Shown here piece after piece: positions 1-64,000 of a DNA stretch of 64,000 bases (its first letter is position 1; each line of letters starts with the position of its first letter). The notes beneath the pieces are model-generated. The model saw nothing but the letters and a program-made list of their open reading frames with translations, searched no databases and was not told the DNA's origin. The stretch spans positions 1 through 64,000 of the forward strand of contig VAWN01000036.1 in assembly GCA_005885555.1 (NCBI GenBank). The letters run 5' to 3'. This stretch comes from Actinomycetota bacterium (GTDB lineage: Bacteria; Actinomycetota; Actinomycetes; Mycobacteriales; Micromonosporaceae). The translations under genes and the position numbers were made by a program.

Positions 1-248
1 CGCTGCCGGGGTACCGCGAGCAGGCCGAACGGGTAGCTGTCGCGCAGGTCGCGCTTGGTGGTAAAACCGGTGCGGCGCAACGCTTCCCGGGTACCCGGAA
101 CACCGTCGCGCAGCCGGATCCGGTAGAACGGCGACCGCGCCGCGGCCGCGGCGAGCTCCGGCAGCCGGACGTCCTGCAAGGCGGCCAGCTCGTCGAAGTC
201 GCGCCACTGCCCGAGCTGCGGCCGGTCCGTCAGGGTCGTGGTGGTCAC
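1..248 (-). CDS. Phenylacetate-CoA ligase-like AMP-forming acyl-CoA ligase, N-terminal part only
   Basis: This is the first 82 codons of a gene that continues off the left edge. The translation contains the opening pattern of the PaaK family: a conserved SPFYR segment, then T-K-x-D-L-R and YPFG-x-x-AVP. This family adenylates aryl carboxylates and loads them onto CoA. The chosen GTG at 248 overlaps the TGA of the amidohydrolase gene by four bases (GTGA) and has a GGAGAGGAG ribosome site just upstream, so the gene is translationally coupled as the last visible member of a leftward operon. By context it probably activates an aminohydroxybenzoate for condensation with a second aromatic unit. The active-site and A8 motifs lie outside the window, so substrate cannot be judged. 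Confidence 0.8.
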   Translation of the reverse strand, partial: MTTTTLTDRPQLGQWRDFDELAALQDVRLPELAAAAARSPFYRIRLRDGVPGTREALRRTGFTTKRDLRDSYPFGLLAVPRQ

Positions 249-1000
249 GGACACTCCTCTCCCAGCAGGCGGTGCGCGTTGCGCCACGCCACCTTCTCCC
301 GTACCGCGGTGCTGAGCCCGAGCGCGGCCAGCTTCGCCAGTTCCACGCTCGGCTCCTGCAACGGGTACTCGGTGCCGAACACCACCCGGTCGGCGCCCAG
401 CTGCGCGATCGCCCGCCGGACCGCGACGCACCAGCAGCCCGAGGTCTCCACGATGATGTTGTCGTGGTCGGCGATGCGGTTGATGCCGTCGGTGTCGATG
501 CCGGTGAACCCGCAGTGGCCGAAGACGAACGGCACGGTGGGGAACCGGCCGGCCAGCCACACCAGGTCGGCCGCCCGCGCGCCGCGTTGGCCGGTGCACA
601 CCGTGTACACCGGATGGCCGGCGTCGGCGGCGACGCGGACGAGCGCGTACGTCGTGGCGTCGCGGAATCCGGTGCCGTACACGGCCGGGGACAGCTCCAG
701 GCCGCGGAACAGCGGCGCCTGGCGGCGGTACGGCCGCGGTCCGGCGTACGGGTTGGCGAAGTAGAACGGCACCAGGCGGCCGTCCGATCCGCCGCAGGCC
801 GCCAGCACCGCGTCGTTGTCCGCGGCCGTGGCGACGTGACCGCCCTCGACCAGTTGGCTGGACAGGCGATCCAGCTCGATGACGCCGCCCGCGCACACCG
901 CCGCCCGGGTGATGCCGCCCGCGTCCAGCGCGGCCAGCAACCGCGCCGGCGCCTCCGGCTGCGGGCCGAGCCGGACGTGGAAGTCGAACACCGCGGTCAT
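245..1000 (-). CDS. Amidohydrolase family protein (amidohydrolase_2, TIM barrel), benzoxazole-cyclase candidate
   Basis: The 251-residue protein has the amidohydrolase_2 layout: an N-terminal D6-F-H8-V-R10 strand, a GHCG motif at 161-164, an FGTEYP motif near 208-213 where the family usually has a G-S-D-x-P, and the C-terminal NAHRLLG typical of the fold. The first metal motif is D-x-H-x-R rather than D-x-H-x-H, and the late acid is Glu rather than Asp, so metal binding may be altered. The ATG at 1000 overlaps the stop of the DHQ-synthase-like gene, and the gene's own stop overlaps the ligase start. Amidohydrolases of this superfamily close the oxazole ring in the A33853 and nataxazole pathways. 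That role here is inferred from its position next to a CoA ligase and aminophenol-forming genes. A decarboxylase or ring-opening hydrolase is the alternative. Confidence 0.75.
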   Translation of the reverse strand: MTAVFDFHVRLGPQPEAPARLLAALDAGGITRAAVCAGGVIELDRLSSQLVEGGHVATAADNDAVLAACGGSDGRLVPFYFANPYAGPRPYRRQAPLFRGLELSPAVYGTGFRDATTYALVRVAADAGHPVYTVCTGQRGARAADLVWLAGRFPTVPFVFGHCGFTGIDTDGINRIADHDNIIVETSGCWCVAVRRAIAQLGADRVVFGTEYPLQEPSVELAKLAALGLSTAVREKVAWRNAHRLLGEECP

Positions 1001-2100
1001 TGCTCGTAGCACAGCTCGTCGATCGGGTACCCGACGTGCCGGTCGTGCACCGGCAGGTACCCGAGCACGACGTCCCCGGCGACCAGTGCCGTCGAGTTGA
1101 GTACCGCGCCGTCCGGCCCCAGAACCCTTACGTGCCAGTCGTCCTGGACGATCGCGTTGACCGTCCGCCCGTCCGGCGCGACCGCGTCGATGCACAGCAG
1201 CGGGCGCGACTCGATCTTGATGCGGCCGACGGTGACGATGCGGGCGTGCCCGTGCACGTCGACGGCGAGCGCGGTGCTTCCCGCGCACAGCTCGCTGAGG
1301 TACCGGGTGTGCCCGCCCGCGGTGAGCGTGTAGGACATGATGGCGCCGGCGTTGACCCGGAACGGCCGGGTCGGCATGTACGGCAACGGATGCGTCTCGC
1401 TCGCGCACAGCAGCATCCCGCGCGCCTGCGACCCGATCAGGATGCCCTCGTCCTTGCGCAGATAGGTGCACGTGTCGACGCAGGCGCGCTCGCCCATGCC
1501 GACGTGCCGGGTACCGGTGACCGTGAGCTCGGTGAGCTTCAGTTGCTCGGCACCGGGTACCGCGGCCGCCTTGAGCCGGGTCGCGTCACCGACCGCGGCC
1601 GGCGCCATGAGTACCCCGTCCGAACCCCGTTCCAGGACGCCGAACAGGATCTCGGCGTCGGTGACGTCGCGCGCCACCGTGACGATGTTGCCCTCCGCGC
1701 CGGTCGCGGCCGCCAGCACGATCTCCAGCGGGATCTTCGTCGGGTCACGGAAGTCCAGCACCGTCCAGTCGTCGGTACCCGCGCAGCGACAGGCCAGTTC
1801 GAGCGACGCCGGGTCGGTCACCGCCACGTACCGGCCGATCCGAACGCCGTTCGGCCGTGCCGCCAGCGCCGCATAGTCCTGCGGGCGGTTCGCGTCCACG
1901 ATGACGATGTCGGCCGCGCCGAGGTCGGCGGGCAGCCCGGCGGCGCCGGGCATCAGCACCTTGGTCACCGTCGGCGGCAGCCCTTCCAGGTCGGCCGGGT
2001 CGGCGGCGACGATCGCGTCGATCCGCTGGTGTACCGCCTCCGCGCGCACCGCGTCGGTCATCGCACCGCAGTTGCGGATGTCCAGCCAGCACAGCTTCAT
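997..2100 (-). CDS. 3-dehydroquinate synthase II family enzyme, GriH-like (3-amino-4-hydroxybenzoate formation)
   Basis: The 367-residue product begins MKLCWLDIRN and matches the length and overall sequence of type II dehydroquinate synthases, the archaeal family (about 360 residues) that acts on 2-amino-3,7-dideoxyheptulosonate. In actinomycetes the same family appears as GriH, which turns the C7 product of GriI into 3-amino-4-hydroxybenzoate, the grixazone precursor. The gene overlaps the aldolase-like gene by four bases (ATGA), which reproduces the griI-griH pairing. Production of 3,4-AHBA is therefore the favoured role. An alternative is a dedicated dehydroquinate supply for the PhzE reaction. 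The family is clear, but the exact product is inferred. Confidence 0.82.
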   Translation of the reverse strand: MKLCWLDIRNCGAMTDAVRAEAVHQRIDAIVAADPADLEGLPPTVTKVLMPGAAGLPADLGAADIVIVDANRPQDYAALAARPNGVRIGRYVAVTDPASLELACRCAGTDDWTVLDFRDPTKIPLEIVLAAATGAEGNIVTVARDVTDAEILFGVLERGSDGVLMAPAAVGDATRLKAAAVPGAEQLKLTELTVTGTRHVGMGERACVDTCTYLRKDEGILIGSQARGMLLCASETHPLPYMPTRPFRVNAGAIMSYTLTAGGHTRYLSELCAGSTALAVDVHGHARIVTVGRIKIESRPLLCIDAVAPDGRTVNAIVQDDWHVRVLGPDGAVLNSTALVAGDVVLGYLPVHDRHVGYPIDELCYEQ

Positions 2101-2870
2101 GACAACTCCGTCCGGCCGTGCACCAGTTCGGCGATCTTCCGGGTGACCGCGGCGAGGTCGTCGGCCTGGATGATGTTGCGCCCGATGGCCACCCCGGCCG
2201 CGCCGCCGTCGAGGGCCGCGGAAACCTGTTGCACCAACGCATCCGCAGCCTGCGCCAGTCCGCCCGCCACGAGCACGGGTACCGCCGCCGCGCGGGTGAT
2301 GTCGGCCAGCGTCGCGGCCGTTCCGGGGTGCACCGTCTTCACGATGTCGGCGCCGAGGTCGGCCGCGACCGCGACGGCGTGGGCGATCGCGGCCGGGTCG
2401 CGGGGATCGAGCGTCCGCGGGCCGCGCGGGTACATCATCGCCAGCAGCGGCACGTTCCAGCGGTCGCACGCGTCGGCCACCGCGGCGAGGTCGGCGATCT
2501 GCCGGTACTCCTCGCGCGAGCCGAGGTTGACGTGCACGCTCACCGCGTCGGCGCCCAGCCGCAGCGCCTCCTCGACGCTGGCGACGAGGTACTTCGCGTC
2601 GGGGTCCGGGGCCCGTGCGGTACCGGCGCTCAGGTGCACGATCAGCGACATGCCGCGGAACCGGGCCGGGTCGATCCGGCGCACGCAACCCTTGTGCAGC
2701 ACCACGGCGTCGACATCCTGCTCGCTGATCCGCCCGACGAGCGCGTCGAGGTCGCCGTCGGAGACGATCGGGCCATCGGTGACCGCGTGGTCCAGGGGTA
2801 CCACGAAAAGCCGCGCGCTGTGCCGGTACAGCCGAAGCAGCCGCAGCCGGCGCGCGAATGACATGGACAT
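2097..2870 (-). CDS. Class I aldolase of the ADH synthase/GriI family
   Basis: The 257-residue TIM-barrel enzyme belongs to the DeoC/FbaB-type class I aldolases that include archaeal 2-amino-3,7-dideoxy-D-threo-hept-6-ulosonate synthase and GriI. D27 (in PLDHAVTDGP), Y147 (in MMYPRG) and K178 (in DIVKTVHPG) correspond to the catalytic Asp, Tyr and Schiff-base Lys of this family. GriI condenses aspartate semialdehyde with dihydroxyacetone phosphate. The ATG at 2870 is chosen because a GGGGG run lies about five bases upstream; ATG 2864 is possible. It is the first gene of the leftward operon and is divergently transcribed from the PhzE gene. Confidence 0.82.
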   Translation of the reverse strand: MSMSFARRLRLLRLYRHSARLFVVPLDHAVTDGPIVSDGDLDALVGRISEQDVDAVVLHKGCVRRIDPARFRGMSLIVHLSAGTARAPDPDAKYLVASVEEALRLGADAVSVHVNLGSREEYRQIADLAAVADACDRWNVPLLAMMYPRGPRTLDPRDPAAIAHAVAVAADLGADIVKTVHPGTAATLADITRAAAVPVLVAGGLAQAADALVQQVSAALDGGAAGVAIGRNIIQADDLAAVTRKIAELVHGRTELS

Positions 2871-2891
2871 CGCATACCCCCGGTTCCCCCG

Positions 2892-2908
2892 CCGTCCACA
2901 GTGGACGG
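2892..2908. promoter_or_regulatory. Perfect 17-bp inverted repeat in a divergent promoter region
   Basis: CCGTCCAC-A-GTGGACGG has perfect eight-base arms around one base. It sits 21 bp before the aldolase start and about 115 bp before the PhzE start, so it could be an operator controlling both arms of the biosynthetic cluster. The regulator is unknown; the LAL protein and the TetR-like protein of the cluster are candidates. Short TCCAC/GTGGA pairs also occur inside genes, so the function is unproven. Confidence 0.4.
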
Positions 2909-3022
2909 TGTTCGCCTCCGATGCGCCGAGGCTAGCCGCGCGCTGCCGGCCGGTACCACTACCTGTGCGGGTAGCCAGGCGCCTGACCTGCGGCGGACTG
3001 CTCGGACAGGTAGTGGTGACCG

Positions 3023-4996
3023 GTGCCTGCGGCTGCCACCGTGGGACGCGTGGTCGATCTCGCCGTGCTGCCGGACGCGCCCGCGTTCGCGTTGCTGCAC
3101 CGACCCCGGTCCAACCACCCGGACCGGGTCGAGGTGCTCCTGGGCGAGGCGCAGCCGTTCGAGCGCCTCGCCGACCTGCCACTGCCCGCGCTGCGGCCCG
3201 GTCGCAGCGGACCGGACGTGCTGCTCCTGCTGCCGTACCGGCAACTCGCCGAGCGCGGCCTGGCGTGCGTGGACGACGGCACGCCGGCCGTCGCGCTGAC
3301 CGTCGCCGCACACGACACCGTCCACATAGGACAGATCCTGGCCGGCCTGCCCGACAGTGTGCCGGTCCTGCACGACGCCCGCTTCGAGCCCGACGACGGT
3401 ACCTACGGCGCGCTCGTGCGCCGCGTGCTCGCCGACGAGATCGGCCGCGGCGCCGGCTCGAACTTCGTCGTCCGCCGGTCGTTCCTCGCCACCGTGGACG
3501 ACGCCGGCCCCCGTACCGCCCTGGCCGTCTTCCGCCGCCTGCTGCTCGCCGAGCGCGGGGCGTACTGGACGTTCGTCGTGCACGGGTACGGTCGCACGCT
3601 CGTCGGCGCGAGCCCCGAGCGGCACGTCAGCCTCGCCGGCGGCGTCGCGACGATGAACCCGGTCAGCGGCACCTACCGGTACCCGGCCGGCGGCCCGACG
3701 GTACCCGACCTGGCGTGCTTCCTCGCCGACCGCAAGGAGACCGAGGAGCTGTACATGGTCGTCGACGAGGAACTGAAGATGCTCGGCCGGATCTGCGACG
3801 ACGGTGCCCGGCTGCACGGCCCGCGCCTGATCGAGATGGCGCACCTGGCGCACACCGAGTACACGGTCGCCGGGGGTACCCGCCTCGACGTGCGCGACGT
3901 CCTGCGGGAGACGATGTTCGCGCCGACCGTCATCGGCAGCCCGCTGCCCAACGCGTGCCGGGTCGTCGCCCGCCACGAAGGGCGCGGCCGCGGGTACTAC
4001 GGTGGCGCCGTCGCGCTGATCGGACAGCGCGACGGGCAGCGGGTACTCGACTCGGCCATCGCCATCCGCACCGCGGACCTGACGGCGGACGGCGGGCTCG
4101 AACTCGGTGTGGGCGCCACGCTCGTGCGCCGGTCCGACCCGGCCGCCGAGGTGGCCGAGACCCGGGCCAAGGCGCGCGGCCTGCTCGCCGCGATCGGCGC
4201 CGCGCCGCACCGCGGCGATCCCGCGCCGAACCGCGCCGATCCCGCGCCGCGCCTGGCCGCCCACCCTCGGGTGCGCCGCGCGCTGGCCGCGCGCAACGCC
4301 AACCTCGCCCGCTTCTGGCTCGCCGGGTCCGGTCGCCCGCGGCCGGTGGCCGGCCTCGCCGCCCGGCGGGTCCTGGTGGTCGACGCGGGCGACGCGTTCA
4401 CCGTGCTGCTCGCGCACCAGTTGCGCGCGCTCGGCCCGGAGGTCACCGTCCGGGGGTACCGCGACGTGCCCCGGCCCGCCGACTTCGACGTCGTGGTCGT
4501 CGGCCCCGGGCCGGGTGACCCGAACGCCGTTTCCGACCCGAAGATCGCCGCACTGCGCGGGCTGACCACCGGGCTGCTCGTCGACGGAGTACCGGTGCTG
4601 TCGATCTGCCTGGGGCACCAGGTACTCGCCGCGCTGCTCGGGCTGCCGGTACGCCGCCGTCCGCAGCCGGCCCAGGGCGAGCAGCGAACGATAGACCTGT
4701 TCGGCTGGACGGAACAGGTTTCCTTCTACAACACGTTCGCCGCGTACGCCGGAGTGGATCGGCTGTGGACGCCGGCCGGCCCGGTCGAGCTGTGCCGCGA
4801 GCGGGATACCGGCGAGGTGTACGCGATCCGCGCGCCCCGCATCCGTGGCGTCCAGTTCCATCCCGAGTCCGTGCTCACCAGGCGCGGCACGGCGATCCTG
4901 CACGAGTTGCTGACCTCGGTTCTGGACGTACCGGCCGGTGGTCCGGTACCGGCCCGGTCCGGACCGGTGGCCCGATCGGGCCGTGCCGATGTCTGA
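3023..4996 (+). CDS. phzE: 2-amino-2-deoxyisochorismate synthase, PhzE type (fused TrpE-TrpG)
   Basis: The 657-residue protein joins a chorismate-binding TrpE-like domain (about residues 30-400; SPERH, MNPVSGTYRYP and RKETEELYMVVDEELKM segments) to a class I glutamine amidotransferase domain (about 445-635). In the latter, C529 of SICLGHQ and H613/E615 of FHPES form the catalytic triad. PhzE enzymes convert chorismate and glutamine to ADIC, which feeds phenazines or, through a PhzD-like isochorismatase, 3-hydroxyanthranilate. An Arg/Pro/Asp-rich linker with the repeated segment DPAPNRADPAP lies between the domains. GTG 3023 is the first plausible start; GTG 3041 and GTG 3050 are alternatives. 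No PhzD is visible, so it must lie off the left edge or elsewhere. Confidence 0.88.
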   Translation: MPAAATVGRVVDLAVLPDAPAFALLHRPRSNHPDRVEVLLGEAQPFERLADLPLPALRPGRSGPDVLLLLPYRQLAERGLACVDDGTPAVALTVAAHDTVHIGQILAGLPDSVPVLHDARFEPDDGTYGALVRRVLADEIGRGAGSNFVVRRSFLATVDDAGPRTALAVFRRLLLAERGAYWTFVVHGYGRTLVGASPERHVSLAGGVATMNPVSGTYRYPAGGPTVPDLACFLADRKETEELYMVVDEELKMLGRICDDGARLHGPRLIEMAHLAHTEYTVAGGTRLDVRDVLRETMFAPTVIGSPLPNACRVVARHEGRGRGYYGGAVALIGQRDGQRVLDSAIAIRTADLTADGGLELGVGATLVRRSDPAAEVAETRAKARGLLAAIGAAPHRGDPAPNRADPAPRLAAHPRVRRALAARNANLARFWLAGSGRPRPVAGLAARRVLVVDAGDAFTVLLAHQLRALGPEVTVRGYRDVPRPADFDVVVVGPGPGDPNAVSDPKIAALRGLTTGLLVDGVPVLSICLGHQVLAALLGLPVRRRPQPAQGEQRTIDLFGWTEQVSFYNTFAAYAGVDRLWTPAGPVELCRERDTGEVYAIRAPRIRGVQFHPESVLTRRGTAILHELLTSVLDVPAGGPVPARSGPVARSGRADV

Positions 4997-5100
4997 CCGA
5001 TCACCCGGAAGGGGCTTTCCGTCGATGGGGTGAAGATGGTGGACTGTGCGAACGTTGTCGGTGACTCTCAGTTAGATGCCACGTCCGAGCAGGAGTTCGT

Positions 5101-7929
5101 GTGGGGAACGTACGCCTTGCCGCTGGCTCCACCGTGGTCGGTCGGGACCGCGAGCTGGCCATGCTGCATGACGTACTGGCGGCCACCGCGAACGGCACCG
5201 GCGGCTGCGCGGTGCTGACCGGCGCGCCCGGCATCGGCAAGACCCGGCTGCTGGCCGACGTCAGCGAGCATGCCCGCGCACTCGGGCTCGCCGTCGCACC
5301 CAGCCGGGCGATCGAGCTGGACCGGGCGGCGCCGCTGCGCTCGCTGCTGTCCGCGGTGGGTGCCGCCGGCCCCCGGCCGGTCGACCTCGCGCCGCTGCGC
5401 GACAATCCCGGCGACCGGCTGTGGTATGCCGAGCGGCTCGGCGACGCGCTGGAGGCCTACGTGGCCGAGCAGCCGCTGGTGATCGTCCTCGACGACGCGC
5501 ACTGGTGCGACGAGCTGAGCGCGCTGGCGCTGCGGGTACTGGTACCGCGGCTGGCCTCCTCACCGTTGCGGTGGATGCTGGCCCGCCGTCCGGTACCCGC
5601 CGACTCGCCCGCCCAGGACGCGATCGACTGGCTGGTCAGCGAGGACACCGCAGCCGAGCTGCGGCTGGGTCCGCTGGACGACGACGCGGTACAGGCGTTG
5701 TGCGCCAACGTTCTCGGCGCGGCACCGGACGCGACCGTGCTCGCGCTCGCCGCCGCCGGCAAAGGTAACCCGTTCCTGCTGGAGCAGTACCTGTCCGCGT
5801 TGAAGGACACCGGCCAGATCCTGATCGGCGACGGGGTCGCCTCCGTCGTCGGCGGCGACCTGCCGGAAAGCTTCCTGTCCGCGGTGGACCAGCGGCTGCG
5901 CGGCCTGTCCGCGCAGACCCGGCGGCTGCTGCAGGCGGGTTCGGTGTTCGGCCGGCCGTTCAGCCTGCACGCCGCGGCGCTGCTGGTCGGGCAGCCGGCG
6001 ACCACGCTGGTACCGGCCGCCGAGGAAGCCGTGTCCGCCGGCATCCTGCTCGACCAGGACGCGGTCCTGGCCTTCGCGCACGACCTGTGGCGGCAGGCGG
6101 TGTACGACAACCTCGCCGGTACCACCCGAACCACCCTGCACCGCGAGGCCGCATCGGTCGTCCGTGCCGAAGGGTGCGCGCCGGTCGAGATCGCCGAGCA
6201 CCTGGTCCGGTCCGGCCAGCGCGGCGACCGGGAAGCGGTACAGGTGCTGCGCCAGGCGGCCGAGGACGTCGCCGCGCGGGCCCCCGGGACCGCGGCGGAC
6301 CTGGCGCTGCACGCGCTGGGCATGCTGCCCGCGGACGACCCGCAGCGCAATGCGCTCGGTGCGCGGGCGGTCGGGCTGCTCGCCTCGGCCGGTCGGGTGG
6401 CGCAGGCCCGCGAGCTCGGCGAGGCCACGCTGCGCGCCGACGCGGACGGGCACACGCGGGCCACCGTCCTGCTCGGCCTCGCCGAGGCGCTCAAGCACGC
6501 CGGGCAGAACCGCACCGCCGCCGAGTACGCGCAGCGGGCGCTGGCCGATCCGGCGGTACCCGACGTGATCCGCGCGCACCTGCACGCGGTCGAGGCGCAC
6601 GCGCTGCTCTACGTCGACGATCTCGCCGGGGCCGACCGGGCCGGTACCGACGCCGACCGGCTCGGTACCGAGACCGGCGAACCGGCCGCGACCGCGTTCG
6701 GCAACTCGGCGCGCAGCGTGGTGGCCCGCGCCCAGGGGCGGCTGGACGACGCGCTCGCCTGCGCCGGAAAGGCCGTCTCGGTCTCCGACGCCGCCGGGGG
6801 TACCGCACTGCACCGCCACCCGCGCATCTGGTACGGCGCCGCGCTGGCCGCGGTGGAACGGTTCGCCGAGGCCGAAGCCGCCTACGAGGCCGGCCGGCAC
6901 AAGGCCGAGGAGCTGGGTAGCGGATGGGCGCAGCCGCTGATGCACTACTACCACTCGTGCGCCTTGTTCGCGCAGGGGCGGCTGGACGAGGCGGCGGCCG
7001 ACGCCGAGGCCGGGGTACGCATCGCCGAGCAGCTGACCGCGTTGCAGCTGTGCGTACCGCTGCTCGGACTGCTGGCGCGCATCGCCACGGTACGGGCGCA
7101 GCTGCCGGTGGCGCACGAGCACCTGCGCCGGATGAACCGGCTGCGCGCCGACGGCATCACCGCCGCACCGGAGGACGTGGCCTGGTCGATCGCGGTCGTG
7201 CAGTTCGCCGACGGGCAGGCGGCACCCGCCCTGGCCACCCTGGCCGAGCTGTTCGGCTGGCTGCCGGACCGGTTGCTGTTGCTCAGCAACGATCCCGGCG
7301 CCGGGGCCGAGCTGGTGCGCATCGCGCTGGCGGCCGCGGACACCACCCGCGCCCGGTCGGCGGCCGCGGCCGCCGGCGTGCTGGCCGGACGCAATCCCGC
7401 GGTGGCCACGTTCGCCGGAGTCGCCGCGCAGGCGGAGGGGCTTGCGCGGCGCGACCCGGCGGCGCTGCGCCGCGCGGTGGACCTGCTGCGCGACTGCCCG
7501 CGGCCGCTGGTACGGATCAGCGCGTTCGAGGACGCGGCAAAGGCGGAGAAGGAGGCGGGGCAGCGCCGCCGCGCGATCGAGCTGCTGGAACAGGCGATCG
7601 CGGAGGCGAACCGGTGCGGTGCGCGGCGGCCGGCCGAACGCATGGCGCGGCGGCTGCGGGTACTCGGCGTGCAGACCGGTACCCGCCCGGAACCGGCCGG
7701 CGGCGGCGGTGGTGGTTCGGCGCTGTCCGGGCTGACCGCGGCGGAGCGCACCATCGGGCTGCTCGTCGCGGAGGGCATGACCAACCAGCAGATCGCCACC
7801 CGGATCGGCCGCTCGCCGCACACCGTGGACAGCCACCTGCGCAACATCTTCCAGAAGCTCGGCGTCAACAGCCGGGTGGCGGTCGCCCGTGTCATCCTCA
7901 GCGAGAACCGACCGAACGGCGTGGCGTGA
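5101..7929 (+). CDS. LAL-type LuxR family transcriptional regulator (cluster activator)
   Basis: The 942-residue protein has an N-terminal AAA/STAND ATPase with Walker A GAPGIGKT at 41-48 and Walker B LDDAHW at 130-135. A long TPR-like alpha-helical middle follows, then a Gly-rich linker near 865 and a C-terminal LuxR helix-turn-helix (about 878-938, with NQQIATRIGRS and the TVDSHLRNIFQKLGV recognition region). This is the large ATP-binding LuxR architecture that commonly activates antibiotic clusters. The GTG start at 5101 has an AGGAG site seven bases upstream. Its place between phzE and the hydroxylase, in the same direction, argues for a pathway-specific activator. The 104-bp gap before it holds no other recognisable feature. 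Confidence 0.9.
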   Translation: MGNVRLAAGSTVVGRDRELAMLHDVLAATANGTGGCAVLTGAPGIGKTRLLADVSEHARALGLAVAPSRAIELDRAAPLRSLLSAVGAAGPRPVDLAPLRDNPGDRLWYAERLGDALEAYVAEQPLVIVLDDAHWCDELSALALRVLVPRLASSPLRWMLARRPVPADSPAQDAIDWLVSEDTAAELRLGPLDDDAVQALCANVLGAAPDATVLALAAAGKGNPFLLEQYLSALKDTGQILIGDGVASVVGGDLPESFLSAVDQRLRGLSAQTRRLLQAGSVFGRPFSLHAAALLVGQPATTLVPAAEEAVSAGILLDQDAVLAFAHDLWRQAVYDNLAGTTRTTLHREAASVVRAEGCAPVEIAEHLVRSGQRGDREAVQVLRQAAEDVAARAPGTAADLALHALGMLPADDPQRNALGARAVGLLASAGRVAQARELGEATLRADADGHTRATVLLGLAEALKHAGQNRTAAEYAQRALADPAVPDVIRAHLHAVEAHALLYVDDLAGADRAGTDADRLGTETGEPAATAFGNSARSVVARAQGRLDDALACAGKAVSVSDAAGGTALHRHPRIWYGAALAAVERFAEAEAAYEAGRHKAEELGSGWAQPLMHYYHSCALFAQGRLDEAAADAEAGVRIAEQLTALQLCVPLLGLLARIATVRAQLPVAHEHLRRMNRLRADGITAAPEDVAWSIAVVQFADGQAAPALATLAELFGWLPDRLLLLSNDPGAGAELVRIALAAADTTRARSAAAAAGVLAGRNPAVATFAGVAAQAEGLARRDPAALRRAVDLLRDCPRPLVRISAFEDAAKAEKEAGQRRRAIELLEQAIAEANRCGARRPAERMARRLRVLGVQTGTRPEPAGGGGGGSALSGLTAAERTIGLLVAEGMTNQQIATRIGRSPHTVDSHLRNIFQKLGVNSRVAVARVILSENRPNGVA

Positions 7930-7971
7930 ATCCGTCATGTGTCATGGGGTCCGGCGCCGCATCCTTGCCGT

Positions 7972-9615
7972 GTGCCCGCGCAGACCTTCGACACCCCGGT
8001 ACTGGTCGTCGGCGCCGGACCGGTAGGTGCGGTACTCGCCCTGGAACTGTCCCGCCACAACGTTTCCAGCATGGTCGTGGAGCGGACCCCGGCGCCGTCG
8101 ACGCATCCGAAGATGGACTACCTCAGCGGCCGCAGCATGGAGCTGCTGCGGCGGCTGGGCCTGGCCGACGCGGTACGGGAACGGGGGATCGCGTCGTACC
8201 ACTCCACCGACTTCCTGTGGACCGGCGGCTTCGAGGAGCCACCGGTGCTGGTGTGGCACCAGCCGTCGGTGGACGACATGCGCCAGCGGTACGCCAGCGT
8301 CAACGACGGTTCCGCCCCGGTCGAGCCGTACCAACGGGTACCCGGCTCGCTGCTGGAGGAGCTGGCCCGCGCGGAGCTGACCCGCCACCCGCTCGTCGAC
8401 CTGCGTGACGCGTGGGTCTGTGTGGACCTGCGCCTGGAACCGGGCGGGGTGGTGGCCACCGTCGCCGACGCGGGTACCGGCGTCCGGCACACCGTGCTGG
8501 CGCGGTACCTGGCCGCCTGCGACGGTGCCGGCAGCACCGTGCGGCGCTGCCTGGAGATCCCGCTGGACGAGTCCGGCCCCCGCACCACGCACTGCACGGT
8601 GCACTTCCGCAGTGCCGACCCGGCCCTGCGCCGGCACGGCCGGGCGTTCGTCACCATCGCGTCGGCCGGCCTGACCCTGGTCTCCCGCGACGAGGCGGAC
8701 ACCTGGACCGGCAGCGTGCCGGTCTCCCCGGACGATCCGTTCACCGATCCGGTGCTGCGCATGCAGGAACAGCTCGGCACCACGTTCGCGGTGGACAAGG
8801 TGCTCAGCGTCGCGCAGTGGGAGGGCGCGCTGGCGGTGGCGACCGCGTACCGCAAGGGATCGGCGTTCCTCGCCGGGGACGCGGCGCACCAGTACTACCC
8901 GTCCGGCGGCCACGGCGCGAACACCGGCATCGGCGACGCGGTGGACCTCGGCTGGAAGCTCGCCGCCGCGGTACAGGGCTGGGGCGGGCCGCGGCTGCTG
9001 GACAGCTACGCGGCCGAGCGCCGGCCGGTGGCGCTGCTCAACCGCGAGCTGTGCGCCGCCCTGCTGGAGGTGCGGCGCCGGTTCGCCCGGCTGTGCGCCG
9101 CCGGTACCCCGCGGGAGCAGATCGCCGGGATCCTGGAGACCGACGTCCACCAGATCGACAACATCGGTGTCCACTTTGGACAGAGGTACGGCGACTCGCC
9201 GGTGATCTGCCACGATCCGGCCGAGGCGCCGAGCTGGCAATGGGGCCGGATCGTACCCACGACGTGGCCGGGTGGCCGGGCGCCGGCGGTACGCCTGGCC
9301 GACGGAAGCCAGCTGTTCGACCGGTTCGGCCCGGGATTCACCCTCGTGGACCTGTCCGGTCGGGGTACCGGAGCGGCGCTCGTCGCGGCGGCCGTCGCGC
9401 GCGGGATCCCGATGGTCCACCTACCGGTCGCGGACACCGCCGTTCGGGCCTGCTGGGAGCGCGACCTGGTGCTCGTACGGCCGGATCAGCACGTCGCCTG
9501 GCGGGACGATCTGGCACCGGCGGACTGGGACGGGGTACTCGATCGGGTGACCGGGAACGCGACCACGCGAACACGCCATGTGCCCGCCGACCTCGCCCAC
9601 CAGACTCTGGCGTGA
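7972..9615 (+). CDS. FAD-dependent aromatic hydroxylase (FAD_binding_3 family)
   Basis: The 547-residue protein carries the dinucleotide motif VVGAGPVGA (GxGxxG at 14-19) and the second FAD motif GDAAHQYYPSGGHGANTG near 302, followed by DAVDLGWKLA. This is the p-hydroxybenzoate hydroxylase-like class, with a C-terminal thioredoxin-like extension as in phenol and polyketide hydroxylases. It would insert a hydroxyl into an aromatic ring using NAD(P)H and O2. The GTG at 7972 is preferred because residues upstream (from GTG 7939) are not family-like, though neither start has a strong ribosome site. It follows the LAL gene by 42 bp and probably tailors the cluster product or a precursor. Confidence 0.88.
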   Translation: MPAQTFDTPVLVVGAGPVGAVLALELSRHNVSSMVVERTPAPSTHPKMDYLSGRSMELLRRLGLADAVRERGIASYHSTDFLWTGGFEEPPVLVWHQPSVDDMRQRYASVNDGSAPVEPYQRVPGSLLEELARAELTRHPLVDLRDAWVCVDLRLEPGGVVATVADAGTGVRHTVLARYLAACDGAGSTVRRCLEIPLDESGPRTTHCTVHFRSADPALRRHGRAFVTIASAGLTLVSRDEADTWTGSVPVSPDDPFTDPVLRMQEQLGTTFAVDKVLSVAQWEGALAVATAYRKGSAFLAGDAAHQYYPSGGHGANTGIGDAVDLGWKLAAAVQGWGGPRLLDSYAAERRPVALLNRELCAALLEVRRRFARLCAAGTPREQIAGILETDVHQIDNIGVHFGQRYGDSPVICHDPAEAPSWQWGRIVPTTWPGGRAPAVRLADGSQLFDRFGPGFTLVDLSGRGTGAALVAAAVARGIPMVHLPVADTAVRACWERDLVLVRPDQHVAWRDDLAPADWDGVLDRVTGNATTRTRHVPADLAHQTLA

Positions 9616-9676
9616 CCTGCGGAGGCGGACGCACGGCCGGTGCGCCGCTGACATTGCTGCGGCAGGAGGTGGCGTT

Positions 9677-10327
9677 GTGACCGTCGAGCAGATGCCCGCC
9701 AGGATGGACGACACCGTCTCCGCCCGCTGGCGGCGGCGGCTGGCCGGGGTACGGCCGGACGAGCGGCGGCACTGGCGTACCCGCACCGCCTACTACGCGG
9801 CGGTCGACCGGCTGCTGGCCGACGGGGTACCGCGGCCCGCCTGGTTCGACGTCATCGAGGCGGTGCGGCCGAAGGGCAGCCGCAGCACGTTCTACGAGGT
9901 GACCGGGGCGCACGCGAAGTACTCGCTGATCCAGGACCTGCTCGCCCAGGACGGCGTCGACTCGATGCAGCTCGCCCTCTACTACCGGCGTACCTGCGCC
10001 GTCGACCAGCTCATCGACGAGGCCAAGGTGTGGACCTACTGGCCGTACCGCGAGTGCCTGTCGATGCGGTACCGCGTCGAGGAGCCGGACGCGGACGCGT
10101 CGCTGGACCTGCTCGCCGCCACCGTCGGTGCCTGGGCCCGCCGCAACACGGGTCTGGCCATCGCGCTGTCCTGCGCGCCTCCGGTGTGCGCGGTCGAGGA
10201 TCTGCTCGTCCTGCGGCCCGGCGAGTACTCCGCGGTGCACGCGATGGGCACGCTGACCCAGGTGGTGCGCGACGCCATCGGCGGTCCGGCCGACCCGACG
10301 CGCTGGCCGGTCACCTTCGCGCTCTGA
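9677..10327 (+). CDS. Small TetR-like helix-turn-helix protein of the biosynthetic cluster
   Basis: The 216-residue protein is read from GTG 9677, which has a strong GCAGGAGG site. Around residues 55-85 the segment FDVIEAVRPKGSRSTFYEVTG resembles the helix-turn-helix of TetR regulators (G-x-S-x-x-T-F-Y), and the rest is helical. It does not otherwise match a family recognised from memory. It lies 61 bp after the hydroxylase on the same strand and is the last gene of the cluster side, so it may sense the product or control export genes outside the window. The DNA-binding assignment is tentative. Confidence 0.55.
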   Translation: MTVEQMPARMDDTVSARWRRRLAGVRPDERRHWRTRTAYYAAVDRLLADGVPRPAWFDVIEAVRPKGSRSTFYEVTGAHAKYSLIQDLLAQDGVDSMQLALYYRRTCAVDQLIDEAKVWTYWPYRECLSMRYRVEEPDADASLDLLAATVGAWARRNTGLAIALSCAPPVCAVEDLLVLRPGEYSAVHAMGTLTQVVRDAIGGPADPTRWPVTFAL

Positions 10328-10351
10328 TCGCCTTGCCGCGCCACGGATCTG

Positions 10352-10369
10352 ACAACGATGTCGCGTTGT
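10352..10369. terminator. Possible stem-loop terminator at the cluster edge
   Basis: ACAACG and CGTTGT form a six-base stem around ATGTCG, 24 bp after the TetR-like stop, and are followed by a T-rich TTCCTTTCT stretch. It could end the cluster transcript. The stem is short and not GC-rich, so it might instead be an operator for the next gene. The rest of the 140-bp gap (10328-10467) is AT-richer than its surroundings and includes the tandem TGATTGATTGATTT, a plausible promoter area. Confidence 0.3.
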
Positions 10370-10467
10370 TCCTTTCTAGCGCGCGGAAATTCGGGTACTC
10401 CCAGACTGATTGATTGATTTAGATGAGACGTTCCAGATGACGCTACTCATCTCGAAGGCAGACAACC

Positions 10468-10952
10468 ATGGGGATTCGCTCCCGACGCCTGGCCGTGTAC
10501 GCAGCGATCGCGCTCACGGCAGTGGCGACGCCGCTCGGGATCGTGGTGGGAAACGCGTCCGCGGCTGCGGACCCGACGGCCGGCTTCACCCCGTACACCA
10601 GCGGGTACAAGGTCCAGAACTGGACCAGCAGGCCGTTGAGCCAGACCTTCACCATCACCGGTGGAGTCATCAACATCAATGTGCGCTCCGGCGAACGACG
10701 GGTCGAGATGGCCTGGGACCGCTGGACCAATCAGGGCCGGGAACACATGTGGAGCGCCGACGTCCTGCTGGACGCGGGCAGCACGCGGACCGCCATCATC
10801 TGCGTAACGACGGCGGCAGCCAGATCGCCCGCACCATGTACGGCAAGTGGTTCCACCTGAACTGCGCGTTCGACCCGGCCACCGGCATTGGCCGCAACTG
10901 GATCAACAAAACGCTCGTGCACATCCGCGACATCACCCTGTGGACCCGTTAG
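10468..10952 (+). pseudogene. Secreted carbohydrate-active-type protein, broken by a frame change and probable internal deletion
   Basis: ATG 10468 opens a clear Sec signal peptide (MGIRSRRLAVYAAIALTAVA, cleavage near NASAAAD), then a secreted beta-rich segment (YKVQNWTSRPLSQTF, MAWDRWTNQGREHMWSADVLLD). The frame runs to 10860 in unrelated residues. From about 10800 the matching continuation is in another frame: RNDGGSQIARTMYGKWFHLNCAFDPATG, then WINKTLVHIRD and a stop at 10950-10952. The two parts look like halves of one beta-sandwich polysaccharide-lyase or lectin-type protein, with the segment between TAII and LRNDGG missing. A simple sequencing error would not explain the shortening. The downstream lipoprotein GTG overlaps its end. 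Confidence 0.6.
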
Positions 10953-11422
10953 CCGCCAGGCTCCGCGCCGCCGCATTGGCCAGCCTCCTGCTCGGGGGCT
11001 GCGGCAGGTCCCCGGCCCAACGCGCAGGGCCGGGGACCGCGCCGTCCGGGTACCGCACGTACCAGGTGAACCAGCAATGGGACGAGCCGCCGGGCTGGCG
11101 CCTCGCGGTCACCGGGATCCGCTGCGGCGCCGCCGCAACGCTCGCTCCGGGGGACACCGACGCCGACCACGTGTGCCTGGTCGCGGTCCGCTTCACCAAC
11201 GAGGGCAACACTTCCAGACCCTTCACCGGTACCGCCGACGAGCCCGGCCCCACCTGGCGCATCTGCGCATACGACGCGCAGGGCGACGAGTTCCACGGCC
11301 ACGCCCGGCCGGTCGACCCGACCGCACCGGGCGCGAGCGGTGGTACCGATCTGGTGTTCGAGGTACCCGTGGGCGTCGACCTGCGTCGCGTCCTCGTCGC
11401 CCAGGGCATGGTGCGCCTCTGA
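10940..11422 (+). CDS. Predicted lipoprotein with DUF4352-like immunoglobulin domain
   Basis: From GTG 10940 the 160-residue product begins with a short basic region, a hydrophobic stretch and the lipobox LLLGGC (Cys near 22), indicating lipid anchoring to the outer face of the membrane. The mature part has the DUF4352-like pattern CLVAVRFTNEGNTSRPF followed by a beta-rich region ending in a VPVGVDLRRVLVAQG segment, as in many actinobacterial extracellular proteins of unknown role. The start lies inside the end of the preceding decayed secreted-protein gene. No enzymatic motif is visible. Confidence 0.7.
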   Translation: MDPLAARLRAAALASLLLGGCGRSPAQRAGPGTAPSGYRTYQVNQQWDEPPGWRLAVTGIRCGAAATLAPGDTDADHVCLVAVRFTNEGNTSRPFTGTADEPGPTWRICAYDAQGDEFHGHARPVDPTAPGASGGTDLVFEVPVGVDLRRVLVAQGMVRL

Positions 11423-11442
11423 GCACCGGGCCACCCGGACGG

Positions 11443-12357
11443 TCAGCCCGGGTACGTCGTCCGGCCGGCCGGCCCGGCCGACATGGGTTGCGTCGCCAGT
11501 GCGGCGGACAGGGCGCGGTTGGCCTCGTCCACGTGCGGCCGCAGCAGCGTCCAGTCCCGCCCGGCCGCCAGTGCCTCGTTCTCCGCGTCGACGGCGGCGA
11601 TGAGGTCGTCGAGCAGGCCGCGCACCCACAGCGCCCGGTCCCGCCGCTCGTCGTCGGACGCGCGTTCGGCGAGGGCGTCCCAGCGTGCCAGCAGGCCGGT
11701 CAGGTCGGCGCGCAGCGGCGGCCAGGACAGCGCGCGCTCGCCGGTGGTCTGCGTCGTCAGCACCTGCGGCAGGCGGGCGGCCACGACGCGACGGGTGTCC
11801 GTCTCGGCGGCGGCCGCGTCGTTGTCCCAGCCGGACTTGCGCCGTACCCGCCAGATCACCAGGCCGCCGATGAGCGCGGCGACGAGCGCGATCAGCAGGA
11901 ACCAGCCGAAGGCACCCAGCCCGCCGGACCCGCCCGAGGAGGCGGTACCGGCTGCCGACAGCGTCGGGGTCGGCGTGGCGGCGGCCGGCGGGGTGGTCGC
12001 GGCCGGTGGCACGGCGGCCGCCCCGGTCGTCGGCGGCGTCCGCGGGGGTGCCTGCGTCGTGGGTACCGGTGACGCCGGTGCCGACTGCGGTGGCGCCGCG
12101 GTACCGGTCGGCGGGGCCACCGCGGTACCGGTCGGCGCCGGTTCCCTTGTCGGCACGGCGATCTCGCTGCGCTCCGGCCGCGAAGGCGCCGGTGACTTCT
12201 CCTGGCTCGCGGCGGGGCGGGACACCGAGCCCCCGGCGGACGGCGGCGTCACCCGGTTTCCCTCGCCGTTGCAGGCGACCGACGCGACGAGCACACCGGC
12301 CAGCCAGACGGCGCTGATCCATCTAGTAGCTGAGCGCGTGCTGCTTGATGGTTTCAT
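11443..12357 (-). CDS. Putative lipoprotein with Pro/Thr/Ala-rich stalk and one transmembrane helix
   Basis: The 304-residue protein starts at ATG 12357 with a basic N-region and a lipobox ending SVAC (Cys 29). A long low-complexity P/A/T-rich stalk (about 35-140) follows, then a single transmembrane helix (GWFLLIALVAALIGGLVIW) with a basic stop-transfer RVRRK and a helical C-terminal domain of about 120 residues. This is the layout of a cell-wall-spanning sensor or anchor; no family was recognised. The start overlaps the 3' end of the SHOCT gene by 35 bp, which suggests coupling. Without the lipobox interpretation the N-terminus could be a second membrane anchor. Confidence 0.65.
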   Translation of the reverse strand: MKPSSSTRSATRWISAVWLAGVLVASVACNGEGNRVTPPSAGGSVSRPAASQEKSPAPSRPERSEIAVPTREPAPTGTAVAPPTGTAAPPQSAPASPVPTTQAPPRTPPTTGAAAVPPAATTPPAAATPTPTLSAAGTASSGGSGGLGAFGWFLLIALVAALIGGLVIWRVRRKSGWDNDAAAAETDTRRVVAARLPQVLTTQTTGERALSWPPLRADLTGLLARWDALAERASDDERRDRALWVRGLLDDLIAAVDAENEALAAGRDWTLLRPHVDEANRALSAALATQPMSAGPAGRTTYPG

Positions 12358-12685
12358 ACTCAGCCGCCGTGATCCGTCCCTGGTCCCGAAGCTCGGCTGC
12401 CTTGGCGATCTCATCGGCGGCCCCGTGCTCCGTCGGCTGGTAGGCCTGCCGGCGCGTCGAGTACAGCAGCACGTCCTGGTCCTCGGTCTTCGGCCGGGCG
12501 ATCAGGTAGGCGAGGATCCCGATGAACGGGAGAATCACCATCAGGATGATCCAGCCGGCCTTGGCCCAGCCGGACATGTTGCGCCGGAATATGTCGGCGA
12601 ACAGCGCGATGAACATCCAGATGACCGTGAACCAGAAGAAGAAGACCACCATCGACCACAGAAACGTTCCGAACGTCCATTGCAT
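12323..12685 (-). CDS. PLDc_N plus SHOCT domain small membrane protein
   Basis: This 120-residue protein starts at ATG 12685 behind a GGAGGTG site. Two hydrophobic helices (FLWSMVVFFFWFTVIWMFIALFADIF and AGWIILMVILPFIGILAYLIA) separated by a short basic loop form the phospholipase-D-nuclease N-terminal membrane module, without any catalytic domain. The C-terminus (EIAKAAELRDQGRITAAEYE) is a SHOCT motif, a short oligomerisation segment. Such proteins are common next to stress genes in actinobacteria, and their role is unknown. Two palindromic sites lie upstream in the divergent region shared with ppk2. Confidence 0.8.
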   Translation of the reverse strand: MQWTFGTFLWSMVVFFFWFTVIWMFIALFADIFRRNMSGWAKAGWIILMVILPFIGILAYLIARPKTEDQDVLLYSTRRQAYQPTEHGAADEIAKAAELRDQGRITAAEYETIKQHALSY

Positions 12686-12742
12686 GGGGCACCTCCGATT
12701 GATCGACGCCACGTATCGTGGGCCGGCCCGCGGGTACCGGCA

Positions 12743-12759
12743 TCATCCGTTCTGGATGA
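12743..12759. promoter_or_regulatory. Island palindrome TCATCC-N5-GGATGA, site 1
   Basis: TCATCCGTTCTGGATGA has perfect six-base arms. It lies 57 bp before the SHOCT gene start (12685) in the divergent region with ppk2. The same pattern recurs before about ten operons of this window, so it is read as a dimer-binding operator of a shared regulator. Confidence 0.6.
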
Positions 12760-12804
12760 GACCCGCCCTTCGGTCGCCCACCCGCCCCGGCCGGACCGGC
12801 ACCG

Positions 12805-12821
12805 TCATCCCGTCGGGATGA
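12805..12821. promoter_or_regulatory. Island palindrome TCATCC-N5-GGATGA, site 2
   Basis: TCATCCCGTCGGGATGA is a second perfect copy whose centre is 62 bp from the first, about six helical turns. It lies 55 bp before the ppk2 ATG at 12877. A pair of sites between divergent genes would let one regulator control both sides. Confidence 0.6.
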
Positions 12822-12876
12822 GGAGAACCGCGCCGCCGTCGGCGAGGCTGGCGCGTGGGACGGAGGAGCTGAGGCG

Positions 12877-13674
12877 ATGACGCTGGTGTTCGAACCCGAG
12901 GTTGCGCAACGGGTGAAGCTGCGCCTGTGGCAGGTGGAGCTGCTCAAGTTGCAGAGACACCTTGAGTCGCACCGGATGCGGATGATCGTGCTGTTCGAGG
13001 GCCGCGACGCGGCCGGCAAGGGCGGCACGATCCGGCGGGCCACCCGGTACATGAACGAGAAGCACTACCGGGTCGTCGCGCTCGGCCGGCCGACCGAGGA
13101 ACAGCGGTCGCAGTGGTACTTTCAGCGCTACGTCGCGCAGTTTCCGGCCGGCGGGGAGATCGTGCTGTTCGACCGCAGCTGGTACAACCGCGCGATGGTC
13201 GAGCCGATCTTCGGCTTCTGCACCGACGAGGAGTACCACAACTTCATGTCCGGCGTGACCGGGTTCGAGAAGGACCTGGTCCGTCAGGGCACCGTACTGG
13301 TGAAGCTGTACTTCAGCGTCACCAAGGCGGAACAGGCGCGGCGGTTCGCGCGCCGGCTCGGCGATCCGTTGCGGCAGTGGAAGTTCAGCGAAGTCGACAT
13401 GCAGGCACAGGACCGCTGGGACGAGTTCACCAACTGCAAGTACGAGATGCTGCGGCGGACCAGTACCGAGGCGGCTCCCTGGGTGATCATCCGGTCCGGC
13501 GACAAGCAGCGGGCCCGGCTCAACGCCATGCGGGTCATCCTCAACGCGGTGGACTACGCCGACCGCAGCCTCGACCTCGACTTCATGCCGGACCGCGACA
13601 TCGTGCTCTCCGGGGCGGAGGAGATTGCCCTGATGGAGGCCGAACGCCGGCACAGCGGCCGGTTCACCGACTGA
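12877..13674 (+). CDS. ppk2: Polyphosphate kinase 2 family protein
   Basis: The 265-residue protein has the PPK2 fold: Walker A GRDAAGKGG at 42-50, the lid/Walker B motif VLFDRSWYNR at 96-105, and the family segments WKFSEVD and WVIIRSGDK. PPK2 enzymes transfer phosphate between polyphosphate and nucleoside di- or monophosphates in the cytoplasm. The length and motifs fit the single-domain, GDP/ADP-phosphorylating class. The start at ATG 12877 has a GGAGGAGCTGAGG site. It heads a rightward run (DUF6325-like, SHOCT, lipid kinase, phosphoesterase) and is preceded by two copies of the island palindrome, consistent with induction under energy stress. Confidence 0.92.
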   Translation: MTLVFEPEVAQRVKLRLWQVELLKLQRHLESHRMRMIVLFEGRDAAGKGGTIRRATRYMNEKHYRVVALGRPTEEQRSQWYFQRYVAQFPAGGEIVLFDRSWYNRAMVEPIFGFCTDEEYHNFMSGVTGFEKDLVRQGTVLVKLYFSVTKAEQARRFARRLGDPLRQWKFSEVDMQAQDRWDEFTNCKYEMLRRTSTEAAPWVIIRSGDKQRARLNAMRVILNAVDYADRSLDLDFMPDRDIVLSGAEEIALMEAERRHSGRFTD

Positions 13675-13702
13675 GCCGTTCATCCGTGGTGGGAGGTAAC
13701 CC

Positions 13703-14161
13703 GTGCGCGAGCTCGACGAGATGGGACCGATCGACTACCTGGTCATCGAGTTCCCGGAAAGCAAACTGACCGGGCAGGGCATGCCGCTGCTGCTCGATCT
13801 GGTGGACCGGAAGATCATCCGCATCCTCGACCTGGTGTTCGTCACGAAGGACGCGGACGGAACCGTCACGGCGGCGGAGATCGCCGACCTGGACGGTGAC
13901 GGAACCCTGGACCTGGCGGTGTTCCAGGGCGCCTCCTCGGGCCTGCTCGGTCCGGACGAGGTCGAGGAGGCCGGTACGGTACTGGCCCCGGGAAGCGTGG
14001 CGGCCCTGCTGGTGTACGAGAACACGTGGGCGGCGCCGCTGGCCGTGGCCATGCGGCACGCGGGCGGCCAGCTGGTGGCCAGCGGCCGCATCCCGGTCCA
14101 GAGCATCATCGCGGCGCTCGACGCCGCCGACGCGGCCGAAGCCACATCGGGAAAGGGGTGA
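13703..14161 (+). CDS. DUF6325-like protein
   Basis: The 152-residue soluble protein begins at GTG 13703 behind GGGAGG. It has a compact alpha/beta pattern: an N-terminal MGPIDYLVIEFPESK strand, a helix with LLLDLVDRKIIRILDL, an Asp-rich DLDGDGTLDLAVF turn, and a C-terminal VLVYENTWAAPL-type strand with a helix. The same layout occurs in the gene at 21857-22399, so the two are distant paralogues. The family is widespread in actinobacterial stress clusters without an assigned function. It sits 28 bp after ppk2, probably in one transcript. Confidence 0.7.
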   Translation: MRELDEMGPIDYLVIEFPESKLTGQGMPLLLDLVDRKIIRILDLVFVTKDADGTVTAAEIADLDGDGTLDLAVFQGASSGLLGPDEVEEAGTVLAPGSVAALLVYENTWAAPLAVAMRHAGGQLVASGRIPVQSIIAALDAADAAEATSGKG

Positions 14162-14164
14162 GTC

Positions 14165-14446
14165 ATGGGTCTCCTTGGTGGAATAGCACGCACGGCGGTG
14201 GTGGCCGGTACCGCGACCGCCGTGTCCAACCGGGTCTCCCGGCGGCAGGCGCGCCGGTGGTCCTCACCGGACGAGCAGGCCTACGCCGACCAGCAGCAGG
14301 AGTACTCCGACGAGCCGGCGCAGGAGCCGGTCGACGACACGTCCAGCAAGCTGGACCAGCTCAAGCAGCTCGGTGACCTGAAGGCGCAGGGTGTGCTGAC
14401 CGAGGCGGAGTTCCAGCAACAGAAGGCCCGCATCCTCGGGTCGTGA
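14165..14446 (+). CDS. SHOCT domain protein
   Basis: This is a 93-residue protein with a small hydrophobic, Gly/Ala-rich N-terminus (MGLLGGIARTAVVAGTATA), an acidic Gln/Asp/Glu-rich middle and a C-terminal SHOCT motif (LDQLKQLGDLKAQGVLTEAE). It starts three bases after the previous stop and its own stop overlaps the GTG of the lipid kinase gene, so it is part of the ppk2 transcript. SHOCT segments mediate oligomerisation; the partner is unknown. Confidence 0.78.
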   Translation: MGLLGGIARTAVVAGTATAVSNRVSRRQARRWSSPDEQAYADQQQEYSDEPAQEPVDDTSSKLDQLKQLGDLKAQGVLTEAEFQQQKARILGS

Positions 14447-15792
14447 CGGCCATGACCGACACGACGTATCCCGGGCCGGCGGTCGGGCGGCCCACCGCCA
14501 CCCGGCGGTGGCTCGCCCGGCTCGCGTTCCTGGCGGCCGGTGCCGCCGTGGTGGTGCTGCTGGCGGTCGCCGGCGTGCGCAGCATCGCGCTGCTCGTGGT
14601 CGGCACGCTCGGCATGGCCGTGTGCCTGGTCGCGGTGTGGTGGTTCCTCACCCACCGCGGGGCGCTGCGCTGGCTCGCGGCCGTGCTCGCGCTCGCCGCT
14701 CCGGTGACGGTGCTGATCCTGTATGCGCGCTCGGGCCTGCTGTGGCTGGTGCTGCTGTGCGCGGCGCTCTGGGCGGTTGCCGTGGCGGCCGGCCGGTTCG
14801 CGCTGGTGCGCGACGGCGAGGCCGGGCCGGTCGAGTACGAGACGGCACCGCCGGGGCGGCCGTTCCTCATCATGAACCCGCGGTCCGGCGGGGGGAAGGT
14901 GGAACGGTTCGGCCTGGCCGCCAAGGCCCGCGGGCTGGGCGCCGAGGTGGTGCTGCTCGAAGGCGCCGGTACCGTCGACGTCGCGGTACTGGCCCGGCAG
15001 GCCCTGGCGTCCGGTGCCGACCTGCTCGGGGTGGCCGGCGGCGACGGTACCCAGGCGATCGTCGCGGCCATCGCCGCCGAGGCCGGGGTACCGTTCATGG
15101 TGATCTCCGCCGGTACCCGCAACCACTTCGCGATGGACCTGGGCCTGGACCGGGCCGACCCGTCGACGTGTCTGGACGCCCTGTCCGACGGCGTCGAGGT
15201 GCGCACCGACCTGGGCCGCATCGGGGACCGCACGTTCGTCAACAACGCGTCGTTCGGCGCGTACGCCTCGGTCGTGCAGAGCCCGGCGTACCGCGACGAC
15301 AAGACCGCCACCACCCTCGACATGCTGCCCGAGCTGCTGGTCGGGCACCACGGCCCGCGGCTGCGGGTACACGACGGCAGCACCGTCGTGGCCGGCCCGC
15401 AGGCCGTACTGGTGAGCAACAACCCTTACGCCGCAACGGATGTGGCCGGGTTGGGCAAGCGCGACCGGCTGGACACCGGTACCCTCGGCGTGCTCGCGGT
15501 CACGGTCGGCGGCGCGGCCGACGCGGCGAGCCTGGTGCGCGGCCGGCACTCGAAGGTGGTCACCCTCTTCACCGCCACCGAGGTGACCGTCGACGCGGAC
15601 ACCGCGACGATACCGGTCGGCGTCGACGGTGAGGCGCTGTCGATGCCCACGCCGGTCCGGTGCACGATCCGGCCGGGGGCGCTACGGGTGCGGGTACCCC
15701 GCAAACGCCCCGGCGTCAAGGCTTCCCGGCCGGCGATGAACTGGACGCAGCTCGGCCACCTCGCCGTGTCGACCGGCGGGCCGGCCCGGTGA
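14443..15792 (+). CDS. Membrane-anchored diacylglycerol kinase family lipid kinase
   Basis: The 449-residue protein has about four N-terminal transmembrane helices (roughly 24-43, 47-68, 76-97, 98-116) followed by a DAGK catalytic domain. The nucleotide-binding NPRSGGGK lies at 145-152 and the family signature GGDGT at 199-203, with SAGTRNHFA and a C-terminal VGVDGE motif typical of YegS/BmrU-like enzymes. It would phosphorylate a lipid or polyprenol at the membrane. GTG 14443 overlaps the SHOCT stop. The catalytic part is closely similar to the soluble kinase at 52051-53013, indicating duplication within the island. The substrate is unknown. Confidence 0.87.
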   Translation: MTAMTDTTYPGPAVGRPTATRRWLARLAFLAAGAAVVVLLAVAGVRSIALLVVGTLGMAVCLVAVWWFLTHRGALRWLAAVLALAAPVTVLILYARSGLLWLVLLCAALWAVAVAAGRFALVRDGEAGPVEYETAPPGRPFLIMNPRSGGGKVERFGLAAKARGLGAEVVLLEGAGTVDVAVLARQALASGADLLGVAGGDGTQAIVAAIAAEAGVPFMVISAGTRNHFAMDLGLDRADPSTCLDALSDGVEVRTDLGRIGDRTFVNNASFGAYASVVQSPAYRDDKTATTLDMLPELLVGHHGPRLRVHDGSTVVAGPQAVLVSNNPYAATDVAGLGKRDRLDTGTLGVLAVTVGGAADAASLVRGRHSKVVTLFTATEVTVDADTATIPVGVDGEALSMPTPVRCTIRPGALRVRVPRKRPGVKASRPAMNWTQLGHLAVSTGGPAR

Positions 15793-16589
15793 CCGGCGGG
15801 GCCGTCGTCGTCGCGCACGTGTCGGATCTGCACATCGGCGCCCACGTACCGGCCGCGGTGGCCAGCCTCGCCGCCGACGTCGCCGCCGTACGGCCGCACC
15901 TGACGGTGGTGACCGGAGACGTCACCATGCGCGCGCGTACCGGTCAGTTCCGGCTCGCGCGGGCGCTGCTTGACCGGTTGCCGGTGCCGCGCCTCGTGGT
16001 GCTCGGCAACCACGACGTGCCGCTGGTGTCCGCCGACCGTCTGGTCGCGCCCTACGACCGGTACCGGCGCTGGATCGACACCGAGCTCGACCCGTGCCTG
16101 GAGGTACCCGGGCTGCGCGCGCTGGGGCTGCAGTCCATGCCCCGCTGGCGGTGGAAGGCCGGCCGGGTGTCGGCGCGCCAGGCACAGTCCATTGTGGACA
16201 TTCTCGGTACCGCGCCGGCGGGTACCGTCCGGCTGCTCGCCCTGCACCACCCGCCGTTCGCGACCGGACCGGCCCGGATCGTCGGGCGGGGCCGCCTGGT
16301 GCGGGCACTGGTCGCCGCGCGGGTCGACGTGGTGCTCGCCGGGCACACCCACGTTCCCGTCACCCGCGGCGTCGAGGTGTCCGACGGCGTGGCGGTGCAC
16401 CGGCTCGTGGACGTGGTGGCCGGTACCGCGACGAGCAACCGCCTGCGCGGTACCCCGCGGTCGTGGACGGTGCTGCGCATCGACGCCGACGCGATCGCGG
16501 TGGAGGAACGGTACGGCGTGAACGGCACGTGGCGCACCGGGCACACGGCCTGGTACCCCCGACCGGCGGTACCGTCAGCGGCCCGGTAG
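15789..16589 (+). CDS. Calcineurin-like metallophosphoesterase
   Basis: The 266-residue protein has the full metallophosphoesterase set: HVSDLHIG (D-x-H), VVTGDVT (GD), LGNHDVP (GNHD), LLALHHPPF and AGHTHVPV (GHxH). These two-metal enzymes cleave phosphomono- or diesters, including cyclic nucleotides and UDP-diacylglucosamine-type lipids. GTG 15789 overlaps the lipid kinase stop, so both probably act in one pathway, perhaps phospholipid turnover. The last 15 bp overlap the convergent end of the RDD gene. Confidence 0.88.
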   Translation: MTGGAVVVAHVSDLHIGAHVPAAVASLAADVAAVRPHLTVVTGDVTMRARTGQFRLARALLDRLPVPRLVVLGNHDVPLVSADRLVAPYDRYRRWIDTELDPCLEVPGLRALGLQSMPRWRWKAGRVSARQAQSIVDILGTAPAGTVRLLALHHPPFATGPARIVGRGRLVRALVAARVDVVLAGHTHVPVTRGVEVSDGVAVHRLVDVVAGTATSNRLRGTPRSWTVLRIDADAIAVEERYGVNGTWRTGHTAWYPRPAVPSAAR

Positions 16590-17111
16590 CGCCGGGCCGA
16601 CCACGAGGGTGCGCGCGAGCTTGTCGTGTACCGCCTGGTGCCGCCGGTCCACGAGGCACCACAGCGCCCCGATCGGGAAGCACGCCAGGATCAGCGCGCG
16701 GATCAGTGCGGCGATCCAGCCCAGCGGCCGGCCGGCGGTACTGGTGACGCGCAGGCCGAACAGCGCCATGCCGGGGGTACGCCCGGTCAGCCACCAGAAC
16801 GCGAAGTTGTAGAGGGCGAACAGCACCGGTACCGCGGCCAGCAGTACCGGTACCGCCCAGTCGGCCAGCCCGCGCCACCGGTAACCGACCACGGTGACGA
16901 CGAGCTGGACCACCGCCGCCGTGCCGAGCGCGACCGCGGCGACCACGACGACGTCCACCATGAAGGCGGCCGTGCGGCTGACCACCCCGGCGTATTCGAC
17001 GCGGCGCGCGACGGTCGGCGTGGCGGGCACGGTCGGCGTGGCGGGCACGGTCGGCGTGGCGGGCACGGTCGGCGTGGCGGGCACGGTCGGCGTGGCGGGC
17101 ACGGTCGTCAT
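16575..17111 (-). CDS. RDD family membrane protein with N-terminal VPATPT repeats
   Basis: The 178-residue product starts with five near-identical VPATPT hexapeptides (residues 4-33), then an RDD membrane domain. This has R-x-x-A-F-x-V-D (RTAAFMVDVVVVAA) in the first helix, the TPGMALFGLRV loop, and later helices ending with DRRHQAVHDKLARTLVV, the conserved RDD C-terminus. RDD proteins are small membrane proteins, some of which act as Na+/H+ antiporters. The repeat is encoded by a perfect 18-bp tandem array. The gene is the last of a leftward series that probably begins at the 22.4 kb promoter or the 17.9 kb palindrome. Confidence 0.8.
   Translation of the reverse strand: MTTVPATPTVPATPTVPATPTVPATPTVPATPTVARRVEYAGVVSRTAAFMVDVVVVAAVALGTAAVVQLVVTVVGYRWRGLADWAVPVLLAAVPVLFALYNFAFWWLTGRTPGMALFGLRVTSTAGRPLGWIAALIRALILACFPIGALWCLVDRRHQAVHDKLARTLVVGPALPGR
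17011..17100 (-). repeat. Five perfect 18-bp tandem repeats within the RDD gene
   Basis: The unit ACGGTCGGCGTGGCGGGC occurs five times head to tail, encoding the VPATPT repeats. The perfect identity of the copies implies recent slippage expansion and possible length polymorphism between strains. Confidence 0.95.
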
Positions 17112-17118
17112 GGCCTGC

Positions 17119-17874
17119 TCAGCCGGACGTCGACGCCGCCGGTTCGGGCGCGGCGGCCGGTTCGGGTTCGGCGGCCGGTTCGGGTTCGGCGGCGCGCCGG
17201 ATGAGCCGCGCGGCGAGCCGGTCGACGGTGGTGTCCCCGGCCGCCGCGGTCTGCCGCAGCCGCCCGACCAGTTCGCTTATCATGCTGTCGCGCTGGCCGC
17301 GGATCAGCGCCTGCACCCGTTCCGGCTCGTTCTCCAGCTGTGCCAGGACGTCGTCGAGGATCTGCGCCATCAGCGGCTGGAGCAGCCGGTCGACCTGCGC
17401 GTCGACGACCCGCTCCACCACCGGCGCGTTGGCGACCGCGGCCATCAGCGAGTCGAGTGCGACCGCCGCACGCCGGCGGCCGACGCTCTGCTCGACCACG
17501 CCGCGCGCCGCGAGCCGCGCCACGCCCTCGCGGGCCTGGTCGGCCAGCACCACCAGCCGTACCACCGCCCGCGGCCGCGGCCGGGACCGGCTGCGGCGCA
17601 CGCGGGCGAGCAGCCCGGCGGCCGCGTCCTCCATCTCGAACACCGCGCCCACGGCCACTTCCCGCAGCCCGATCCGGTCACCGCGCCCGGGTGCCAGGCG
17701 GTCCCACGCGGTCGCCGCGGCACCGACGACGACGGACGTCACCGGGTGGCCCGACGGCGGAGGGGCGTCGGACAGCGGGGCGTCCGACGGCGGTGCGTCA
17801 GACGGCGGAAAGGCGTCGGTCGGCGCCGGTGCGCCGGTGGGGTCCGGCGCAGGGGTCTGATCGCTCGTCGTCAT
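17119..17874 (-). CDS. Uncharacterised helical protein with Pro/Asp/Ala-rich ends
   Basis: The 251-residue protein starts at ATG 17874. It has an N-terminal low-complexity region with repeated PPSDAP-type units, an alpha-helical core (about 55-225; LDSLMAAVANAPVVERVVDAQVDRLLQPLMAQILDDVLAQLENEPERVQALIRGQ) and a C-terminal EPEPAA repeat tail. No transmembrane helix or catalytic motif is visible. The core looks like a scaffold of packed amphipathic helices. A copy of the island palindrome lies 34 bp upstream, so the gene seems to be a direct target of the shared regulator. No family was recognised. Confidence 0.65.
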   Translation of the reverse strand: MTTSDQTPAPDPTGAPAPTDAFPPSDAPPSDAPLSDAPPPSGHPVTSVVVGAAATAWDRLAPGRGDRIGLREVAVGAVFEMEDAAAGLLARVRRSRSRPRPRAVVRLVVLADQAREGVARLAARGVVEQSVGRRRAAVALDSLMAAVANAPVVERVVDAQVDRLLQPLMAQILDDVLAQLENEPERVQALIRGQRDSMISELVGRLRQTAAAGDTTVDRLAARLIRRAAEPEPAAEPEPAAAPEPAASTSG

Positions 17875-17908
17875 GTGTCCACAGTGGCCGTTCGTGCGGC
17901 GGTTGGCG

Positions 17909-17925
17909 CCATCCGCCACGGATGA
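17909..17925. promoter_or_regulatory. Island palindrome before the 17.1-17.9 kb gene
   Basis: CCATCCGCCACGGATGA matches the TCATCC-N5-GGATGA pattern at 11 of 12 arm positions. Its edge is 34 bp from ATG 17874, the same distance class as the sites at 28132, 35100, 47360 and 57149. Confidence 0.6.
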
Positions 17926-17973
17926 GCCTCACCCTTTTCGGTGCGTGGCGTACCGGTACCGGGCCGCCGGGCA

Positions 17974-18942
17974 TCACGACTGCGCATCCAGCTCCTCCTG
18001 GAACGGGTCCGCGGCGGCGCCCTCGGGTGCCTCGCCTTCCAGTTCGGCCTTGACCGCCTGCAGGTCCCCGCGCGCCCGCGCGTCGAGGACCGGGAACTGC
18101 GGATCGATCTCGATCAGCGCGTTGGCGATGACCGCCGCCGCGCCGATGCGCGCGAACCACTTGTGGTCGGCCGGAATCACGTACCACGGCGCCCACTTGG
18201 TGCTGGTGTTGGACAGCATCTCGGAGAACGCCTTCTGGTAGGCGTCCCAGTGCTGGCGTTCCCGGGCGTCGGCGGCGGAGAACTTCCAGTTGTGGTCGGC
18301 CAGGTCGATGCGCCGCAGGAACCGGATCCGCTGCTCCTCCCTGGACAGGTTGAGGAACAGCTTCACCACCGGGAAGCCGTTGTCGACCAGGTGCCGTTCC
18401 CAATCGTTGATCTCCCGGTACCGCCGCTTCCACAGGTCGCCGTTGCGGTACTGCGCGGGCAGCTTCTGCCGGTCCAGGATCTCCTTGTGCACCCGCACCA
18501 CGAGGACCTCCTCGTAGTGCGAGCGGTTGAAGATGGCGATCTCGCCCCGGCCGGGCAGCCGCCCGGCGTAACGCCACAGGTAGTCGTGGTCCAGCTCGTC
18601 CGAAGATGGCACCTTGAAGCTGTACACGTGCACGCCCTGCGGGTTCACCCCGCTCATCACGTGGCGGATCGTGCCGTCCTTGCCGGCCGCGTCCAACGCC
18701 TGCAGGACGACCAGCACGCCGTACCGGTCCTGCGCGGCCAGCCGCGCCTGGTACTCGGCCAGCCCGGCGGTCACCCGGTCGAGCAGCTCGACGCTCTCCC
18801 GCTTGTGGACGAAGCCTTCCTTGTACCCCGGATCGAAGTCCTTCGCGAGGCGCACCGTGGACCCGCTCCCGACCCGGAACGGCGCGATGAACCCGGCGAT
18901 CCGTTTGGCCGTCTCGGCTGTCACCACCCGCTCGTCAGGCAT
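17974..18942 (-). CDS. ppk2: Polyphosphate kinase 2 family protein, second copy
   Basis: This 322-residue PPK2 has Walker A QALDAAGKDGT at 81-91 and the lid motif FNRSHYEEVLVVRVH at 138-152. Its longer N-terminus and E-x-x-x-V pattern place it with the PPK2 subgroup that uses polyphosphate to phosphorylate AMP or ADP, distinct from the copy at 12877. The ATG at 18942 overlaps the P-type ATPase stop by eight bases, so the two are co-translated. A polyphosphate-dependent ATP source next to an ATP-driven pump fits survival when respiration stops. The Ala/Glu-rich C-terminal tail is variable in the family. Confidence 0.92.
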   Translation of the reverse strand: MPDERVVTAETAKRIAGFIAPFRVGSGSTVRLAKDFDPGYKEGFVHKRESVELLDRVTAGLAEYQARLAAQDRYGVLVVLQALDAAGKDGTIRHVMSGVNPQGVHVYSFKVPSSDELDHDYLWRYAGRLPGRGEIAIFNRSHYEEVLVVRVHKEILDRQKLPAQYRNGDLWKRRYREINDWERHLVDNGFPVVKLFLNLSREEQRIRFLRRIDLADHNWKFSAADARERQHWDAYQKAFSEMLSNTSTKWAPWYVIPADHKWFARIGAAAVIANALIEIDPQFPVLDARARGDLQAVKAELEGEAPEGAAADPFQEELDAQS

Positions 18943-21673
18943 GACCGGCCTCCTTCCTGTTTGCGCGCCGGCGCAGCACCACCTTGCGCAGCTCCGACAC
19001 CACGACGACCGACGCGGCCACGACGATGCAGATCAGCCACTGCTGCAGGGTCAGGTGCCCGGTGTGCAGCAACCGCTGGAACGGGCCGAACTCGGTACCG
19101 AGGATGATCGCGGCGACCGACATGCCGCTGGTGAGCACGAACCGGTGGTCCTCGAAGGTGTCCCGGCTGAACACCGAGCGCAGGTCGCTGCGCACGGTGA
19201 CCGCGAAGAAGAGGTTGAACAGCGCGAACGTGGTCATGCCCATGGTCCGCGCGAGGTCGACGCCGTACCGCGCGTTGGCCCACCCGATGACCGCGAGGCT
19301 GCCCGCGCCCATCGCCAGCCCGATGATGCCGAGCCAGGCGAGTATCCGGGTGGGTAGCAGCGGCTCCTCGGCCGGCCGGGGCCGGCGCTTCATCAGGTCC
19401 GGCTCCGCTTTGGCGTACCCGAGCCCGATCGCCTCGAACACCTGCGTGGTGAAGTTGACCCACAGGGTCTGCAGCGGCAGGAACGGTACCCCGGCGGCGA
19501 TGTTGAAGATGCTCGCGCCGAGGAACGCGACGATGAACCCGCCCAGCGCGCCCATCTGGAAGAAGATGTACTTCTTCAGGTTGTCGTACAGCGCCCGGCC
19601 CAGCTCCACCGCCTTGACGATGGTCGCGAAGTCGTCGTCGGTGAGAATCATCGCGGCGGCCTCCTTGGAGACCTCCGTACCGGTGATGCCCATCGCGATG
19701 CCGATGTCGGCCCGCTTCAGCGCCGGCGCGTCGTTGACCCCGTCGCCGGTCATCGCGACGATGTGGCCGCGGCGCTTGAGCACGTCGACCAGGCGCACCT
19801 TGTGCTCCGGCGTGACCCGGGCGATGACGCCGATGCCGTCGATCTGCACGGCCGCCTCGTCGTCGCTCATCGCCGCGAACTCGGCGCCGGTGATGGCCCG
19901 GCCCTTGATGCCGAGCTGCCCGGCGATGGCCGCGGCGGTGACCGCGTGGTCACCGGTGATCATCCGGACCTGGATGCCGGCCGAGTGCGCCGTGGCGATT
20001 GCCGCCTTCGCCTGCGGCCGCGGTGGGTCGACGATGCCCACGAGGGCGAGCAGGGTCATCCCGTCCAGCATGGCGAGCAGGTCGCCGTCCGGGTCGAAGG
20101 TGGCCGGGTCGAAGTCCTTGGACCCGGTGGCCAGGACCCGCAATCCTTGCTCCGCAAGGCGTTCGTTCTCCGCGAGGTACCGGTCGCGGAAGTCGTCGTC
20201 GACCGGTACCGGCACCAGGTCCGGCCCCGGTACCTGAGCGGCACGCGCGAGCAGCTGGTCCGGCGCGCCCTTGACGAAGCAGCGCACCACGTCCGCACCG
20301 GCACCGTCGGGCATCCGGTGGAACGTGGCCATCATCTTGTACGCGGCGTCGAACGGCAGCTCCGCGATGCGCGGGTACCGTTGCCGGGTCGCGACGGCGT
20401 CGAGGCCGCCCTTCTCGGCGAGTACCACCAGCGCGCCCTCGGTCGGGTCGCCGATCAGGTCGCCGTCGGTGGCCACCGCGTCGGACGCGAGCACCATCGG
20501 CAGCAGGAACGACTCCAGCGGTACCTCCGGCTGCCCGGCCGCGTGCCGGATGCTGCCCTCGGTCGAGTACCCGGTACCCGAGACGGTGTACCGGCGCCCC
20601 GGGATCGTCAGCTCCACCGCGGTCATCTTGTTCAGCGTCAACGTACCGGTCTTGTCGGAGTTGATGGCCGACGTCGAGCCCAGCGTCTCGGTGGAGCGCA
20701 GCCGCTTGACGATGGCGTTGGCCTTGGCCAGCGTCTGGGTGCCCAGCGACAGGATCGTCGTCACCACCGCCGGCAGGCCGGTCGGGATCGCGGAGATGGC
20801 GAACGCGATGGCGGCGGTGAACACCACGTTGAACTCGTTGCCCCGGGCCAGGTTCAGGATGACCGAGATCAGCAGCGCGATCCCCGCGATGATGAGGATC
20901 TGGTTGGTCAGCTTGTCCAGCTGCCGGGTCAGCGGCGTCTCGGTGCCCTTGTCGGCCTGCAGCATCTTCGAGATGTGCCCGACCTCGGTCGCCATGCCGG
21001 TCGCGGTGACCAGCAGCTCGCCGGTACCCCGGGTGACGTTGGTGTTCATGTAGGCCATGTCCGACCGGTCGCCGAGGTCGGTGTCGACCGCGCTCACCGC
21101 CTCGACGTTCTTGGCGACCGGCAGGCTCTCCCCGGTCAGCGCCGACTCGTCGATCTCCAGCGTGGCGACCCGGATCAGCCGGCCGTCGGCGGGAACCAGG
21201 TCGCCGGCCTCGATCTGCACCACGTCGCCGGGTACCAGCTCCACGGCGGACAGCTCCACCAGTTCGCCGTCGCGGCGCACCTTGGCCTTGACGATCATCA
21301 TCTTCTGCAGCGCGTCGATCGCGGCGGCGGCCTTGCCCTCCTGGTGCAGGCCGAGGACCGCGTTGAACAGCGTCAGCAGGATGAGCAGGAGCCCGGTGCC
21401 CCACTGCTTGAGCGGATAGAGGCTGCCGATGCCGGCGACCAGCAGCACGATCTGCATCGGGTCGGCGTACTGCCGCAGGAACGCCCGCCACCACGGTTCC
21501 TTGCGGGCCTGCGCGAAACGGTTGGGGCCGAACGCTTTGCGGCGCTCCTGCGCCTCCGCCGAGCTCAGCCCCCGCTGGCGGTCCACCTTCTCGGTGGCCA
21601 GCGCGTCGGTCACCGAGAGCGTGTGGAAGGCGGGCACAGCCGGCGCGCCGGACCGGTCGGTCACTGCTGTCAT
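18935..21673 (-). CDS. P-type cation-transporting ATPase with altered ion-binding residues
   Basis: The 912-residue P2-like ATPase has all catalytic motifs: TGES at 180-183, the phosphorylated D340 in SDKTGTLT, KGAPD at 468, and TGDGVNDAP at 642-650. It has about ten transmembrane helices and a cation-ATPase N-terminal domain. The conserved PEGLP of helix M4 is PTGLP (T298 for the Ca-liganding Glu), and in M6 LWVNFTTQ keeps N740 but has Q744 where Ca pumps have Asp. The Cys usually before SDKTG is Asn. The transported ion is therefore unlikely to be bound as in Ca2+ pumps; Mg2+, K+ or another solute is possible. It lies between the DUF1269-like gene and ppk2 in a leftward operon. Confidence 0.88.
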   Translation of the reverse strand: MTAVTDRSGAPAVPAFHTLSVTDALATEKVDRQRGLSSAEAQERRKAFGPNRFAQARKEPWWRAFLRQYADPMQIVLLVAGIGSLYPLKQWGTGLLLILLTLFNAVLGLHQEGKAAAAIDALQKMMIVKAKVRRDGELVELSAVELVPGDVVQIEAGDLVPADGRLIRVATLEIDESALTGESLPVAKNVEAVSAVDTDLGDRSDMAYMNTNVTRGTGELLVTATGMATEVGHISKMLQADKGTETPLTRQLDKLTNQILIIAGIALLISVILNLARGNEFNVVFTAAIAFAISAIPTGLPAVVTTILSLGTQTLAKANAIVKRLRSTETLGSTSAINSDKTGTLTLNKMTAVELTIPGRRYTVSGTGYSTEGSIRHAAGQPEVPLESFLLPMVLASDAVATDGDLIGDPTEGALVVLAEKGGLDAVATRQRYPRIAELPFDAAYKMMATFHRMPDGAGADVVRCFVKGAPDQLLARAAQVPGPDLVPVPVDDDFRDRYLAENERLAEQGLRVLATGSKDFDPATFDPDGDLLAMLDGMTLLALVGIVDPPRPQAKAAIATAHSAGIQVRMITGDHAVTAAAIAGQLGIKGRAITGAEFAAMSDDEAAVQIDGIGVIARVTPEHKVRLVDVLKRRGHIVAMTGDGVNDAPALKRADIGIAMGITGTEVSKEAAAMILTDDDFATIVKAVELGRALYDNLKKYIFFQMGALGGFIVAFLGASIFNIAAGVPFLPLQTLWVNFTTQVFEAIGLGYAKAEPDLMKRRPRPAEEPLLPTRILAWLGIIGLAMGAGSLAVIGWANARYGVDLARTMGMTTFALFNLFFAVTVRSDLRSVFSRDTFEDHRFVLTSGMSVAAIILGTEFGPFQRLLHTGHLTLQQWLICIVVAASVVVVSELRKVVLRRRANRKEAGHA

Positions 21674-21748
21674 CGGGGCGTCTCCTTGCGGTACTGCGAA
21701 AGGGGAACGGGGGTAGCCGGCGCGGGCCGGCTACCCGGATGCCCCCGC

Positions 21749-21823
21749 CTAACGGCGGCGGCGTGAGGTACGCCGGGCGACGCGCCGGCCGCTGCGCCGG
21801 GCTACTCTGCGCGATCCGAACAT
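21749..21823 (-). CDS. 24-residue arginine-rich peptide
   Basis: A short ORF starts with ATG at 21823, six bases after a perfect GGAGG, and ends with TAG at 21749. The peptide opens MFGSRRVARR and has repeated RRVARR/RRTSRR units; 13 of its 24 residues are Arg. It lies in the 184-bp space between the DUF1269-like gene and the P-type ATPase on the same strand. Its small size means gene callers would miss it. The ribosome site and spacing support translation, and the composition suggests nucleic-acid, polyphosphate or membrane binding. Its proximity to ppk2 makes polyphosphate an attractive but unproven partner. ATG 21829 is too close to the GGAGG to be favoured. Confidence 0.6.
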   Translation of the reverse strand: MFGSRRVARRSGRRVARRTSRRRR

Positions 21824-21856
21824 CTTCATCCTCCAATGTGGACAGTGCGGCCGGAG

Positions 21857-22399
21857 TTACCTGGCCGCCGCCGACGTCTCCAGGTCGTGCAGTTCCTTGG
21901 CCTCCTCGGCACTCACCAGGCCGATCTCGATCAGGTCGAGGGGGCTGATGAACGCGTCGCTGATGCGGTACCCGCCGGCGCGCGCGATCGCGTCCCGCAG
22001 CGGTATCGCCCAGTGGTGCTCCAGCAGGATCAGCGCGGTGGCCGAGTCGTTGGGAATGTCCTCGATGACGTCCCACGCCTGCTCTTCGCTGAACACCTTG
22101 AAGCCGTGCTCCGACGCCGCGGCCCCCATGGCGGCGCCGGCCTCCATGCCGGTCTCGCCCTCGATGCCCAGCCCGATCAGTGCACCGATCTTGCTGCCCA
22201 GCTCGATGGCCTCCTCGGTGGTCAGGTTGCTCAGGTGCTCGACCTCGACGGCGCCCTCGGCGTCCTTGTACACGGCGAGCGCGTCGATGACGCGGACCGT
22301 GTCGCTCTTGCGCAGCCGTTCCAACTCGTTGATGATCTCGCGGTGGAAGTCCGGGTGCCGGAACCCCAGCACGATCAGCTGAACCGGTCCGATTGCCAT
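21857..22399 (-). CDS. DUF1269/DUF6325-like stress protein
   Basis: The 180-residue protein begins MAIGPVQLIVLGF and has a ferredoxin-like alpha/beta N-terminal half, a central Gly/Ala-rich helix (ELGSKIGALIGLGIEGETGMEAGAAMGAA) resembling a glycine zipper, and a C-terminal strand-helix unit with ALILLEHHWAIPLRDAI and a terminal LVSAEEAKELHDLE. It resembles the product of 13703-14161. ATG 22399 is the start, and a perfect island palindrome lies 59 bp upstream in the divergent region. It is the first gene of the leftward run to ppk2. The function is unknown. Confidence 0.72.
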   Translation of the reverse strand: MAIGPVQLIVLGFRHPDFHREIINELERLRKSDTVRVIDALAVYKDAEGAVEVEHLSNLTTEEAIELGSKIGALIGLGIEGETGMEAGAAMGAAASEHGFKVFSEEQAWDVIEDIPNDSATALILLEHHWAIPLRDAIARAGGYRISDAFISPLDLIEIGLVSAEEAKELHDLETSAAAR

Positions 22400-22458
22400 G
22401 TCCGCATCCCTTCACTACCGGATTCGTCGAGCATGCCGGCGGCGGGCCGGCGGTTCCC

Positions 22459-22475
22459 TCATCCCGCGCGGATGA
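22459..22475. promoter_or_regulatory. Island palindrome in the 22.4-22.56 kb divergent region, perfect copy
   Basis: TCATCCCGCGCGGATGA has perfect arms and lies 59 bp from ATG 22399. The distance class (about 60 bp) matches the sites serving 12685 and 43009. Confidence 0.62.
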
Positions 22476-22512
22476 CACCAGGTGGAGCGACGTACCGCCC
22501 CGGGCCCGGTAC

Positions 22513-22529
22513 TCATTCGCCCGGGGTGA
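22513..22529. promoter_or_regulatory. Degenerate island palindrome before the DUF7144 gene
   Basis: TCATTCGCCCGGGGTGA matches 10 of 12 arm positions and lies 35 bp before ATG 22565, the short-distance class. It could serve the rightward gene while the perfect copy at 22459 serves the leftward one. Confidence 0.42.
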
Positions 22530-22564
22530 CGAGCGCCGGGCCGGTCCGGCGGACGCTGGAGGTC

Positions 22565-23029
22565 ATGTCGGACACGAACAACATCACTGCGACCGGTGCG
22601 ACCGGAAGACCGCGCGCGGTCACCCCGGTGCGCCGGCAGACCGCCTGGGTGGGCATGGTCATCTTCGCCGGCGTCATGCTGATGCTGGTCGGCGCGTGGG
22701 AGGCCATGGTAGGACTGGTGGCGCTGTTCAACTCCACCTACTACCACGTGACGCCGGGCGGCATGGTCGTCTCGGTGGACTACACCGTCTGGGGCTGGGT
22801 CCACCTCGTGGTGGGCGGCGTGGCCGTGCTCGCCGGCATCGGCGTGCTCAGCGGCCGGACCTGGGCGCGGGTGGTCGGCATCATCATGGCCGCCCTGGCC
22901 GCGATCGTGAACGTAGCGTTCATCGCGGCGTACCCGATCGGCTCGATGGTCCTCATCGCCGCCGACGTCCTGATCATCTACGCGCTGGCGGCGCACGGCA
23001 GGGAGATCCGCGAAGACAACGAGCTGTGA
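22565..23029 (+). CDS. DUF7144 family four-helix membrane protein
   Basis: The 154-residue protein has a charged N-terminus and four transmembrane helices (WVGMVIFAGVMLMLVGAWEAMVGL; GWVHLVVGGVAVLAGIGVL; RVVGIIMAALAAIVNVAFI; MVLIAADVLIIYALAAHG). The family marks TAWVGMVIFAG, VDYTVWGWVH, SGRTWARVVG, AAYP and ALAAHGRE are all present. Paralogues lie at 27129-27569 and 29434-29907. The family is actinobacterial and uncharacterised. ATG 22565 has a GGAGG only three bases away, so the start could be GTG further upstream. It ends four bases from the convergent SulP stop. Confidence 0.8.
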   Translation: MSDTNNITATGATGRPRAVTPVRRQTAWVGMVIFAGVMLMLVGAWEAMVGLVALFNSTYYHVTPGGMVVSVDYTVWGWVHLVVGGVAVLAGIGVLSGRTWARVVGIIMAALAAIVNVAFIAAYPIGSMVLIAADVLIIYALAAHGREIREDNEL

Positions 23030-23033
23030 CCGC

Positions 23034-24749
23034 TCACCGGCCGTCGGCGACCCGGACCCAGTGTGTCCCGGTCCGCTCCCGGTAGGCGTGCACCGCGTCG
23101 TCGACGGTCGGGAAGAAGTGTGCCGGGTCGATCGTCCGGGTCAGCTCGTACCGTTCGATCTTCGTCTGCACCGGGGTCTTCATCTCCGCGAACACCAGCG
23201 AGATCCCGGCGGCGTTGAGTTCCACGTCAAGGTCGGCGAGCATGTCCGCGGCGGTGGTGTCGACGTCGGTCATCGGCTCGGCCGCCACCACGATCCAGCG
23301 CGGCGGTGGATCGGTACGGGCCAGCGCGCGGATCTGGTCGCGGAACACCCGGGCGTTGGCGAAGATGAGCGGCGCGTCGAACCGGAACAGCACCAGCCCC
23401 GGCAGCTCCTGCGCCGGCCGGTGTACCCGCACGTCGTGGTACCCGGTGATGCCGTCCGGCCGGCCGAGCACCGTCTGGTACGGCCACCACGCCCGGCGGA
23501 ACACGTTGAGCACCGACAGCGCGACCGCGATCGCGATCCCGGGCAGCACGCCGAGCAGGGCGACGCCGAGGAACGCGGCGATCGACAGGCTGAACTCGGT
23601 GCGCCGCTGGTGCCACAGCCGGGTGGTACCCGCGAGGTCGGCCAGCGACAGGGACGCGGCGATGACGACCGCGCCGAGGGTGGGCTGCGGCAGGTCCTTG
23701 AGCAGCCCCGGTACCAGCACCAGCATCAGCGTGATGGTGACCGCGCCGACGACCCCGGTCAGCTGCGACCTGGCCCCGGCCTGTTCGGCGACGGCGGTGC
23801 GCGATCCGCTGGTGCTGACCGGGAACCCCTGGAAGAACGAGGCGGCGACGTTGGCCGCGCCGATGCCGACCATCTCCTGGTTGCCACGGACCTCCTGACC
23901 GGTACGCGCGGCGAACGCCGATGACGTGGAGATGGTGTCGGTCAACGCGACCAGCGTGATGCCCAGCGCGCCGCCGGCCAGCAGCCCGAGCTCGGACCAG
24001 GACGCGTGCGGCACGGCGAGCGACGGGAACCCGCGCGGCAGCGCGCCCACCAGCTTCACCCCGTGCGCCGCGAGGTCGAACAGCCACGTCGCGGCGATCG
24101 CGACGACGACGGCGACCAGTACCCCGGGCGCCTTCGGCAGCCACCGCTGCAGTACCAGGATCAGCGCGAGGCTGACCACGCCGATCGCGACGGCCGCGCC
24201 CACCGCCTCGCCCGCCGCGACGCCGTGCACGAACCCCTTCGCCTCGCCGATCAGGCCCTCGCCCTCGACCGAGAACCCGAACAGCTTCGGCAGCTGGCTG
24301 ACCAGGATGGTCAGCGCGAGCCCGTTCAGGTACCCGATCTGGGTGGGCTTGGACAGCAGGTCGGCGACGAACCCGAGCCGGGCGACGCCGGCCACCGCCA
24401 TCATGACGCCGACCAGTAACGCCAGCATCGACGCGAGGGCGACCGCCCGGCCCGGGTCGCCGCCGGAGGCGACCAGCGGCAGCACCACCGCCGCGATCAT
24501 CGGGCCGAGCGAGGAGTCCGGTCCGAGGACGAGGATCCGCGACGGCCCGAAGACCGCGTACCCGAGCAGGCAGAAGATGGACGTGTAGAGCCCGGTGATG
24601 GCGGGCAGGCCGGCCAGTTCCGCGTACGCCATGCCCTGCGGTACCAGCAGCGTGGTCAGCACCAGGCCGGCGACCACGTCGTGACGCAGCCAGCCCACCC
24701 GGTAGGTGGATACCGTGCGCAGGCCGGGTATCCAGTGGCCGACGCTCAC
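23034..24749 (-). CDS. SulP family anion transporter with STAS domain
   Basis: The 571-residue protein has a SulP/SLC26 membrane domain with the opening SulP signature (VPQGMAYAELAGLPAITGLYTSIF) near residues 35-60, the GPDSSLGPM segment, and multiple further helices. A C-terminal STAS domain follows (about 450-560; LVLFRFDAPLIFANARVFRDQI). SulP proteins carry sulfate, bicarbonate or related anions. GTG 24749 overlaps the stop of the broken ATPase gene (GTGA). In M. tuberculosis a SulP gene (Rv1739c) neighbours Rv1733c in a hypoxia-induced region, and an Rv1733c-like gene is also found here at 29943. The substrate is not predictable. Confidence 0.88.
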   Translation of the reverse strand: MSVGHWIPGLRTVSTYRVGWLRHDVVAGLVLTTLLVPQGMAYAELAGLPAITGLYTSIFCLLGYAVFGPSRILVLGPDSSLGPMIAAVVLPLVASGGDPGRAVALASMLALLVGVMMAVAGVARLGFVADLLSKPTQIGYLNGLALTILVSQLPKLFGFSVEGEGLIGEAKGFVHGVAAGEAVGAAVAIGVVSLALILVLQRWLPKAPGVLVAVVVAIAATWLFDLAAHGVKLVGALPRGFPSLAVPHASWSELGLLAGGALGITLVALTDTISTSSAFAARTGQEVRGNQEMVGIGAANVAASFFQGFPVSTSGSRTAVAEQAGARSQLTGVVGAVTITLMLVLVPGLLKDLPQPTLGAVVIAASLSLADLAGTTRLWHQRRTEFSLSIAAFLGVALLGVLPGIAIAVALSVLNVFRRAWWPYQTVLGRPDGITGYHDVRVHRPAQELPGLVLFRFDAPLIFANARVFRDQIRALARTDPPPRWIVVAAEPMTDVDTTAADMLADLDVELNAAGISLVFAEMKTPVQTKIERYELTRTIDPAHFFPTVDDAVHAYRERTGTHWVRVADGR

Positions 24750-25720
24750 CGGGCCCACCGGCGGGCCACGGACTTGCCGGCCTCCCAGAGGATCAGCAAC
24801 GCGACCGGCGGTACCAGCGCCCAGGCGAACTGTTGAAGGTTCAGCGGCACGGTGTCGAGCAGGCGACGCAGGACGTCCATCTGCGTGACGCACACCGCGA
24901 GCACGAACTCGATCAGCAGCGCCCAGTTCATCTGCTTGCTGTCGAACGTGTCGACGGTCAGGATCGTGCCGGTCTGGCTGCGGCACTCCAGCGCCGCGAC
25001 GGCGCCGCGCGCCCGGCCCAGGACGAACATGACGACCATCGTGAGCCCGGCGGCACCGGCGATCCACAGGGTGAGCCGGTTGAGCTCGCGGGTCAGCGGG
25101 GACTCCTCCCGGGCCGTCGTGGACAGCATCCCGGAGATCTTCCCCAGTTCGGTACCGGCGCCCGTGGCGGTGACGATGAGGGTACCGCTGCCGTGCGTGA
25201 CCGGGGTGTTCATGAACGCCATGTTGGTCTGTCACCGGGGTCTACGGCGCGGCCCGGCACCGTCTGCGTGCCCTTGGCCGCCGGGACGCTCTCCCCGGTC
25301 AGCGCCGACTCGTCGATCTGCAGCGCGCTCGCGGCGACGATGCGGCCGTCCGCGGGTATCTGGTCGCCGGCGGTGATGAGCACCACGTCGCCGACGACCA
25401 GTTCCTCGGCCGGTATCTGCGACTCGACGCCGTCGCGCCGTACCCGCGCCGTCGCCTTCATCATTGACTTGAGCGCGTTCATGGCGCTCTCCGCCCAGGA
25501 TGATCTGCATGTAGCTGCGGTACTCGTCGAGGAACCGCCGCCACGCGGGCTTGGGCTTCTCCTCCGGCAGCGCGTTGGGCCCGTTGGTACGCAACCGTTG
25601 CAGGGCCGTCGCCACCGGCAGCCCGGTGTCCGGGTCCACCTCGAACGCCGTCGCGACCGCCTCCGCGGGACGCGCGTACCAGGCTGCCTGAGCCGGTGCG
25701 ATCCCTGTCTGTACCGCCAT
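24746..25720 (-). pseudogene. Remnant of a second P-type cation ATPase
   Basis: From ATG 25720 the first frame encodes the cation-ATPase N-terminal domain (EVDPDTGLPVATALQRL, FLDEYRSYMQIIL). The frame is then lost near 25500, and the actuator domain resumes in another frame (ESAMNALKSMMK, PADGRIVAASALQIDESALTGES). Near 25225 the frame shifts again to MAFMNTPVTHGSGTLIVTATG and the M3 helix. This jumps directly from ARGAVAALECRSQTG to the C-terminal helices, so the phosphorylation and nucleotide domains are absent. At least two frameshifts and two deletions (an M1-M2 segment and the P/N domains) make it non-functional. The intact end keeps an overlap with the SulP start, so SulP may still depend on translation through it. 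Confidence 0.85.
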
Positions 25721-25724
25721 CTCC

Positions 25725-27125
25725 TCATGCCTTTCCGACGGATGCCCGGACACCTCCCCGGCCGATGAGGGTGACGCCGATCTCGAAGGCGGCCAGGACG
25801 ATGAGGATGACCAGCAGTGCGGTCCACGACGACAGGATCAGTGCCAGCACGGCGGCCACCACGAGCCCGCCGATGCGCAGCGCGTCCAGGTGCCGCTCGG
25901 TCAACGCGGGTCCGCGCGACGCCACGGCGCGGTACCCCTGGCGGGTCCACCGCCCGGCGGCGCGTGCCCAGAGCACCACGTGCTGGCGCAACCAGACCGG
26001 TATCCGGCCAGGGCCGACCAGGTAGGCGATGAGCGCCAGCAGCACACCGAGCCAGATGAGCTGTACCCCGCGGGTGCGCAGCACGCCGGTCACGATGGAG
26101 ATGGCGGCCGCGGCGCCGTCGCGGTACACCCCTTCGGGTATCTGTTGCAGGACCTGACCGCGGACCGCGCGCAGCGTCGCGGTGACCGCGACCGCGGCGA
26201 CGACCAGCCACAGGCCCAGTTGCAGCACGGTGCGCCGGCGTCGTGGCGAGATGAGCAGCGCCAGGACGAGCAGCAGCAGCGTACCGGCGACGAGGGCGAT
26301 CAGGCCGCGCTTGAACGTGACCACGGTCTGCTGCACCACCTTCAGCTTGCCCGCGTCGTAGATGGTGAACTGCGCGAAGTTGGCCGGCAGCGACACGCCC
26401 AGCGCGTCCTCCACGCGGCTACGCAGGTTCGGCGGGATCTCCCCGCTGCTGATGTCCGGCAACGTGAGCTTCTTGCCGAACAGCGTCGGCAGCTGGTCGC
26501 TGAGCAGCTGCAGCACCTGGTTGATCAGTGGCAACAGGTCGATCCGGACGTTGTCCGCCTGCGCCTGCACCACGGTGCTGGTGCCGTTGATGATGGCCAT
26601 CGCCTGCTCGTGGGCGCGCCGGTTCAGCTCGATCCAGACCGGCTGGAACCGGTCGCTCTGCAGTACCCGGTTGACCGTCTTCTCGATCGCGTCGTGCAAC
26701 TGGCCGACGAGCGGCCCGACGATGAAGTCGGCCCGGGGAGGCAGTGCGTCGCGCAGCCGCTGGTCCACGTCGAGGCTGCCGAACAGCTGATCGGTGGTGT
26801 ACTGCGAGATCGCGGTCGCGACCGCCGGGTCCTTGGGTAGCGGCGCCACCGTGCTGACCCAGCGGTTGGTGTTGAGTGTGGTCGTCGCGCCCCACAGTCC
26901 GATCACGCTCGCCACGAGGGCCAGCGCGGTCACCGCGATCAGTACCGCGGCGGTGACCCGGCGGAACGCCAGCAACGCGAACGCCCGCTGGCCGCGGTTG
27001 TCCAGCTTCGCGCGCAACTGCGTCACCTCGTCCCGCAGGGCGGCCACGTCCTCGGTGCTGGTTTCGTTGGTTTCTGCCGTGCCCGCCGCCGGGGTGGGCG
27101 GCGGGCCGGCGGATGACGTGGTCAT
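25725..27125 (-). CDS. Large membrane protein with coiled-coil N-terminus
   Basis: The 466-residue protein has a cytoplasmic Thr/Pro-rich and coiled-coil N-terminus (TSTEDVAALRDEVTQLRAKLDNR), a first helix (VTAAVLIAVTALALVASVIGLWG), a large extracytoplasmic helical domain (about 80-270), and a cluster of four to five C-terminal helices from about 275. The extracytoplasmic part includes NTNRWVSTVAPL and DQLFGSLDVDQRLRDALPPRADF. This layout is seen in uncharacterised actinobacterial integral membrane proteins. It ends five bases before the ATPase remnant and follows a DUF7144 gene, so it sits in a leftward operon driven from the 28.1 kb palindrome. The role is unknown. Confidence 0.75.
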   Translation of the reverse strand: MTTSSAGPPPTPAAGTAETNETSTEDVAALRDEVTQLRAKLDNRGQRAFALLAFRRVTAAVLIAVTALALVASVIGLWGATTTLNTNRWVSTVAPLPKDPAVATAISQYTTDQLFGSLDVDQRLRDALPPRADFIVGPLVGQLHDAIEKTVNRVLQSDRFQPVWIELNRRAHEQAMAIINGTSTVVQAQADNVRIDLLPLINQVLQLLSDQLPTLFGKKLTLPDISSGEIPPNLRSRVEDALGVSLPANFAQFTIYDAGKLKVVQQTVVTFKRGLIALVAGTLLLLVLALLISPRRRRTVLQLGLWLVVAAVAVTATLRAVRGQVLQQIPEGVYRDGAAAAISIVTGVLRTRGVQLIWLGVLLALIAYLVGPGRIPVWLRQHVVLWARAAGRWTRQGYRAVASRGPALTERHLDALRIGGLVVAAVLALILSSWTALLVILIVLAAFEIGVTLIGRGGVRASVGKA

Positions 27126-27128
27126 GAG

Positions 27129-27569
27129 CTACTGCCGCAGTACCTTGGCCTCGCGCCCGTGCACGATGAGCGCGTAGATGACGATGACGTCGAGGGAGAT
27201 GACCAGTACCACCCAGATCGGGTACGCCGCGATGAAGCCCAGGTTCACCACCGCGTTGAGCGCCGCGAGGACCACGCCGGTGACGCGCGCCCAGGTCTGG
27301 CCGACCGCCACCCCGTACCCGACGACGACCAGTACCGCGCCGAAGATGAGCAGCGTCCAGCCCCACGTGGTGTAGTCGACCTTGAGCACCAGACCGGACG
27401 GGCGCACCTGGTAGTAGTCGTCCTTGAACAGCGCGACGAGTCCCTCGATGATGTTGATGAACCCCGCGGTGAACATGATGACGGCGGCGAAGAGCACCCA
27501 GCCGACCCAGCCGGTCACGCGTTGGGTACCACCGCCCGAGGTTCGATGGGTCTGCGCCATGGCAGTCAC
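27129..27569 (-). CDS. DUF7144 family four-helix membrane protein, second copy
   Basis: This 146-residue paralogue of the proteins at 22565 and 29434 keeps the family marks TGWVGWVLFAAVIMF, VDYTTWGWTLLIFG, VGQTWARVTGV, AAYP and LIVHGREAK. GTG 27569 (two bases after AAAGG) is listed; ATG 27560 is equally possible. It stands four bases upstream of the coiled-coil membrane protein gene and 43 bp downstream of the DUF6069 gene on the same strand. Confidence 0.8.
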   Translation of the reverse strand: MTAMAQTHRTSGGGTQRVTGWVGWVLFAAVIMFTAGFINIIEGLVALFKDDYYQVRPSGLVLKVDYTTWGWTLLIFGAVLVVVGYGVAVGQTWARVTGVVLAALNAVVNLGFIAAYPIWVVLVISLDVIVIYALIVHGREAKVLRQ

Positions 27570-27612
27570 AGCCTTTCGTATTGCAGCCTTTCGTGGACTG
27601 AGGTATGCCGGC

Positions 27613-28095
27613 TCACCGGTACCCCGGCGACGGTCGCCGCGCGGCCGAGATCACCGCGCTGCGCGCCGACCCGGCGACCAGCGAGCCGATGGCGATGCCC
27701 AGGATGAGGTTGAGTACCGCGGTGGCCACCTTCGATGCGGTGCTCTCGTTCGTGGTGAACGGCGCGAGCACCATGCCGGCGGTTACCAGCGTGACGACCC
27801 AGCCGAAGAACCGCATCGGTCGGGGCGTGAACAGCAGCAGCACGTGGATCAGCCCGGTCGCGGCGAGCGCGGCGACGGCGGCGCCCAGGGCGTACCAGCC
27901 GGTGCTCGCGTCGCCCCAGACGCCTTTGCCCTTCGGCGCGAGTACCGGCACGTCCAGCAGGCCCCGGGCGAGCAGGATGCCGACCACGGTGATCAGTGCC
28001 GCGACAAGAGCGGTGGCCGCCCCACCGGTCCACAGCTTCGCGGCGTCCACGGTCGGCCGGTGCGGCTCGATCTCCGATTCGTATGCCCCGGTCAT
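27613..28095 (-). CDS. DUF6069 family four-helix membrane protein
   Basis: The 160-residue protein has a short acidic N-terminus and four helices (LWTGGAATALVAALITVVGILLARGLL; LGAAVAALAATGLIHVLLLF; FFGWVVTLVTAGMVLAPF; VATAVLNLILGIAIGSLVAG). The TPRPMRFFGWVVTLVT segment and the final NLILG-x-x-IGSL are characteristic of DUF6069. It begins at ATG 28095 with a perfect island palindrome 36 bp upstream, making it the probable first gene of the leftward operon 28095 to about 23034. Confidence 0.75.
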   Translation of the reverse strand: MTGAYESEIEPHRPTVDAAKLWTGGAATALVAALITVVGILLARGLLDVPVLAPKGKGVWGDASTGWYALGAAVAALAATGLIHVLLLFTPRPMRFFGWVVTLVTAGMVLAPFTTNESTASKVATAVLNLILGIAIGSLVAGSARSAVISAARRPSPGYR

Positions 28096-28131
28096 GCGCT
28101 CGACGGTTGCTGACGTCCCGGGCCGCCGTAC

Positions 28132-28148
28132 TCATCCCCCGGGGATGA
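28132..28148. promoter_or_regulatory. Island palindrome in the 28.1-28.25 kb divergent region
   Basis: TCATCCCCCGGGGATGA is fully palindromic even through the spacer, and lies 36 bp before ATG 28095. A much weaker look-alike (TCACCCCGCGCAGATGG, 28181-28197) lies 58 bp before GTG 28256 on the other side. Confidence 0.62.
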
Positions 28149-28255
28149 ACACGCCGGACGGGGCCGGGCCGGCGCCGAAATCACCCCGCGCAGATGGTCG
28201 GTACCGGCGCCGGTGAGGGCAGATTCAAGGGGAATGCGTAGGCATCACAAGGACG

Positions 28256-28744
28256 GTGGTACCGGTGAAACAGCAGGAACAGGAACTTGCGCCGATGGCG
28301 GCGCTCGCCGGGGCGCTCGCGGCGGCGACCGAGGCCGGCCGCTACGCCGGCGGTGGGGTGCGCACGGTCGGGCAGCGGGTCGGCCGGAGCCGGTTCGGCC
28401 GCGGCGCCCGCCAGGCCGCCGCGGAGTCGCAGCGTCGTGCGTTTCTCGCCTACCAGGCGCTGCGCGGGATGGAGTTTCCGGTCCAGCCGCCGCCCCGGCG
28501 GCGCCCGGTGGTGTACGTCGTCATGGGGGTGGCGGCCGGCACCGCGGGCGCGTTCATGGCCGAGGTGCTGCGCCGGGCGGCGGTGAACAACGCTGATGGC
28601 GAGGGCCTCACGGGCCACGTCCGGGGCCTCGCGAACGCCACGCGGCGGGCCGCCACGCAGGCGGTACCGCGCCGGCGGGCGGCCCCGTCGCAGGCGCCGG
28701 AGGACGCCGCGGTGACCGATCCGACGGTATCGCCGAGGGCCTGA
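28256..28744 (+). CDS. Uncharacterised single-helix membrane protein
   Basis: The 162-residue protein has a helical Ala/Gly/Arg-rich N-terminal part (PMAALAGALAAATEAGRYAGGGVRTVG, then an RFGRGARQAAAESQRRAFLAYQAL helix), a Pro/Arg segment, one transmembrane helix (VVYVVMGVAAGTAGAFMAEVL, about 80-100), and a basic Ala-rich tail. Starts at GTG 28256 and GTG 28265 are both possible relative to AAGGA at 28249. No family was recognised. It precedes the DUF1269 gene by 110 bp. That gap holds two GGATGA half-sites (28764, 28824) but no full palindrome. Confidence 0.6.
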   Translation: MVPVKQQEQELAPMAALAGALAAATEAGRYAGGGVRTVGQRVGRSRFGRGARQAAAESQRRAFLAYQALRGMEFPVQPPPRRRPVVYVVMGVAAGTAGAFMAEVLRRAAVNNADGEGLTGHVRGLANATRRAATQAVPRRRAAPSQAPEDAAVTDPTVSPRA

Positions 28745-28854
28745 CCGCAATCGCACTCGCGCAGGATGAGGCGCGGCGGCCGCGGTCCGGAATCCTTTTC
28801 GTGGAGGCAGAAACGCGGCCGCCGGATGAGTAGGCGAAGGGATGTGCATTCGCT

Positions 28855-29361
28855 ATGACCACACTGGTCGCCATTGGATACCAGGATGAGACGACGGCGG
28901 CGGCGGCGGCGGAAGAGGCACGACGACTGGCCAAGGACCTGATCATCGAGCCCGACGCGATCGCGGTCATCATCCGCGACAAGGAGGGCAAGTTCCACGT
29001 GACCACCAGCCACCACGCGGTGGCCGGGGGAGCCACCTGGGGCATGTTCTGGGGCCTGCTGTTCGGCATCCTCTTCTTCGTACCGTTCCTCGGCATGGCG
29101 GTGGGGGCCGGCCTGGGTGCCCTGATGGGGAAGGTGGCCAAGGGCACCATCAACAAGGAGTTCGAGGAACGGGTCCGCGAGCTGCTGCAGCCGGGTACCT
29201 CGGCGCTGTTCCTCGTCGTCGAGCGGGTCACCCCGGACAAGGCTGTGGAGGCGCTGAGCCGGTACGGCGGCACCGTGCTCAAGTCCTCGCTGTCCAAGGA
29301 GGCCGAGGCCGAACTGCAGGACGCGCTGCACGGCGCAGACACGAGCGCTGAAGTCTCCTAG
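28855..29361 (+). CDS. DUF1269 family protein
   Basis: The 168-residue protein has the DUF1269 plan: an N-terminal ferredoxin-like half (TLVAIGYQDETTAAAAAEEARRL; IAVIIRDKEGKFHVTTSHHAVAGG), a central double-glycine hydrophobic hairpin (WGMFWGLLFGILFFVPFLGMAVGAGLGALMG), and a second alpha/beta half (GTSALFLVVERVTPDKAVEAL, GGTVLKSSLS). The central hairpin probably inserts into the membrane. The family is frequent in hypoxia and stress clusters and has no known activity. It is followed by a perfect GC-rich palindrome that probably terminates transcription. Confidence 0.85.
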   Translation: MTTLVAIGYQDETTAAAAAEEARRLAKDLIIEPDAIAVIIRDKEGKFHVTTSHHAVAGGATWGMFWGLLFGILFFVPFLGMAVGAGLGALMGKVAKGTINKEFEERVRELLQPGTSALFLVVERVTPDKAVEALSRYGGTVLKSSLSKEAEAELQDALHGADTSAEVS

Positions 29362-29370
29362 GTGACCGCG

Positions 29371-29396
29371 GCCGCCCCACCCGCGGGTGGGGCGGC
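29371..29396. terminator. 26-bp perfect GC palindrome after the DUF1269 gene
   Basis: The 26 bases are perfectly self-complementary (GCCGCCCCACCC and its complement around GC), starting 10 bp after the TAG at 29361. Such an arm pair would form a very stable RNA hairpin. No U-tract follows, as is usual in actinomycetes. It lies between two genes in the same direction, separating the DUF1269 and DUF7144 units. Confidence 0.65.
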
Positions 29397-29433
29397 ACGG
29401 TACCCGATGGCCTTGATTCGGAGGGAGTGCACA

Positions 29434-29907
29434 ATGTGGAGGGAACCGGGGCTGTCGGCCGCCGAGATGGGCAGAACGCAGTTCGAGACCGACCCGGTCA
29501 TCGAACGTAACGAACCCACCGGCTGGGTCGGCTGGCTGCTCTTCGCCGGCGTCATGCTGCTCGTCCTGGGCGCCTTCCAGGCGATCCTCGGACTGGTGGC
29601 GCTGTTCAACGACGGCTTCTTCGTGGCGCACCGCGGCGGGCAGCTGCTGGTCCGCGACTACACCACCTGGGGGTGGATCCATCTGGGGCTCGCGGCACTG
29701 GCCACGCTGACCGGGATCGGCCTGCTGTTCGGCCAGACGTGGGCGCGCGTCATCGCGGTCATCCTGTGCGTCGTCAACGTGCTCGCCAGCCTCGTGTTCG
29801 CCGGCGCCTACCCGTTCTGGGCCGTGCTGCTGATCGCCTTCAGCGTCATCACCGCCTACGCGATCATCGCGCACGGCCGTGAGGTCGCGGAGGCGTATGA
29901 CATCTAG
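29434..29907 (+). CDS. DUF7144 family four-helix membrane protein, third copy
   Basis: This 157-residue paralogue has a longer N-terminus and the family marks TGWVGWLLFAGVMLL, VRDYTTWGWIHLG, FGQTWARVIAV, GAYP and IIAHGREVAE. ATG 29434 follows a good CGGAGGGAG site. It is separated from the DUF1269 gene by the stem-loop at 29371 and is followed at 35 bp by the Rv1733c-like gene. Confidence 0.82.
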   Translation: MWREPGLSAAEMGRTQFETDPVIERNEPTGWVGWLLFAGVMLLVLGAFQAILGLVALFNDGFFVAHRGGQLLVRDYTTWGWIHLGLAALATLTGIGLLFGQTWARVIAVILCVVNVLASLVFAGAYPFWAVLLIAFSVITAYAIIAHGREVAEAYDI

Positions 29908-29942
29908 CGGCTCGGCTTCCGCGCCGCGGCGGGGAGGTACCG

Positions 29943-30536
29943 ATGAAGGCGAGCCGGCTGGCGCGCATGCTGGGCATGGACCGCAACCCGCTGCGTCGCG
30001 GTACGGACCGGGTGGAGTCGTGGCTGACTCTGGTGGTGACCCTGGCACTGCTCGTCGGCGGCCCGCTCGTGGTCTGGCAGGCCGGTGCCGCGGCGTACCG
30101 TGGTGCGGCGGCGGCCGCCGCGCGCGACCAGCAGAGCCAGCACCGGTACCAGATCACCGCCGTCCTGCGGGACGACGCGTCGAAGTACGTCATCACCAAC
30201 GGCGACCAGTCCACGCAACAGGGACCGGTACCGGCCCGGTGGACCGCGCCGGACGGCACCACCCATGACGGAGCGGTCGTACCGCCGTCGGCCGGCGACC
30301 GCTCCGGGGACCCCGTGACCATCTCGACCGACCGCCAAGGCAACCTCACCCAGCCGCCGCCGCCCGCCGACCCGATGTCGGCGGCGCTGGGTACCGGGGT
30401 CACCGTCGGGGTCGGGTTCCTCGTCGGCACGGTCGCCGTCGTGATCGTCACCCGCTGGCTGTTGAACCGGCGCCGGATGGCCAAGTGGCAGCTGGAGTGG
30501 CTGCTTGTCGAACGGCGCTGGACCGGTCGCCGCTAG
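29943..30536 (+). CDS. Rv1733c-like membrane protein
   Basis: The 197-residue protein has the Rv1733c layout. A basic N-terminus includes NPLRRGTDRVESW and is followed by a first helix (LTLVVTLALLVGGPLVVWQAG). Next comes an extracytoplasmic domain with RYQITAVLRDDA and a Pro-rich VPARWTAPDGTTHDG portion, and then a second helix (GTGVTVGVGFLVGTVAVVIVTRW) and an R/W-rich tail (WQLEWLLVERRWTGRR). In M. tuberculosis the family member is a DosR-regulated latency antigen. The start has a GGGGAGG site. Its presence with SulP, DUF1269 and P-type ATPase genes supports a low-oxygen role for the island. Confidence 0.85.
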   Translation: MKASRLARMLGMDRNPLRRGTDRVESWLTLVVTLALLVGGPLVVWQAGAAAYRGAAAAAARDQQSQHRYQITAVLRDDASKYVITNGDQSTQQGPVPARWTAPDGTTHDGAVVPPSAGDRSGDPVTISTDRQGNLTQPPPPADPMSAALGTGVTVGVGFLVGTVAVVIVTRWLLNRRRMAKWQLEWLLVERRWTGRR

Positions 30537-30551
30537 CGCGCGGAGGTGGGC

Positions 30552-30829
30552 GTGCCACGGAGATACCTGACGATGCGGCAGGCGGCGTTCATCGGCGTCG
30601 GTGCGATGGTGGGCGCCGGGATCTTCGCGCGGTCGCCCTGCTCATCTTCATGCTGGTGACCGCGGCGCACTTGCGGGTACGCGGGGAGACCGGCGCCAAC
30701 ACCGCGATGCTGGTGCTCGCGATCGGTACCGCCGGCGTGGTCCTGCTGGCGATCATCGCGGTCAGCGCCGCCCTCGACTACGGCTGGAAGCAGCGCCGGG
30801 GCGGCCGGGTCGAGTCGCCGGCCAGCTGA
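30552..30829 (+). pseudogene. Remnant of an APC-family amino-acid permease
   Basis: GTG 30552, behind GGAGG, encodes a typical APC start (TMRQAAFIGVGAMVGAGIF) that is cut after GAGIFA and reaches a stop in the first frame near 30659. From about 30635 another frame gives the far end of the same family (ALLIFMLVTAAHLRVRGETGA followed by two helices and a basic tail) up to the stop at 30829. Some 300 internal residues are missing. It is a short deletion product of a former permease. Confidence 0.82.
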
Positions 30830-30838
30830 CCGCGCCGG

Positions 30839-32335
30839 TCAGCCGACCGCGAACAGGTGGTACCGGAACGGGCCGACCGACACGAACAGTCCCGGAGCCG
30901 CCAGCTCCGTGCCGTCGCGGTCGTACCCCTCGTGCCGCAGCAGGTCGGTGAGGCACACCGGGTGGCCGGGCAGGTCCGGCCAGTCCAGCGGGATGCGGCC
31001 CTGCGCCGGTTGCCCGGACAGGTTGACCACGACGACGTGCCGGGAACCGCCCTCGCCGCCGGTCCACGACCAGGCGAGCAGGTTGCGGCAGGACTGGTTG
31101 TCCGGCCAGCCGTCGACGTCGAGCAGCCGCCACGCCCCGTGCCGTACCCGTTGCTGCGCAACGGTTGCGAGCAGCCCGCGGTACCAGTCGGCGAGCTCCT
31201 TGTCCGGCGGCTCGTCCGGCCGGCGGTCGAGGAACACCGGCGGCCGCACCTGCCGCCCCTCGAACTGCCCTTCGTGCCAGAGCGTGGCGCCGGGCAGCGT
31301 CGCCACCGCCACGGCGGCGGCCCGTTGCGCGTCCGGGGCCAGCCGGCTGGCGATGCGCGGCTCGTCGTGGTTCTCCAGGAACCGCAGCAGCCGCGACTGG
31401 TACCCCGGATCCGCGCGCAGATGGTCGCGGACCCCGGCCGGGTCGCCGCCGACGATCCGGTCGTAGAGCCGCTTGTCGTAGCAGTAGTCGAAGCCGTCGC
31501 GCTGCAGGTCCCACTCCATGTCCCAGTACGCCTCGGCGACCATCACGGTGTCGGGGTACCGCGCGCGCAGCGGCGCCATGACGGCGGGCCAGAACTCCTC
31601 GGCCGGCTGCGGTCCGGCCCGGTCGTGCCAGGTCCGGTCGAAGACGCCGTTGGTCAGCAGCATCGCCATGTCGCACCGGATACCGTCGCACTGCGCGGCG
31701 ATGTCGGTCAGCGTCGCGGCGGTGGCTTCCCGCATCTGCGGCGCGAAAGCGTTGAGCTGCACCACATCCGGCCACGGCGGGAAGTACGGGTCGCGGCCGT
31801 GCGCGAGGACGTGCCCGGCCGTGGCGATCCAGCCGCCCGGGTCGGCGCGCAGGTCCCCGTGGGTACCGTGGACGAACAGCTCCGGAAGCTCGGCCACCCA
31901 CGGGTGGTCCGGGGCGACGTGGTTGGGTACGTAGTCCAGCAGCAGCCGCACCCCGCGGCGGGCCAGCGCCGCGCGCGCCAGCGCCAGCGCCTGCGGCCCG
32001 CCGAACGCCGCGTCGGCGACGTAGCGCCGCACGCAGTACGGCGAGCCGACGACGTCCTCGGCGCGCAGGTCCGGCAGCGCGTCGCGGAACGACGCCTGCA
32101 GCTGCGGGTTGGCCCGCGCCAGCGCCAGCCCGACCGGGCTGCGTTCCCACACGCCCATCAGCCAGACCGCGTCGACGCCGGCCGGGGTGACCGCGTCCCA
32201 TTCCGGGTCGGGCACCTCGGCCAGCGTCAGCGGGCGGCCGGCCGGGCGGGACAGCTCGGCCAGCCAGACCGCGGTGTTCAGTTCGTACACGACCGGCTGC
32301 GCCGGCCAGCCGCCCAGGGCGTGGTCGCCGCTCAC
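30839..32335 (-). CDS. GH13-type alpha-amylase family enzyme
   Basis: The 498-residue protein has an alpha-amylase barrel: VYELNTAVWL at the start, LLLDYVPNH (region I), CDGIRCDMAM (region II, nucleophile Asp), VMVAEAYWD (region III, acid Glu) and RFLENHDEPR (region IV). A beta C-terminal domain ends GPFRYHLFAV. Substrate-defining loops are not diagnostic. GTG 32335 overlaps the stop of the GH63-like gene (GTGA), so the pair is co-translated and probably processes a stored alpha-glucan or a glucosylated osmolyte. It could be a transferase (trehalose or sucrose metabolism) rather than a hydrolase. Confidence 0.85.
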   Translation of the reverse strand: MSGDHALGGWPAQPVVYELNTAVWLAELSRPAGRPLTLAEVPDPEWDAVTPAGVDAVWLMGVWERSPVGLALARANPQLQASFRDALPDLRAEDVVGSPYCVRRYVADAAFGGPQALALARAALARRGVRLLLDYVPNHVAPDHPWVAELPELFVHGTHGDLRADPGGWIATAGHVLAHGRDPYFPPWPDVVQLNAFAPQMREATAATLTDIAAQCDGIRCDMAMLLTNGVFDRTWHDRAGPQPAEEFWPAVMAPLRARYPDTVMVAEAYWDMEWDLQRDGFDYCYDKRLYDRIVGGDPAGVRDHLRADPGYQSRLLRFLENHDEPRIASRLAPDAQRAAAVAVATLPGATLWHEGQFEGRQVRPPVFLDRRPDEPPDKELADWYRGLLATVAQQRVRHGAWRLLDVDGWPDNQSCRNLLAWSWTGGEGGSRHVVVVNLSGQPAQGRIPLDWPDLPGHPVCLTDLLRHEGYDRDGTELAAPGLFVSVGPFRYHLFAVG

Positions 32336-35064
32336 CGCTTGCCCGCCCGGCGCGGGGCCGCGTCGCGGCCGGGGTTCGGAGCCGCCTCGCGGCCGGGGTT
32401 CGGAGCCGCCTCGCGGCCGAGGTTCGCGATGCGCTCGGCGGCGACGCCGCGGAACAGCAACGGCAGCAGCCCGACGGTGCCGGTCCAGCCGGTCTGGTGG
32501 CTGGCCCCGATCCCGGCGCCGTTGTCGCCGTGGAAGTACTCGTAGAACAGGATCAGGTCGCGCCAGTGCGGGTCGTTGCGCAGGATCGGCTGTCCACCGT
32601 GTACCGGCCGGTGCCCGTCGGCGTCGGCGCGGAAGGTGCCGACGAGCCGGTCGCTGATTTCGCGGGCCACCTCGTAAAGGTTGCACCTGCGGCCGGATCC
32701 GGTCGGGCATTCCACGGTGAGCGTGTCGCCGAAGTACACGTGCAGGTTCAGCAACGCCCGGATGAGCATCAGGTTCATCGGCAACCAGACCGGCCCCCGC
32801 CAGTTGGAGTTGCCGCCGAACATGCCGCTGTCGGACTCGGCGGGCCGGTAGCTCACCGTGTACTCCTGGCCGCCCACCTTGATGACGTAAGGGTTGTCGG
32901 CATGCCACCGGGACACCGACCGGATGCCGTGCGGCCCGAGGAACTCGTCCTCGTCCAGCACCCGGGCGAGGATCCGGCGCATCCGCTTCTCGTCGAACAG
33001 CGCGAACAGCGCCGGGCCGGTGGCGGCCGGCTGCTGCCCGTGGCCCCACAGCGCCGCGGTGACGGCCGGGTGCCGGTCGAGGAACTCTGCCGCGCCGGCG
33101 ACGAACTCCGGGAACTCGGTGCGTACCGAGGCATCCACGACGGTCGCGGCGATCAGCGGCATCAGCCCGACGATGGAGCGTACCTTCAGCGGCGTCGAAC
33201 TGCCGTCCGGGCGGCGCAGCACGTCGTAGAAGAACCCGTCGTGCTCGTCCCACAGGCTGATGCCATCGGGGCCGACGTGGTTGGTGGCGGCCGCGATCCA
33301 GGCGAAGTTCTCCAGCAGCGACTGCGCCTGCTCCACGTACATCCGGTTCCCGTGGGCCAGCTCCAGCGCCATCCGTACCATGTTCTGGCTGTACAGCGCC
33401 ATCCACGCGGTACCGTCGGCCTGGTCGAGCCAGCCGCCGGTGGGCAGCGGTGCGCTGCGGTCGAACACGCCGATGTTGTCCAGCCCCAGGAAGCCTCCCT
33501 GGAAGATGTTGCGGTCGTCGGCGTCCTTGCGGTTGAGCCACCAGCCGAAGTTGCGCATCAGCTTCTGGAAGGCGTTCTCCAGGAACTCCCGGTCGCCGGT
33601 ACCGGTGCGGGCCTTCTCCAGCTCGTACACGAACAGCGTCGCCCAGGCGTGCACCGGCGGGTTGACGTCGCTGAAGTTCCACTCGTACGCGGGCAGCATC
33701 CCGTTGGGGTGCAGGTACCGCCGGTCCAGCAACAGTTCCAGCTGGTGCTTGGCGAACGCGGTGTCGAAGACCGAGAACGCGACCGCGTGGAACGCCAGGT
33801 CCCAGGCGGCGAACCAGGGGTACTCCCACTTGTCCGGCATCGAGATGATGTCCTCGGCGACGAGGTGCCGCCAGTCGTGGTTGCGCAGCCATTGTCCGCC
33901 GGCCAGCGGGTCGGCGCCGTGCTCGGCGAGCCAGCGTTCCACGTCGAGCGCGTAGTACTGCTTGGACCAGAGCATGCCGGCGAACGCCTGCCGGCAGATG
34001 TACCTGTCGTCCGGCGTCAGCGAGCCGGCGAGCACGTCGTCCCAGAACTCGTCGGCCTCCGCGGCGCGACGGCGGAACACCTCGTCGAAGTCGGCGAACG
34101 GGTCGGTCGGCGCGCCGTCGGTCAGCCGCAGCCGTATCGTCGCGCTGCCGCCGGCCGGTACCGTGAGGATGTGGTGCAGGGCCGCCTTGGTACCCATACC
34201 CGTCGGGTCGATCGCCGTCCAGTCACCGTGCACGACCGCGCGGTCGATGCCGTCCTTGACGTAGGGAGTGTCGTTCGGGGTACCGAACACCAGCTCGTTG
34301 TTGGTTTCGTTGCCGGTCACCAGTAGCGGCGCCACCCGGTCGGCGTACAGCAACCGGGTACCCAGCTCGGGGTGCTGCGCCCGGATGGTGTCCCGGTCGT
34401 TCGACTCCAGCATCGGCCGCTCGGTGCCGCCGGCCCACGACCACGTGTGCCGGAACCACAACGTCGGCAGTACGTGCAGCTCGGCGTCGTCCGGTCCGCG
34501 GTTGTGCACGGTGACCCGCATCAGCACGTCCTCCGGCGTAGCCTTGGCGTACTCCACCACGACGTCGAAGTACCGGCCCTCGTCGAAGATGCCGGTGTCG
34601 ATCAGCTCGTACTCCGGCTCCAGCCGCCCGCGGGCCTGGTTGGTGCGCACGAGATCGTCGTACGGGAACGGCGCCTGCGGGTACTTGTACAACATCTTCA
34701 GGTACGACGAGGTGGGGGTGGCGTCGAGGTGGAAGTACGCCTCCTTGACGTCCTCGCCGTGGTTGCCCTCGGAGTTGGTCAGGCCGAACAACCGTTCCTT
34801 CAGGAGCGCGTCGCGCCCGTTCCACAGGCACAGCGCCAGGCACAGCAACTGCTTGTCGTCGCTGATCCCGGCCAGGCCGTCCTCGCCCCACCGGTACGCC
34901 CGGGAGCGCGCCTGGTCGTGGGTGAACGCCGACCACGCGTCGCCGCTGCTGCTGTAGTCCTCGCGTACCGTGCCCCACTGCCGATCGCTGAGGTACGGCC
35001 CCCAGCGCCGCCATCCGATGCCGCGCCTGTCGGCGTCTTCCATCCGCTGCTGTTCCGCGTTCAT
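32332..35064 (-). CDS. GH63/MGH1-like glucosidase
   Basis: The 910-residue protein has a beta-sandwich N-terminal region (YLSDRQWGTVREDYSSSGDAW) and a large (alpha/alpha)6 barrel of the MGH1/GH63 type. Segments include WFRHTWSWAGG, NPPVHAWATLFVYELE, GFLGLDNIGVFDRS, DGTAWMALYSQNM, WRGPVWLPMNLML and FYEYFHGDNGAGIGASHQTGWTG, all typical of bacterial mannosylglycerate/glucosidase-type GH63 members. It is likely cytoplasmic, as no signal peptide is seen. The C-terminus ends in a short EAAPNPGR repeat. It begins the leftward pair with the GH13 gene, and an island-like palindrome lies 35 bp upstream. Confidence 0.85.
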   Translation of the reverse strand: MNAEQQRMEDADRRGIGWRRWGPYLSDRQWGTVREDYSSSGDAWSAFTHDQARSRAYRWGEDGLAGISDDKQLLCLALCLWNGRDALLKERLFGLTNSEGNHGEDVKEAYFHLDATPTSSYLKMLYKYPQAPFPYDDLVRTNQARGRLEPEYELIDTGIFDEGRYFDVVVEYAKATPEDVLMRVTVHNRGPDDAELHVLPTLWFRHTWSWAGGTERPMLESNDRDTIRAQHPELGTRLLYADRVAPLLVTGNETNNELVFGTPNDTPYVKDGIDRAVVHGDWTAIDPTGMGTKAALHHILTVPAGGSATIRLRLTDGAPTDPFADFDEVFRRRAAEADEFWDDVLAGSLTPDDRYICRQAFAGMLWSKQYYALDVERWLAEHGADPLAGGQWLRNHDWRHLVAEDIISMPDKWEYPWFAAWDLAFHAVAFSVFDTAFAKHQLELLLDRRYLHPNGMLPAYEWNFSDVNPPVHAWATLFVYELEKARTGTGDREFLENAFQKLMRNFGWWLNRKDADDRNIFQGGFLGLDNIGVFDRSAPLPTGGWLDQADGTAWMALYSQNMVRMALELAHGNRMYVEQAQSLLENFAWIAAATNHVGPDGISLWDEHDGFFYDVLRRPDGSSTPLKVRSIVGLMPLIAATVVDASVRTEFPEFVAGAAEFLDRHPAVTAALWGHGQQPAATGPALFALFDEKRMRRILARVLDEDEFLGPHGIRSVSRWHADNPYVIKVGGQEYTVSYRPAESDSGMFGGNSNWRGPVWLPMNLMLIRALLNLHVYFGDTLTVECPTGSGRRCNLYEVAREISDRLVGTFRADADGHRPVHGGQPILRNDPHWRDLILFYEYFHGDNGAGIGASHQTGWTGTVGLLPLLFRGVAAERIANLGREAAPNPGREAAPNPGRDAAPRRAGKR
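32363..32428 (-). repeat. 24-bp tandem repeat at the end of the GH63-like gene
   Basis: Two perfect 24-bp units followed by a partial third encode EAAPNPGR EAAPNPGR and part of a third unit in the last 30 residues of the glucosidase. The tail is outside the catalytic fold and probably variable between strains. Confidence 0.85.
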
Positions 35065-35099
35065 GGTTCCAGCCTCGCCGCGCGGGTGGCGCCGGTCCA

Positions 35100-35116
35100 T
35101 CCCCCCGTACGGATGA
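35100..35116. promoter_or_regulatory. Degenerate island palindrome before the GH63/GH13 pair
   Basis: TCCCCCCGTACGGATGA keeps a perfect right arm and four of six left-arm positions, and sits 35 bp before ATG 35064, the same spacing as the better copies. It is scored lower because the left arm is C-rich and could match by chance. Confidence 0.42.
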
Positions 35117-35137
35117 CTCGCGATGCGCCGTAAAAGG

Positions 35138-35620
35138 TCAGTGCAGCAAGCCTTTCAGCACAATCATCGCCACCCCGAACAAGCCGGCGATCGACGCGGA
35201 GAGCAGGCGTTCCCACGTCCTGAGATGGCCGGAGCGGCCGATCTCCCAGCCGTACAGGAACAGCAGCATCGTGCTGCACAGCAGGTCGGCCAGGATGGCG
35301 GTGTTCAGGCTGGCGCCGAGGATGCGGACGACGACGAGGACGGCCAGCGGCAGCAGGGAGGCGGTCACCATCTCCCAGCCGGTGGTCAGCTGCTCGCGCA
35401 CCTGGTGGGCGCTTGGCCGGTGGCCGTCGTGGATCCGTTGCGCCACAAGGCGGGCGTACCGCTCGGCACCCCAGTAGACTAGCAGGGTCACCAGTACCGC
35501 GGCCACGTCTGCCGCGGCCGTCGACGCGTGGACGGTCGCGATGACCGCCGCGCTCACGATGACGCCGTAGATGCCGGACGCCGTGGCCTCTTCCGTCGCG
35601 TGGGTCAGGCGCAGCAGCAT
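35138..35620 (-). CDS. Uncharacterised four- to five-helix membrane protein
   Basis: The 160-residue protein has helices around 18-35, 37-55, 87-108, 110-127 and 140-158, with a loop HDGHRPSAHQVREQL between the second and third. No catalytic motif is visible and no family was recognised. It follows the exporter gene by six bases on the same strand and is the last gene of the leftward unit starting at 37597. It might be an accessory of the exporter. Confidence 0.65.
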   Translation of the reverse strand: MLLRLTHATEEATASGIYGVIVSAAVIATVHASTAAADVAAVLVTLLVYWGAERYARLVAQRIHDGHRPSAHQVREQLTTGWEMVTASLLPLAVLVVVRILGASLNTAILADLLCSTMLLFLYGWEIGRSGHLRTWERLLSASIAGLFGVAMIVLKGLLH

Positions 35621-35626
35621 CGGGGG

Positions 35627-37069
35627 TCACCCCGGTTCGGTGGCGGTCTCGGCGGGTACCTTCGGGAGCAGCAGGGCCAGTACGAGCCCGATGAGCGCGA
35701 TCCCCACCAGGGTCGCCGCGGTCACCGCGAACGGCTTGCCGCCCGGATGCCCGGTGGCGATGAGGATCGAGCCGGCCAGTGCCGTACCGAGCGAGGAGCC
35801 CAGGTTCGACACGCTGCGCGACAGCCCGGAGATGTCGCCCTGGTCGGGGTCCGGGAAGCTGGACTGCACGACGTTGACCGACGAGGTGAGCATCGCGCCG
35901 ACGCCGACACCCATCAGGAACAGTCCGGGCAGGAACGTCAGCACGCTGGAGTCCTGCCGGACCAGCAGCAGGAGCAGCAGCATGCCCACGGTGGTGATGC
36001 CGAAGCCGACCTGGATCAGCCAGCGCTGGGAATGCCGCCGGGCGAACCGTTCCGCCGCGGCCGAGGAGGCCAGGATCCCGATGGTGGCCGGGGTGAGCAC
36101 CAGCCCGGTCTGGATGGCGTTGTACCCGCGCACCTGTTGCAGGAACACCGAGATGACGAAGAACGAGCCCTGCAAGATGAGCCACTGGATGGTCTGGGTA
36201 CCGAGGCCGAGGTTGGCCGTGCGGTTACGGAACAGCCGCAGCGGCAGCAGCGGTTCCCGGCCGTGGCGCTCGCGCGACCGGATGTGCCAGAAGAACCACG
36301 CGAGGATCACCGCGCCGACGCCGACGAACAGCCACATGGGGGAGATGCCGCCCTTGGGGATCAGCACCGTGCCGCCGATGGAGAAGTCCTCGCGGGAGCC
36401 GAACCAGCCGTAGGTGCTGGTCTGCAGGATGCCGAGTACCACGAAGAACAGGCCCAGCGCGGACAGCACCGCGCCGGTCACGTCGAACGCCGGTCGCGGG
36501 CCGGTGACCCCCGGATCGACGATCCGCCGGGAGAGCGCGATGATCGACGCCACGATCACGATCTGCAGCACGAACGACGCCCGCCAGCCGAGGGTACTGG
36601 TGATGACGCCGCCGATCAGCGGCCCGGCCGCCGCGCCCAGCCCGGCCGCCCCGCTGATGATGCCGAAGTTGCGCGCCCGCGACCGCACGTCGGTGAACGC
36701 GACGGTGACCAGGATGTAGATCGGCGGGATCAGCAGCGCCGAGCCGATGCCTTCGAGCAGCGAGTACCCGATGATCATCAGGCCGATACCCTGGGCCAGG
36801 GTGGCGAGCAGCGCGCCGATGCCGTACACGATGAGCCCGCAGATCTCGGTGACCTTGCTGCCGGGGATCATCAGCGCGGCCATGGTGAGCGTGAACAGCG
36901 TGATGGTGGTCTGCATCCCGGCCACCGTGGTACCGAGATCCGTGGCGATGGTGCTGATGGCCACGTTCATGTTCGTGGCCGCGTAGCTGGCGATGAACTG
37001 GGCCAGCGCCAGCGGCAGTATCATCGCCTGCGGCGAGATGGCGGTCCGTGCGGTTCTCGTACCGGTCAT
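35627..37069 (-). CDS. MFS transporter, DHA2 type (14 helices)
   Basis: The 480-residue protein has 14 predicted helices, begins with SPQAMILPLALAQFIASYAATNMNVAIS (N-x-x-x-x-I-A pattern of the DHA2 drug-proton antiporters), and has the antiporter motif C (GAAGLGAAAGPLIGGVITSTLGWRASF). The loop between helices 2 and 3 reads GSKVTEICGLIVYG, so the RKR-type part of motif A present in most MFS exporters seems to be missing, by about eight residues. That motif affects conformational switching, and the transporter may be impaired. The gene follows the histidine phosphatase gene by 12 bp. The substrate is unknown. Confidence 0.83.
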   Translation of the reverse strand: MTGTRTARTAISPQAMILPLALAQFIASYAATNMNVAISTIATDLGTTVAGMQTTITLFTLTMAALMIPGSKVTEICGLIVYGIGALLATLAQGIGLMIIGYSLLEGIGSALLIPPIYILVTVAFTDVRSRARNFGIISGAAGLGAAAGPLIGGVITSTLGWRASFVLQIVIVASIIALSRRIVDPGVTGPRPAFDVTGAVLSALGLFFVVLGILQTSTYGWFGSREDFSIGGTVLIPKGGISPMWLFVGVGAVILAWFFWHIRSRERHGREPLLPLRLFRNRTANLGLGTQTIQWLILQGSFFVISVFLQQVRGYNAIQTGLVLTPATIGILASSAAAERFARRHSQRWLIQVGFGITTVGMLLLLLLVRQDSSVLTFLPGLFLMGVGVGAMLTSSVNVVQSSFPDPDQGDISGLSRSVSNLGSSLGTALAGSILIATGHPGGKPFAVTAATLVGIALIGLVLALLLPKVPAETATEPG

Positions 37070-37081
37070 GGCTCGCGCCCC

Positions 37082-37597
37082 CTAGGCGATGCTCGGTTCA
37101 CGACGCTCGGGCGATCCGCGGTACCGCATGTCCGGGCGCAGGTACCGCACGCGCGGCAGGCCGGTCTCGCCGCCGTACAGCGCCCACGACGCCGCCATCG
37201 GCATGTGCGTGATCCCGTCGATGTACCGCAGCCCGGCGCAGGCGTACTGCGCGAACAGGGCCAGCAGGGTCTCCCGGTGGGTGCACACCAGCGTGCCGCG
37301 GGTGTCCGCCCGCCGCAGGTACCGGGCCAGCACCACCGGATCGCCGCCGATGCGTACCAGCGGGCTGGTCTCGACCTTCAGGCCCAGCGCGCGGGCCAGC
37401 GGGCCGACGGTCTGCAGGCACCGCGCCGCCGGGCTGGACAGCACCCGCCGGATCGGCAGGCCGCCGAGCCGGGCCACCAGCTGCTGTGCCTGTACCCGAC
37501 CCAGGTCGCTCAGCACCCGCCGCCCGTCCGGGCCGGTCCACGCCTGCCGGTCGCCGGCGTCGGCGTGCCGTAGCAGTAACCGCAGCGGTTCGGTCAT
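37082..37597 (-). CDS. Histidine phosphatase superfamily protein
   Basis: The 171-residue protein has the phosphoglycerate-mutase-like fold. The catalytic RH pair lies at 10-11 (LLLRHADAGDR), with SSPAARCLQT (second Arg), a conserved RADTRGTLVCTHRE (second His), and a C-terminal helix. The short form with LRHADA resembles SixA-type phosphohistidine phosphatases. It probably dephosphorylates a protein phosphohistidine or a small phosphometabolite in the cytoplasm. It heads the leftward unit with the exporter, and two palindromic sites lie in the divergent region upstream. Confidence 0.83.
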   Translation of the reverse strand: MTEPLRLLLRHADAGDRQAWTGPDGRRVLSDLGRVQAQQLVARLGGLPIRRVLSSPAARCLQTVGPLARALGLKVETSPLVRIGGDPVVLARYLRRADTRGTLVCTHRETLLALFAQYACAGLRYIDGITHMPMAASWALYGGETGLPRVRYLRPDMRYRGSPERREPSIA

Positions 37598-37662
37598 CGC
37601 GGTCTCCGTCCGGTCGTGGGGTTACGACCCCGCAAGCTAGCCCGGCGACCGGACGGCCGGCC

Positions 37663-37679
37663 TCATCCCGGGGAGAGGA
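37663..37679. promoter_or_regulatory. Degenerate island palindrome, 65 bp before the histidine phosphatase
   Basis: TCATCCCGGGGAGAGGA has a perfect left arm and a damaged right arm. It is 65 bp from ATG 37597, the long-distance class, and 20 bp from the next site (37700). Confidence 0.35.
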
Positions 37680-37699
37680 GTTGGCGGCCCCGATGCGGG

Positions 37700-37716
37700 T
37701 CATTCCCACCGGATGA
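37700..37716. promoter_or_regulatory. Island palindrome before the carboxylate-amine ligase gene
   Basis: TCATTCCCACCGGATGA matches 11 of 12 arm positions and lies 65 bp before ATG 37782. Together with the site at 37663 it occupies the divergent promoter region (37598-37781), which otherwise shows a GTTGAC-type hexamer near 37735 and a GGAGG ribosome site. Confidence 0.55.
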
Positions 37717-37781
37717 GGCACGGGTACCGCGGCCGTTGACAGGCTCGGCGGACAGGAGGCGGCGGGCCGAGGAGGCGCCTG

Positions 37782-38900
37782 ATGTTCACCGTAGGCGTCG
37801 AGGAGGAGTTCCTGCTGTTCGATCCCGGCGGACAGGTCGCCCCGGTGGCGGCCGAGGTGGTGCGCCGCGGCGAGGGGCGGGTCGAGCCGCGGTTCATGGC
37901 GTACCAGGTCGGCACGTCGACCCGCCCGTGCGCGCGCCTCGCCGAGCTGCGCGCCGAGCTGGTCCGGCAGCGCACGCTGGCCCGGGAGGCCGCGGAGCAG
38001 GCCGGCGCGCGGCTGGTGTCGGTCGGGCTGCCGCCGTTCCGGACCGGGCCGGCCCGGCAGGTGCGTGCCGACCGGCGCTGCCTGGAGCTGGCCCGGCGGT
38101 TTCCCGGCGCCGCCGACGCCGGAGGGGCCTGTGCCTGCCGGGTCCACGTCGCGATCCCCGATCCGCAGCTGCGCATCCAGGTGCTCGCCCGGATCCGCTC
38201 GTGGCTGGCCACCCTGCTGGTGCTGTCGGTGAACTCGCCGATCTGCGACGGCGTCGACACCGGCTGGCACAGCCACCGGTACCGCAGCCAGCTGCACTGG
38301 CCGACGTTCCGGCCACCGGCCGCGTGGACCCGCCCGGAGCGGTACGAGCAGGCGGTGCGCTCGCTGGTCAGGTGCGGGGCGGCGCTCGACCGGGCCGGGG
38401 TGTACCTGCTGGCCCGGCTGCCGGCGCGGTACCCGACGATCGAGGTGCGCGTCGCCGACGCCGCGCTGACCGTCGACGACGCGCTCCTGCTCGCCGCCTC
38501 GGTACGCGCGCTGGCGTGGGCGCTGGCCGACGACGCGCTGCGCGGCCGGCCGATCACGCCCGCCTCGCACGCCCGGATCCGGGCCGGTCTGCTGAGCGCG
38601 GCCCAGCACGGCGCGTACCCGCCCAACCAGCGTCGGCGCGACGGCGGGATGCCGTCGCTCACCGCGACGCACAGCCGGTTGCTGGCCAAGATCTGGCCGG
38701 CGCTGGAGGAGTTCGGCGACGTCGCCGAGGTCACCAGCGGGCTCATCCGGCTCAGCCGGCGCGGTACCGGCGCCGACCGGCAGCGCGCGATGTGGGCGCG
38801 CGCCGCGGATCCGGCCGGGTTCGTCGGGCTGCTCGCCGATGCCGTGGTACCGCAGCGGCAGCCCGCCTACACCGCCCGGCGCGACGGTCGCGTCGGATAG
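37782..38900 (+). CDS. Carboxylate-amine ligase, YbdK family (glutamate-cysteine ligase-like)
   Basis: The 372-residue protein begins with the family signature VGVEEEFLL, the conserved acidic strand of glutamate-cysteine ligase 2-type enzymes. It continues with LAELRAELVRQR, CACRVHVAIPD and a C-terminal region with PSLTATHSRLLAKIWPAL. YbdK enzymes show weak gamma-glutamylcysteine ligase activity. The usual E-x-x-T-P-V-C-x-x-L segment is QVGTSTRPCARL here, so one metal or substrate ligand may differ. ATG 37782 follows GGAGG. The last 34 bp overlap the convergent end of the MalT-like regulator gene. Confidence 0.82.
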   Translation: MFTVGVEEEFLLFDPGGQVAPVAAEVVRRGEGRVEPRFMAYQVGTSTRPCARLAELRAELVRQRTLAREAAEQAGARLVSVGLPPFRTGPARQVRADRRCLELARRFPGAADAGGACACRVHVAIPDPQLRIQVLARIRSWLATLLVLSVNSPICDGVDTGWHSHRYRSQLHWPTFRPPAAWTRPERYEQAVRSLVRCGAALDRAGVYLLARLPARYPTIEVRVADAALTVDDALLLAASVRALAWALADDALRGRPITPASHARIRAGLLSAAQHGAYPPNQRRRDGGMPSLTATHSRLLAKIWPALEEFGDVAEVTSGLIRLSRRGTGADRQRAMWARAADPAGFVGLLADAVVPQRQPAYTARRDGRVG

Positions 38901-41431
38901 TCCACCAGGCTCAGCTCGCGGGCCCGCCGCGCGGTCGCGCTGCGCCGGTGGGTACCCAGCTTGCGGTAGATGTTCTTCAGGTGCGTCTTGATGGTGTTGG
39001 TGGACAGCCGCAGCTCGCGGGCAATGTCCTCTGTGGACAGTCCCTGGGTCAGTGTCTGCAGCACCTCCAGCTCCCGTTCGGTCAGCCGTTCGGCGGCCAC
39101 GCCGTCGGGCCGGTCCGGCGCGGCGGGCGCGGACAGCCAGGGGTGCATGGCGGCGATGTCCGGGCGTTGCTGCATCAGCTGGCGCAGCCACGGGCCGGCG
39201 TCGGCGAACCCGCGCCGCCGGTGCTCCGGCCGGGCGCAGTCCAGTGCCTCGCGGACCGCCCGTTCCGCGCCGTCCGGGTCGCCGGCGGTCATCGCGAGCC
39301 GGGCACGTACCAGGGCGGCCGCCTCCGGTACCGCGGCCGCGGCACCGGACGGCAGCTCGTCGAGCAGTTTTCGGCTGGTGGCCGGATCGCCCTGTACCGC
39401 ATGCAGCTTCGCCAGCGCGACGGTGCGCTCGGGGCTGTCCGGCAACGGATCCAGGCACTGGCGCGCCGATTCGACGTCGGCCCGCGACAGGTGGATCTCC
39501 GCGGCCAGGATCTCGATCCGCCCGCTCACCTGGGCCGGGGCGCCCCAGCGGCGGGCGCCGTCGCGGGCGGTACCCACGGCCGCGAGCGCGGTCGGCGCAT
39601 CCTGTTGCGCGTGGGCGAGGCCGGCCGCGAGGAGCGCGATGGCGGTCGCGGTACCCGGGTCGTACCGGGCACCGGTGGCCGCCCGCGCCAGCCACAGCTC
39701 GTCACGGGCGGCGGGCAGGTCGTCGCGCAGCAGCGCCACCTGGCCGAGCGCGGCGCTCGCGGCCCCGGTACGGTCGCCCACCGGCAGGCCGGCCCGGTCG
39801 GCGACCGCGGCGGCCTCCCGGGCGTACCCCTCGGCCCGGCGCAACCGGCCCCCGGCCGCCTCGATCAGGGCGAGCTGGCCGAGCGCCGCGTGCGCGGGGT
39901 ACCCGCCGTCCGGGTCGGCGGCCACCCGGGCGAGCGTGGTCCGCGCGTCGCCCGGCCGCCCGGCCCAGCCCTGTGCCGCGCCGAGACCGGCCTGGATGAA
40001 CGCGTGCGTCGCGAGATGGTCGGTCACCGGCGTGCCGGCGAGCACCCGGTCGGCGGTGGCGGCTTCCCGGTCGGCCCCGTCGGCGTCGCCGGCCAGCCGG
40101 CACAGGTCGACCGCCACGGCGGCCTGCGCCAGGCGCACGTCCCGGGCCCGGCTGCCGTATCCGCGGGCCCGGTCCAGCTCGGGCCGGGCCGCCGCGGGGT
40201 CGCCTTGGGCCAGGGCGAGCACCGCCCGCAGCAGCGCGGCCGCCGCGCCCGGATGCTCGCGGGGCAGCGCGGCGAACAGCGCGCGTACCGGGCCGGCGTC
40301 CGGCGCGGTGAGCAGCCAGGGGATACCCAGCCCGGCGATCGCGCGCGCGGCCGCCCGGTCCCAGTCGGCGACGTGGGCGAGGTGGTGCAGCGCCTGCGGA
40401 ACCTGGCCGTGCTCGTCGTACCAGCCGGCCGCGTACCGGTGCAGCCGGGGCAGCAGCTCGGGGAACCGGGTCGCCGTCTCGTCCTGCAGGGCGGCCCGGA
40501 ACAGCGGGCGGTACCGGTACCGGCAGTCGTCGACGAGCTGCACGAAGGCGTGTTCCCGGACGAGGTCGTCGAGGATCGCCCGGCCGTCGTACCGTCCGGT
40601 GAGCCGGTCGGCCAGCGCCGGTACCACGTCGTCGAGGATGCAGGTGCGCAGCAGCAGGCTCTGCGACCGGGCCGGCTGCCGGTGCAGCACCTCGGCGCGC
40701 AGGTAGTCGCGCACCGCCCGGCGCCCGACGGCCCGGGTGTCGCCGGCCCGCGCGGCGGCCGCGTGCAGGCACACGGCGGTCATCCAGCCCTCGGTCTCGT
40801 CGTGCAGGCCGGCCACGTCCGCGTCGCCGGACCGCACGCCGTACCGGTCGAGGAGCGCCGCGGTCTCGTCCGGTTGCAGGGCCAGCGCCGCGGTACCGAC
40901 CTCGGTCAGCTCGCCGGTCAGCCGGTACAGGTGCGGCGGCAGGATCCGCGCCCGCCGGCCGACGGCGACCAGCCGCAGCCCCGGCGTCGAGTACCGCAGG
41001 AACACCTGGAAGTCGGCGACGACGATCGGGTGGGTGATGACCTCCGTGCCGTCCAGCACCAGCACGGCGGGATCGGGCAGCGCGGCCACCGCCCCGGCCA
41101 GGGACAGCAGGAACCGCCGGTCCAGCAGCCGCGCGCGGACCGGTACCCCGGGCGGTGTCCAGCCGGGCAGGCAGCCGCGCAGCGCGTCGAGGATCCGCGG
41201 CCAGAACGCGGCCGGGTGGTTGTCGCCGGGATCGAGGCTCAACCAGGCGACCGGGCCGCCCGGGTCGCGCTCGCGCAGCCAGGACGCCGCGAGCACGGTC
41301 TTGCCGTACCCGGCCGGCCCGACGATCGCGGTCAGCGGCCCGCGGTGCCCGGCGTCGAGAAGCTCATGGAGCCGGGGCCGCCGCAGGTGTACCGGCGGGA
41401 CGGGCGGTATGGCCAGCTTGACCGGCAGCAC
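38867..41431 (-). CDS. MalT-like LuxR family ATP-dependent regulator
   Basis: The 854-residue protein has an N-terminal STAND ATPase (Walker A GPAGYGKT, about 38-45; AVLVLDGTEV near 155), a long TPR-like middle, and a C-terminal LuxR helix-turn-helix (LTERELEVLQTLTQGLSTEDIA, then STNTIKTHLKNIYRKLGTH). This is the MalT architecture. GTG 41431 has no clear ribosome site and is used because the family motif VHLRRPRLHELLD begins about 15 residues later. Two similar regulators lie at 43244 and 53322. Its ligand is unknown. It directly follows a glycosyltransferase gene in the same direction. Confidence 0.86.
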   Translation of the reverse strand: MLPVKLAIPPVPPVHLRRPRLHELLDAGHRGPLTAIVGPAGYGKTVLAASWLRERDPGGPVAWLSLDPGDNHPAAFWPRILDALRGCLPGWTPPGVPVRARLLDRRFLLSLAGAVAALPDPAVLVLDGTEVITHPIVVADFQVFLRYSTPGLRLVAVGRRARILPPHLYRLTGELTEVGTAALALQPDETAALLDRYGVRSGDADVAGLHDETEGWMTAVCLHAAAARAGDTRAVGRRAVRDYLRAEVLHRQPARSQSLLLRTCILDDVVPALADRLTGRYDGRAILDDLVREHAFVQLVDDCRYRYRPLFRAALQDETATRFPELLPRLHRYAAGWYDEHGQVPQALHHLAHVADWDRAAARAIAGLGIPWLLTAPDAGPVRALFAALPREHPGAAAALLRAVLALAQGDPAAARPELDRARGYGSRARDVRLAQAAVAVDLCRLAGDADGADREAATADRVLAGTPVTDHLATHAFIQAGLGAAQGWAGRPGDARTTLARVAADPDGGYPAHAALGQLALIEAAGGRLRRAEGYAREAAAVADRAGLPVGDRTGAASAALGQVALLRDDLPAARDELWLARAATGARYDPGTATAIALLAAGLAHAQQDAPTALAAVGTARDGARRWGAPAQVSGRIEILAAEIHLSRADVESARQCLDPLPDSPERTVALAKLHAVQGDPATSRKLLDELPSGAAAAVPEAAALVRARLAMTAGDPDGAERAVREALDCARPEHRRRGFADAGPWLRQLMQQRPDIAAMHPWLSAPAAPDRPDGVAAERLTERELEVLQTLTQGLSTEDIARELRLSTNTIKTHLKNIYRKLGTHRRSATARRARELSLVDYPTRPSRRAV

Positions 41432-41444
41432 GCGATCCGGCCCG

Positions 41445-42578
41445 CTAGGTCGAGTACAGCGGGCGCAGCGTGGTGCGCTCGAAGGCGCGCTTGGCGAACC
41501 CTTCGGCGACCGCCCGCCGGTACACCGCCTCGTAGCGGCGCGCCATCAGCTCGGCGCTGAACGCCAGCTGGACGTGTGCCACGCAGGCCAGCGGGTCCAG
41601 CTCGCCGACCCGGTGCAGGGCGTCGGGCAGCTCGGCGGGATCGTCGCAGATCCAGCCGGTCACCCCGTGCCGGACGATCTCCGGTACCGCGCCGCGGCGC
41701 AGCGCGACCACCGGCCGCCCGGACGCCATCGCCTCGACCATCACCATCCCGAACGGTTCGCGCCACCGGACCGGCACGATGACGCAGCGCGCGCGGGCGA
41801 GCAGCCGGGCGGTGGTCGGCCGGTCGGCGTTGAGCACCAGTTCCACGTCGTCGTGCAGCAGTGGCCGGACCACCTGTTCCAGGTACTGCTGCTCGGCCGC
41901 CTCGTTGCACTTGCCGGCCAGGACCAGCGGCAGGCCGGCCTTGCGGCACGCCTCGATCGCCAGGTCCGGTCCCTTGTCCGAGCACATCCGGGCCAGCCAC
42001 AGCACCGGTCCGCCGGTCGGCGGCGCCGGGGCGAACCGGCCCGGGTCGACCGCGTTATGCACGGTCGCCGCCCAGTGCAGGTCGGTGCGCGAGCGGCGCT
42101 GCGACTCGGAGATGGCCACCGGCCAGACGCAGCCGCCCAGGGCCGCGAAGTAGTCGCCGAGTTCGCCGTCGACCGGGCCGTGCACGGTGACGACGGTCGG
42201 CGTGGCACGGCCGGGTGCGGTCAGCGGGCCGCACGGCGAATGGTCGTGCACCACGTCGAAGTCGCCGTCGGACAAGGCCTGCTTGACCCGCGCGGCATAC
42301 AGCGCGGCGGGCATCGCCTCGCCCAGGCGCAGGTACTGCGGCTCCGCGATGAGGCTGACGAACCGGCCGGCGGTACCGCAGCGCCGCCCGACGCCGAAGA
42401 CGGTCACGTCGTGCCCGTTGTCGACCAGCTGGTCCACGAGCGTGGCGCAGACCGCCTCGATGCCGCCGTAGCCTTCGGGTGGCAGCTCGTACCACGGCGG
42501 TGCGACGACGGCGATGCGCAGCGGTGTGGTGGCGTGGTGGCGGACGGGTCGGGCTGGGTACACCGCTGTTCCTCTCAT
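41445..42578 (-). CDS. Glycosyltransferase family 4 protein
   Basis: The 377-residue protein has a GT-B fold. The N-terminal domain has RIAVVAPPWYELPPEGYGGIE (acceptor loop with GGxE), and the C-terminal nucleotide-sugar domain has LWLARMCSDKGPDLAIEA, VIVPVRWREPFGMVMVEAMASGRPVVA (E-x7-E motif) and GVTGWICDD. Similar enzymes act in trehalose or glycogen-like and surface glycan synthesis. ATG 42578 overlaps the stop of the DUF2550-like gene. The substrate is unknown; proximity to GH13/GH63 genes hints at glucose-based polymers. Confidence 0.88.
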   Translation of the reverse strand: MRGTAVYPARPVRHHATTPLRIAVVAPPWYELPPEGYGGIEAVCATLVDQLVDNGHDVTVFGVGRRCGTAGRFVSLIAEPQYLRLGEAMPAALYAARVKQALSDGDFDVVHDHSPCGPLTAPGRATPTVVTVHGPVDGELGDYFAALGGCVWPVAISESQRRSRTDLHWAATVHNAVDPGRFAPAPPTGGPVLWLARMCSDKGPDLAIEACRKAGLPLVLAGKCNEAAEQQYLEQVVRPLLHDDVELVLNADRPTTARLLARARCVIVPVRWREPFGMVMVEAMASGRPVVALRRGAVPEIVRHGVTGWICDDPAELPDALHRVGELDPLACVAHVQLAFSAELMARRYEAVYRRAVAEGFAKRAFERTTLRPLYST

Positions 42579-43009
42579 CCGGGCAGTGCCGAGATCGCGG
42601 CGACGAGGTACGGCCCCGCCAGCGCCATCCGGTCCCTGCTGCGGGCGGCCACCTCGACCACCCGCCCGTCGTCGAGCACCAGCGTGAGCACCACCGGGTC
42701 GCCGCCCAGTCCGCTGACCTCCAGCCGGGAGGTGCGCCGCAGCGCGCGGTCGGTACCGCAGACGGCCAGCGCCACCGTGTGTGGTACCAGGACGCCCCAC
42801 TGCACGAGCAGCACATCGTGCACCCACCGGGCGTGGGTGCGGTGGCGCGGCCACGGCGGCAATGTCGCGCCGGGGTCGCCGGGGAAGCGGCTCTTGCAGC
42901 GGAAGGCGTCCGGCGCGCGGGCGAAGCGCAGGCGGGCACCGGTACCCGAGACGAGCGCGCCCAGCAGGACCGCCAGCGGCAACCAGAGCAGGAAGGACTG
43001 CGCGGGCAT
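42575..43009 (-). CDS. DUF2550-like membrane protein
   Basis: The 144-residue protein has one N-terminal helix (FLLWLPLAVLLGALVSG) and a beta-rich cytoplasmic part beginning FRCKSRFPG and containing the WVHDVLLVQWGVLVPHT and LVLDDGRVVEVAARS strands, similar to DUF2550. ATG 43009 is chosen over GTG 43141 because a GGGAGCC site precedes it and the upstream stretch carries a palindromic operator copy. It leads the leftward unit with the glycosyltransferase and perhaps the MalT-like regulator. Confidence 0.7.
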   Translation of the reverse strand: MPAQSFLLWLPLAVLLGALVSGTGARLRFARAPDAFRCKSRFPGDPGATLPPWPRHRTHARWVHDVLLVQWGVLVPHTVALAVCGTDRALRRTSRLEVSGLGGDPVVLTLVLDDGRVVEVAARSRDRMALAGPYLVAAISALPG

Positions 43010-43071
43010 CGGTGGCTCCCTCGTGCCGGTCGTCGGGACCACATCGTGGCCGACCGGCATACCGGCCAGCG

Positions 43072-43088
43072 TCATCCGTGATGAATGA
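43072..43088. promoter_or_regulatory. Island palindrome before the DUF2550-like/GT4 unit
   Basis: TCATCCGTGATGAATGA matches 11 of 12 arm positions and lies 62 bp before ATG 43009, the long-distance class. The remaining 43089-43243 is AT-richer and may hold the promoter of the rightward MalT-like gene. Confidence 0.52.
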
Positions 43089-43243
43089 AACCGGGACGGC
43101 TGAAACCGCCGCAAATCAGATCGCAATCGGTCGAACGCCACGCCATCGACCGGCGATTATCCGATTTGGGTGATGCGATCGTTACGCAACCGGGTCAATG
43201 CTCGGCGTATCGAGTTCCGTCTCCGCATCGGGGGCCCGCCGTG

Positions 43244-45901
43244 ATGAGCGAACAGACCGTCGAGGCGCCGTTGGACCTACCGGCCTGCGCCGGGTTTCCA
43301 CCGCTGCTGGAATTCAAGTTCGCGGTACCGGCGCCGCCGCGCTTCGTCGTCTCCCGGCCCAGGTTGTGGAACCAGCTGTCGGTGAGCCTGCGCGAACCGG
43401 TGGCCGTGGTCACCGGTCCGGCGGGCAGCGGCAAGACCGAGCTGGTCGCCTCGTGGATACGCGCCGGATCGCTCACCGACACCGTGGTCTGGGTCAACCT
43501 TGAGGACGGGGACGGTACCCCGGCGGTGTTCTGGACCTATGTCGTGGAGGGCCTGCGCCGTGCCGGCCTGCCGCTGTTCCGCGGCGGCCAGCAGGTACCG
43601 GCCGGCGAGGTCGACCGCACCTTCCTGGTCCGGCTGGCCGCGGAGCTGGCCAGCCAGGCACAGCCGGTGGTACTGGTGCTGGACGGCGTGTCCAACCTCA
43701 TCGACCAGCGCTGGGCCGATGACCTGGACTTCCTCCTGCGGCACGCCGGCCAGCGGCTGCGCCTGGTGTTCATCGGCCGGTGGGAACCGCCGCTGCCGCT
43801 GTACCGGTACCGGCTGGTCGGCCGGCTCGGCGAGGTGCGTGGCGAGGACCTCGCGTTCACCCCCGACGAGACCGCCGACCTGCTCGCCGTGCACGGCGTG
43901 GAGCTGAGCGAGCGGGCGCTGGCCGGGCTCGTGCGACACACCGAGGGATGGGCCGCGGGCAGCCGGCTGGTGGCGATGGCGCTCGCGGGGCACGGCGACA
44001 CGGACCACGCGGTGGCTGCCATCAGCGGCGACCGGGAGGACATCGCCGGGTACTTCGACGGCGAGGTGCTCGGCACCCTGCCGGTCGGGGTCCGCGGGTT
44101 CATGCTGTGCACCAGCATCCTCGACACGGTCACGGCGGAGCTCGCCGATCTGCTCACCGGGCGCGGCGACGCCCGGCACACGCTGGCGGAGCTGGAGCGG
44201 GAGAACACGTTCCTGGCGCCGGTGGACAGCCAGCCGGGCGGCTACCGGTACCACCCGCTGCTGCGCGACCTGTTGCGCGCCCGGCTGGCCGACGAGCAAC
44301 CGGACCGGGTCGCGCCGCTGCACCGCCGCGCGGCCGACTGGTACGCGGGGCAGGGGCAGACCGCCGCCGCGGTACACCACTGCATCGCGGCCGGTGACTG
44401 GAGCACCGCGGCGGCGCTGGCCGTGGACGACCTCGCGCTGGGACAACTGGTACTGCCCGGGCCGGCCGGCGGGCTCGGCGCGATGTTCGACGAGCTGCCC
44501 GACGGGCTGGACAGCCCGGACACCGAGGTGGTGGCCGCGGCGCTCGCGCTGCGCCGCACCGAACCGGACCAGTGCGCCAAGCACCTGGCCCGCTTCGAGG
44601 AGCTGCGCGCCGATGCCGACCCGACCGCCGGTACCGCGCTGTCGCTGGCCGCCACGGTGCTGGACGCGCTACTGGCGCAGGCGTACCACGACGCACCACG
44701 GGTACTGCAGTCGGTGCGGGCGGCCGAGGAGCTGCTGGCCCGGGTACCGGCCGACCGCGCCCGGGCGCATCCGGAGCTGCGGGCGCTGCTGCTCGCCGCG
44801 TCGGGTACCGCGCGGAGCTGGACCGGTTCGATCGACGCGGCGGCGACCACGCTGGCCGAGGCCGCCCGGGTCGCCCCGGCCGGCGCGGCGCAGTACCTGC
44901 GGCTGGACTGCCTGCAGCACCTGGCCCTCATCGAGGCGTACCGCGGCCGGCTGCGCCGGGCCGGTCAGCTGGCCGGCCAGGCCCTCACGTTGGCGCACGA
45001 GTGCGGGCCGGCCGACGGGCAGCGCGAGGCGGGCGCCCACGTGGTGCTCGCGTGGGTCGCGACCGAGCAGTACGACCTGGACACCGCGTGGCGGCAGGTA
45101 CGCACCGCCGAGCCGATGTGTGCCGCGGACCGCACGGGGCTGCCCGCGCTCGCGCTCGCGGTCGTGAAGTCGCGGCTGCTGCGCGCCCGCGGCGAGTTCC
45201 GCGGCGCCCTCGACGTGCTGCGCACCGCGGCCACCGCGGCCGGCCGCGGCCCGGGGTGGCTGCGCCGGGAGCTGGCCCTGAGCCGGACCCGGCTGCTGCT
45301 GGCCGCCGGCCGGCTCGACGACGCCGTCGCACTGCTGGGCGAGCTGGACGAACCGCGGCGCCCGGACGCGGTCGTGGTGCACGCCGCGGCCCGGCTCACC
45401 GCCGGGGACCGGGACGGCGCGCGGCTGGCCGTCACCCCGGTCACCGAGGCGCCGGGGCCGGACGCGCCGGCCGCGGTCGAGGCGTGGCTGCTGCTGGCGA
45501 CCGTGGCGGCCGACCGCGGTGAGGTCGGCCGGGCCCGCCAGTCGCTGGCCCGGGCGCTGCGCCTGGCCGGGCCGGAAGGGCAGCGGCGCTGCTTCCACGA
45601 GGTCGGCGCGCGGCTGCGCCAGCTGATGCGCGACGACGGGGACCTCGCGGTACCGGCCGGGGCCGGCCACGGCGACGCCCACCCGGAGACCGGCGAGCCG
45701 GTCATCGTCGACGCGCTGAGCAAGCGTGAGATGGAGGTACTGCGGTACGTCGCCGCGATGCTGCCGACCGAGGAGATCGCCGCGCGGATGTACGTGTCGG
45801 TCAACACCGTGAAGACCCACGTGCGCAGCATCCTGCGCAAGCTGTCCGCGTCACGGCGCAACGAGGCGGTCCGCCGGGCCCGCTCGCTCGGCCTGCTGTG
45901 A
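43244..45901 (+). CDS. MalT-like LuxR family ATP-dependent regulator
   Basis: The 885-residue protein has Walker A GPAGSGKTELVASW near residues 60-73, a VVLVLDGVSN Walker B-like strand, a TPR-like region, and a C-terminal LuxR domain (LSKREMEVLRYVAAMLPTEEIA, with SVNTVKTHVRSILRKLSAS). It starts at ATG 43244, preceded by GTG 43241. It is 13 bp upstream of the DUF2252 gene, so both are probably in one transcript. It is one of three such proteins in 18 kb, more similar in layout to each other than to the LAL of the biosynthetic cluster. Confidence 0.87.
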   Translation: MSEQTVEAPLDLPACAGFPPLLEFKFAVPAPPRFVVSRPRLWNQLSVSLREPVAVVTGPAGSGKTELVASWIRAGSLTDTVVWVNLEDGDGTPAVFWTYVVEGLRRAGLPLFRGGQQVPAGEVDRTFLVRLAAELASQAQPVVLVLDGVSNLIDQRWADDLDFLLRHAGQRLRLVFIGRWEPPLPLYRYRLVGRLGEVRGEDLAFTPDETADLLAVHGVELSERALAGLVRHTEGWAAGSRLVAMALAGHGDTDHAVAAISGDREDIAGYFDGEVLGTLPVGVRGFMLCTSILDTVTAELADLLTGRGDARHTLAELERENTFLAPVDSQPGGYRYHPLLRDLLRARLADEQPDRVAPLHRRAADWYAGQGQTAAAVHHCIAAGDWSTAAALAVDDLALGQLVLPGPAGGLGAMFDELPDGLDSPDTEVVAAALALRRTEPDQCAKHLARFEELRADADPTAGTALSLAATVLDALLAQAYHDAPRVLQSVRAAEELLARVPADRARAHPELRALLLAASGTARSWTGSIDAAATTLAEAARVAPAGAAQYLRLDCLQHLALIEAYRGRLRRAGQLAGQALTLAHECGPADGQREAGAHVVLAWVATEQYDLDTAWRQVRTAEPMCAADRTGLPALALAVVKSRLLRARGEFRGALDVLRTAATAAGRGPGWLRRELALSRTRLLLAAGRLDDAVALLGELDEPRRPDAVVVHAAARLTAGDRDGARLAVTPVTEAPGPDAPAAVEAWLLLATVAADRGEVGRARQSLARALRLAGPEGQRRCFHEVGARLRQLMRDDGDLAVPAGAGHGDAHPETGEPVIVDALSKREMEVLRYVAAMLPTEEIAARMYVSVNTVKTHVRSILRKLSASRRNEAVRRARSLGLL

Positions 45902-45914
45902 AGGTGGTACCCAG

Positions 45915-47354
45915 GTGATCGCCCAACTGCTCGCGCCGCCGGTACCGGCCAGGGCGCGCCGCGACCCCGCGGCCCGTGCCGCCGCCGGCCGGGCGGCCCG
46001 CACCCGCGCGCCACTGGACAGCCATGCCGAGCTGCCCACCGCGCCGGACCGGCCGGACCCGGTGGCCGTTCTGACCGCGCAGGAGGCCACCCGGGTACCC
46101 GAGCTGATCCCGATCCGGCACGGCCGCATGCTGCTGTCCCCGTTCACGTTCCTGCGCGGCGCGGCCGCGGTGATGGCCGCCGACCTCGCCGCCACCCCGA
46201 CCTCGGGACTGGTGACCCAGCTGTGCGGCGATGCGCACCTGTCGAATTTCGGCGCGTTCGCCTCACCGGAGCGGCGCCTGATGTTCGACGTCAACGACTT
46301 CGACGAGACCCACCCGGGACCGTGGGAGTGGGACGTCAAGCGGCTGGCGGCGAGCCTGTCGGTCGCCGGGCGGGACAACGGCTTCGGTCGCAAGGCGCGC
46401 GCCGACATCGTCCGCACCGCCGTCGGCCGGTACCGGCAGGCGATGAGCCAGTTCGCCGGCATGCGCGACCTCGACGTGTGGTACGCCCGGGCGGACCTGG
46501 ACGAGCTGGGCCCGCAACTGGCGGTGCAGCTGGACAAGGCGCGGCGCAAGCGGTGGACCAAGGCACAGGCGCGGGCGCGTACCCACGACAGCCTGCAGGC
46601 GATGGGCAAGCTCACCTCGGTGGTGGACGGGCACCGCCGCATCATCGGCGACCCGCCCCTCGTGGTACCGCTCGAACAGGCGCTGCCGAACGCCGACCGG
46701 GACCGGATCGAGGTGGAGATCCGGCGGCTGCTCGCCGGGTACCGGCGCACCCTGCAGCCCGACCGGCGGCACCTGCTCGGCGGGTACGAGTTCGTCGACA
46801 TGGCCCGCAAGGTCGTCGGGGTGGGCAGCGTGGGTACCCGCAGCTGGGTACTGCTGCTCACCGGGCGCGACGACAGCGACCCGCTACTGCTGCAGGCGAA
46901 GGAGGCGGAGCGTTCGGTGCTCGCCGACCACGTCACCGACCCGGGCGCGCGCAACCGGTACCGCAGCGAGGGCCAGCGGGTGGTGCACGGGCAGCGGCTC
47001 ATGCAGGCGGCCAGCGACATCTTCCTCGGCTGGGAGACGGTCGAGGGCACCGACGGCCGCCGGCGCGACTACTACTTCCGGCAGCTGCGCGACTGGAAGG
47101 GCTCGGCGATCGTCGAGGAGATGGATCCCGTCGGGATGCGCATGTACGGCGCGATCTGCGGGTGGACCCTCGCCCGTGCACACGCCCGGTCCGGCGACCG
47201 GATCGCCATTGCCGGGTACCTCGGTGAGGACGACACGTTCGACCGCGCGCTGGCCGAGTTCGGCGAGCGGTACGCCGACCGGACCGAGACCGACTTCGCC
47301 GCGCTGGCGCAGGCCGTGCGGACCGGACGGATCACGGCGCAGACCGGCATCTGA
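45915..47354 (+). CDS. DUF2252 family protein (kinase-like fold)
   Basis: The 479-residue protein has the DUF2252 pattern. It has an R-H-G-R-M-L-x-S-P-F-x-F-x-R-G segment (IRHGRMLLSPFTFLRGAAAVM), and a CGDAHLSNFGAFASPERRLMFDVNDFDET motif that resembles the catalytic and metal loops of aminoglycoside-phosphotransferase-like kinases (H-x-x-N and D-x-D). WEWDVKRLAASLSVAGR, RDYYFRQLRDWKGS and a C-terminal CGWTLARAHARSGD follow. It is probably a small-molecule or protein kinase-fold enzyme of unknown substrate. GTG 45915 follows AAGGTGG, and the palindrome at 47360 lies just after its stop. Confidence 0.85.
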   Translation: MIAQLLAPPVPARARRDPAARAAAGRAARTRAPLDSHAELPTAPDRPDPVAVLTAQEATRVPELIPIRHGRMLLSPFTFLRGAAAVMAADLAATPTSGLVTQLCGDAHLSNFGAFASPERRLMFDVNDFDETHPGPWEWDVKRLAASLSVAGRDNGFGRKARADIVRTAVGRYRQAMSQFAGMRDLDVWYARADLDELGPQLAVQLDKARRKRWTKAQARARTHDSLQAMGKLTSVVDGHRRIIGDPPLVVPLEQALPNADRDRIEVEIRRLLAGYRRTLQPDRRHLLGGYEFVDMARKVVGVGSVGTRSWVLLLTGRDDSDPLLLQAKEAERSVLADHVTDPGARNRYRSEGQRVVHGQRLMQAASDIFLGWETVEGTDGRRRDYYFRQLRDWKGSAIVEEMDPVGMRMYGAICGWTLARAHARSGDRIAIAGYLGEDDTFDRALAEFGERYADRTETDFAALAQAVRTGRITAQTGI

Positions 47355-47359
47355 GCCCT

Positions 47360-47376
47360 TCATCCTGCGCGGATGA
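47360..47376. promoter_or_regulatory. Island palindrome before the arginine deiminase operon
   Basis: TCATCCTGCGCGGATGA is a perfect copy that lies 35 bp before ATG 47412. An upstream in-frame ATG at 47373 falls inside the palindrome, which argues that translation begins at 47412 (or GTG 47406) instead. Confidence 0.62.
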
Positions 47377-47411
47377 TGGCGTACGGCGGCGTACCCGACA
47401 GTCTCGTGGAC

Positions 47412-48818
47412 ATGGTTGAGACGAAGGCCGTGCCGCCGGACGCGCAACCGGCGACCGCCCGCACTCTTGGTCTGCCCCAGGCGACCGCGCTGATCCTCGG
47501 CAGCATCGTCGGCGTCGGCATCTTCAACCTGCCGTACTCGCTGGCCGGGATCGGCCCGATCAGCATCGTCGCGATGGTGCTCACCACGGTCGGCGCGCTG
47601 GCGCTGGCGCTGATGTTCGCCGCGCTGTCGCGGCGGCTGCCCGCCGACGGCGGACCGTACGCGTATGCCCGCGCCGCGTTCGGCAACGGCGTCGGGTTCG
47701 CCAACGCGTGGTCGTACTGGATCACCGCCTGGGCCGGCAACGCCGCGATCGTGACCGGCTGGGTGTTCTACGTCGAGCACTTCGTCAACAAGGACGGCGT
47801 GCGGATCTGGTCGATCGTCATCGCGCTGATCGGGTTGTGGATCCCCGCGGCGATCAACCTGAGCGGCGTGAAGAACATGGGCACCGTCCAGGTCTGGACG
47901 ACGGTCATCAAGTTCATCCCGCTGGTCATCATGGCCACCGTCGGGCTGCTGTTCATCAGCACCGCCAACTACACGCCGTGGAACGTCAGCGAGCAGTCCA
48001 ACCTGTCGGCCATCGGCAGCGCCATGGCCATCTGCCTGTTCAGCTACCTCGGGGTGGAGACGGCGGCGGTCGCCGCGGCCAAGGTACGCGACCCGGAACG
48101 CAACATCCCCCGGGCAACCGTGTTCGGCACCCTCGCCAGCGCCGCGGTGTACCTGCTGTCCATGGTGGCGGTCTTCGGCATCGTGCCGACCAGCGAACTG
48201 GCCAAGGACGAGAACAAGGCGTCGTACTCGATCGCCGCGAACACCATGGTCGGCAGCGGGCACTGGGCCGGCGACCTGGTGGCCCTCGCGGTCATCGTCT
48301 CCGGCATCGGCGCGCTCAACGGCTGGACGATGATCTGCGCCGAGATGCCGTACGCCGCCGCGAAGGACGGGCTGTTCCCGACCGCCTTCGGGCGCATGTC
48401 GTCCCGGCAGGTACCCGCGGTCGGCATCATCGCCTCCACGGTCCTGGCCAGCGTGGCGATGGTGGTCAGCTACCTCGGTACCAGCGGCGCGACCGTGTTC
48501 AACACGCTCGTGCTGATGACCGGCATCACCGCGGCGGTCCCGTACGGGTTCTCGGCGCTCGCCCAGCTGAAGTGGCGCTGGCACGACCACCGTGAGCTGC
48601 ACACCCCGCGGTTCGCCCGGGACGCCGCGGTCGCCGTCCTCGCGCTCTTCTTCTCCATCCTGTTCATCTGGTACTCGCGCAACACCGGCCAGGAGCACTG
48701 GTACGTCACCTGGGGGCCGTTCCTGATGGCGGGCGCGGCGTTCCTCATCGGCATCCCGGTGTACCTCGCGATGCGCAGCCGGATGACCCAACCCGCGCCG
48801 GTTCCCCCGTACCGCTGA
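47412..48818 (+). CDS. arcD: APC family arginine/ornithine antiporter (ArcD type)
   Basis: The 468-residue protein has 12 or so helices with the APA-type start [27 protein letters not shown], followed by [50 protein letters not shown] (APC signature in helix 6) and [20 protein letters not shown]. These are the marks of arginine/ornithine or basic amino-acid exchangers. It is 34 bp upstream of arcA, and arginine-ornithine exchange is its probable role. A perfect island palindrome precedes it. Confidence 0.88.
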
Positions 48819-48852
48819 CGGACCCGACCGCCGACGAAAGGCCAGGCCTACC

Positions 48853-50082
48853 ATGACCCTCCACGTCGACTCCGAAACCGGCAAGCTGCGCCAGGTGATC
48901 CTGCACCGGCCCGGCCTTGAGCTGAGCAGGCTGACCCCGGCGAACATCACGGGGCTGCTGTTCGACGACATCCTATGGGGCAAGCGGGCGCGGGAGGAGC
49001 ACGACGCCTTCGCCCAGGCGCTGCGCGACCGCGGGGTGAAGGTGCACTACTTCGCCGAGCTGCTCACCGAGGTGCTCGACATCCCGCAGGCGCGGTCCTG
49101 GATCCTGGACCGCACCATGACCGACGACACCGTCGGTCCGACGCTCGTCGGGCCGGTACGGCGGCTGGCCGAACAGGCCGACAGCGAGCGCCTGGCCGAG
49201 TACCTCATCGGTGGGGTACTGAAGCGGGAGCTGGCCGGCTTCACCGTGAACAGCCTGCGCTGGGAGCTGATGCACCGCGACGACTTCCTGCTGACCCCGC
49301 TGCCCAACCACCTGTTCCAGCGGGACAACTCGGCCTGGATCTACGGCGGCGTCAGCATCAACCCGATGGCGATGCCGGCCCGGATGCGCGAGTCGGTGCA
49401 CAGCACGGCCATCTACCTGTTCCACCCGATGTTCGCGGCCAGTGACTTCCAGATCTGGTACGGCGGCGACGACCGGCCGCACCAGCCGGCCACCCTGGAA
49501 GGCGGCGACATCCACGTCCTCGGGCGCGGTGCGGTGATGGTCGGGCTCGGCGAACGGTCCACCCCGATGGGCGTGGAGAACCTGGCGCGCAGCCTGTTCG
49601 CCCGGGGCGCGGCGGAGAAGGTGATCGCCGTCGAGCTGCCGCACTCGCACGCGATGATGCACCTGGACACCGTCATGACGATGCTGGACCGGGAGACCTT
49701 CGTCATGTACCCGTACCTGCAGGGCGCGCTGCGGTCCTGGACGGTCCGGCCGACCGACAGCCCGGACGATCCCGACGGTCTCGACGTGGTCCGCAACGAC
49801 GACCTGTTCGCCACGATCGCCGAGACGCTGGGCGTGGACAAGGTGATGATCCTGGAGACCGACGAGGACGTCCGGGCCGCGCAGCGCGAGCAGTGGGACG
49901 ACGGCAACAACTTCCTCGCCGTCGAGCCCGGCGTGATCGTCGGATACGAGCGCAACGTCACCACCAACACGTTCCTGCGCAAGCAGGGCATCGAGGTCAT
50001 CACCATCGCCGGCAGCGAGCTCGGCCGTGGGCGCGGCGGGCCGCGCTGCATGACCTGTCCGATCGAACGCGACGCCGCCTGA
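48853..50082 (+). CDS. arcA: Arginine deiminase
   Basis: The 409-residue enzyme converts arginine to citrulline and ammonia. All catalytic motifs are present: FQRD at 155-158, EGGD at 216-219, MHLDTV with H270, and the nucleophile C399 in PRCMTCP near the C-terminus. It starts at ATG 48853 behind GAAAGGCC. It lies between the antiporter and ornithine carbamoyltransferase, the normal order of a fermentative arginine deiminase operon. The pathway yields one ATP per arginine without oxygen and produces ammonia. Confidence 0.97.
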
Positions 50083-50094
50083 GGAGACACCGGC

Positions 50095-51096
50095 ATGCCG
50101 ACCAACCTGCGCAACCGCAGCTTCCTCAAGGAACTGGACTTCACCCCCGAAGAGTGGCGGTTCCTGCTGCGGCTGGCCGCCGAACTGAAGGCCGCCAAGT
50201 ACGCCGGTACCGAGGTACCGTGCCTGCGCGGCAAGAACATCGCGCTCATCTTCGAGAAGAGCTCGACCCGTACCCGCTGCGCCTTCGAGGTGGCCGCATA
50301 CGACCAGGGCGCGCACGTGACGTTCCTCGACCCGTCGGCGTCCCAGCTGGGGCACAAGGAGTCGGTGGAGGACACGGCGCGGGTACTGGGCCGGTTCTAC
50401 GACGGCATCGAGTACCGCGGCTTCGGCCAGGAGCGCGTCGAGACGCTGGCGCGCTCCGCCGGGGTACCGGTCTGGAACGGCCTGTCCGACGAGTGGCACC
50501 CGACGCAGACCCTGTGCGACGTGCTGACCATGCGCGAGCACACGTACAAGCACGACACCGAGATCTCCTTCGCCTTCCTCGGCGACGCGCGCAACAACAT
50601 GGGCAACTCGCTGCTCATCACCGGCGCGATGATGGGCATGGACGTACGCATGGTCGCACCGCAGTCGCGGTGGAACCACGACGAGGTCGTCAAGGAGGCG
50701 GAGCGGATCGCGCAGGCGACCGGCGCGCGCATCACACACACCGAGGACGTCGGCGAAGGGGTACGCGGAGTGGACTTCCTGTACACCGACGTGTGGCTGT
50801 CCATGGGCGAGCCCAAGGAGGCGTGGAACGACCGGATCGCGCAGCTGCGCCCGTACCAGATCTCGATGGACGTGATCCGGGCGACCGGCAACCCGCTGGT
50901 GAGGTTCATGCACTGCCTGCCGGCGTTCCACGACCGGCGCACCAAGGTCGGCGAGGAGATCTACGAGCACACCGGCCTGGACGCGCTTGAGGTCACCGAC
51001 GAGGTGTTCGCGTCGCCGTACTCGATCGTGTTCGACCAGGCGGAGAACCGCATGCACACGATCAAGGCGGTCATGGTCGCCACGTTGGGGGCCTGA
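50095..51096 (+). CDS. arcB: Ornithine carbamoyltransferase (catabolic, ArcB)
   Basis: The 333-residue enzyme carries the carbamoyl-phosphate motif SSTRTR (56-61), HPTQ (135-138) and the ornithine-binding HCLP (273-276), with DGIEYRGF and [12 protein letters not shown] segments typical of the family. Position between arcA and arcC indicates the catabolic direction, making carbamoyl phosphate from citrulline. It starts at ATG 50095 with a GAGGAGA site 12 bases after arcA, and its TGA abuts the carbamate kinase GTG. Confidence 0.95.
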
Positions 51097-52050
51097 GTGA
51101 GCAGTCGGATCGTCATCGCGATCGGTGGCAACGCGCTCCTGGAGCGCGGCCAGCGGCCCGACGCGGCCGTCCAGCGGACCAACGCGTTGCGCGCGGTGCA
51201 GGCGCTCGCCCCGCTGGCCGAGGAGCACGAGGTCGTCATCACCCATGGCAACGGCCCGCAGGTCGGGCTGCTGGCGCTGGAGAGCGCGGCGGACGCCACG
51301 CTCACCCAGCCGTACCCGCTGGACGTGCTGGGCGCGCAGACCCAGGGGATGATCGGGTACTGGTTGCTGCAGGCGTTGCAGAACGCGCTACCCGGCCGGC
51401 AGGTCGCCGCCGTGGTGAACCAGACCCTGGTGTCGGCGGCGGACCCGGCGTTCGACGCGCCGACCAAGTTCGTCGGGCCGGTGTACGACGAGCCGACCGC
51501 GCACCGGCTGGCGAACGAACGGGGCTGGCGGGTCGCGCCGGACGGACCGTACTGGCGGCGGGTCGTCCCGTCGCCGATGCCGCAGCGCATCGTCGAGACC
51601 CGGGTGGTGCGGCTGCTGCTGACCTCCGGGGCGGTGGTGGTCTGCGCGGGCGGCGGCGGGGTACCGGTGATCCGCAACGAGTCCGGGCAACTGCAGGGCG
51701 TCGAGGCGGTCGTCGACAAGGACCTGGCGACGGCGGTGCTCGCCGAGTCGCTGGAGGCCGACGCGCTGCTGCTGCTGACCGACGTGCCGGCGGTACTGCG
51801 CGGGTACGGTACGCCGCAGGCGGAGCCGATCTCCCGGGCGACCCCGGCGGCGCTGCGGCAGGAGCGGTTCCCGGCCGGCTCGATGGGTCCGAAGGTCGAT
51901 GCGGTCTGCCGGTTCGTGGAGGTCACCGGCGACCTCGCGGCGATCGGCGCGCTCGCCGACGCCACACTGATCCTCGCCGGCAAGGCCGGCACGGTGGTGA
52001 CTCCGGGCGGCGACTACGGGGGGTCGCACGACCTGAAGCCGCCACGCTGA
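51097..52050 (+). CDS. arcC: Carbamate kinase
   Basis: The 317-residue enzyme has the amino-acid kinase pattern IVIAIGGNALLERGQ, ITHGNGPQVGLL, AGGGGVPVI, and a C-terminal IGALADATLILAGKAGT. It transfers phosphate from carbamoyl phosphate to ADP, forming ATP, ammonia and CO2, and completes the arginine deiminase pathway. GTG 51097 follows the arcB TGA with no gap. Its own stop abuts the lipid kinase ATG. Confidence 0.96.
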   Translation: MSSRIVIAIGGNALLERGQRPDAAVQRTNALRAVQALAPLAEEHEVVITHGNGPQVGLLALESAADATLTQPYPLDVLGAQTQGMIGYWLLQALQNALPGRQVAAVVNQTLVSAADPAFDAPTKFVGPVYDEPTAHRLANERGWRVAPDGPYWRRVVPSPMPQRIVETRVVRLLLTSGAVVVCAGGGGVPVIRNESGQLQGVEAVVDKDLATAVLAESLEADALLLLTDVPAVLRGYGTPQAEPISRATPAALRQERFPAGSMGPKVDAVCRFVEVTGDLAAIGALADATLILAGKAGTVVTPGGDYGGSHDLKPPR

Positions 52051-53013
52051 ATGCGGGAGGTGGCCACCGTGGTGGGGTTGCCGGCACCGGTACCACCCCG
52101 GCGGCCATTCCTGATCATGAACCCGCAGTCGGGCGGCGGCAAGGTCGACCGGTTCGGCCTGGTCCGCAAGGCCCGCGCGCTCAACGCCGACGTGGCGCTG
52201 CTCGAAGGCGCGGGTACCGTCGACGTCGCGGCCCTGGCCCGCGAGGCGGCCGACGACGGTGCCGACCTGCTCGGCGTGGCCGGTGGCGACGGTACCCAGT
52301 CGCTGGTGGCCGCCGTCGCGGCCGACCGCGGCATCCCGTTCATGGTGATCGCCGCCGGTACCCGCAACCAGTTCGCGCGCGATCTCGGCCTGGACAGCGA
52401 GGACCCGGCCGCGTGCCTGGCCGCGTTGACCGACGGCGTCGAGGTGCGGGTCGATCTCGGCCGGATCGGTGACCGCAGCTTCGTCACCAGCGCGGCGTTC
52501 GGCGCGTACGCGGAGCTGGTACGCACGACCGCCTTCCGCGACGGCGACACCGCCGCGGCGCTGGCCCTGCTGCCCAGCCTGCTGGCGGCGCCGGACGAGC
52601 AGCGGCTGAACCTGCGTACCGGGGACACCGTGGTCGGCGACTCCGCCGCGGTGCTGGTGAGCAACAACCCGTACGGCGCGGCCGACATCGCCGGGCTGGG
52701 CCGCCGCAACCGGCTCGACCGCGGCGTGCTCGGCCTGCTCGCGGTGACCCTGCGGGGCGCCCGCGACGCCGTGCGGCTGGTCCGCGGCCGGCGCTCGGGA
52801 CTGGTCAAGGTCTCCACGGCGACCGAGGCGGTCATCGAGACCGACGCGGACCGGATCCCGGTGGGCGTCGACGGGGAGGAGGTGACGCTCGCGACACCGG
52901 TGCACTGCGCGATCCGGCCGGGCGTGCTGCGGGTGCGCGTACCGCGACTGCGGCCGGGCGTCCGGCCGGGCGTCCGCGGTACCCGGGTGCACACCGCGAT
53001 GGTTGGCACATAA
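52051..53013 (+). CDS. Soluble diacylglycerol kinase family protein
   Basis: This 320-residue protein is the catalytic part of a DAGK/YegS-like kinase: NPQSGGGK at 24-31, GGDGT at 78-82, AAGTRNQFARDLGLD, VGVDGEEV near the end and a basic PGVRPGVRG tail. It lacks the N-terminal membrane helices of the paralogue at 14443 but otherwise follows it segment by segment. ATG 52051 follows the arcC stop with no gap, so it is the fifth gene of the arginine deiminase operon, an unusual position for a lipid kinase. The substrate is unknown. Confidence 0.85.
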   Translation: MREVATVVGLPAPVPPRRPFLIMNPQSGGGKVDRFGLVRKARALNADVALLEGAGTVDVAALAREAADDGADLLGVAGGDGTQSLVAAVAADRGIPFMVIAAGTRNQFARDLGLDSEDPAACLAALTDGVEVRVDLGRIGDRSFVTSAAFGAYAELVRTTAFRDGDTAAALALLPSLLAAPDEQRLNLRTGDTVVGDSAAVLVSNNPYGAADIAGLGRRNRLDRGVLGLLAVTLRGARDAVRLVRGRRSGLVKVSTATEAVIETDADRIPVGVDGEEVTLATPVHCAIRPGVLRVRVPRLRPGVRPGVRGTRVHTAMVGT

Positions 53014-53321
53014 GCGTATCGGTCGGGTCAGCGCCGGTCGCGTGGGCGTGCTTAGATGAGTCGACGCTTCGTTCAAGGTCCTCAGGTTAGGGGACCCCGT
53101 CTTCCGTCGCCTCACACGTTACGGGTGATTCGCCGGCCCCGGATGTGTGCTGGGATAGGGAGACGCAAGAGCGGGAATCGCCCCGGACCCTGTCGCTTCC
53201 CGCTGTCCCGCGCGTGAAAGACCGCCGGAGGCGCGTGCCCCGACGCGAACCCGGCAGATGGTGGCGCCGCACCGGTCGTGATGGCCGGCCGGGTACGGCA
53301 ACGCGGGAAACAGGGGGTGAC
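53014..53321. other. 308-bp intergenic region before a MalT-like regulator
   Basis: No gene is supported here. The stretch contains a short GGTCC-N10-GGACC inverted repeat near 53078-53097 and a weak palindrome TCACACGTTACGGGTGA (53112-53128), which matches the island motif at only 9 of 12 positions. The open frame upstream of ATG 53322 is not conserved in character and is treated as leader sequence. The region likely holds the promoter of the regulator gene. Confidence 0.5.
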
Positions 53322-56066
53322 ATGGTCCACGACGGCGTCTCGAGCATCTTGAGCAGCGGTCCTGGCTCTTCCAGTCCATCCGGTCGGGCACTGGGCGTGC
53401 GGTCGCGGGGACCGACCTCGCGGCCCACCAGCCCGGTTCCGCCGAACCTGTCCCGGCCGCGGGTACCGCCGGCGTTCGTGCCGCGCCCGCGGCTGATCCA
53501 GCTGCTCGACGCGGGCAACGAACGTCCGGTCACCCTGGTCAGCGCGGGAGCCGGCTGGGGCAAGACCCTGCTCGTCGCGTCCTGGGCGGGAGCCGCGGCA
53601 CGGCAGGAGCCGGTCGGCTGGCTCTCCCTTGACAACGATGACAACGATCCCGCCGTCTTCTGGTCGCACGTGCTGTCCGCGCTGCGCCACGCCGGTGCCA
53701 TCCAGGACGTGCGCGACCTTCGCGAGGTCGGCCCCGGGTCCTCGATGAACCAGGCATTCATCCGCCGGGTGGCCGGCGGCCTCGCCCGGCTGCCGCAGCA
53801 GGTGACGCTGGTACTCGACGACCTCGACGAGATCCACGAGCCGCGGGTCATGAAGGACCTGTCGATGCTGCTGCGCTGCCAGCCCGAGCAGCTGCGGCTG
53901 GTGCTCGTCGCGCGCACCGACCCGGTACTCCCGCTGCACCGGATGCGTGCCGCCGGTGACCTGACCGAGATCCGCGCCGCCGACCTGCAGTTCACCGCGG
54001 CGGAGGCGACCGAGCTGCTGTCCCATCACGGCCTGCAGCTCGACGACCGTGAGCTGCGGGTGCTGCTGGACCGGACCGAGGGCTGGGCGGCCGGCCTGCG
54101 GTTGGCCGCGATCTTCCTGACCAGCGCCGGTGACCACCACCGCATCGAGGACTTCGCCGGCGACAAGGGCGCGGTCGCCGACTACCTCGTCGGCGAGGTA
54201 CTCGCCCAGCAGCCGCCGGACCTCCACCGGTTCCTGCTGTACACGAGCATCGTCGACAAGCTGTCCGGCGAGCTGGCCGACGCCATCACCAACGGCGGCC
54301 ACGGGCAGCGGATCCTGGAGCAGCTCGAACGCACCAACGTCTTCCTGGTCGGGCTGGGGTCGCGGCCCGGCTGGTTCCGGTACCACCACCTGTTCCGCGA
54401 CCTGCTGCGCCACCAGTTGCTCCTCGACGCGCCGGAGATGATCCCGGTGCTGCACTACCGGGCGGTCGAGTGGTACCTCAGCCACGACGCCCCGGTCAAG
54501 GCGCTCGCGCACGCGGCGGCGGCCGAGGACTGGCCGCTGGTCGGCCGGCTCGTCGTGGCCCGCGGCGGCCCGCTGATCCTGTCGGTCGACCGCGAGGCAC
54601 TGGTCAACGTGCTGGAGCGGGTACCGCCGGAGTGGTTCGGGGTGACCGCGGAGCTGACCATGTGCGCGGCGCTGCTGATGTTCCACGCGCGCGGGTATGA
54701 CGCGGTGCTGACCCTGGTGGCCAAGGCGCGCAAGCTGCTGGCCGGCCGTAGCGCGATCGACCGGCGGCCGGTCGAGATCGGGCTGCGCATGCTCGAAGTG
54801 GCCGTGGCCCGGCAACGCAGCGACATGCCGGCGCTCATGGACGCCACCAGCGAGGCGCTGGACTGGCTGACCGCGGTGCGCTGGACGCACCTGCCGTCGG
54901 CCCTGAAGTACCGCGCCATCGGGTTGAACAACAAGGGCGTCGCGCTGCTGTGGACGGGGCAGCTGGAGAGCGCGAACCGGTACCTCTGGTCGGCGATGAC
55001 CGCCGCGCGGGCGACCGGCGTCGAGCTGGTCGAGATCAACTCGCTCGGCCACCTCGCCCTGATCGACGCGCTGCGGGGCAGCCTGCGCGACGCCGACGGG
55101 CACGCGCTGGAGGGCCGCGAGCTTGCCGAGCGCCGCGGGTGGAGCTCCGAGCTGCAGGCGGTACCGGTGTACCTCGCGCTCGCCTCGATCGCCTTGGAGC
55201 GCAACGACATCCCCGAGGCGCAGTGGGCGCTGCGCCGCGGGTTCAACGCCTACCGCACCGATCCGGAGGCGGCGCAGTACGTCGGACTGCGCATCGCCCA
55301 GGCGCGGATGCTGCTCGCGCACGCGCAACCCGAGGCGGCCCGGGCGATGCTGGACCAGGCCCGCCGGGAGGCCGAACGGGTGCTGACCGCGCCGACCCTC
55401 GCGTGGCAGCTCGCGCTGGCGCTGGCCGAGGTGGACCTCGTCGCCGGGCACGCCGACCGGTTCCTGGAGGAGATCGGGGCGGTTCCCGACGGTACCGACT
55501 TCGCCGCGCGCAACCAGGTCTGGCTCGCACGTGCCGCGCTCGCCTCGGGCAACCAGCGGTCGGTGGAGCCGTTGCTGGCGCCGGTGCTCGACGCGCCGGC
55601 CGACCCGCTGACCGCGGTCGATGCCTGGATCACCGCCGCGTTGGTGGCCGAGAGCCAGCGACAGGGCAACCGTTCGCTGGAGGCGCTCACCCGGGCGTTC
55701 GCGATCGCCGAGCCGGAGGGGCTGCGCCGGCCGTTCCTGACCACCGGGCGGCGGGAGATCGTGGGGCTGGTCGAGCGGCAGGTCCTGCTGGTGGAGGAGA
55801 ACGCGCAGTTCGTCGCCGACGTGCTGGCCGACCTGCGGCCCGGCGCGCCGCGGGCGGACCGGGCCGCGCTCAACGTCGAGCTCAGCGAGCGCGAGCTGGA
55901 GGTGCTGCGGTACCTGCCGACCATGTTCAATGCCGGCGAGATCGCCGAGGACCTGCACGTGTCGGTCAACACCGTGAAGGCGCACCTGCGCGCCATCTAC
56001 CGCAAGCTCGGGGTGTCCCGGCGGCAGGACGCCGTCGGCCAGGCGCAGAAACTGCGCATCCTCTGA
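53322..56066 (+). CDS. MalT-like LuxR family ATP-dependent regulator
   Basis: The 914-residue protein has a Ser/Pro-rich leader (residues 1-45), an ATPase with Walker A SAGAGWGKTLLVASW and Walker B VTLVLDDLDEI, a long TPR-like region, and a C-terminal LuxR domain (LSERELEVLRYLPTMFNAGEIAE, then SVNTVKAHLRAIYRKLGVSRR). ATG 53322 follows a GGGGG run. It is the third MalT-like protein of the island. An island palindrome begins directly after its stop, and the next gene is a small uncharacterised one. Confidence 0.88.
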   Translation: MVHDGVSSILSSGPGSSSPSGRALGVRSRGPTSRPTSPVPPNLSRPRVPPAFVPRPRLIQLLDAGNERPVTLVSAGAGWGKTLLVASWAGAAARQEPVGWLSLDNDDNDPAVFWSHVLSALRHAGAIQDVRDLREVGPGSSMNQAFIRRVAGGLARLPQQVTLVLDDLDEIHEPRVMKDLSMLLRCQPEQLRLVLVARTDPVLPLHRMRAAGDLTEIRAADLQFTAAEATELLSHHGLQLDDRELRVLLDRTEGWAAGLRLAAIFLTSAGDHHRIEDFAGDKGAVADYLVGEVLAQQPPDLHRFLLYTSIVDKLSGELADAITNGGHGQRILEQLERTNVFLVGLGSRPGWFRYHHLFRDLLRHQLLLDAPEMIPVLHYRAVEWYLSHDAPVKALAHAAAAEDWPLVGRLVVARGGPLILSVDREALVNVLERVPPEWFGVTAELTMCAALLMFHARGYDAVLTLVAKARKLLAGRSAIDRRPVEIGLRMLEVAVARQRSDMPALMDATSEALDWLTAVRWTHLPSALKYRAIGLNNKGVALLWTGQLESANRYLWSAMTAARATGVELVEINSLGHLALIDALRGSLRDADGHALEGRELAERRGWSSELQAVPVYLALASIALERNDIPEAQWALRRGFNAYRTDPEAAQYVGLRIAQARMLLAHAQPEAARAMLDQARREAERVLTAPTLAWQLALALAEVDLVAGHADRFLEEIGAVPDGTDFAARNQVWLARAALASGNQRSVEPLLAPVLDAPADPLTAVDAWITAALVAESQRQGNRSLEALTRAFAIAEPEGLRRPFLTTGRREIVGLVERQVLLVEENAQFVADVLADLRPGAPRADRAALNVELSERELEVLRYLPTMFNAGEIAEDLHVSVNTVKAHLRAIYRKLGVSRRQDAVGQAQKLRIL

Positions 56067-56067
56067 A

Positions 56068-56084
56068 TCACCCTCCGGGGATGA
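56068..56084. promoter_or_regulatory. Island palindrome after the 53.3-56.1 kb regulator
   Basis: TCACCCTCCGGGGATGA matches 11 of 12 arm positions. It lies 198 bp before ATG 56283, farther than other copies, so the promoter may be distant from the coding start. The 56085-56282 stretch contains no other supported feature. Confidence 0.42.
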
Positions 56085-56282
56085 GGTGACGTATCGCGAC
56101 TGCCTGGTCTACTGACTGTGGACGTCAACCGGCACGCTCCGCCCCGGTCCCGTTCTGAGGGCAGGTCATGGCAGTGGGGGCCAGCCCGCCCGTATGGGGT
56201 GGAGCGGCGTCGGGTCAGGCCCCGGTACCGCGTCCGGAGTGCCGCCGGGGCCTGACCGGCGTCCCGGTACCGAAAGGACCGC

Positions 56283-56777
56283 ATGGCAGACTCCGAGGAT
56301 CTCCTGCCGCCCCCCGGGCTGGCCGCGATCGACGCGCTGTTCGTGCAGACCGCGCACAGCGCCGGGTACTGCGCCGGACAGCTGACCCTGTACGGGCTGA
56401 GCCGGTCCACGCTGTACTTCGCCGACCGGCCGCAGCGCGCGGTGGGCCACCTGCACACCCAGCTGTTCGTCGCGTTGTGGGAGTCCGGCATGCACAGCTT
56501 CGCCGACGACCCGCCCAACGCGGTGCTCTCGTTCATCGAGTCGGGCGCGACGGGGGAGAACGCCGGGATTCCGGAGGACGCGGTCGTGGTGCTGCACGCG
56601 CCGAAGCTGAGCGGCGACGAGCTCACGTACTACGTCGACCTGCTGGACGGCAAGCTGCCCGAGCGGTCCGGCGGCTGCGCGCTGTTCATCGACTCGTTCG
56701 GGCGGCCGGTCTCGCCGGCGCTGCTGGCCGCGATGCAGAAGCTGTCCCGGTTCCGGCAGGCGACCCGCGACTGGTGA
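56283..56777 (+). CDS. Uncharacterised small soluble protein
   Basis: The 164-residue protein starts at ATG 56283 behind AAAGGA. It has a predicted alpha/beta organisation with AAIDALFVQTAHSAGYCAGQL, LYFADRPQRAVGHLHTQLFVALWESGM, AVVVLHAPKLSGDELTYYVDLLDG and a C-terminal LLAAMQKLSRFRQATRD helix. There are no membrane helices or clear catalytic motif. The family is unknown to me. The divergently oriented CMD gene ends eight bases away. Confidence 0.6.
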   Translation: MADSEDLLPPPGLAAIDALFVQTAHSAGYCAGQLTLYGLSRSTLYFADRPQRAVGHLHTQLFVALWESGMHSFADDPPNAVLSFIESGATGENAGIPEDAVVVLHAPKLSGDELTYYVDLLDGKLPERSGGCALFIDSFGRPVSPALLAAMQKLSRFRQATRDW

Positions 56778-56784
56778 CCGGCGC

Positions 56785-57114
56785 TCACGTCGACTGGCGG
56801 ACCACCTGCAGCACGTTGTCGGCCGCGGACACGACGCGGGCGCTGCCGACCAGCGGCGCCAGCGTGACGAGCAGCGCCTTCATCGTGTCCGGCGTGATGC
56901 CCACCTGGTCGGCCAGGATGATGTGGGCGTAGTACGACGCCGCGGGTGCGTCCAGCGCGACCAGCGCGCCGATCCGCGCCGCCACCGCGGTCCGCTCGTC
57001 CAGGTCGGGCTGGCTGAAGGCATCGGCGTTCAGCTTGGCCAGGGCCGCCATCACCGGGCCCTCGCCCCTGCTGAGTTCCTGGAGCATCTCTTCGAGTTCG
57101 GTCTGCGCTGACAT
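56785..57114 (-). CDS. Carboxymuconolactone decarboxylase-like (AhpD-type) protein
   Basis: The 109-residue helical protein matches the CMD domain: LDERTAVAARIGALVALDAPAASYYAHIILADQVGITPDTMKALLVTLAPLVGSARVV. The usual C-x-x-C-x-x-x-H redox pair of AhpD is absent (Ala and Tyr stand there), so peroxidase-type activity is unlikely. ATG 57114 is preceded by a degenerate island palindrome 34 bp upstream. It is probably a target of the shared regulator. Its substrate is unknown. Confidence 0.78.
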   Translation of the reverse strand: MSAQTELEEMLQELSRGEGPVMAALAKLNADAFSQPDLDERTAVAARIGALVALDAPAASYYAHIILADQVGITPDTMKALLVTLAPLVGSARVVSAADNVLQVVRQST

Positions 57115-57148
57115 GGCCCCAGTGTGGTGGCAGGGCCGGGCCCCGGGG

Positions 57149-57165
57149 TCATCCGTCGCGGGTGG
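57149..57165. promoter_or_regulatory. Degenerate island palindrome before the CMD gene
   Basis: TCATCCGTCGCGGGTGG has a perfect left arm and four of six right-arm positions, and sits 34 bp before ATG 57114. The spacing agrees with the perfect copies and supports it despite the mismatches. Confidence 0.45.
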
Positions 57166-57255
57166 TCCGGAACCGCCGCGGCGAGCAACAGCACCGAGCC
57201 GGGGGCGGCCCGCTTCGACATGGGCTTAGTTTACGGCTTATATCGATGCTCGTAG

Positions 57256-57372
<117 letters not shown>

Positions 57373-57381
57373 AGTCGGCGC

Positions 57382-58641
57382 ATGGAGTCCCACCGCAGTA
57401 CCGTACGCGATCTACGGCGGCGTAACCGCTCGGCCCTGCTGTCCAAGCTGTTCTTCGACGGTCCGCTCAGCCGGCAGGAGCTCAGCCAGCTCAGCGGGCT
57501 GAGCGTGGCGACCGTGAGCAACGTGACCGGCGAGCTGATCGAGGACCGGCTCGTCGTGGAGGCCGGGCTCGTCGACTCCGACGGCGGCCGGCCGCGGGTA
57601 CTGCTGCGGGTCGACCCGCGGTACGGCACGGTGGTGGGCATCGACGTCGGTGAGACCGGGGTGAAGGTCGAGCTGTTCGACCTGTCGATGACCCGTAAGG
57701 GTACCGTCGAGCATCCGCTGCACTCGCCGCGGCCGGAACCGGCCGAGGTGGTGGCCCAGGTCGCCGCGGCGCTGCGGGAGGTCGTCATCCAGGCCGGTGT
57801 CGACGAGTCCGGCGTCCTCGGCGTGGGCATCGGGCTGCCCGGTACCGTCGAGCAGGCGCCGCGGGTACTGGTCCATGCGCAGGCCCTCGGCTGGGACGCG
57901 GTGCCGTTCGAGGAGCAGCTGCGCGCGGCCGGGGTACGGCTGCCGCTGTACTTCGACAACGGTGCCAAGACGCAGGGCCAGGGCGAGCTGTGGTTCGGGG
58001 CGGGACGCGGTGCCCGGCACGCGGTCGTCGCGCTCGTCGGCTCCGGGGTCGGTGCGGCGGTCATCACGCACGGTGCCACCTACCGCGGCGCGACCAGCAG
58101 CGCGGGGGAGTGGGGGCACACGACGATCGTGTACGGCGGGCGGCTGTGCCGGTGCGGTGCCCGCGGCTGCCTGGAGGCCTACGTCGGGGCCGAGGCGGTG
58201 CTCGACCGGTACCGGCAGGCACGCGGCGGCCGCCCGGTACCCGGTGACGACGAGCAGTCCAGCCTCGCCGCGCTCATCGCGGCCGCACCCCGCTCGCGCA
58301 CCGCGGCCCGGGTGCTGGACGAGACCGCCGGGTACCTCGGCGCCGGCATCGCCAATCTCATCAACCTGTTCAACCCGGAGCGGATCGTGCTCGGCGGCTG
58401 GGCCGGCATCGCGCTCGGCGGCGTGGCGCTGGAGCGGATCCGCGCGAGCGCGGCGGCGTACGCGCTGCGCCGGCCGTACGAGCAGGCCACCATCGAGCTG
58501 TGCCGGCTCGGCCAGGACGCGGTCGCGTTCGGCGCGGCCACCCTGCCGATCGCCGCGCTGCTGGCGCTGGGCGCCGACCCGCGGGAGAGCCAGCCGGCGC
58601 CGCGGCTGCGCGGCAGCACCGCCGGCATGGACGCCGCCTGA
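57382..58641 (+). CDS. ROK family transcriptional repressor
   Basis: The 419-residue protein has an N-terminal MarR-like helix-turn-helix (SRQELSQLSGLSVATVSNVTGELIEDRLV, about 30-60) fused to a ROK sugar-kinase-like domain. This domain has VVGIDVGETGVKVELFD (phosphate 1), VGIGLPGTVE and the zinc/metal motif LCRCGARGCLEAY. Such proteins repress sugar uptake and utilisation genes until a sugar or its phosphate binds. ATG 57382 lies ten bases after the lectin remnant. The GH20 enzyme at the right edge could be part of its regulon; this is only an inference. Confidence 0.9.
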   Translation: MESHRSTVRDLRRRNRSALLSKLFFDGPLSRQELSQLSGLSVATVSNVTGELIEDRLVVEAGLVDSDGGRPRVLLRVDPRYGTVVGIDVGETGVKVELFDLSMTRKGTVEHPLHSPRPEPAEVVAQVAAALREVVIQAGVDESGVLGVGIGLPGTVEQAPRVLVHAQALGWDAVPFEEQLRAAGVRLPLYFDNGAKTQGQGELWFGAGRGARHAVVALVGSGVGAAVITHGATYRGATSSAGEWGHTTIVYGGRLCRCGARGCLEAYVGAEAVLDRYRQARGGRPVPGDDEQSSLAALIAAAPRSRTAARVLDETAGYLGAGIANLINLFNPERIVLGGWAGIALGGVALERIRASAAAYALRRPYEQATIELCRLGQDAVAFGAATLPIAALLALGADPRESQPAPRLRGSTAGMDAA

Positions 58642-58709
58642 GCCACGGTCAGGGAAGATCTCCGGGTTTCCCTCGCGACCGGCGCGCGCCGGGCCGCGAT
58701 GCTCAACAC

Positions 58710-58994
58710 ATGTCACTGAACATCCAGACGGTACGGTGCGACGCACTGTTCGCCTCGACGGTACAGAGTTCCGACCGGCCGTCTGCCCGGCTGGTGCGCG
58801 ATGCGATCAGCGCGACGGTGCGGCGGCTGGGCCGCCGTGGCTGCGCCGCCGCGGTGGCGCAGGAGTTCGGCGACCACCCGGAGACCGCGGTGGCCCGGAT
58901 GCGCTGGGTCCGCGACCAGGTGGCCCGGCTCGCGACCGCCGAACCTGTTGTGGCGCAACGGATCGAGCCCACCCGGCTGCGGCTCGCAGCCTAA
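58710..58994 (+). CDS. Small conserved actinobacterial protein of unknown function
   Basis: The 94-residue protein starts at ATG 58710 and reads MSLNIQTVRCDALFASTVQ, followed by SARLVRDAISATVRRLG, GCAAAVAQEFGDHPETAVARMRWVRDQVARL. It is a helical family common in streptomycete and micromonosporal genomes without an assigned role. The last four bases overlap the convergent WS/DGAT gene. Confidence 0.7.
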   Translation: MSLNIQTVRCDALFASTVQSSDRPSARLVRDAISATVRRLGRRGCAAAVAQEFGDHPETAVARMRWVRDQVARLATAEPVVAQRIEPTRLRLAA

Positions 58995-60421
58995 CCGCGC
59001 CGAGGCAGGACGGCGCCCGAAGCGCCTCGGCGCTGCGGCTGCGGAGCAGCCGCCGACATCTCTTTGCGCAGCGCGGCCAGCTCGTCGCGCAGGCCGGCCG
59101 CGAACACGTCCAGATCCGGGCAGGCGTCCCGGTCGGCGACCACCATGATGGCGAACCGGTCGGCGTAGGACAGCGCACCGACGCCGAGGGACACGTTGCC
59201 GATGAGCGGCAGCACCGGGTACACGTCGAGCAGCGGCATGCCGGCGAGGTACATCGGGTGCGGCGGGCCGGGTACGTCAGCGGTGGTCACGCTCACCGGC
59301 TGGCGCCGCAGCAGCTTCAGCAGCGCCAGCCGGGCCAGGCGGGAATGGAACAGCCCGCCGAGTGACGGGTGGCTCTGCGCCTTGCACCGCAAGGTTTCCG
59401 TGGCGATGCGCCGGAGCCGGTCACCGGGGTCGGTCACGCCGAGCGGGAGCGGTACCACCATCTGCCCGACGAGGTTGCCCCGGGCCGCACCGCGCAGCCG
59501 CGCCGGGCGCAGCGTCACCGGTACGTAGACGCGGAACACGCCGTCGACGGGTTCGCCGCGGCTGCGCAGGAGGGCGCGCAGTCCACCGGCGGTCACCGCG
59601 AGCAGGACGTCGTTGACCGTCGCGCCGTGCGCATGCGCGATCGCCTTGACCGCAGCCAGTTCCGTGCGTACGAGGGCGAGCGTACGATCCGCGCCGACGA
59701 TCCGGTCGAGGCTGGTACCCGGTGCCGAGCCCATCGTCAGCAGCCCGCGGACCGCCGGCCACGTGGCGCGCAGGTGTCGCGCCGCGGTCACCGGCCGCGC
59801 GAGCGCCGACAGCGCCCGGCCCAGCCCCGCGGCGTGTCGCCTGGCGTTGTCCCCCAACAGTTGCGGTACCGCCGGCAGCCGCCCCGGCGTCCACGGCCCC
59901 GGCGTCCACGGCCGCGCCGATCCGGCCGGGGCGTCGGGTACCGGATCGAGGAACGTGCCGACCGTCGCCACGCCCGCGATGCCGTCGGCGATCGCGTGGT
60001 GCATCCGGATGAACAGGCCGATCCGGTTGTCCGGCAGGCCGGTGAGCAACCACATCTCCCACAGCGGCCGGGACCGGGACAGCCGGCGGCGGCGCAGTCG
60101 CTCCACTGTGGACAGAAGCGCGGCCTCGTCACCGGGTGGTGGCACCGCCGCGACCCGGATGTGGTCGCGTAGCTCGAACGCCGGGTCGTCGACCCACAGC
60201 GGCGCACCGAGACCGCGCCCCGGCACGTACAGGCGTTGCCGCAGCCGCGGTACCCGGTGCAGCCGCGCTTCGACGACCCGCCGCACCGCGCCGGCCGGAT
60301 CGGGCCGGCCGCCCGCGTCAAGGACTGCGCTCCCGTCAAGGATCGCAACGGCGCCGATCTCCTGCGGCCAGATCTCGTCCGGCCACAGCATGAGCTGGTC
60401 CTCCGCGGTCAGCCGTTCCAT
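58991..60421 (-). CDS. Wax ester synthase/diacylglycerol acyltransferase (WS/DGAT)
   Basis: The 476-residue protein has the acyltransferase active-site HHAIADG at 141-147, the N-terminal MERLTAEDQLMLW start typical of the family, and conserved ATVNDVLLAVTAGGLRALL and NLVGQMVVPLP segments, ending in a DLDVFAAGLRDELAALRKE helix. These enzymes make triacylglycerol or wax esters from acyl-CoA. A PWTPGPWTPG repeat around residue 180 comes from a 15-bp duplication near 59884-59913. ATG 60421 is used because the frame upstream lacks family residues. Confidence 0.9.
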   Translation of the reverse strand: MERLTAEDQLMLWPDEIWPQEIGAVAILDGSAVLDAGGRPDPAGAVRRVVEARLHRVPRLRQRLYVPGRGLGAPLWVDDPAFELRDHIRVAAVPPPGDEAALLSTVERLRRRRLSRSRPLWEMWLLTGLPDNRIGLFIRMHHAIADGIAGVATVGTFLDPVPDAPAGSARPWTPGPWTPGRLPAVPQLLGDNARRHAAGLGRALSALARPVTAARHLRATWPAVRGLLTMGSAPGTSLDRIVGADRTLALVRTELAAVKAIAHAHGATVNDVLLAVTAGGLRALLRSRGEPVDGVFRVYVPVTLRPARLRGAARGNLVGQMVVPLPLGVTDPGDRLRRIATETLRCKAQSHPSLGGLFHSRLARLALLKLLRRQPVSVTTADVPGPPHPMYLAGMPLLDVYPVLPLIGNVSLGVGALSYADRFAIMVVADRDACPDLDVFAAGLRDELAALRKEMSAAAPQPQRRGASGAVLPRRG

Positions 60422-60542
60422 CCCGACCTCACCCCGGTTCCAGCCTCGGCGCGGCCCCGGGTACCGCACAGGGACGTCCGACCCGGCCGGGACGGGCCGG
60501 TCGCCTCCTTCCGCCTCGACCCGGCCGGCGCACCGTCGAGGT

Positions 60543-62027
60543 ATGAGCGCGGTCGATCAGCTTCTCAACCGCCGGCCCGCCGTCGGCTTCGCGGTCGGCG
60601 TGGTACGCGACGGATCGTTGGACCTCTTCCGCGGGCACGGTTTCGCCGATCTCGCGTCCGGTACGCCGGTCACCGAGGAAACCGTGTTCCGGATCGGCTC
60701 GATCAGCAAGACGTTCACCGCGGTCGCCGTGATGCAGCTGTGGGAGCAGGGACTCGTCGACCTCGACGCCCCCGCGAACCGGTACCTGCGCGCGTACCGG
60801 CTGATCCCGGCCCGGCCCGGCGACCGGCCGGCGACGCTGCGGCACCTGCTGACCCACACCGCCGGGCTGCCCGAGGTGGTACGGACGAGCGACGTGTTCC
60901 GACCGCTGTTCGGCGAGACCGTCCGGGTCGGGCAGCCGGTACCCACGCTCGCGCGGTACTACGGCGGCGCGCTGCGGCTGGCGGCCGAACCGGGTACCCG
61001 GTTCATCTACACCGACCACGACTTCACCACGCTCGGCCAGCTCGTCGAGGACGTGAGCGGTACGCCGCTGCACCGGTACCTGCGCGGGCACGTCTTCGAA
61101 CCGCTCGGCATGGCGGACACCGACCTCGTCCGGTCGGCGCGGATCCGGGAGCGGCTCGCGACCGGGTACACGCTGGGTTCCCGGGGACCGCGGCCGGTGC
61201 GCGACTACGAGCTGGTGACCGCGGCCGGCGGCGGGGCCTACTCGACCATGGCGGACCTGGGCCGCTACGTGGCCGCGCTGCTCGGCGGCGGCGCCAACCG
61301 GCACGGCACGGTGCTCAAGCCCGCCACGGTCGCCATGATGTTCGAGCCGCAGTACCGGCCGGATCCGCGGGTACCGGGAATCGGCCTGGCGTTCTGGCGC
61401 GGCAGCATCGGCGGGCACCGCATCGTCGAGCACGGCGGGATCCTGCCCGGGTTCACCGCGGAGCTGTTCCTCGCACCCGACGACGGGCTCGGGATCGTGA
61501 CCTACACCAACGGGGCCCGCAACCCGATGCTGTGGCTGCCGGGCGAGACCGCGGCGTTGCTCGCCGGTCTGCTGGGGGTACCGGACTGGACGGTCCGCAC
61601 CGACGTGCCGCAGCACCCTGAGGTGTGGAGCGACATCTGCGGCTGGTACCGGACGCCCGGCCGGCTCACCGACCTGCGCGCGCGGGAGATGACCGGGCTC
61701 GGCGTCGAGGTGTTCGTGCGCGGCGGCCAGCTGATGCTGCGCTGCCTGAGTCCGGTACCCGTTGCATACCAAGGCTTCCCGCTGTACCCGGACGATCCGG
61801 CCGACCCGTACGTGTTCCGCATCGACCTGTCCCGCTTCGGCATCGGTACCGGCCGGGTGGTGTTCAGCGGCGCGGCCGGCACCGGTACCACGGCGGTGCA
61901 TTTCGACCTGCTGCCGTTGTCGGCGCGCAAGCAGACCGCGGCGACCAATCCGCGGCGCTGGCTCACCGGCGCGCTGGCGGCGACCGGCGCGGCGCTCGCC
62001 GTGCGCCGGTGGCGCGCGCGAAGATGA
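60543..62027 (+). CDS. Beta-lactamase-fold serine hydrolase (class C/penicillin-binding-like)
   Basis: The 494-residue protein has the SxxK motif at S53-K56 (GSISKTF), a YTDHD segment near 158 where the Y-x-N usually lies (Asp replaces Asn), and a HGGILPG motif near 300 in place of K-T-G. A C-terminal lipocalin-like region follows, then a basic hydrophobic tail (LTGALAATGAALAVRRWRARR). It is probably an esterase or peptidase. It starts at ATG 60543 with GAGG close upstream and has no signal peptide. Confidence 0.85.
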   Translation: MSAVDQLLNRRPAVGFAVGVVRDGSLDLFRGHGFADLASGTPVTEETVFRIGSISKTFTAVAVMQLWEQGLVDLDAPANRYLRAYRLIPARPGDRPATLRHLLTHTAGLPEVVRTSDVFRPLFGETVRVGQPVPTLARYYGGALRLAAEPGTRFIYTDHDFTTLGQLVEDVSGTPLHRYLRGHVFEPLGMADTDLVRSARIRERLATGYTLGSRGPRPVRDYELVTAAGGGAYSTMADLGRYVAALLGGGANRHGTVLKPATVAMMFEPQYRPDPRVPGIGLAFWRGSIGGHRIVEHGGILPGFTAELFLAPDDGLGIVTYTNGARNPMLWLPGETAALLAGLLGVPDWTVRTDVPQHPEVWSDICGWYRTPGRLTDLRAREMTGLGVEVFVRGGQLMLRCLSPVPVAYQGFPLYPDDPADPYVFRIDLSRFGIGTGRVVFSGAAGTGTTAVHFDLLPLSARKQTAATNPRRWLTGALAATGAALAVRRWRARR

Positions 62028-62031
62028 ACCG

Positions 62032-62793
62032 GTGACCGCGCTTGGTGTCGTGTTCCTGCCCCAGTTTCCGCCCGAACGGCTGCGCGGCATCGCGCGCACC
62101 GCCGACGAGGCGGGGCTCGACGAGCTGTGGCTGTGGGAGGACTGCTTCTGGGAGAGCGGCGTCGCGACCGCCGCGGCGGCGCTCGCGTGGACCGCGCGGT
62201 TGCGGGTGGGCATCGGGCTGCTGCCGGTACCGCTGCGCAACGTCGCGCTGACCGCCATGGAGGTGGCGACGCTCGGCCGGCTGTTTCCCGGCCGGGTGCA
62301 GGTCGGCGTCGGGCACGGTGTGCAGGAGTGGATGGGTCAGGTCGGCGCGCGGGCCGGGTCGCCGCTGACCCTGCTGCGCGAGCACCTGACGGCGTTGCGC
62401 GCGCTGCTGCGCGGCGAACGGGTCAGCACCGGCGGCCGGTACGTCACGCTGGCCGACGTCGAGCTGGTGTGGCCGCCGCACGAGGCGGTACCGGTACTGG
62501 CCGGCGCCGTCGGCCAGCGCACGGTCCGGCTCGCCGGCGAGCATGCCGACGGTGTGATCCTCACCGGCGGTACCCCACCGGAACGGGTACGGGAGGTGCG
62601 CGGGATCGTCGGCGCCGGCCGGATCGTGGTCTACGTGGACGGGTTGTCCGGCGACGCGGCCACGGTGGCCGACGGCATCGGGCGCTGGGTAGAGGCGGGC
62701 GCGGACACCGTGGTACTGCAGCCGGCTGCGGACGAGCCCGACCCGGAGGCGTTCGTGCGCTTCGTCGCCACCGAGGTGCGGCCCCGCCTATGA
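62032..62793 (+). CDS. LLM class F420/flavin-dependent oxidoreductase
   Basis: The 253-residue luciferase-like barrel has FLPQFPPERLRGIARTADEAGLDELWLWED, RLRVGIGLLPVPLRNVAL, GRVQVGVGHGVQEWMGQVGARAGSPL and LAGEHADGVILTGG segments typical of LLM enzymes, many of which use F420. GTG 62032 lies four bases after the hydrolase stop. The TGA overlaps the ATG of a 32-residue ORF. The substrate is unknown. Confidence 0.85.
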   Translation: MTALGVVFLPQFPPERLRGIARTADEAGLDELWLWEDCFWESGVATAAAALAWTARLRVGIGLLPVPLRNVALTAMEVATLGRLFPGRVQVGVGHGVQEWMGQVGARAGSPLTLLREHLTALRALLRGERVSTGGRYVTLADVELVWPPHEAVPVLAGAVGQRTVRLAGEHADGVILTGGTPPERVREVRGIVGAGRIVVYVDGLSGDAATVADGIGRWVEAGADTVVLQPAADEPDPEAFVRFVATEVRPRL

Positions 62794-62888
62794 ACCGGCC
62801 GGGGCTGGCCCGGGGGGAGCTGCCGAACACCATCACCTGCGACGACCGCCCGCCGGTGGTGCCGCCACCGCCGCCGTCCCCCTGGTAG
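62790..62888 (+). CDS. 32-residue proline-rich ORF coupled to the LLM gene
   Basis: ATG 62790 overlaps the LLM stop as ATGA, the arrangement used for translational coupling, and the ORF ends with TAG at 62886-62888, one base before the convergent GH20 stop. The peptide starts MNRPGLARGELPNTITC and ends in PPPPPSPW. It has a charged N-terminal half and a Pro-rich C-terminal half, and no known family was recognised. It may be an unknown small protein, a peptide precursor, or a chance reading frame. There is no independent ribosome site beyond the overlap. Confidence 0.4.
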   Translation: MNRPGLARGELPNTITCDDRPPVVPPPPPSPW

Positions 62889-64000
62889 TCAGGAACCAGC
62901 GGGCCACGCGATCTGCGTGGAGTGGTAGTAGTTGACGCCCATGACCTTCCAGCGGGGGCCCTGCGCGCCGAGCCGGCTGTCGAACGCCGTGACGTCGTGG
63001 GTGCTCCACGGCGACCAGCCGAGCTCGGCGATCGCGGGCAACCGGGGGAAGGCCATGTAGTCGATGTCGGCCGACGTGACGATCGTCTCCGTCCACAGTG
63101 GAGCTTCGACGCCGAGTACCGACGACTCGCCGACACCGGACAGGTACGCGCCGGGGTTCCAGCCGTAGGCGGTGTTCACGTCGACCAGGCCGGCCCAGGT
63201 CTGGCCGAGCTTGGTCTGCCGGTTGTACTTCATGTCGAGGTACGCGTGGTTGGCCGGTGACATGACCACCTTGGTACCGTTCGCCACCGCCGACGCCAGC
63301 GGCGCGTTGCTCGTGGTGGTGTCCCAGAACTGCGCCACCGTGGACGCCAGCAGCGGGGCGTTGGCGATGTCGTGCCAGCCGATGACCGTCTTGCCGTGCG
63401 CCGCGACGATCTGCTGCGCACGGTTGATGAAGTACGAGTAGTCCGACGCGGTCGTCGAACTGGCCTCGTCGCCGCCGATGTGGATGTACGGACCCGGGGT
63501 CAGCGCGGCCAGCTCGCCGACCACCTGGTCGATGAAGGTGTACGTCAGGTCCAGCGGCACGCACAGCGAACTGAAACCGACCTTGGTGCCGGTGTACAGC
63601 CGCGGCGCCTTGCCGCTGCAGTTGAGCTGCGCGTAGGACGCCAGCGCGGCGTTGGTGTGGCCGGGCATGTCGATCTCCGGGATCACCGTGATGTACCGCG
63701 CCTGCGCGTACGCCACGATCGCCGAGTAGTCGGCCTGCGTGTAGTACCCGCCCGGCCCGCCGCCGACCTCGGTGCTGCCGCCGTACGTGGCCAGGTTCGG
63801 CCAGCTGTTGATGACGATCCGCCACCCCTGGTCGTCGGACAGGTGCAGGTGGAAGTAGTTCACCTTGTAGTGCGCGATCTCGTCGATGTAGCGCTCCACC
63901 TGCGACACGGTGAAGAAGTGCCGGGCCACGTCGAGCATCGCGCCGCGGTGACCGAAGCGCGGGTAGTCGACGACGGTACCGCCGGGTGCCGTCCACGGTC
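62889..64000 (-). CDS. GH20 beta-N-acetylhexosaminidase, N-terminal part missing (right window edge)
   Basis: The last 370 codons of a GH20 enzyme are present. The translation shows GAMLDVARHFF at the start of the barrel, FHLHLSDDQGWRI, PEIDMPGHTNAAL, the catalytic Asp-Glu pair in IHIGGDEAS, and the substrate-binding segments VIGWHDIAN, PLWTETIVTSADIDYMAFPRL and ELGWSP. The missing N-terminal part probably includes the signal peptide and beta domain. The enzyme releases N-acetylglucosamine from chitin or glycans outside the cell. It is convergent with the LLM gene. Confidence 0.92.
   Translation of the reverse strand, partial: PWTAPGGTVVDYPRFGHRGAMLDVARHFFTVSQVERYIDEIAHYKVNYFHLHLSDDQGWRIVINSWPNLATYGGSTEVGGGPGGYYTQADYSAIVAYAQARYITVIPEIDMPGHTNAALASYAQLNCSGKAPRLYTGTKVGFSSLCVPLDLTYTFIDQVVGELAALTPGPYIHIGGDEASSTTASDYSYFINRAQQIVAAHGKTVIGWHDIANAPLLASTVAQFWDTTTSNAPLASAVANGTKVVMSPANHAYLDMKYNRQTKLGQTWAGLVDVNTAYGWNPGAYLSGVGESSVLGVEAPLWTETIVTSADIDYMAFPRLPAIAELGWSPWSTHDVTAFDSRLGAQGPRWKVMGVNYYHSTQIAWPAGS

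Follow-up and report, generated by a model that had tools for sequence, protein, structure and literature searches.

The gene cluster at the left edge of the window (the whole analysed stretch of 64,000 nucleotides, on contig C148 of a Micromonosporaceae genome) is probably a second, unprenylated type of diazepinomicin-family (dibenzodiazepinone) cluster, widespread in Micromonosporaceae. Its core is that of diazepinomicin-like clusters whereas the genes for farnesyl attachment are absent, and we therefore infer that a bare dibenzodiazepinone is a more likely product than the benzoxazole favoured by the earlier note. A fuller proposal is possible, though we would stop short of calling it probable: that an undescribed and widespread cluster type makes an unprenylated dibenzodiazepinone, that the ring is closed by a metal-less amidohydrolase-fold enzyme, and that ring B of diazepinomicin comes from 3-amino-4-hydroxybenzoate (3,4-AHBA) instead of the aminoshikimate pathway.

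Gene content on both sides of the contig break

The left-edge part of the cluster occupies positions 1-10327, and window position 1 is the end of contig C148. The earlier note had described a GriI/GriH-like pair, a PhzE-type ADIC synthase, an amidohydrolase and a CoA ligase here, and profile or PDB matches were obtained for all of them. It had also placed the rest of the cluster off the left edge, which is correct insofar as the cluster picks up again on contig C101, but the edge is a contig end and not an arbitrary cut. The assembly gap of about 470 bases falls inside the ligase gene, and C101 carries the remainder of that gene, a second FAD monooxygenase (FMO_c), a DhbA/EntA-type dehydrogenase (SDR) and PhzD. 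Thus the PhzD and the DHHA-type dehydrogenase expected to the left were found, whereas the flanks showed no acyltransferase resembling BomK. All reading frames of the cluster are open except at the contig break. The gene set within 1-10327 (GriI-, GriH- and PhzE-like proteins, a LuxR regulator, a FAD hydroxylase, the conserved helical protein P0007, a short amidohydrolase and the beginning of the NatL2-like ligase) is far from chance.

Four genes lie on the minus strand. The NatL2/BagE-like PaaK-type AMP ligase is represented by its N-terminal 82 codons (3-248; BagE_FevW profile positions 2-68) and, also on the minus strand of C101, by its C-terminal 207 codons (103720-104343; profile positions 224-421); measured against the intact ortholog of locus L168, about 156 codons are absent between the two. 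The 251-residue amidohydrolase-fold protein (245-1000) matches PF04909 with E=2e-23. The GriH-like protein (997-2100), a putative 3,4-AHBA synthase of the 3-dehydroquinate synthase II family (DHQS, E=7.5e-102), exceeds the cut-off of that subfamily model with 527 bits, but with 538 bits it stays below the cut-off of 750 for the BagC/FevH exception model. The GriI-like frame (2097-2870), whose start codon was picked by eye, passes the cut-off of PRK07226 with 281 bits.

Divergently from this operon, on the plus strand, runs the gene for the PhzE-like ADIC synthase (3023-4996), which matches the solved PhzE structure 3r74 with E=7e-174, as compared with about 5e-18 for TrpE, and contains chorismate-binding and glutamine amidotransferase domains with the catalytic Cys and the HPE motif present. 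On the same strand follow a LAL-type LuxR regulator with AAA ATPase and GerE domains (5101-7929), the RebC/RdmE-like, FAD-dependent aromatic hydroxylase FMO_w (7939-9615), proposed to be a ring hydroxylase, and P0007 (9578-10327), whose true start is probably inside this frame. On C101, PhzD matches 1nf9 with E=8e-69 and the SDR scores 321 bits with the dhbA model, whose cut-off is 300, and both the 3,4-AHBA route (GriI/GriH) and the 3-hydroxyanthranilate (3-HAA) route (PhzE, PhzD, SDR) are therefore encoded in one cluster, as the earlier note had supposed.

P0007 has no match in Pfam or NCBIfam. Its best PDB match in a profile search is the TetR protein 3kkc (E=0.84), and it is perhaps a TetR-like regulator; a fold assignment by structure was dropped because the model (pLDDT 57.6) was too poor for a fold search. 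Homologs occur in 55 of 301 host-family genomes and at the corresponding place in the window-type loci examined, and P0007 is a signature of this cluster type. The LAL-type LuxR gene is likewise kept at its place in window-type clusters.

Relation to diazepinomicin clusters

Diazepinomicin is an antitumour compound with a farnesyl tail, a dibenzodiazepinone built from 3-HAA and an aminohydroxybenzoquinone. The ring A genes are PhzE/PhzD/MxcC-like, and ring A was traced to 3-HAA by feeding (PMC3871700), whereas ring B is reported to arise via 2-amino-6-hydroxy-1,4-benzoquinone (PMC6524458), for which the published precursor is 3-amino-5-hydroxybenzoate of the aminoshikimate pathway. The compound was taken as far as a phase II trial, and its core has been described as unique in structure. 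Most of the proposed pathway, however, goes back to a hypothesis from 2008. Our literature search returned nothing on diazepinomicin together with an amidohydrolase and, together with 3,4-AHBA, nothing resembling a pathway paper.

The diazepinomicin (ECO-4601, TLN-4601) clusters of Micromonospora 046-ECO11, RV115 (dzmP) and S. griseoflavus Tu4000 share with the window the PhzE/PhzD/EntA-type genes for 3-HAA. The core is found in dozens of actinobacteria and its gene order in many other genomes, and the order griI-griH-amidohydrolase-ligase-FMO_c-SDR-phzD plus phzE is common to the window, allowing for the gap within the ligase, and to at least 11 clusters near ABBA prenyltransferase genes. The flanks examined among the latter exhibit the gene order published for diazepinomicin. 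In M. chalcea, polyprenyl synthetase, diphosphomevalonate decarboxylase, HMG-CoA synthase, ABBA prenyltransferase and sensor kinase genes reproduce the published orf10-orf11-orf12 order, and this and other genomes with the HMGS-prenyltransferase-sensor order carry the griI-griH-amidohydrolase-ligase-FMO_c core of the window. The prenyltransferases of M. chalcea and S. toyocaensis are 61.7% identical, as compared with 61.4% for the published DzmP/Ssrg_00986 pair. The tie between core and compound rests on the published cluster layout and not on the sequence of an experimentally linked cluster.

In contrast to these clusters the window has neither an ABBA prenyltransferase nor a mevalonate block, but LAL LuxR, CRP and P0007 genes instead. 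No ABBA prenyltransferase (PF11468) was found in the whole source genome, although the same search found one in 12 of 24 relatives; two HMGS-like matches on other contigs, considered as a mevalonate supply, were both below cut-off and were rejected. Trees of the amidohydrolase, PhzE and GriH are concordant, with the prenylated clusters forming one clade and the window on a separate branch together with the unprenylated LuxR/P0007 type, which was seen at nine or more Micromonosporaceae loci in addition to the window. A point against the dibenzodiazepinone reading is that the window-type FMO_w shares only about 43% identity with the hydroxylase of the prenylated clusters.

In this family the core stands apart from the prenylation genes, which points to a minimal set of genes for it. 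If the reading is extended to diazepinomicin itself, ring B of that compound would derive from 3,4-AHBA and not from 3-amino-5-hydroxybenzoate, a specific correction that the family predicts. In favour of the dibenzodiazepinone reading, no gene of the AHBA-synthase family (PF01041) was found in two Micromonospora type A clusters, and aspartokinase genes lie within several clusters of the family and adjoin griI in some of them.

Amidohydrolase, ligase and the case for a benzoxazole

The amidohydrolase of the window exhibits a depleted metal site (residues counted over 45 rows): His8 and His162 are kept, but the second His of the HxH motif is Arg10 and the His of beta strand 5 is Val134, with Glu211 as the acid of beta strand 8. 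NatAM, on the other hand, has about 494 residues and a zinc site of His75, His77 and His253, with HxH and Asp345, and it was absent among the phmmer and profile matches of the window protein. The AlphaFold model of the latter (pLDDT 95.4) found its best Foldseek matches in gamma-resorcylate and 5-carboxyvanillate decarboxylases and ACMSD. Homologs in 3,4-AHBA-only clusters retain both the HxH motif and the beta-5 His, and the pair amounts to a natural experiment on a fold leaving metal chemistry.

The ligase points the other way. The intact ortholog of locus L009 matches the benzoxazole ligases at around 1e-181 (AjiA1 4e-182, NatL2 4e-181), and the C101 part retains the NatL2-type zinc motifs C-x5-H and CxC. 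The ligase thus appears to be of the NatL2/AjiA1 type, in keeping with the benzoxazole reading of the earlier note, with ester formation as a prediction; that its nearest kin are benzoxazole ligases weighs against the dibenzodiazepinone reading. For a mixed benzoxazole, the ligase would have to esterify 3-HAA with either 3,4-AHBA or one of its hydroxylated derivatives, after which the amidohydrolase would cyclise the ester. In the literature, benzoxazoles arise via an ester through NatL2 with NatAM and, from 3,4-AHBA, through PfxC with PfxB. We nevertheless consider this product unlikely, given the size and metal site of the amidohydrolase, the lack of a BomK-like acyltransferase in the flanks and two FAD monooxygenases that are superfluous for a simple 3-HAA/3,4-AHBA benzoxazole. 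The core is also present in clusters with the diazepinomicin layout, and the pair of amidohydrolase and ligase, taken earlier as a hallmark, is therefore not specific to benzoxazoles, which is a caution for genome mining.

The nataxazole, AJI9561, A33853 and microechmycin clusters share the 3-HAA route and the PaaK-type ligase with the window, which differs in its short PF04909 protein without HxH, its extra GriI/GriH pair and its two FAD monooxygenases. The closoxazole clusters (clx of C. cavendishii, pfx of P. fallax) combine GriI/GriH-type genes with ligase and amidohydrolase, but use 3,4-AHBA (plus 4-ABA) and two ligases, whereas the window adds 3-HAA genes and two monooxygenases. The models for BagB, BagC and BagE of bagremycin/ferroverdin (bag/fev) do hit the GriI-, GriH- and PaaK-like proteins, but all below the curated cut-offs, and membership was rejected; that pathway is not known to include 3-HAA genes. 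Mycemycin, a dibenzoxazepinone, does not match either, since it is made from anthranilate and salicylate and its cluster has a 513-residue amidohydrolase to which a role in forming kynurenine is ascribed.

Proposed pathway and other outcomes

For the dibenzodiazepinone, GriI and GriH would supply 3,4-AHBA, and PhzE, PhzD and the SDR would convert chorismate to 3-HAA, both routes resting on well characterised families. FMO_c may then swap the carboxyl group of 3,4-AHBA for a hydroxyl, and FMO_w may hydroxylate a further ring carbon to give 2-amino-6-hydroxybenzoquinone or its hydroquinone. Among the closest solved relatives of FMO_c are decarboxylative hydroxylases of 4-hydroxybenzoate, vanillate and salicylate, and its homologs stand immediately after griH in loci without phzE. 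The ligase would adenylate 3-HAA and pass it to the aminophenol, either as an ester shifting to the amide or as the amide directly. With the help of the amidohydrolase-fold protein, the 3-HAA amine would condense with the carbonyl of the quinone and so close the seven-membered ring of a 4,6,8-trihydroxy-dibenzodiazepinone. In the sister clusters the ABBA prenyltransferase would add farnesyl afterwards, a step without counterpart here.

Aminophenol and aminoquinone pairs readily give phenoxazinone- or phenazine-type rings, and oxidative coupling of 3-HAA with 2-amino-6-hydroxybenzoquinone to such a tricycle would be another outcome. Three window-type relatives (L178, L182, L183) carry a PhzF-family gene adjoining phzD, with no SDR match in the stretch examined. 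In the window cluster, however, the SDR is present, and neither the window nor the C101 stretch examined contained a PhzF homolog. The phenazine genes PhzA/B, named earlier as a check, had no match in the genome, although no control genome gave one either. This outcome, which would leave the ligase without a role and sits poorly with the DzmP-type prenyltransferase of the sister clusters, seems to us somewhat less probable still than the benzoxazole.

The catalytic Lys122 of PhzD (1nf9 numbering) is Arg (AGG) here and Lys in all other members examined, and 3-HAA supply in this genome may therefore be impaired. If the exchange stopped 3-HAA formation altogether, a decaying or blocked cluster would yield at most products derived from 3,4-AHBA. 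However, with the frames open, a conservative replacement and a possible AAG/AGG sequencing error, we regard decay as improbable, the least probable of the outcomes considered.

Gene content on contigs C148 and C101

The genes listed for the left edge of the window in the earlier note were all confirmed by translation and family searches. The start of a PaaK-type ligase gene (3-248), a gene for a 251-residue amidohydrolase (AmH, 245-1000), a griH-like gene (997-2100) and a griI-like gene (2097-2870) run left on the minus strand. Genes for a PhzE-like ADIC synthase (3023-4996; solved PhzE 3r74, E=7e-174), a LAL LuxR regulator (5101-7929), the FAD hydroxylase FMO_w (7939-9615) and P0007 (9578-10327) run right on the plus strand. 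No family was found for P0007 in Pfam or NCBIfam, but its conserved family of about 200-220 residues is present in 55 of 301 host-family genomes.

The window starts at base 1 of contig C148, and a profile search of the genome picked up this ligase's C-terminal half at the right-hand end of contig C101. Next to it are the FAD monooxygenase FMO_c (C101:102594-103727), an SDR resembling 2,3-dihydro-2,3-DHBA dehydrogenases (about C101:101824-102597; 321 bits, which exceeds the dhbA cut-off) and PhzD (C101:101107-101793, L088:16108-16794 in the fetched stretch). The earlier note's expectation of further genes to the left, among them PhzD and a DHHA dehydrogenase, was largely borne out. About 156 ligase codons, measured against an intact ortholog, are absent between the contigs, and the proposed joint is backed by unbroken gene order in relatives. 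The 3-amino-4-hydroxybenzoate (3,4-AHBA) route, by GriI and GriH, and the 3-hydroxyanthranilate (3-HAA) route, by PhzE together with PhzD and the SDR of C101, are thus both encoded.

In PhzD of C101 the catalytic Lys122, conserved in every other cluster homolog examined, is replaced by Arg (AGG), which could reflect an error, a lesion or a substitution that the enzyme tolerates. CRP-like and short LuxR-type regulator genes adjoin phzD (C101:100123-101154), and a CRP-like gene is also found near the cluster in loci L167, L179 and L185.

Two architectures and the relation to diazepinomicin

About 18 of 80 GriH-bearing loci of other genomes share this set of 3-HAA, ligase, amidohydrolase and FMO_c genes in full or for the most part, with identical order from griI through phzD. 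Of 301 genomes of the host family, the Micromonosporaceae, at least 40 besides the window have a close amidohydrolase. Two main architectures were seen among 20 fetched loci: type A carries an ABBA prenyltransferase, and in type B, that of the window, luxR-FMO_w-P0007, and in all but one locus also phzE, are divergent from griI. The Phytohabitans suffuscus genome holds both, prenylated and unprenylated (L169 and L182).

In Micromonospora chalcea the type A core is preceded by genes for a polyprenyl synthetase, diphosphomevalonate decarboxylase, HMG-CoA synthase, ABBA prenyltransferase and sensor kinase, which is the published orf10-orf12 order of diazepinomicin (PMC3871700). The Micromonospora and Streptomyces prenyltransferases are 61.7% identical (published pair, 61.4%). 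The assignment of type A as diazepinomicin-type rests on this layout and identity rather than on the 046-ECO11 cluster sequence. Ring A of diazepinomicin derives from 3-HAA via PhzE-, PhzD- and MxcC-like enzymes (PMC3871700).

The ABBA prenyltransferase is absent from the window genome by a well controlled search that was positive in 12 of 24 relatives. In a second genome set, G055 was the only one of the genomes with type B or related clusters to have the family, about 870 kb from its cluster. Two HMG-CoA-synthase-like matches in the window genome (C112:108510-109592 and C104:40738-41811; 243 and 242 bits, below cut-off) perhaps stem from polyketide beta-branching. A weakly controlled search of this genome gave no match to PhzA/B.

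The AmH, PhzE and GriH trees are concordant. The prenylated clusters group together as a single clade (80/83, 100/100 and 100/100, respectively). The window groups with L008 and L167 (99/96, 100/99 and 99/97), and this trio joins the remaining type B loci (98/93, 99/98 and 100/97). L008, whose contig ends early, is probably also type B. The simplest reading of these trees, which have no outgroup, would be an old unprenylated core with farnesylation gained once.

A PhzF-family gene (PF02567) stands beside phzD in the window-type loci L178, L182 and L183, and no SDR match was obtained in their fetched stretches, suggesting a different ring A unit. A large protein is encoded near phzE in two prenylated clusters (L056:2489-4540 and L043:3174-5168); that of L056 resembles a multicopper oxidase by eye and could oxidise an aminohydroquinone.

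Amidohydrolase metal site and product class

The AlphaFold model of AmH is a confident barrel (pLDDT 95.4) whose closest structural matches are gamma-resorcylate and 5-carboxyvanillate decarboxylases and ACMSD. Among 45 aligned rows, 41 have Arg at position 10 and four have His. The His rows all come from 3,4-AHBA-only loci (L021, L026, L055 and L063) and likewise retain a beta-5 His, which is Val in the others; in an alignment with LigW, a LigW His faces this lost beta-5 position. L052 is intermediate, HxR with the beta-5 His, by one alignment, a second one misplacing it. Because the four His-bearing rows group in a single clade, they count as one evolutionary event rather than as independent evidence.

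NatAM, of about 494 residues, binds zinc by His75, His77 and His253 (PMC7204872), whereas AmH of the window has 251 residues and lacks the His both at position 10 and at beta-5. Zinc-dependent benzoxazole closure by AmH is therefore unlikely. The earlier note had proposed a mixed benzoxazole; with metal ligands lost and the core common to clusters of diazepinomicin layout, a dibenzodiazepinone is the more likely product. Among the openly readable papers searched, none reported a product for a type B cluster. The four His-bearing loci combine griI, griH, a ligase and the HxH-keeping amidohydrolase (not beside griH in L063), and are candidate actinobacterial closoxazole-like benzoxazole clusters.

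Precursor of ring B

In ring B of diazepinomicin, C9a and C5a carry nitrogen, and C6 and C8 carry hydroxyls. Starting from 3,4-AHBA, the C1 carboxyl would be replaced by a hydroxyl (C8), C5 would be hydroxylated (C6), and the C4 oxygen would be displaced by the amine of 3-HAA (C5a). This route would need two aromatic hydroxylations, one of them decarboxylative and the other ordinary, and two FAD monooxygenases are encoded in the window cluster. Solved relatives of FMO_c include decarboxylative hydroxylases; others, such as the best match, tropone 2-monooxygenase, are not decarboxylative. The published ring B unit is 2-amino-6-hydroxy-1,4-benzoquinone, thought to derive from 3-amino-5-hydroxybenzoate (PMC3871700; PMC6524458). 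Since that precursor would need two oxygenations too, their count does not decide between the two. The gene content favors 3,4-AHBA: every one of these clusters has the griI-griH pair and several have aspartokinase genes, FMO_c homologs come immediately after griH in loci without phzE, and no AHBA-synthase-family gene was found in the two Micromonospora clusters searched.

In S. toyocaensis, by contrast, a gene of this family (PF01041) does lie at the end of the locus, about 20 kb in.
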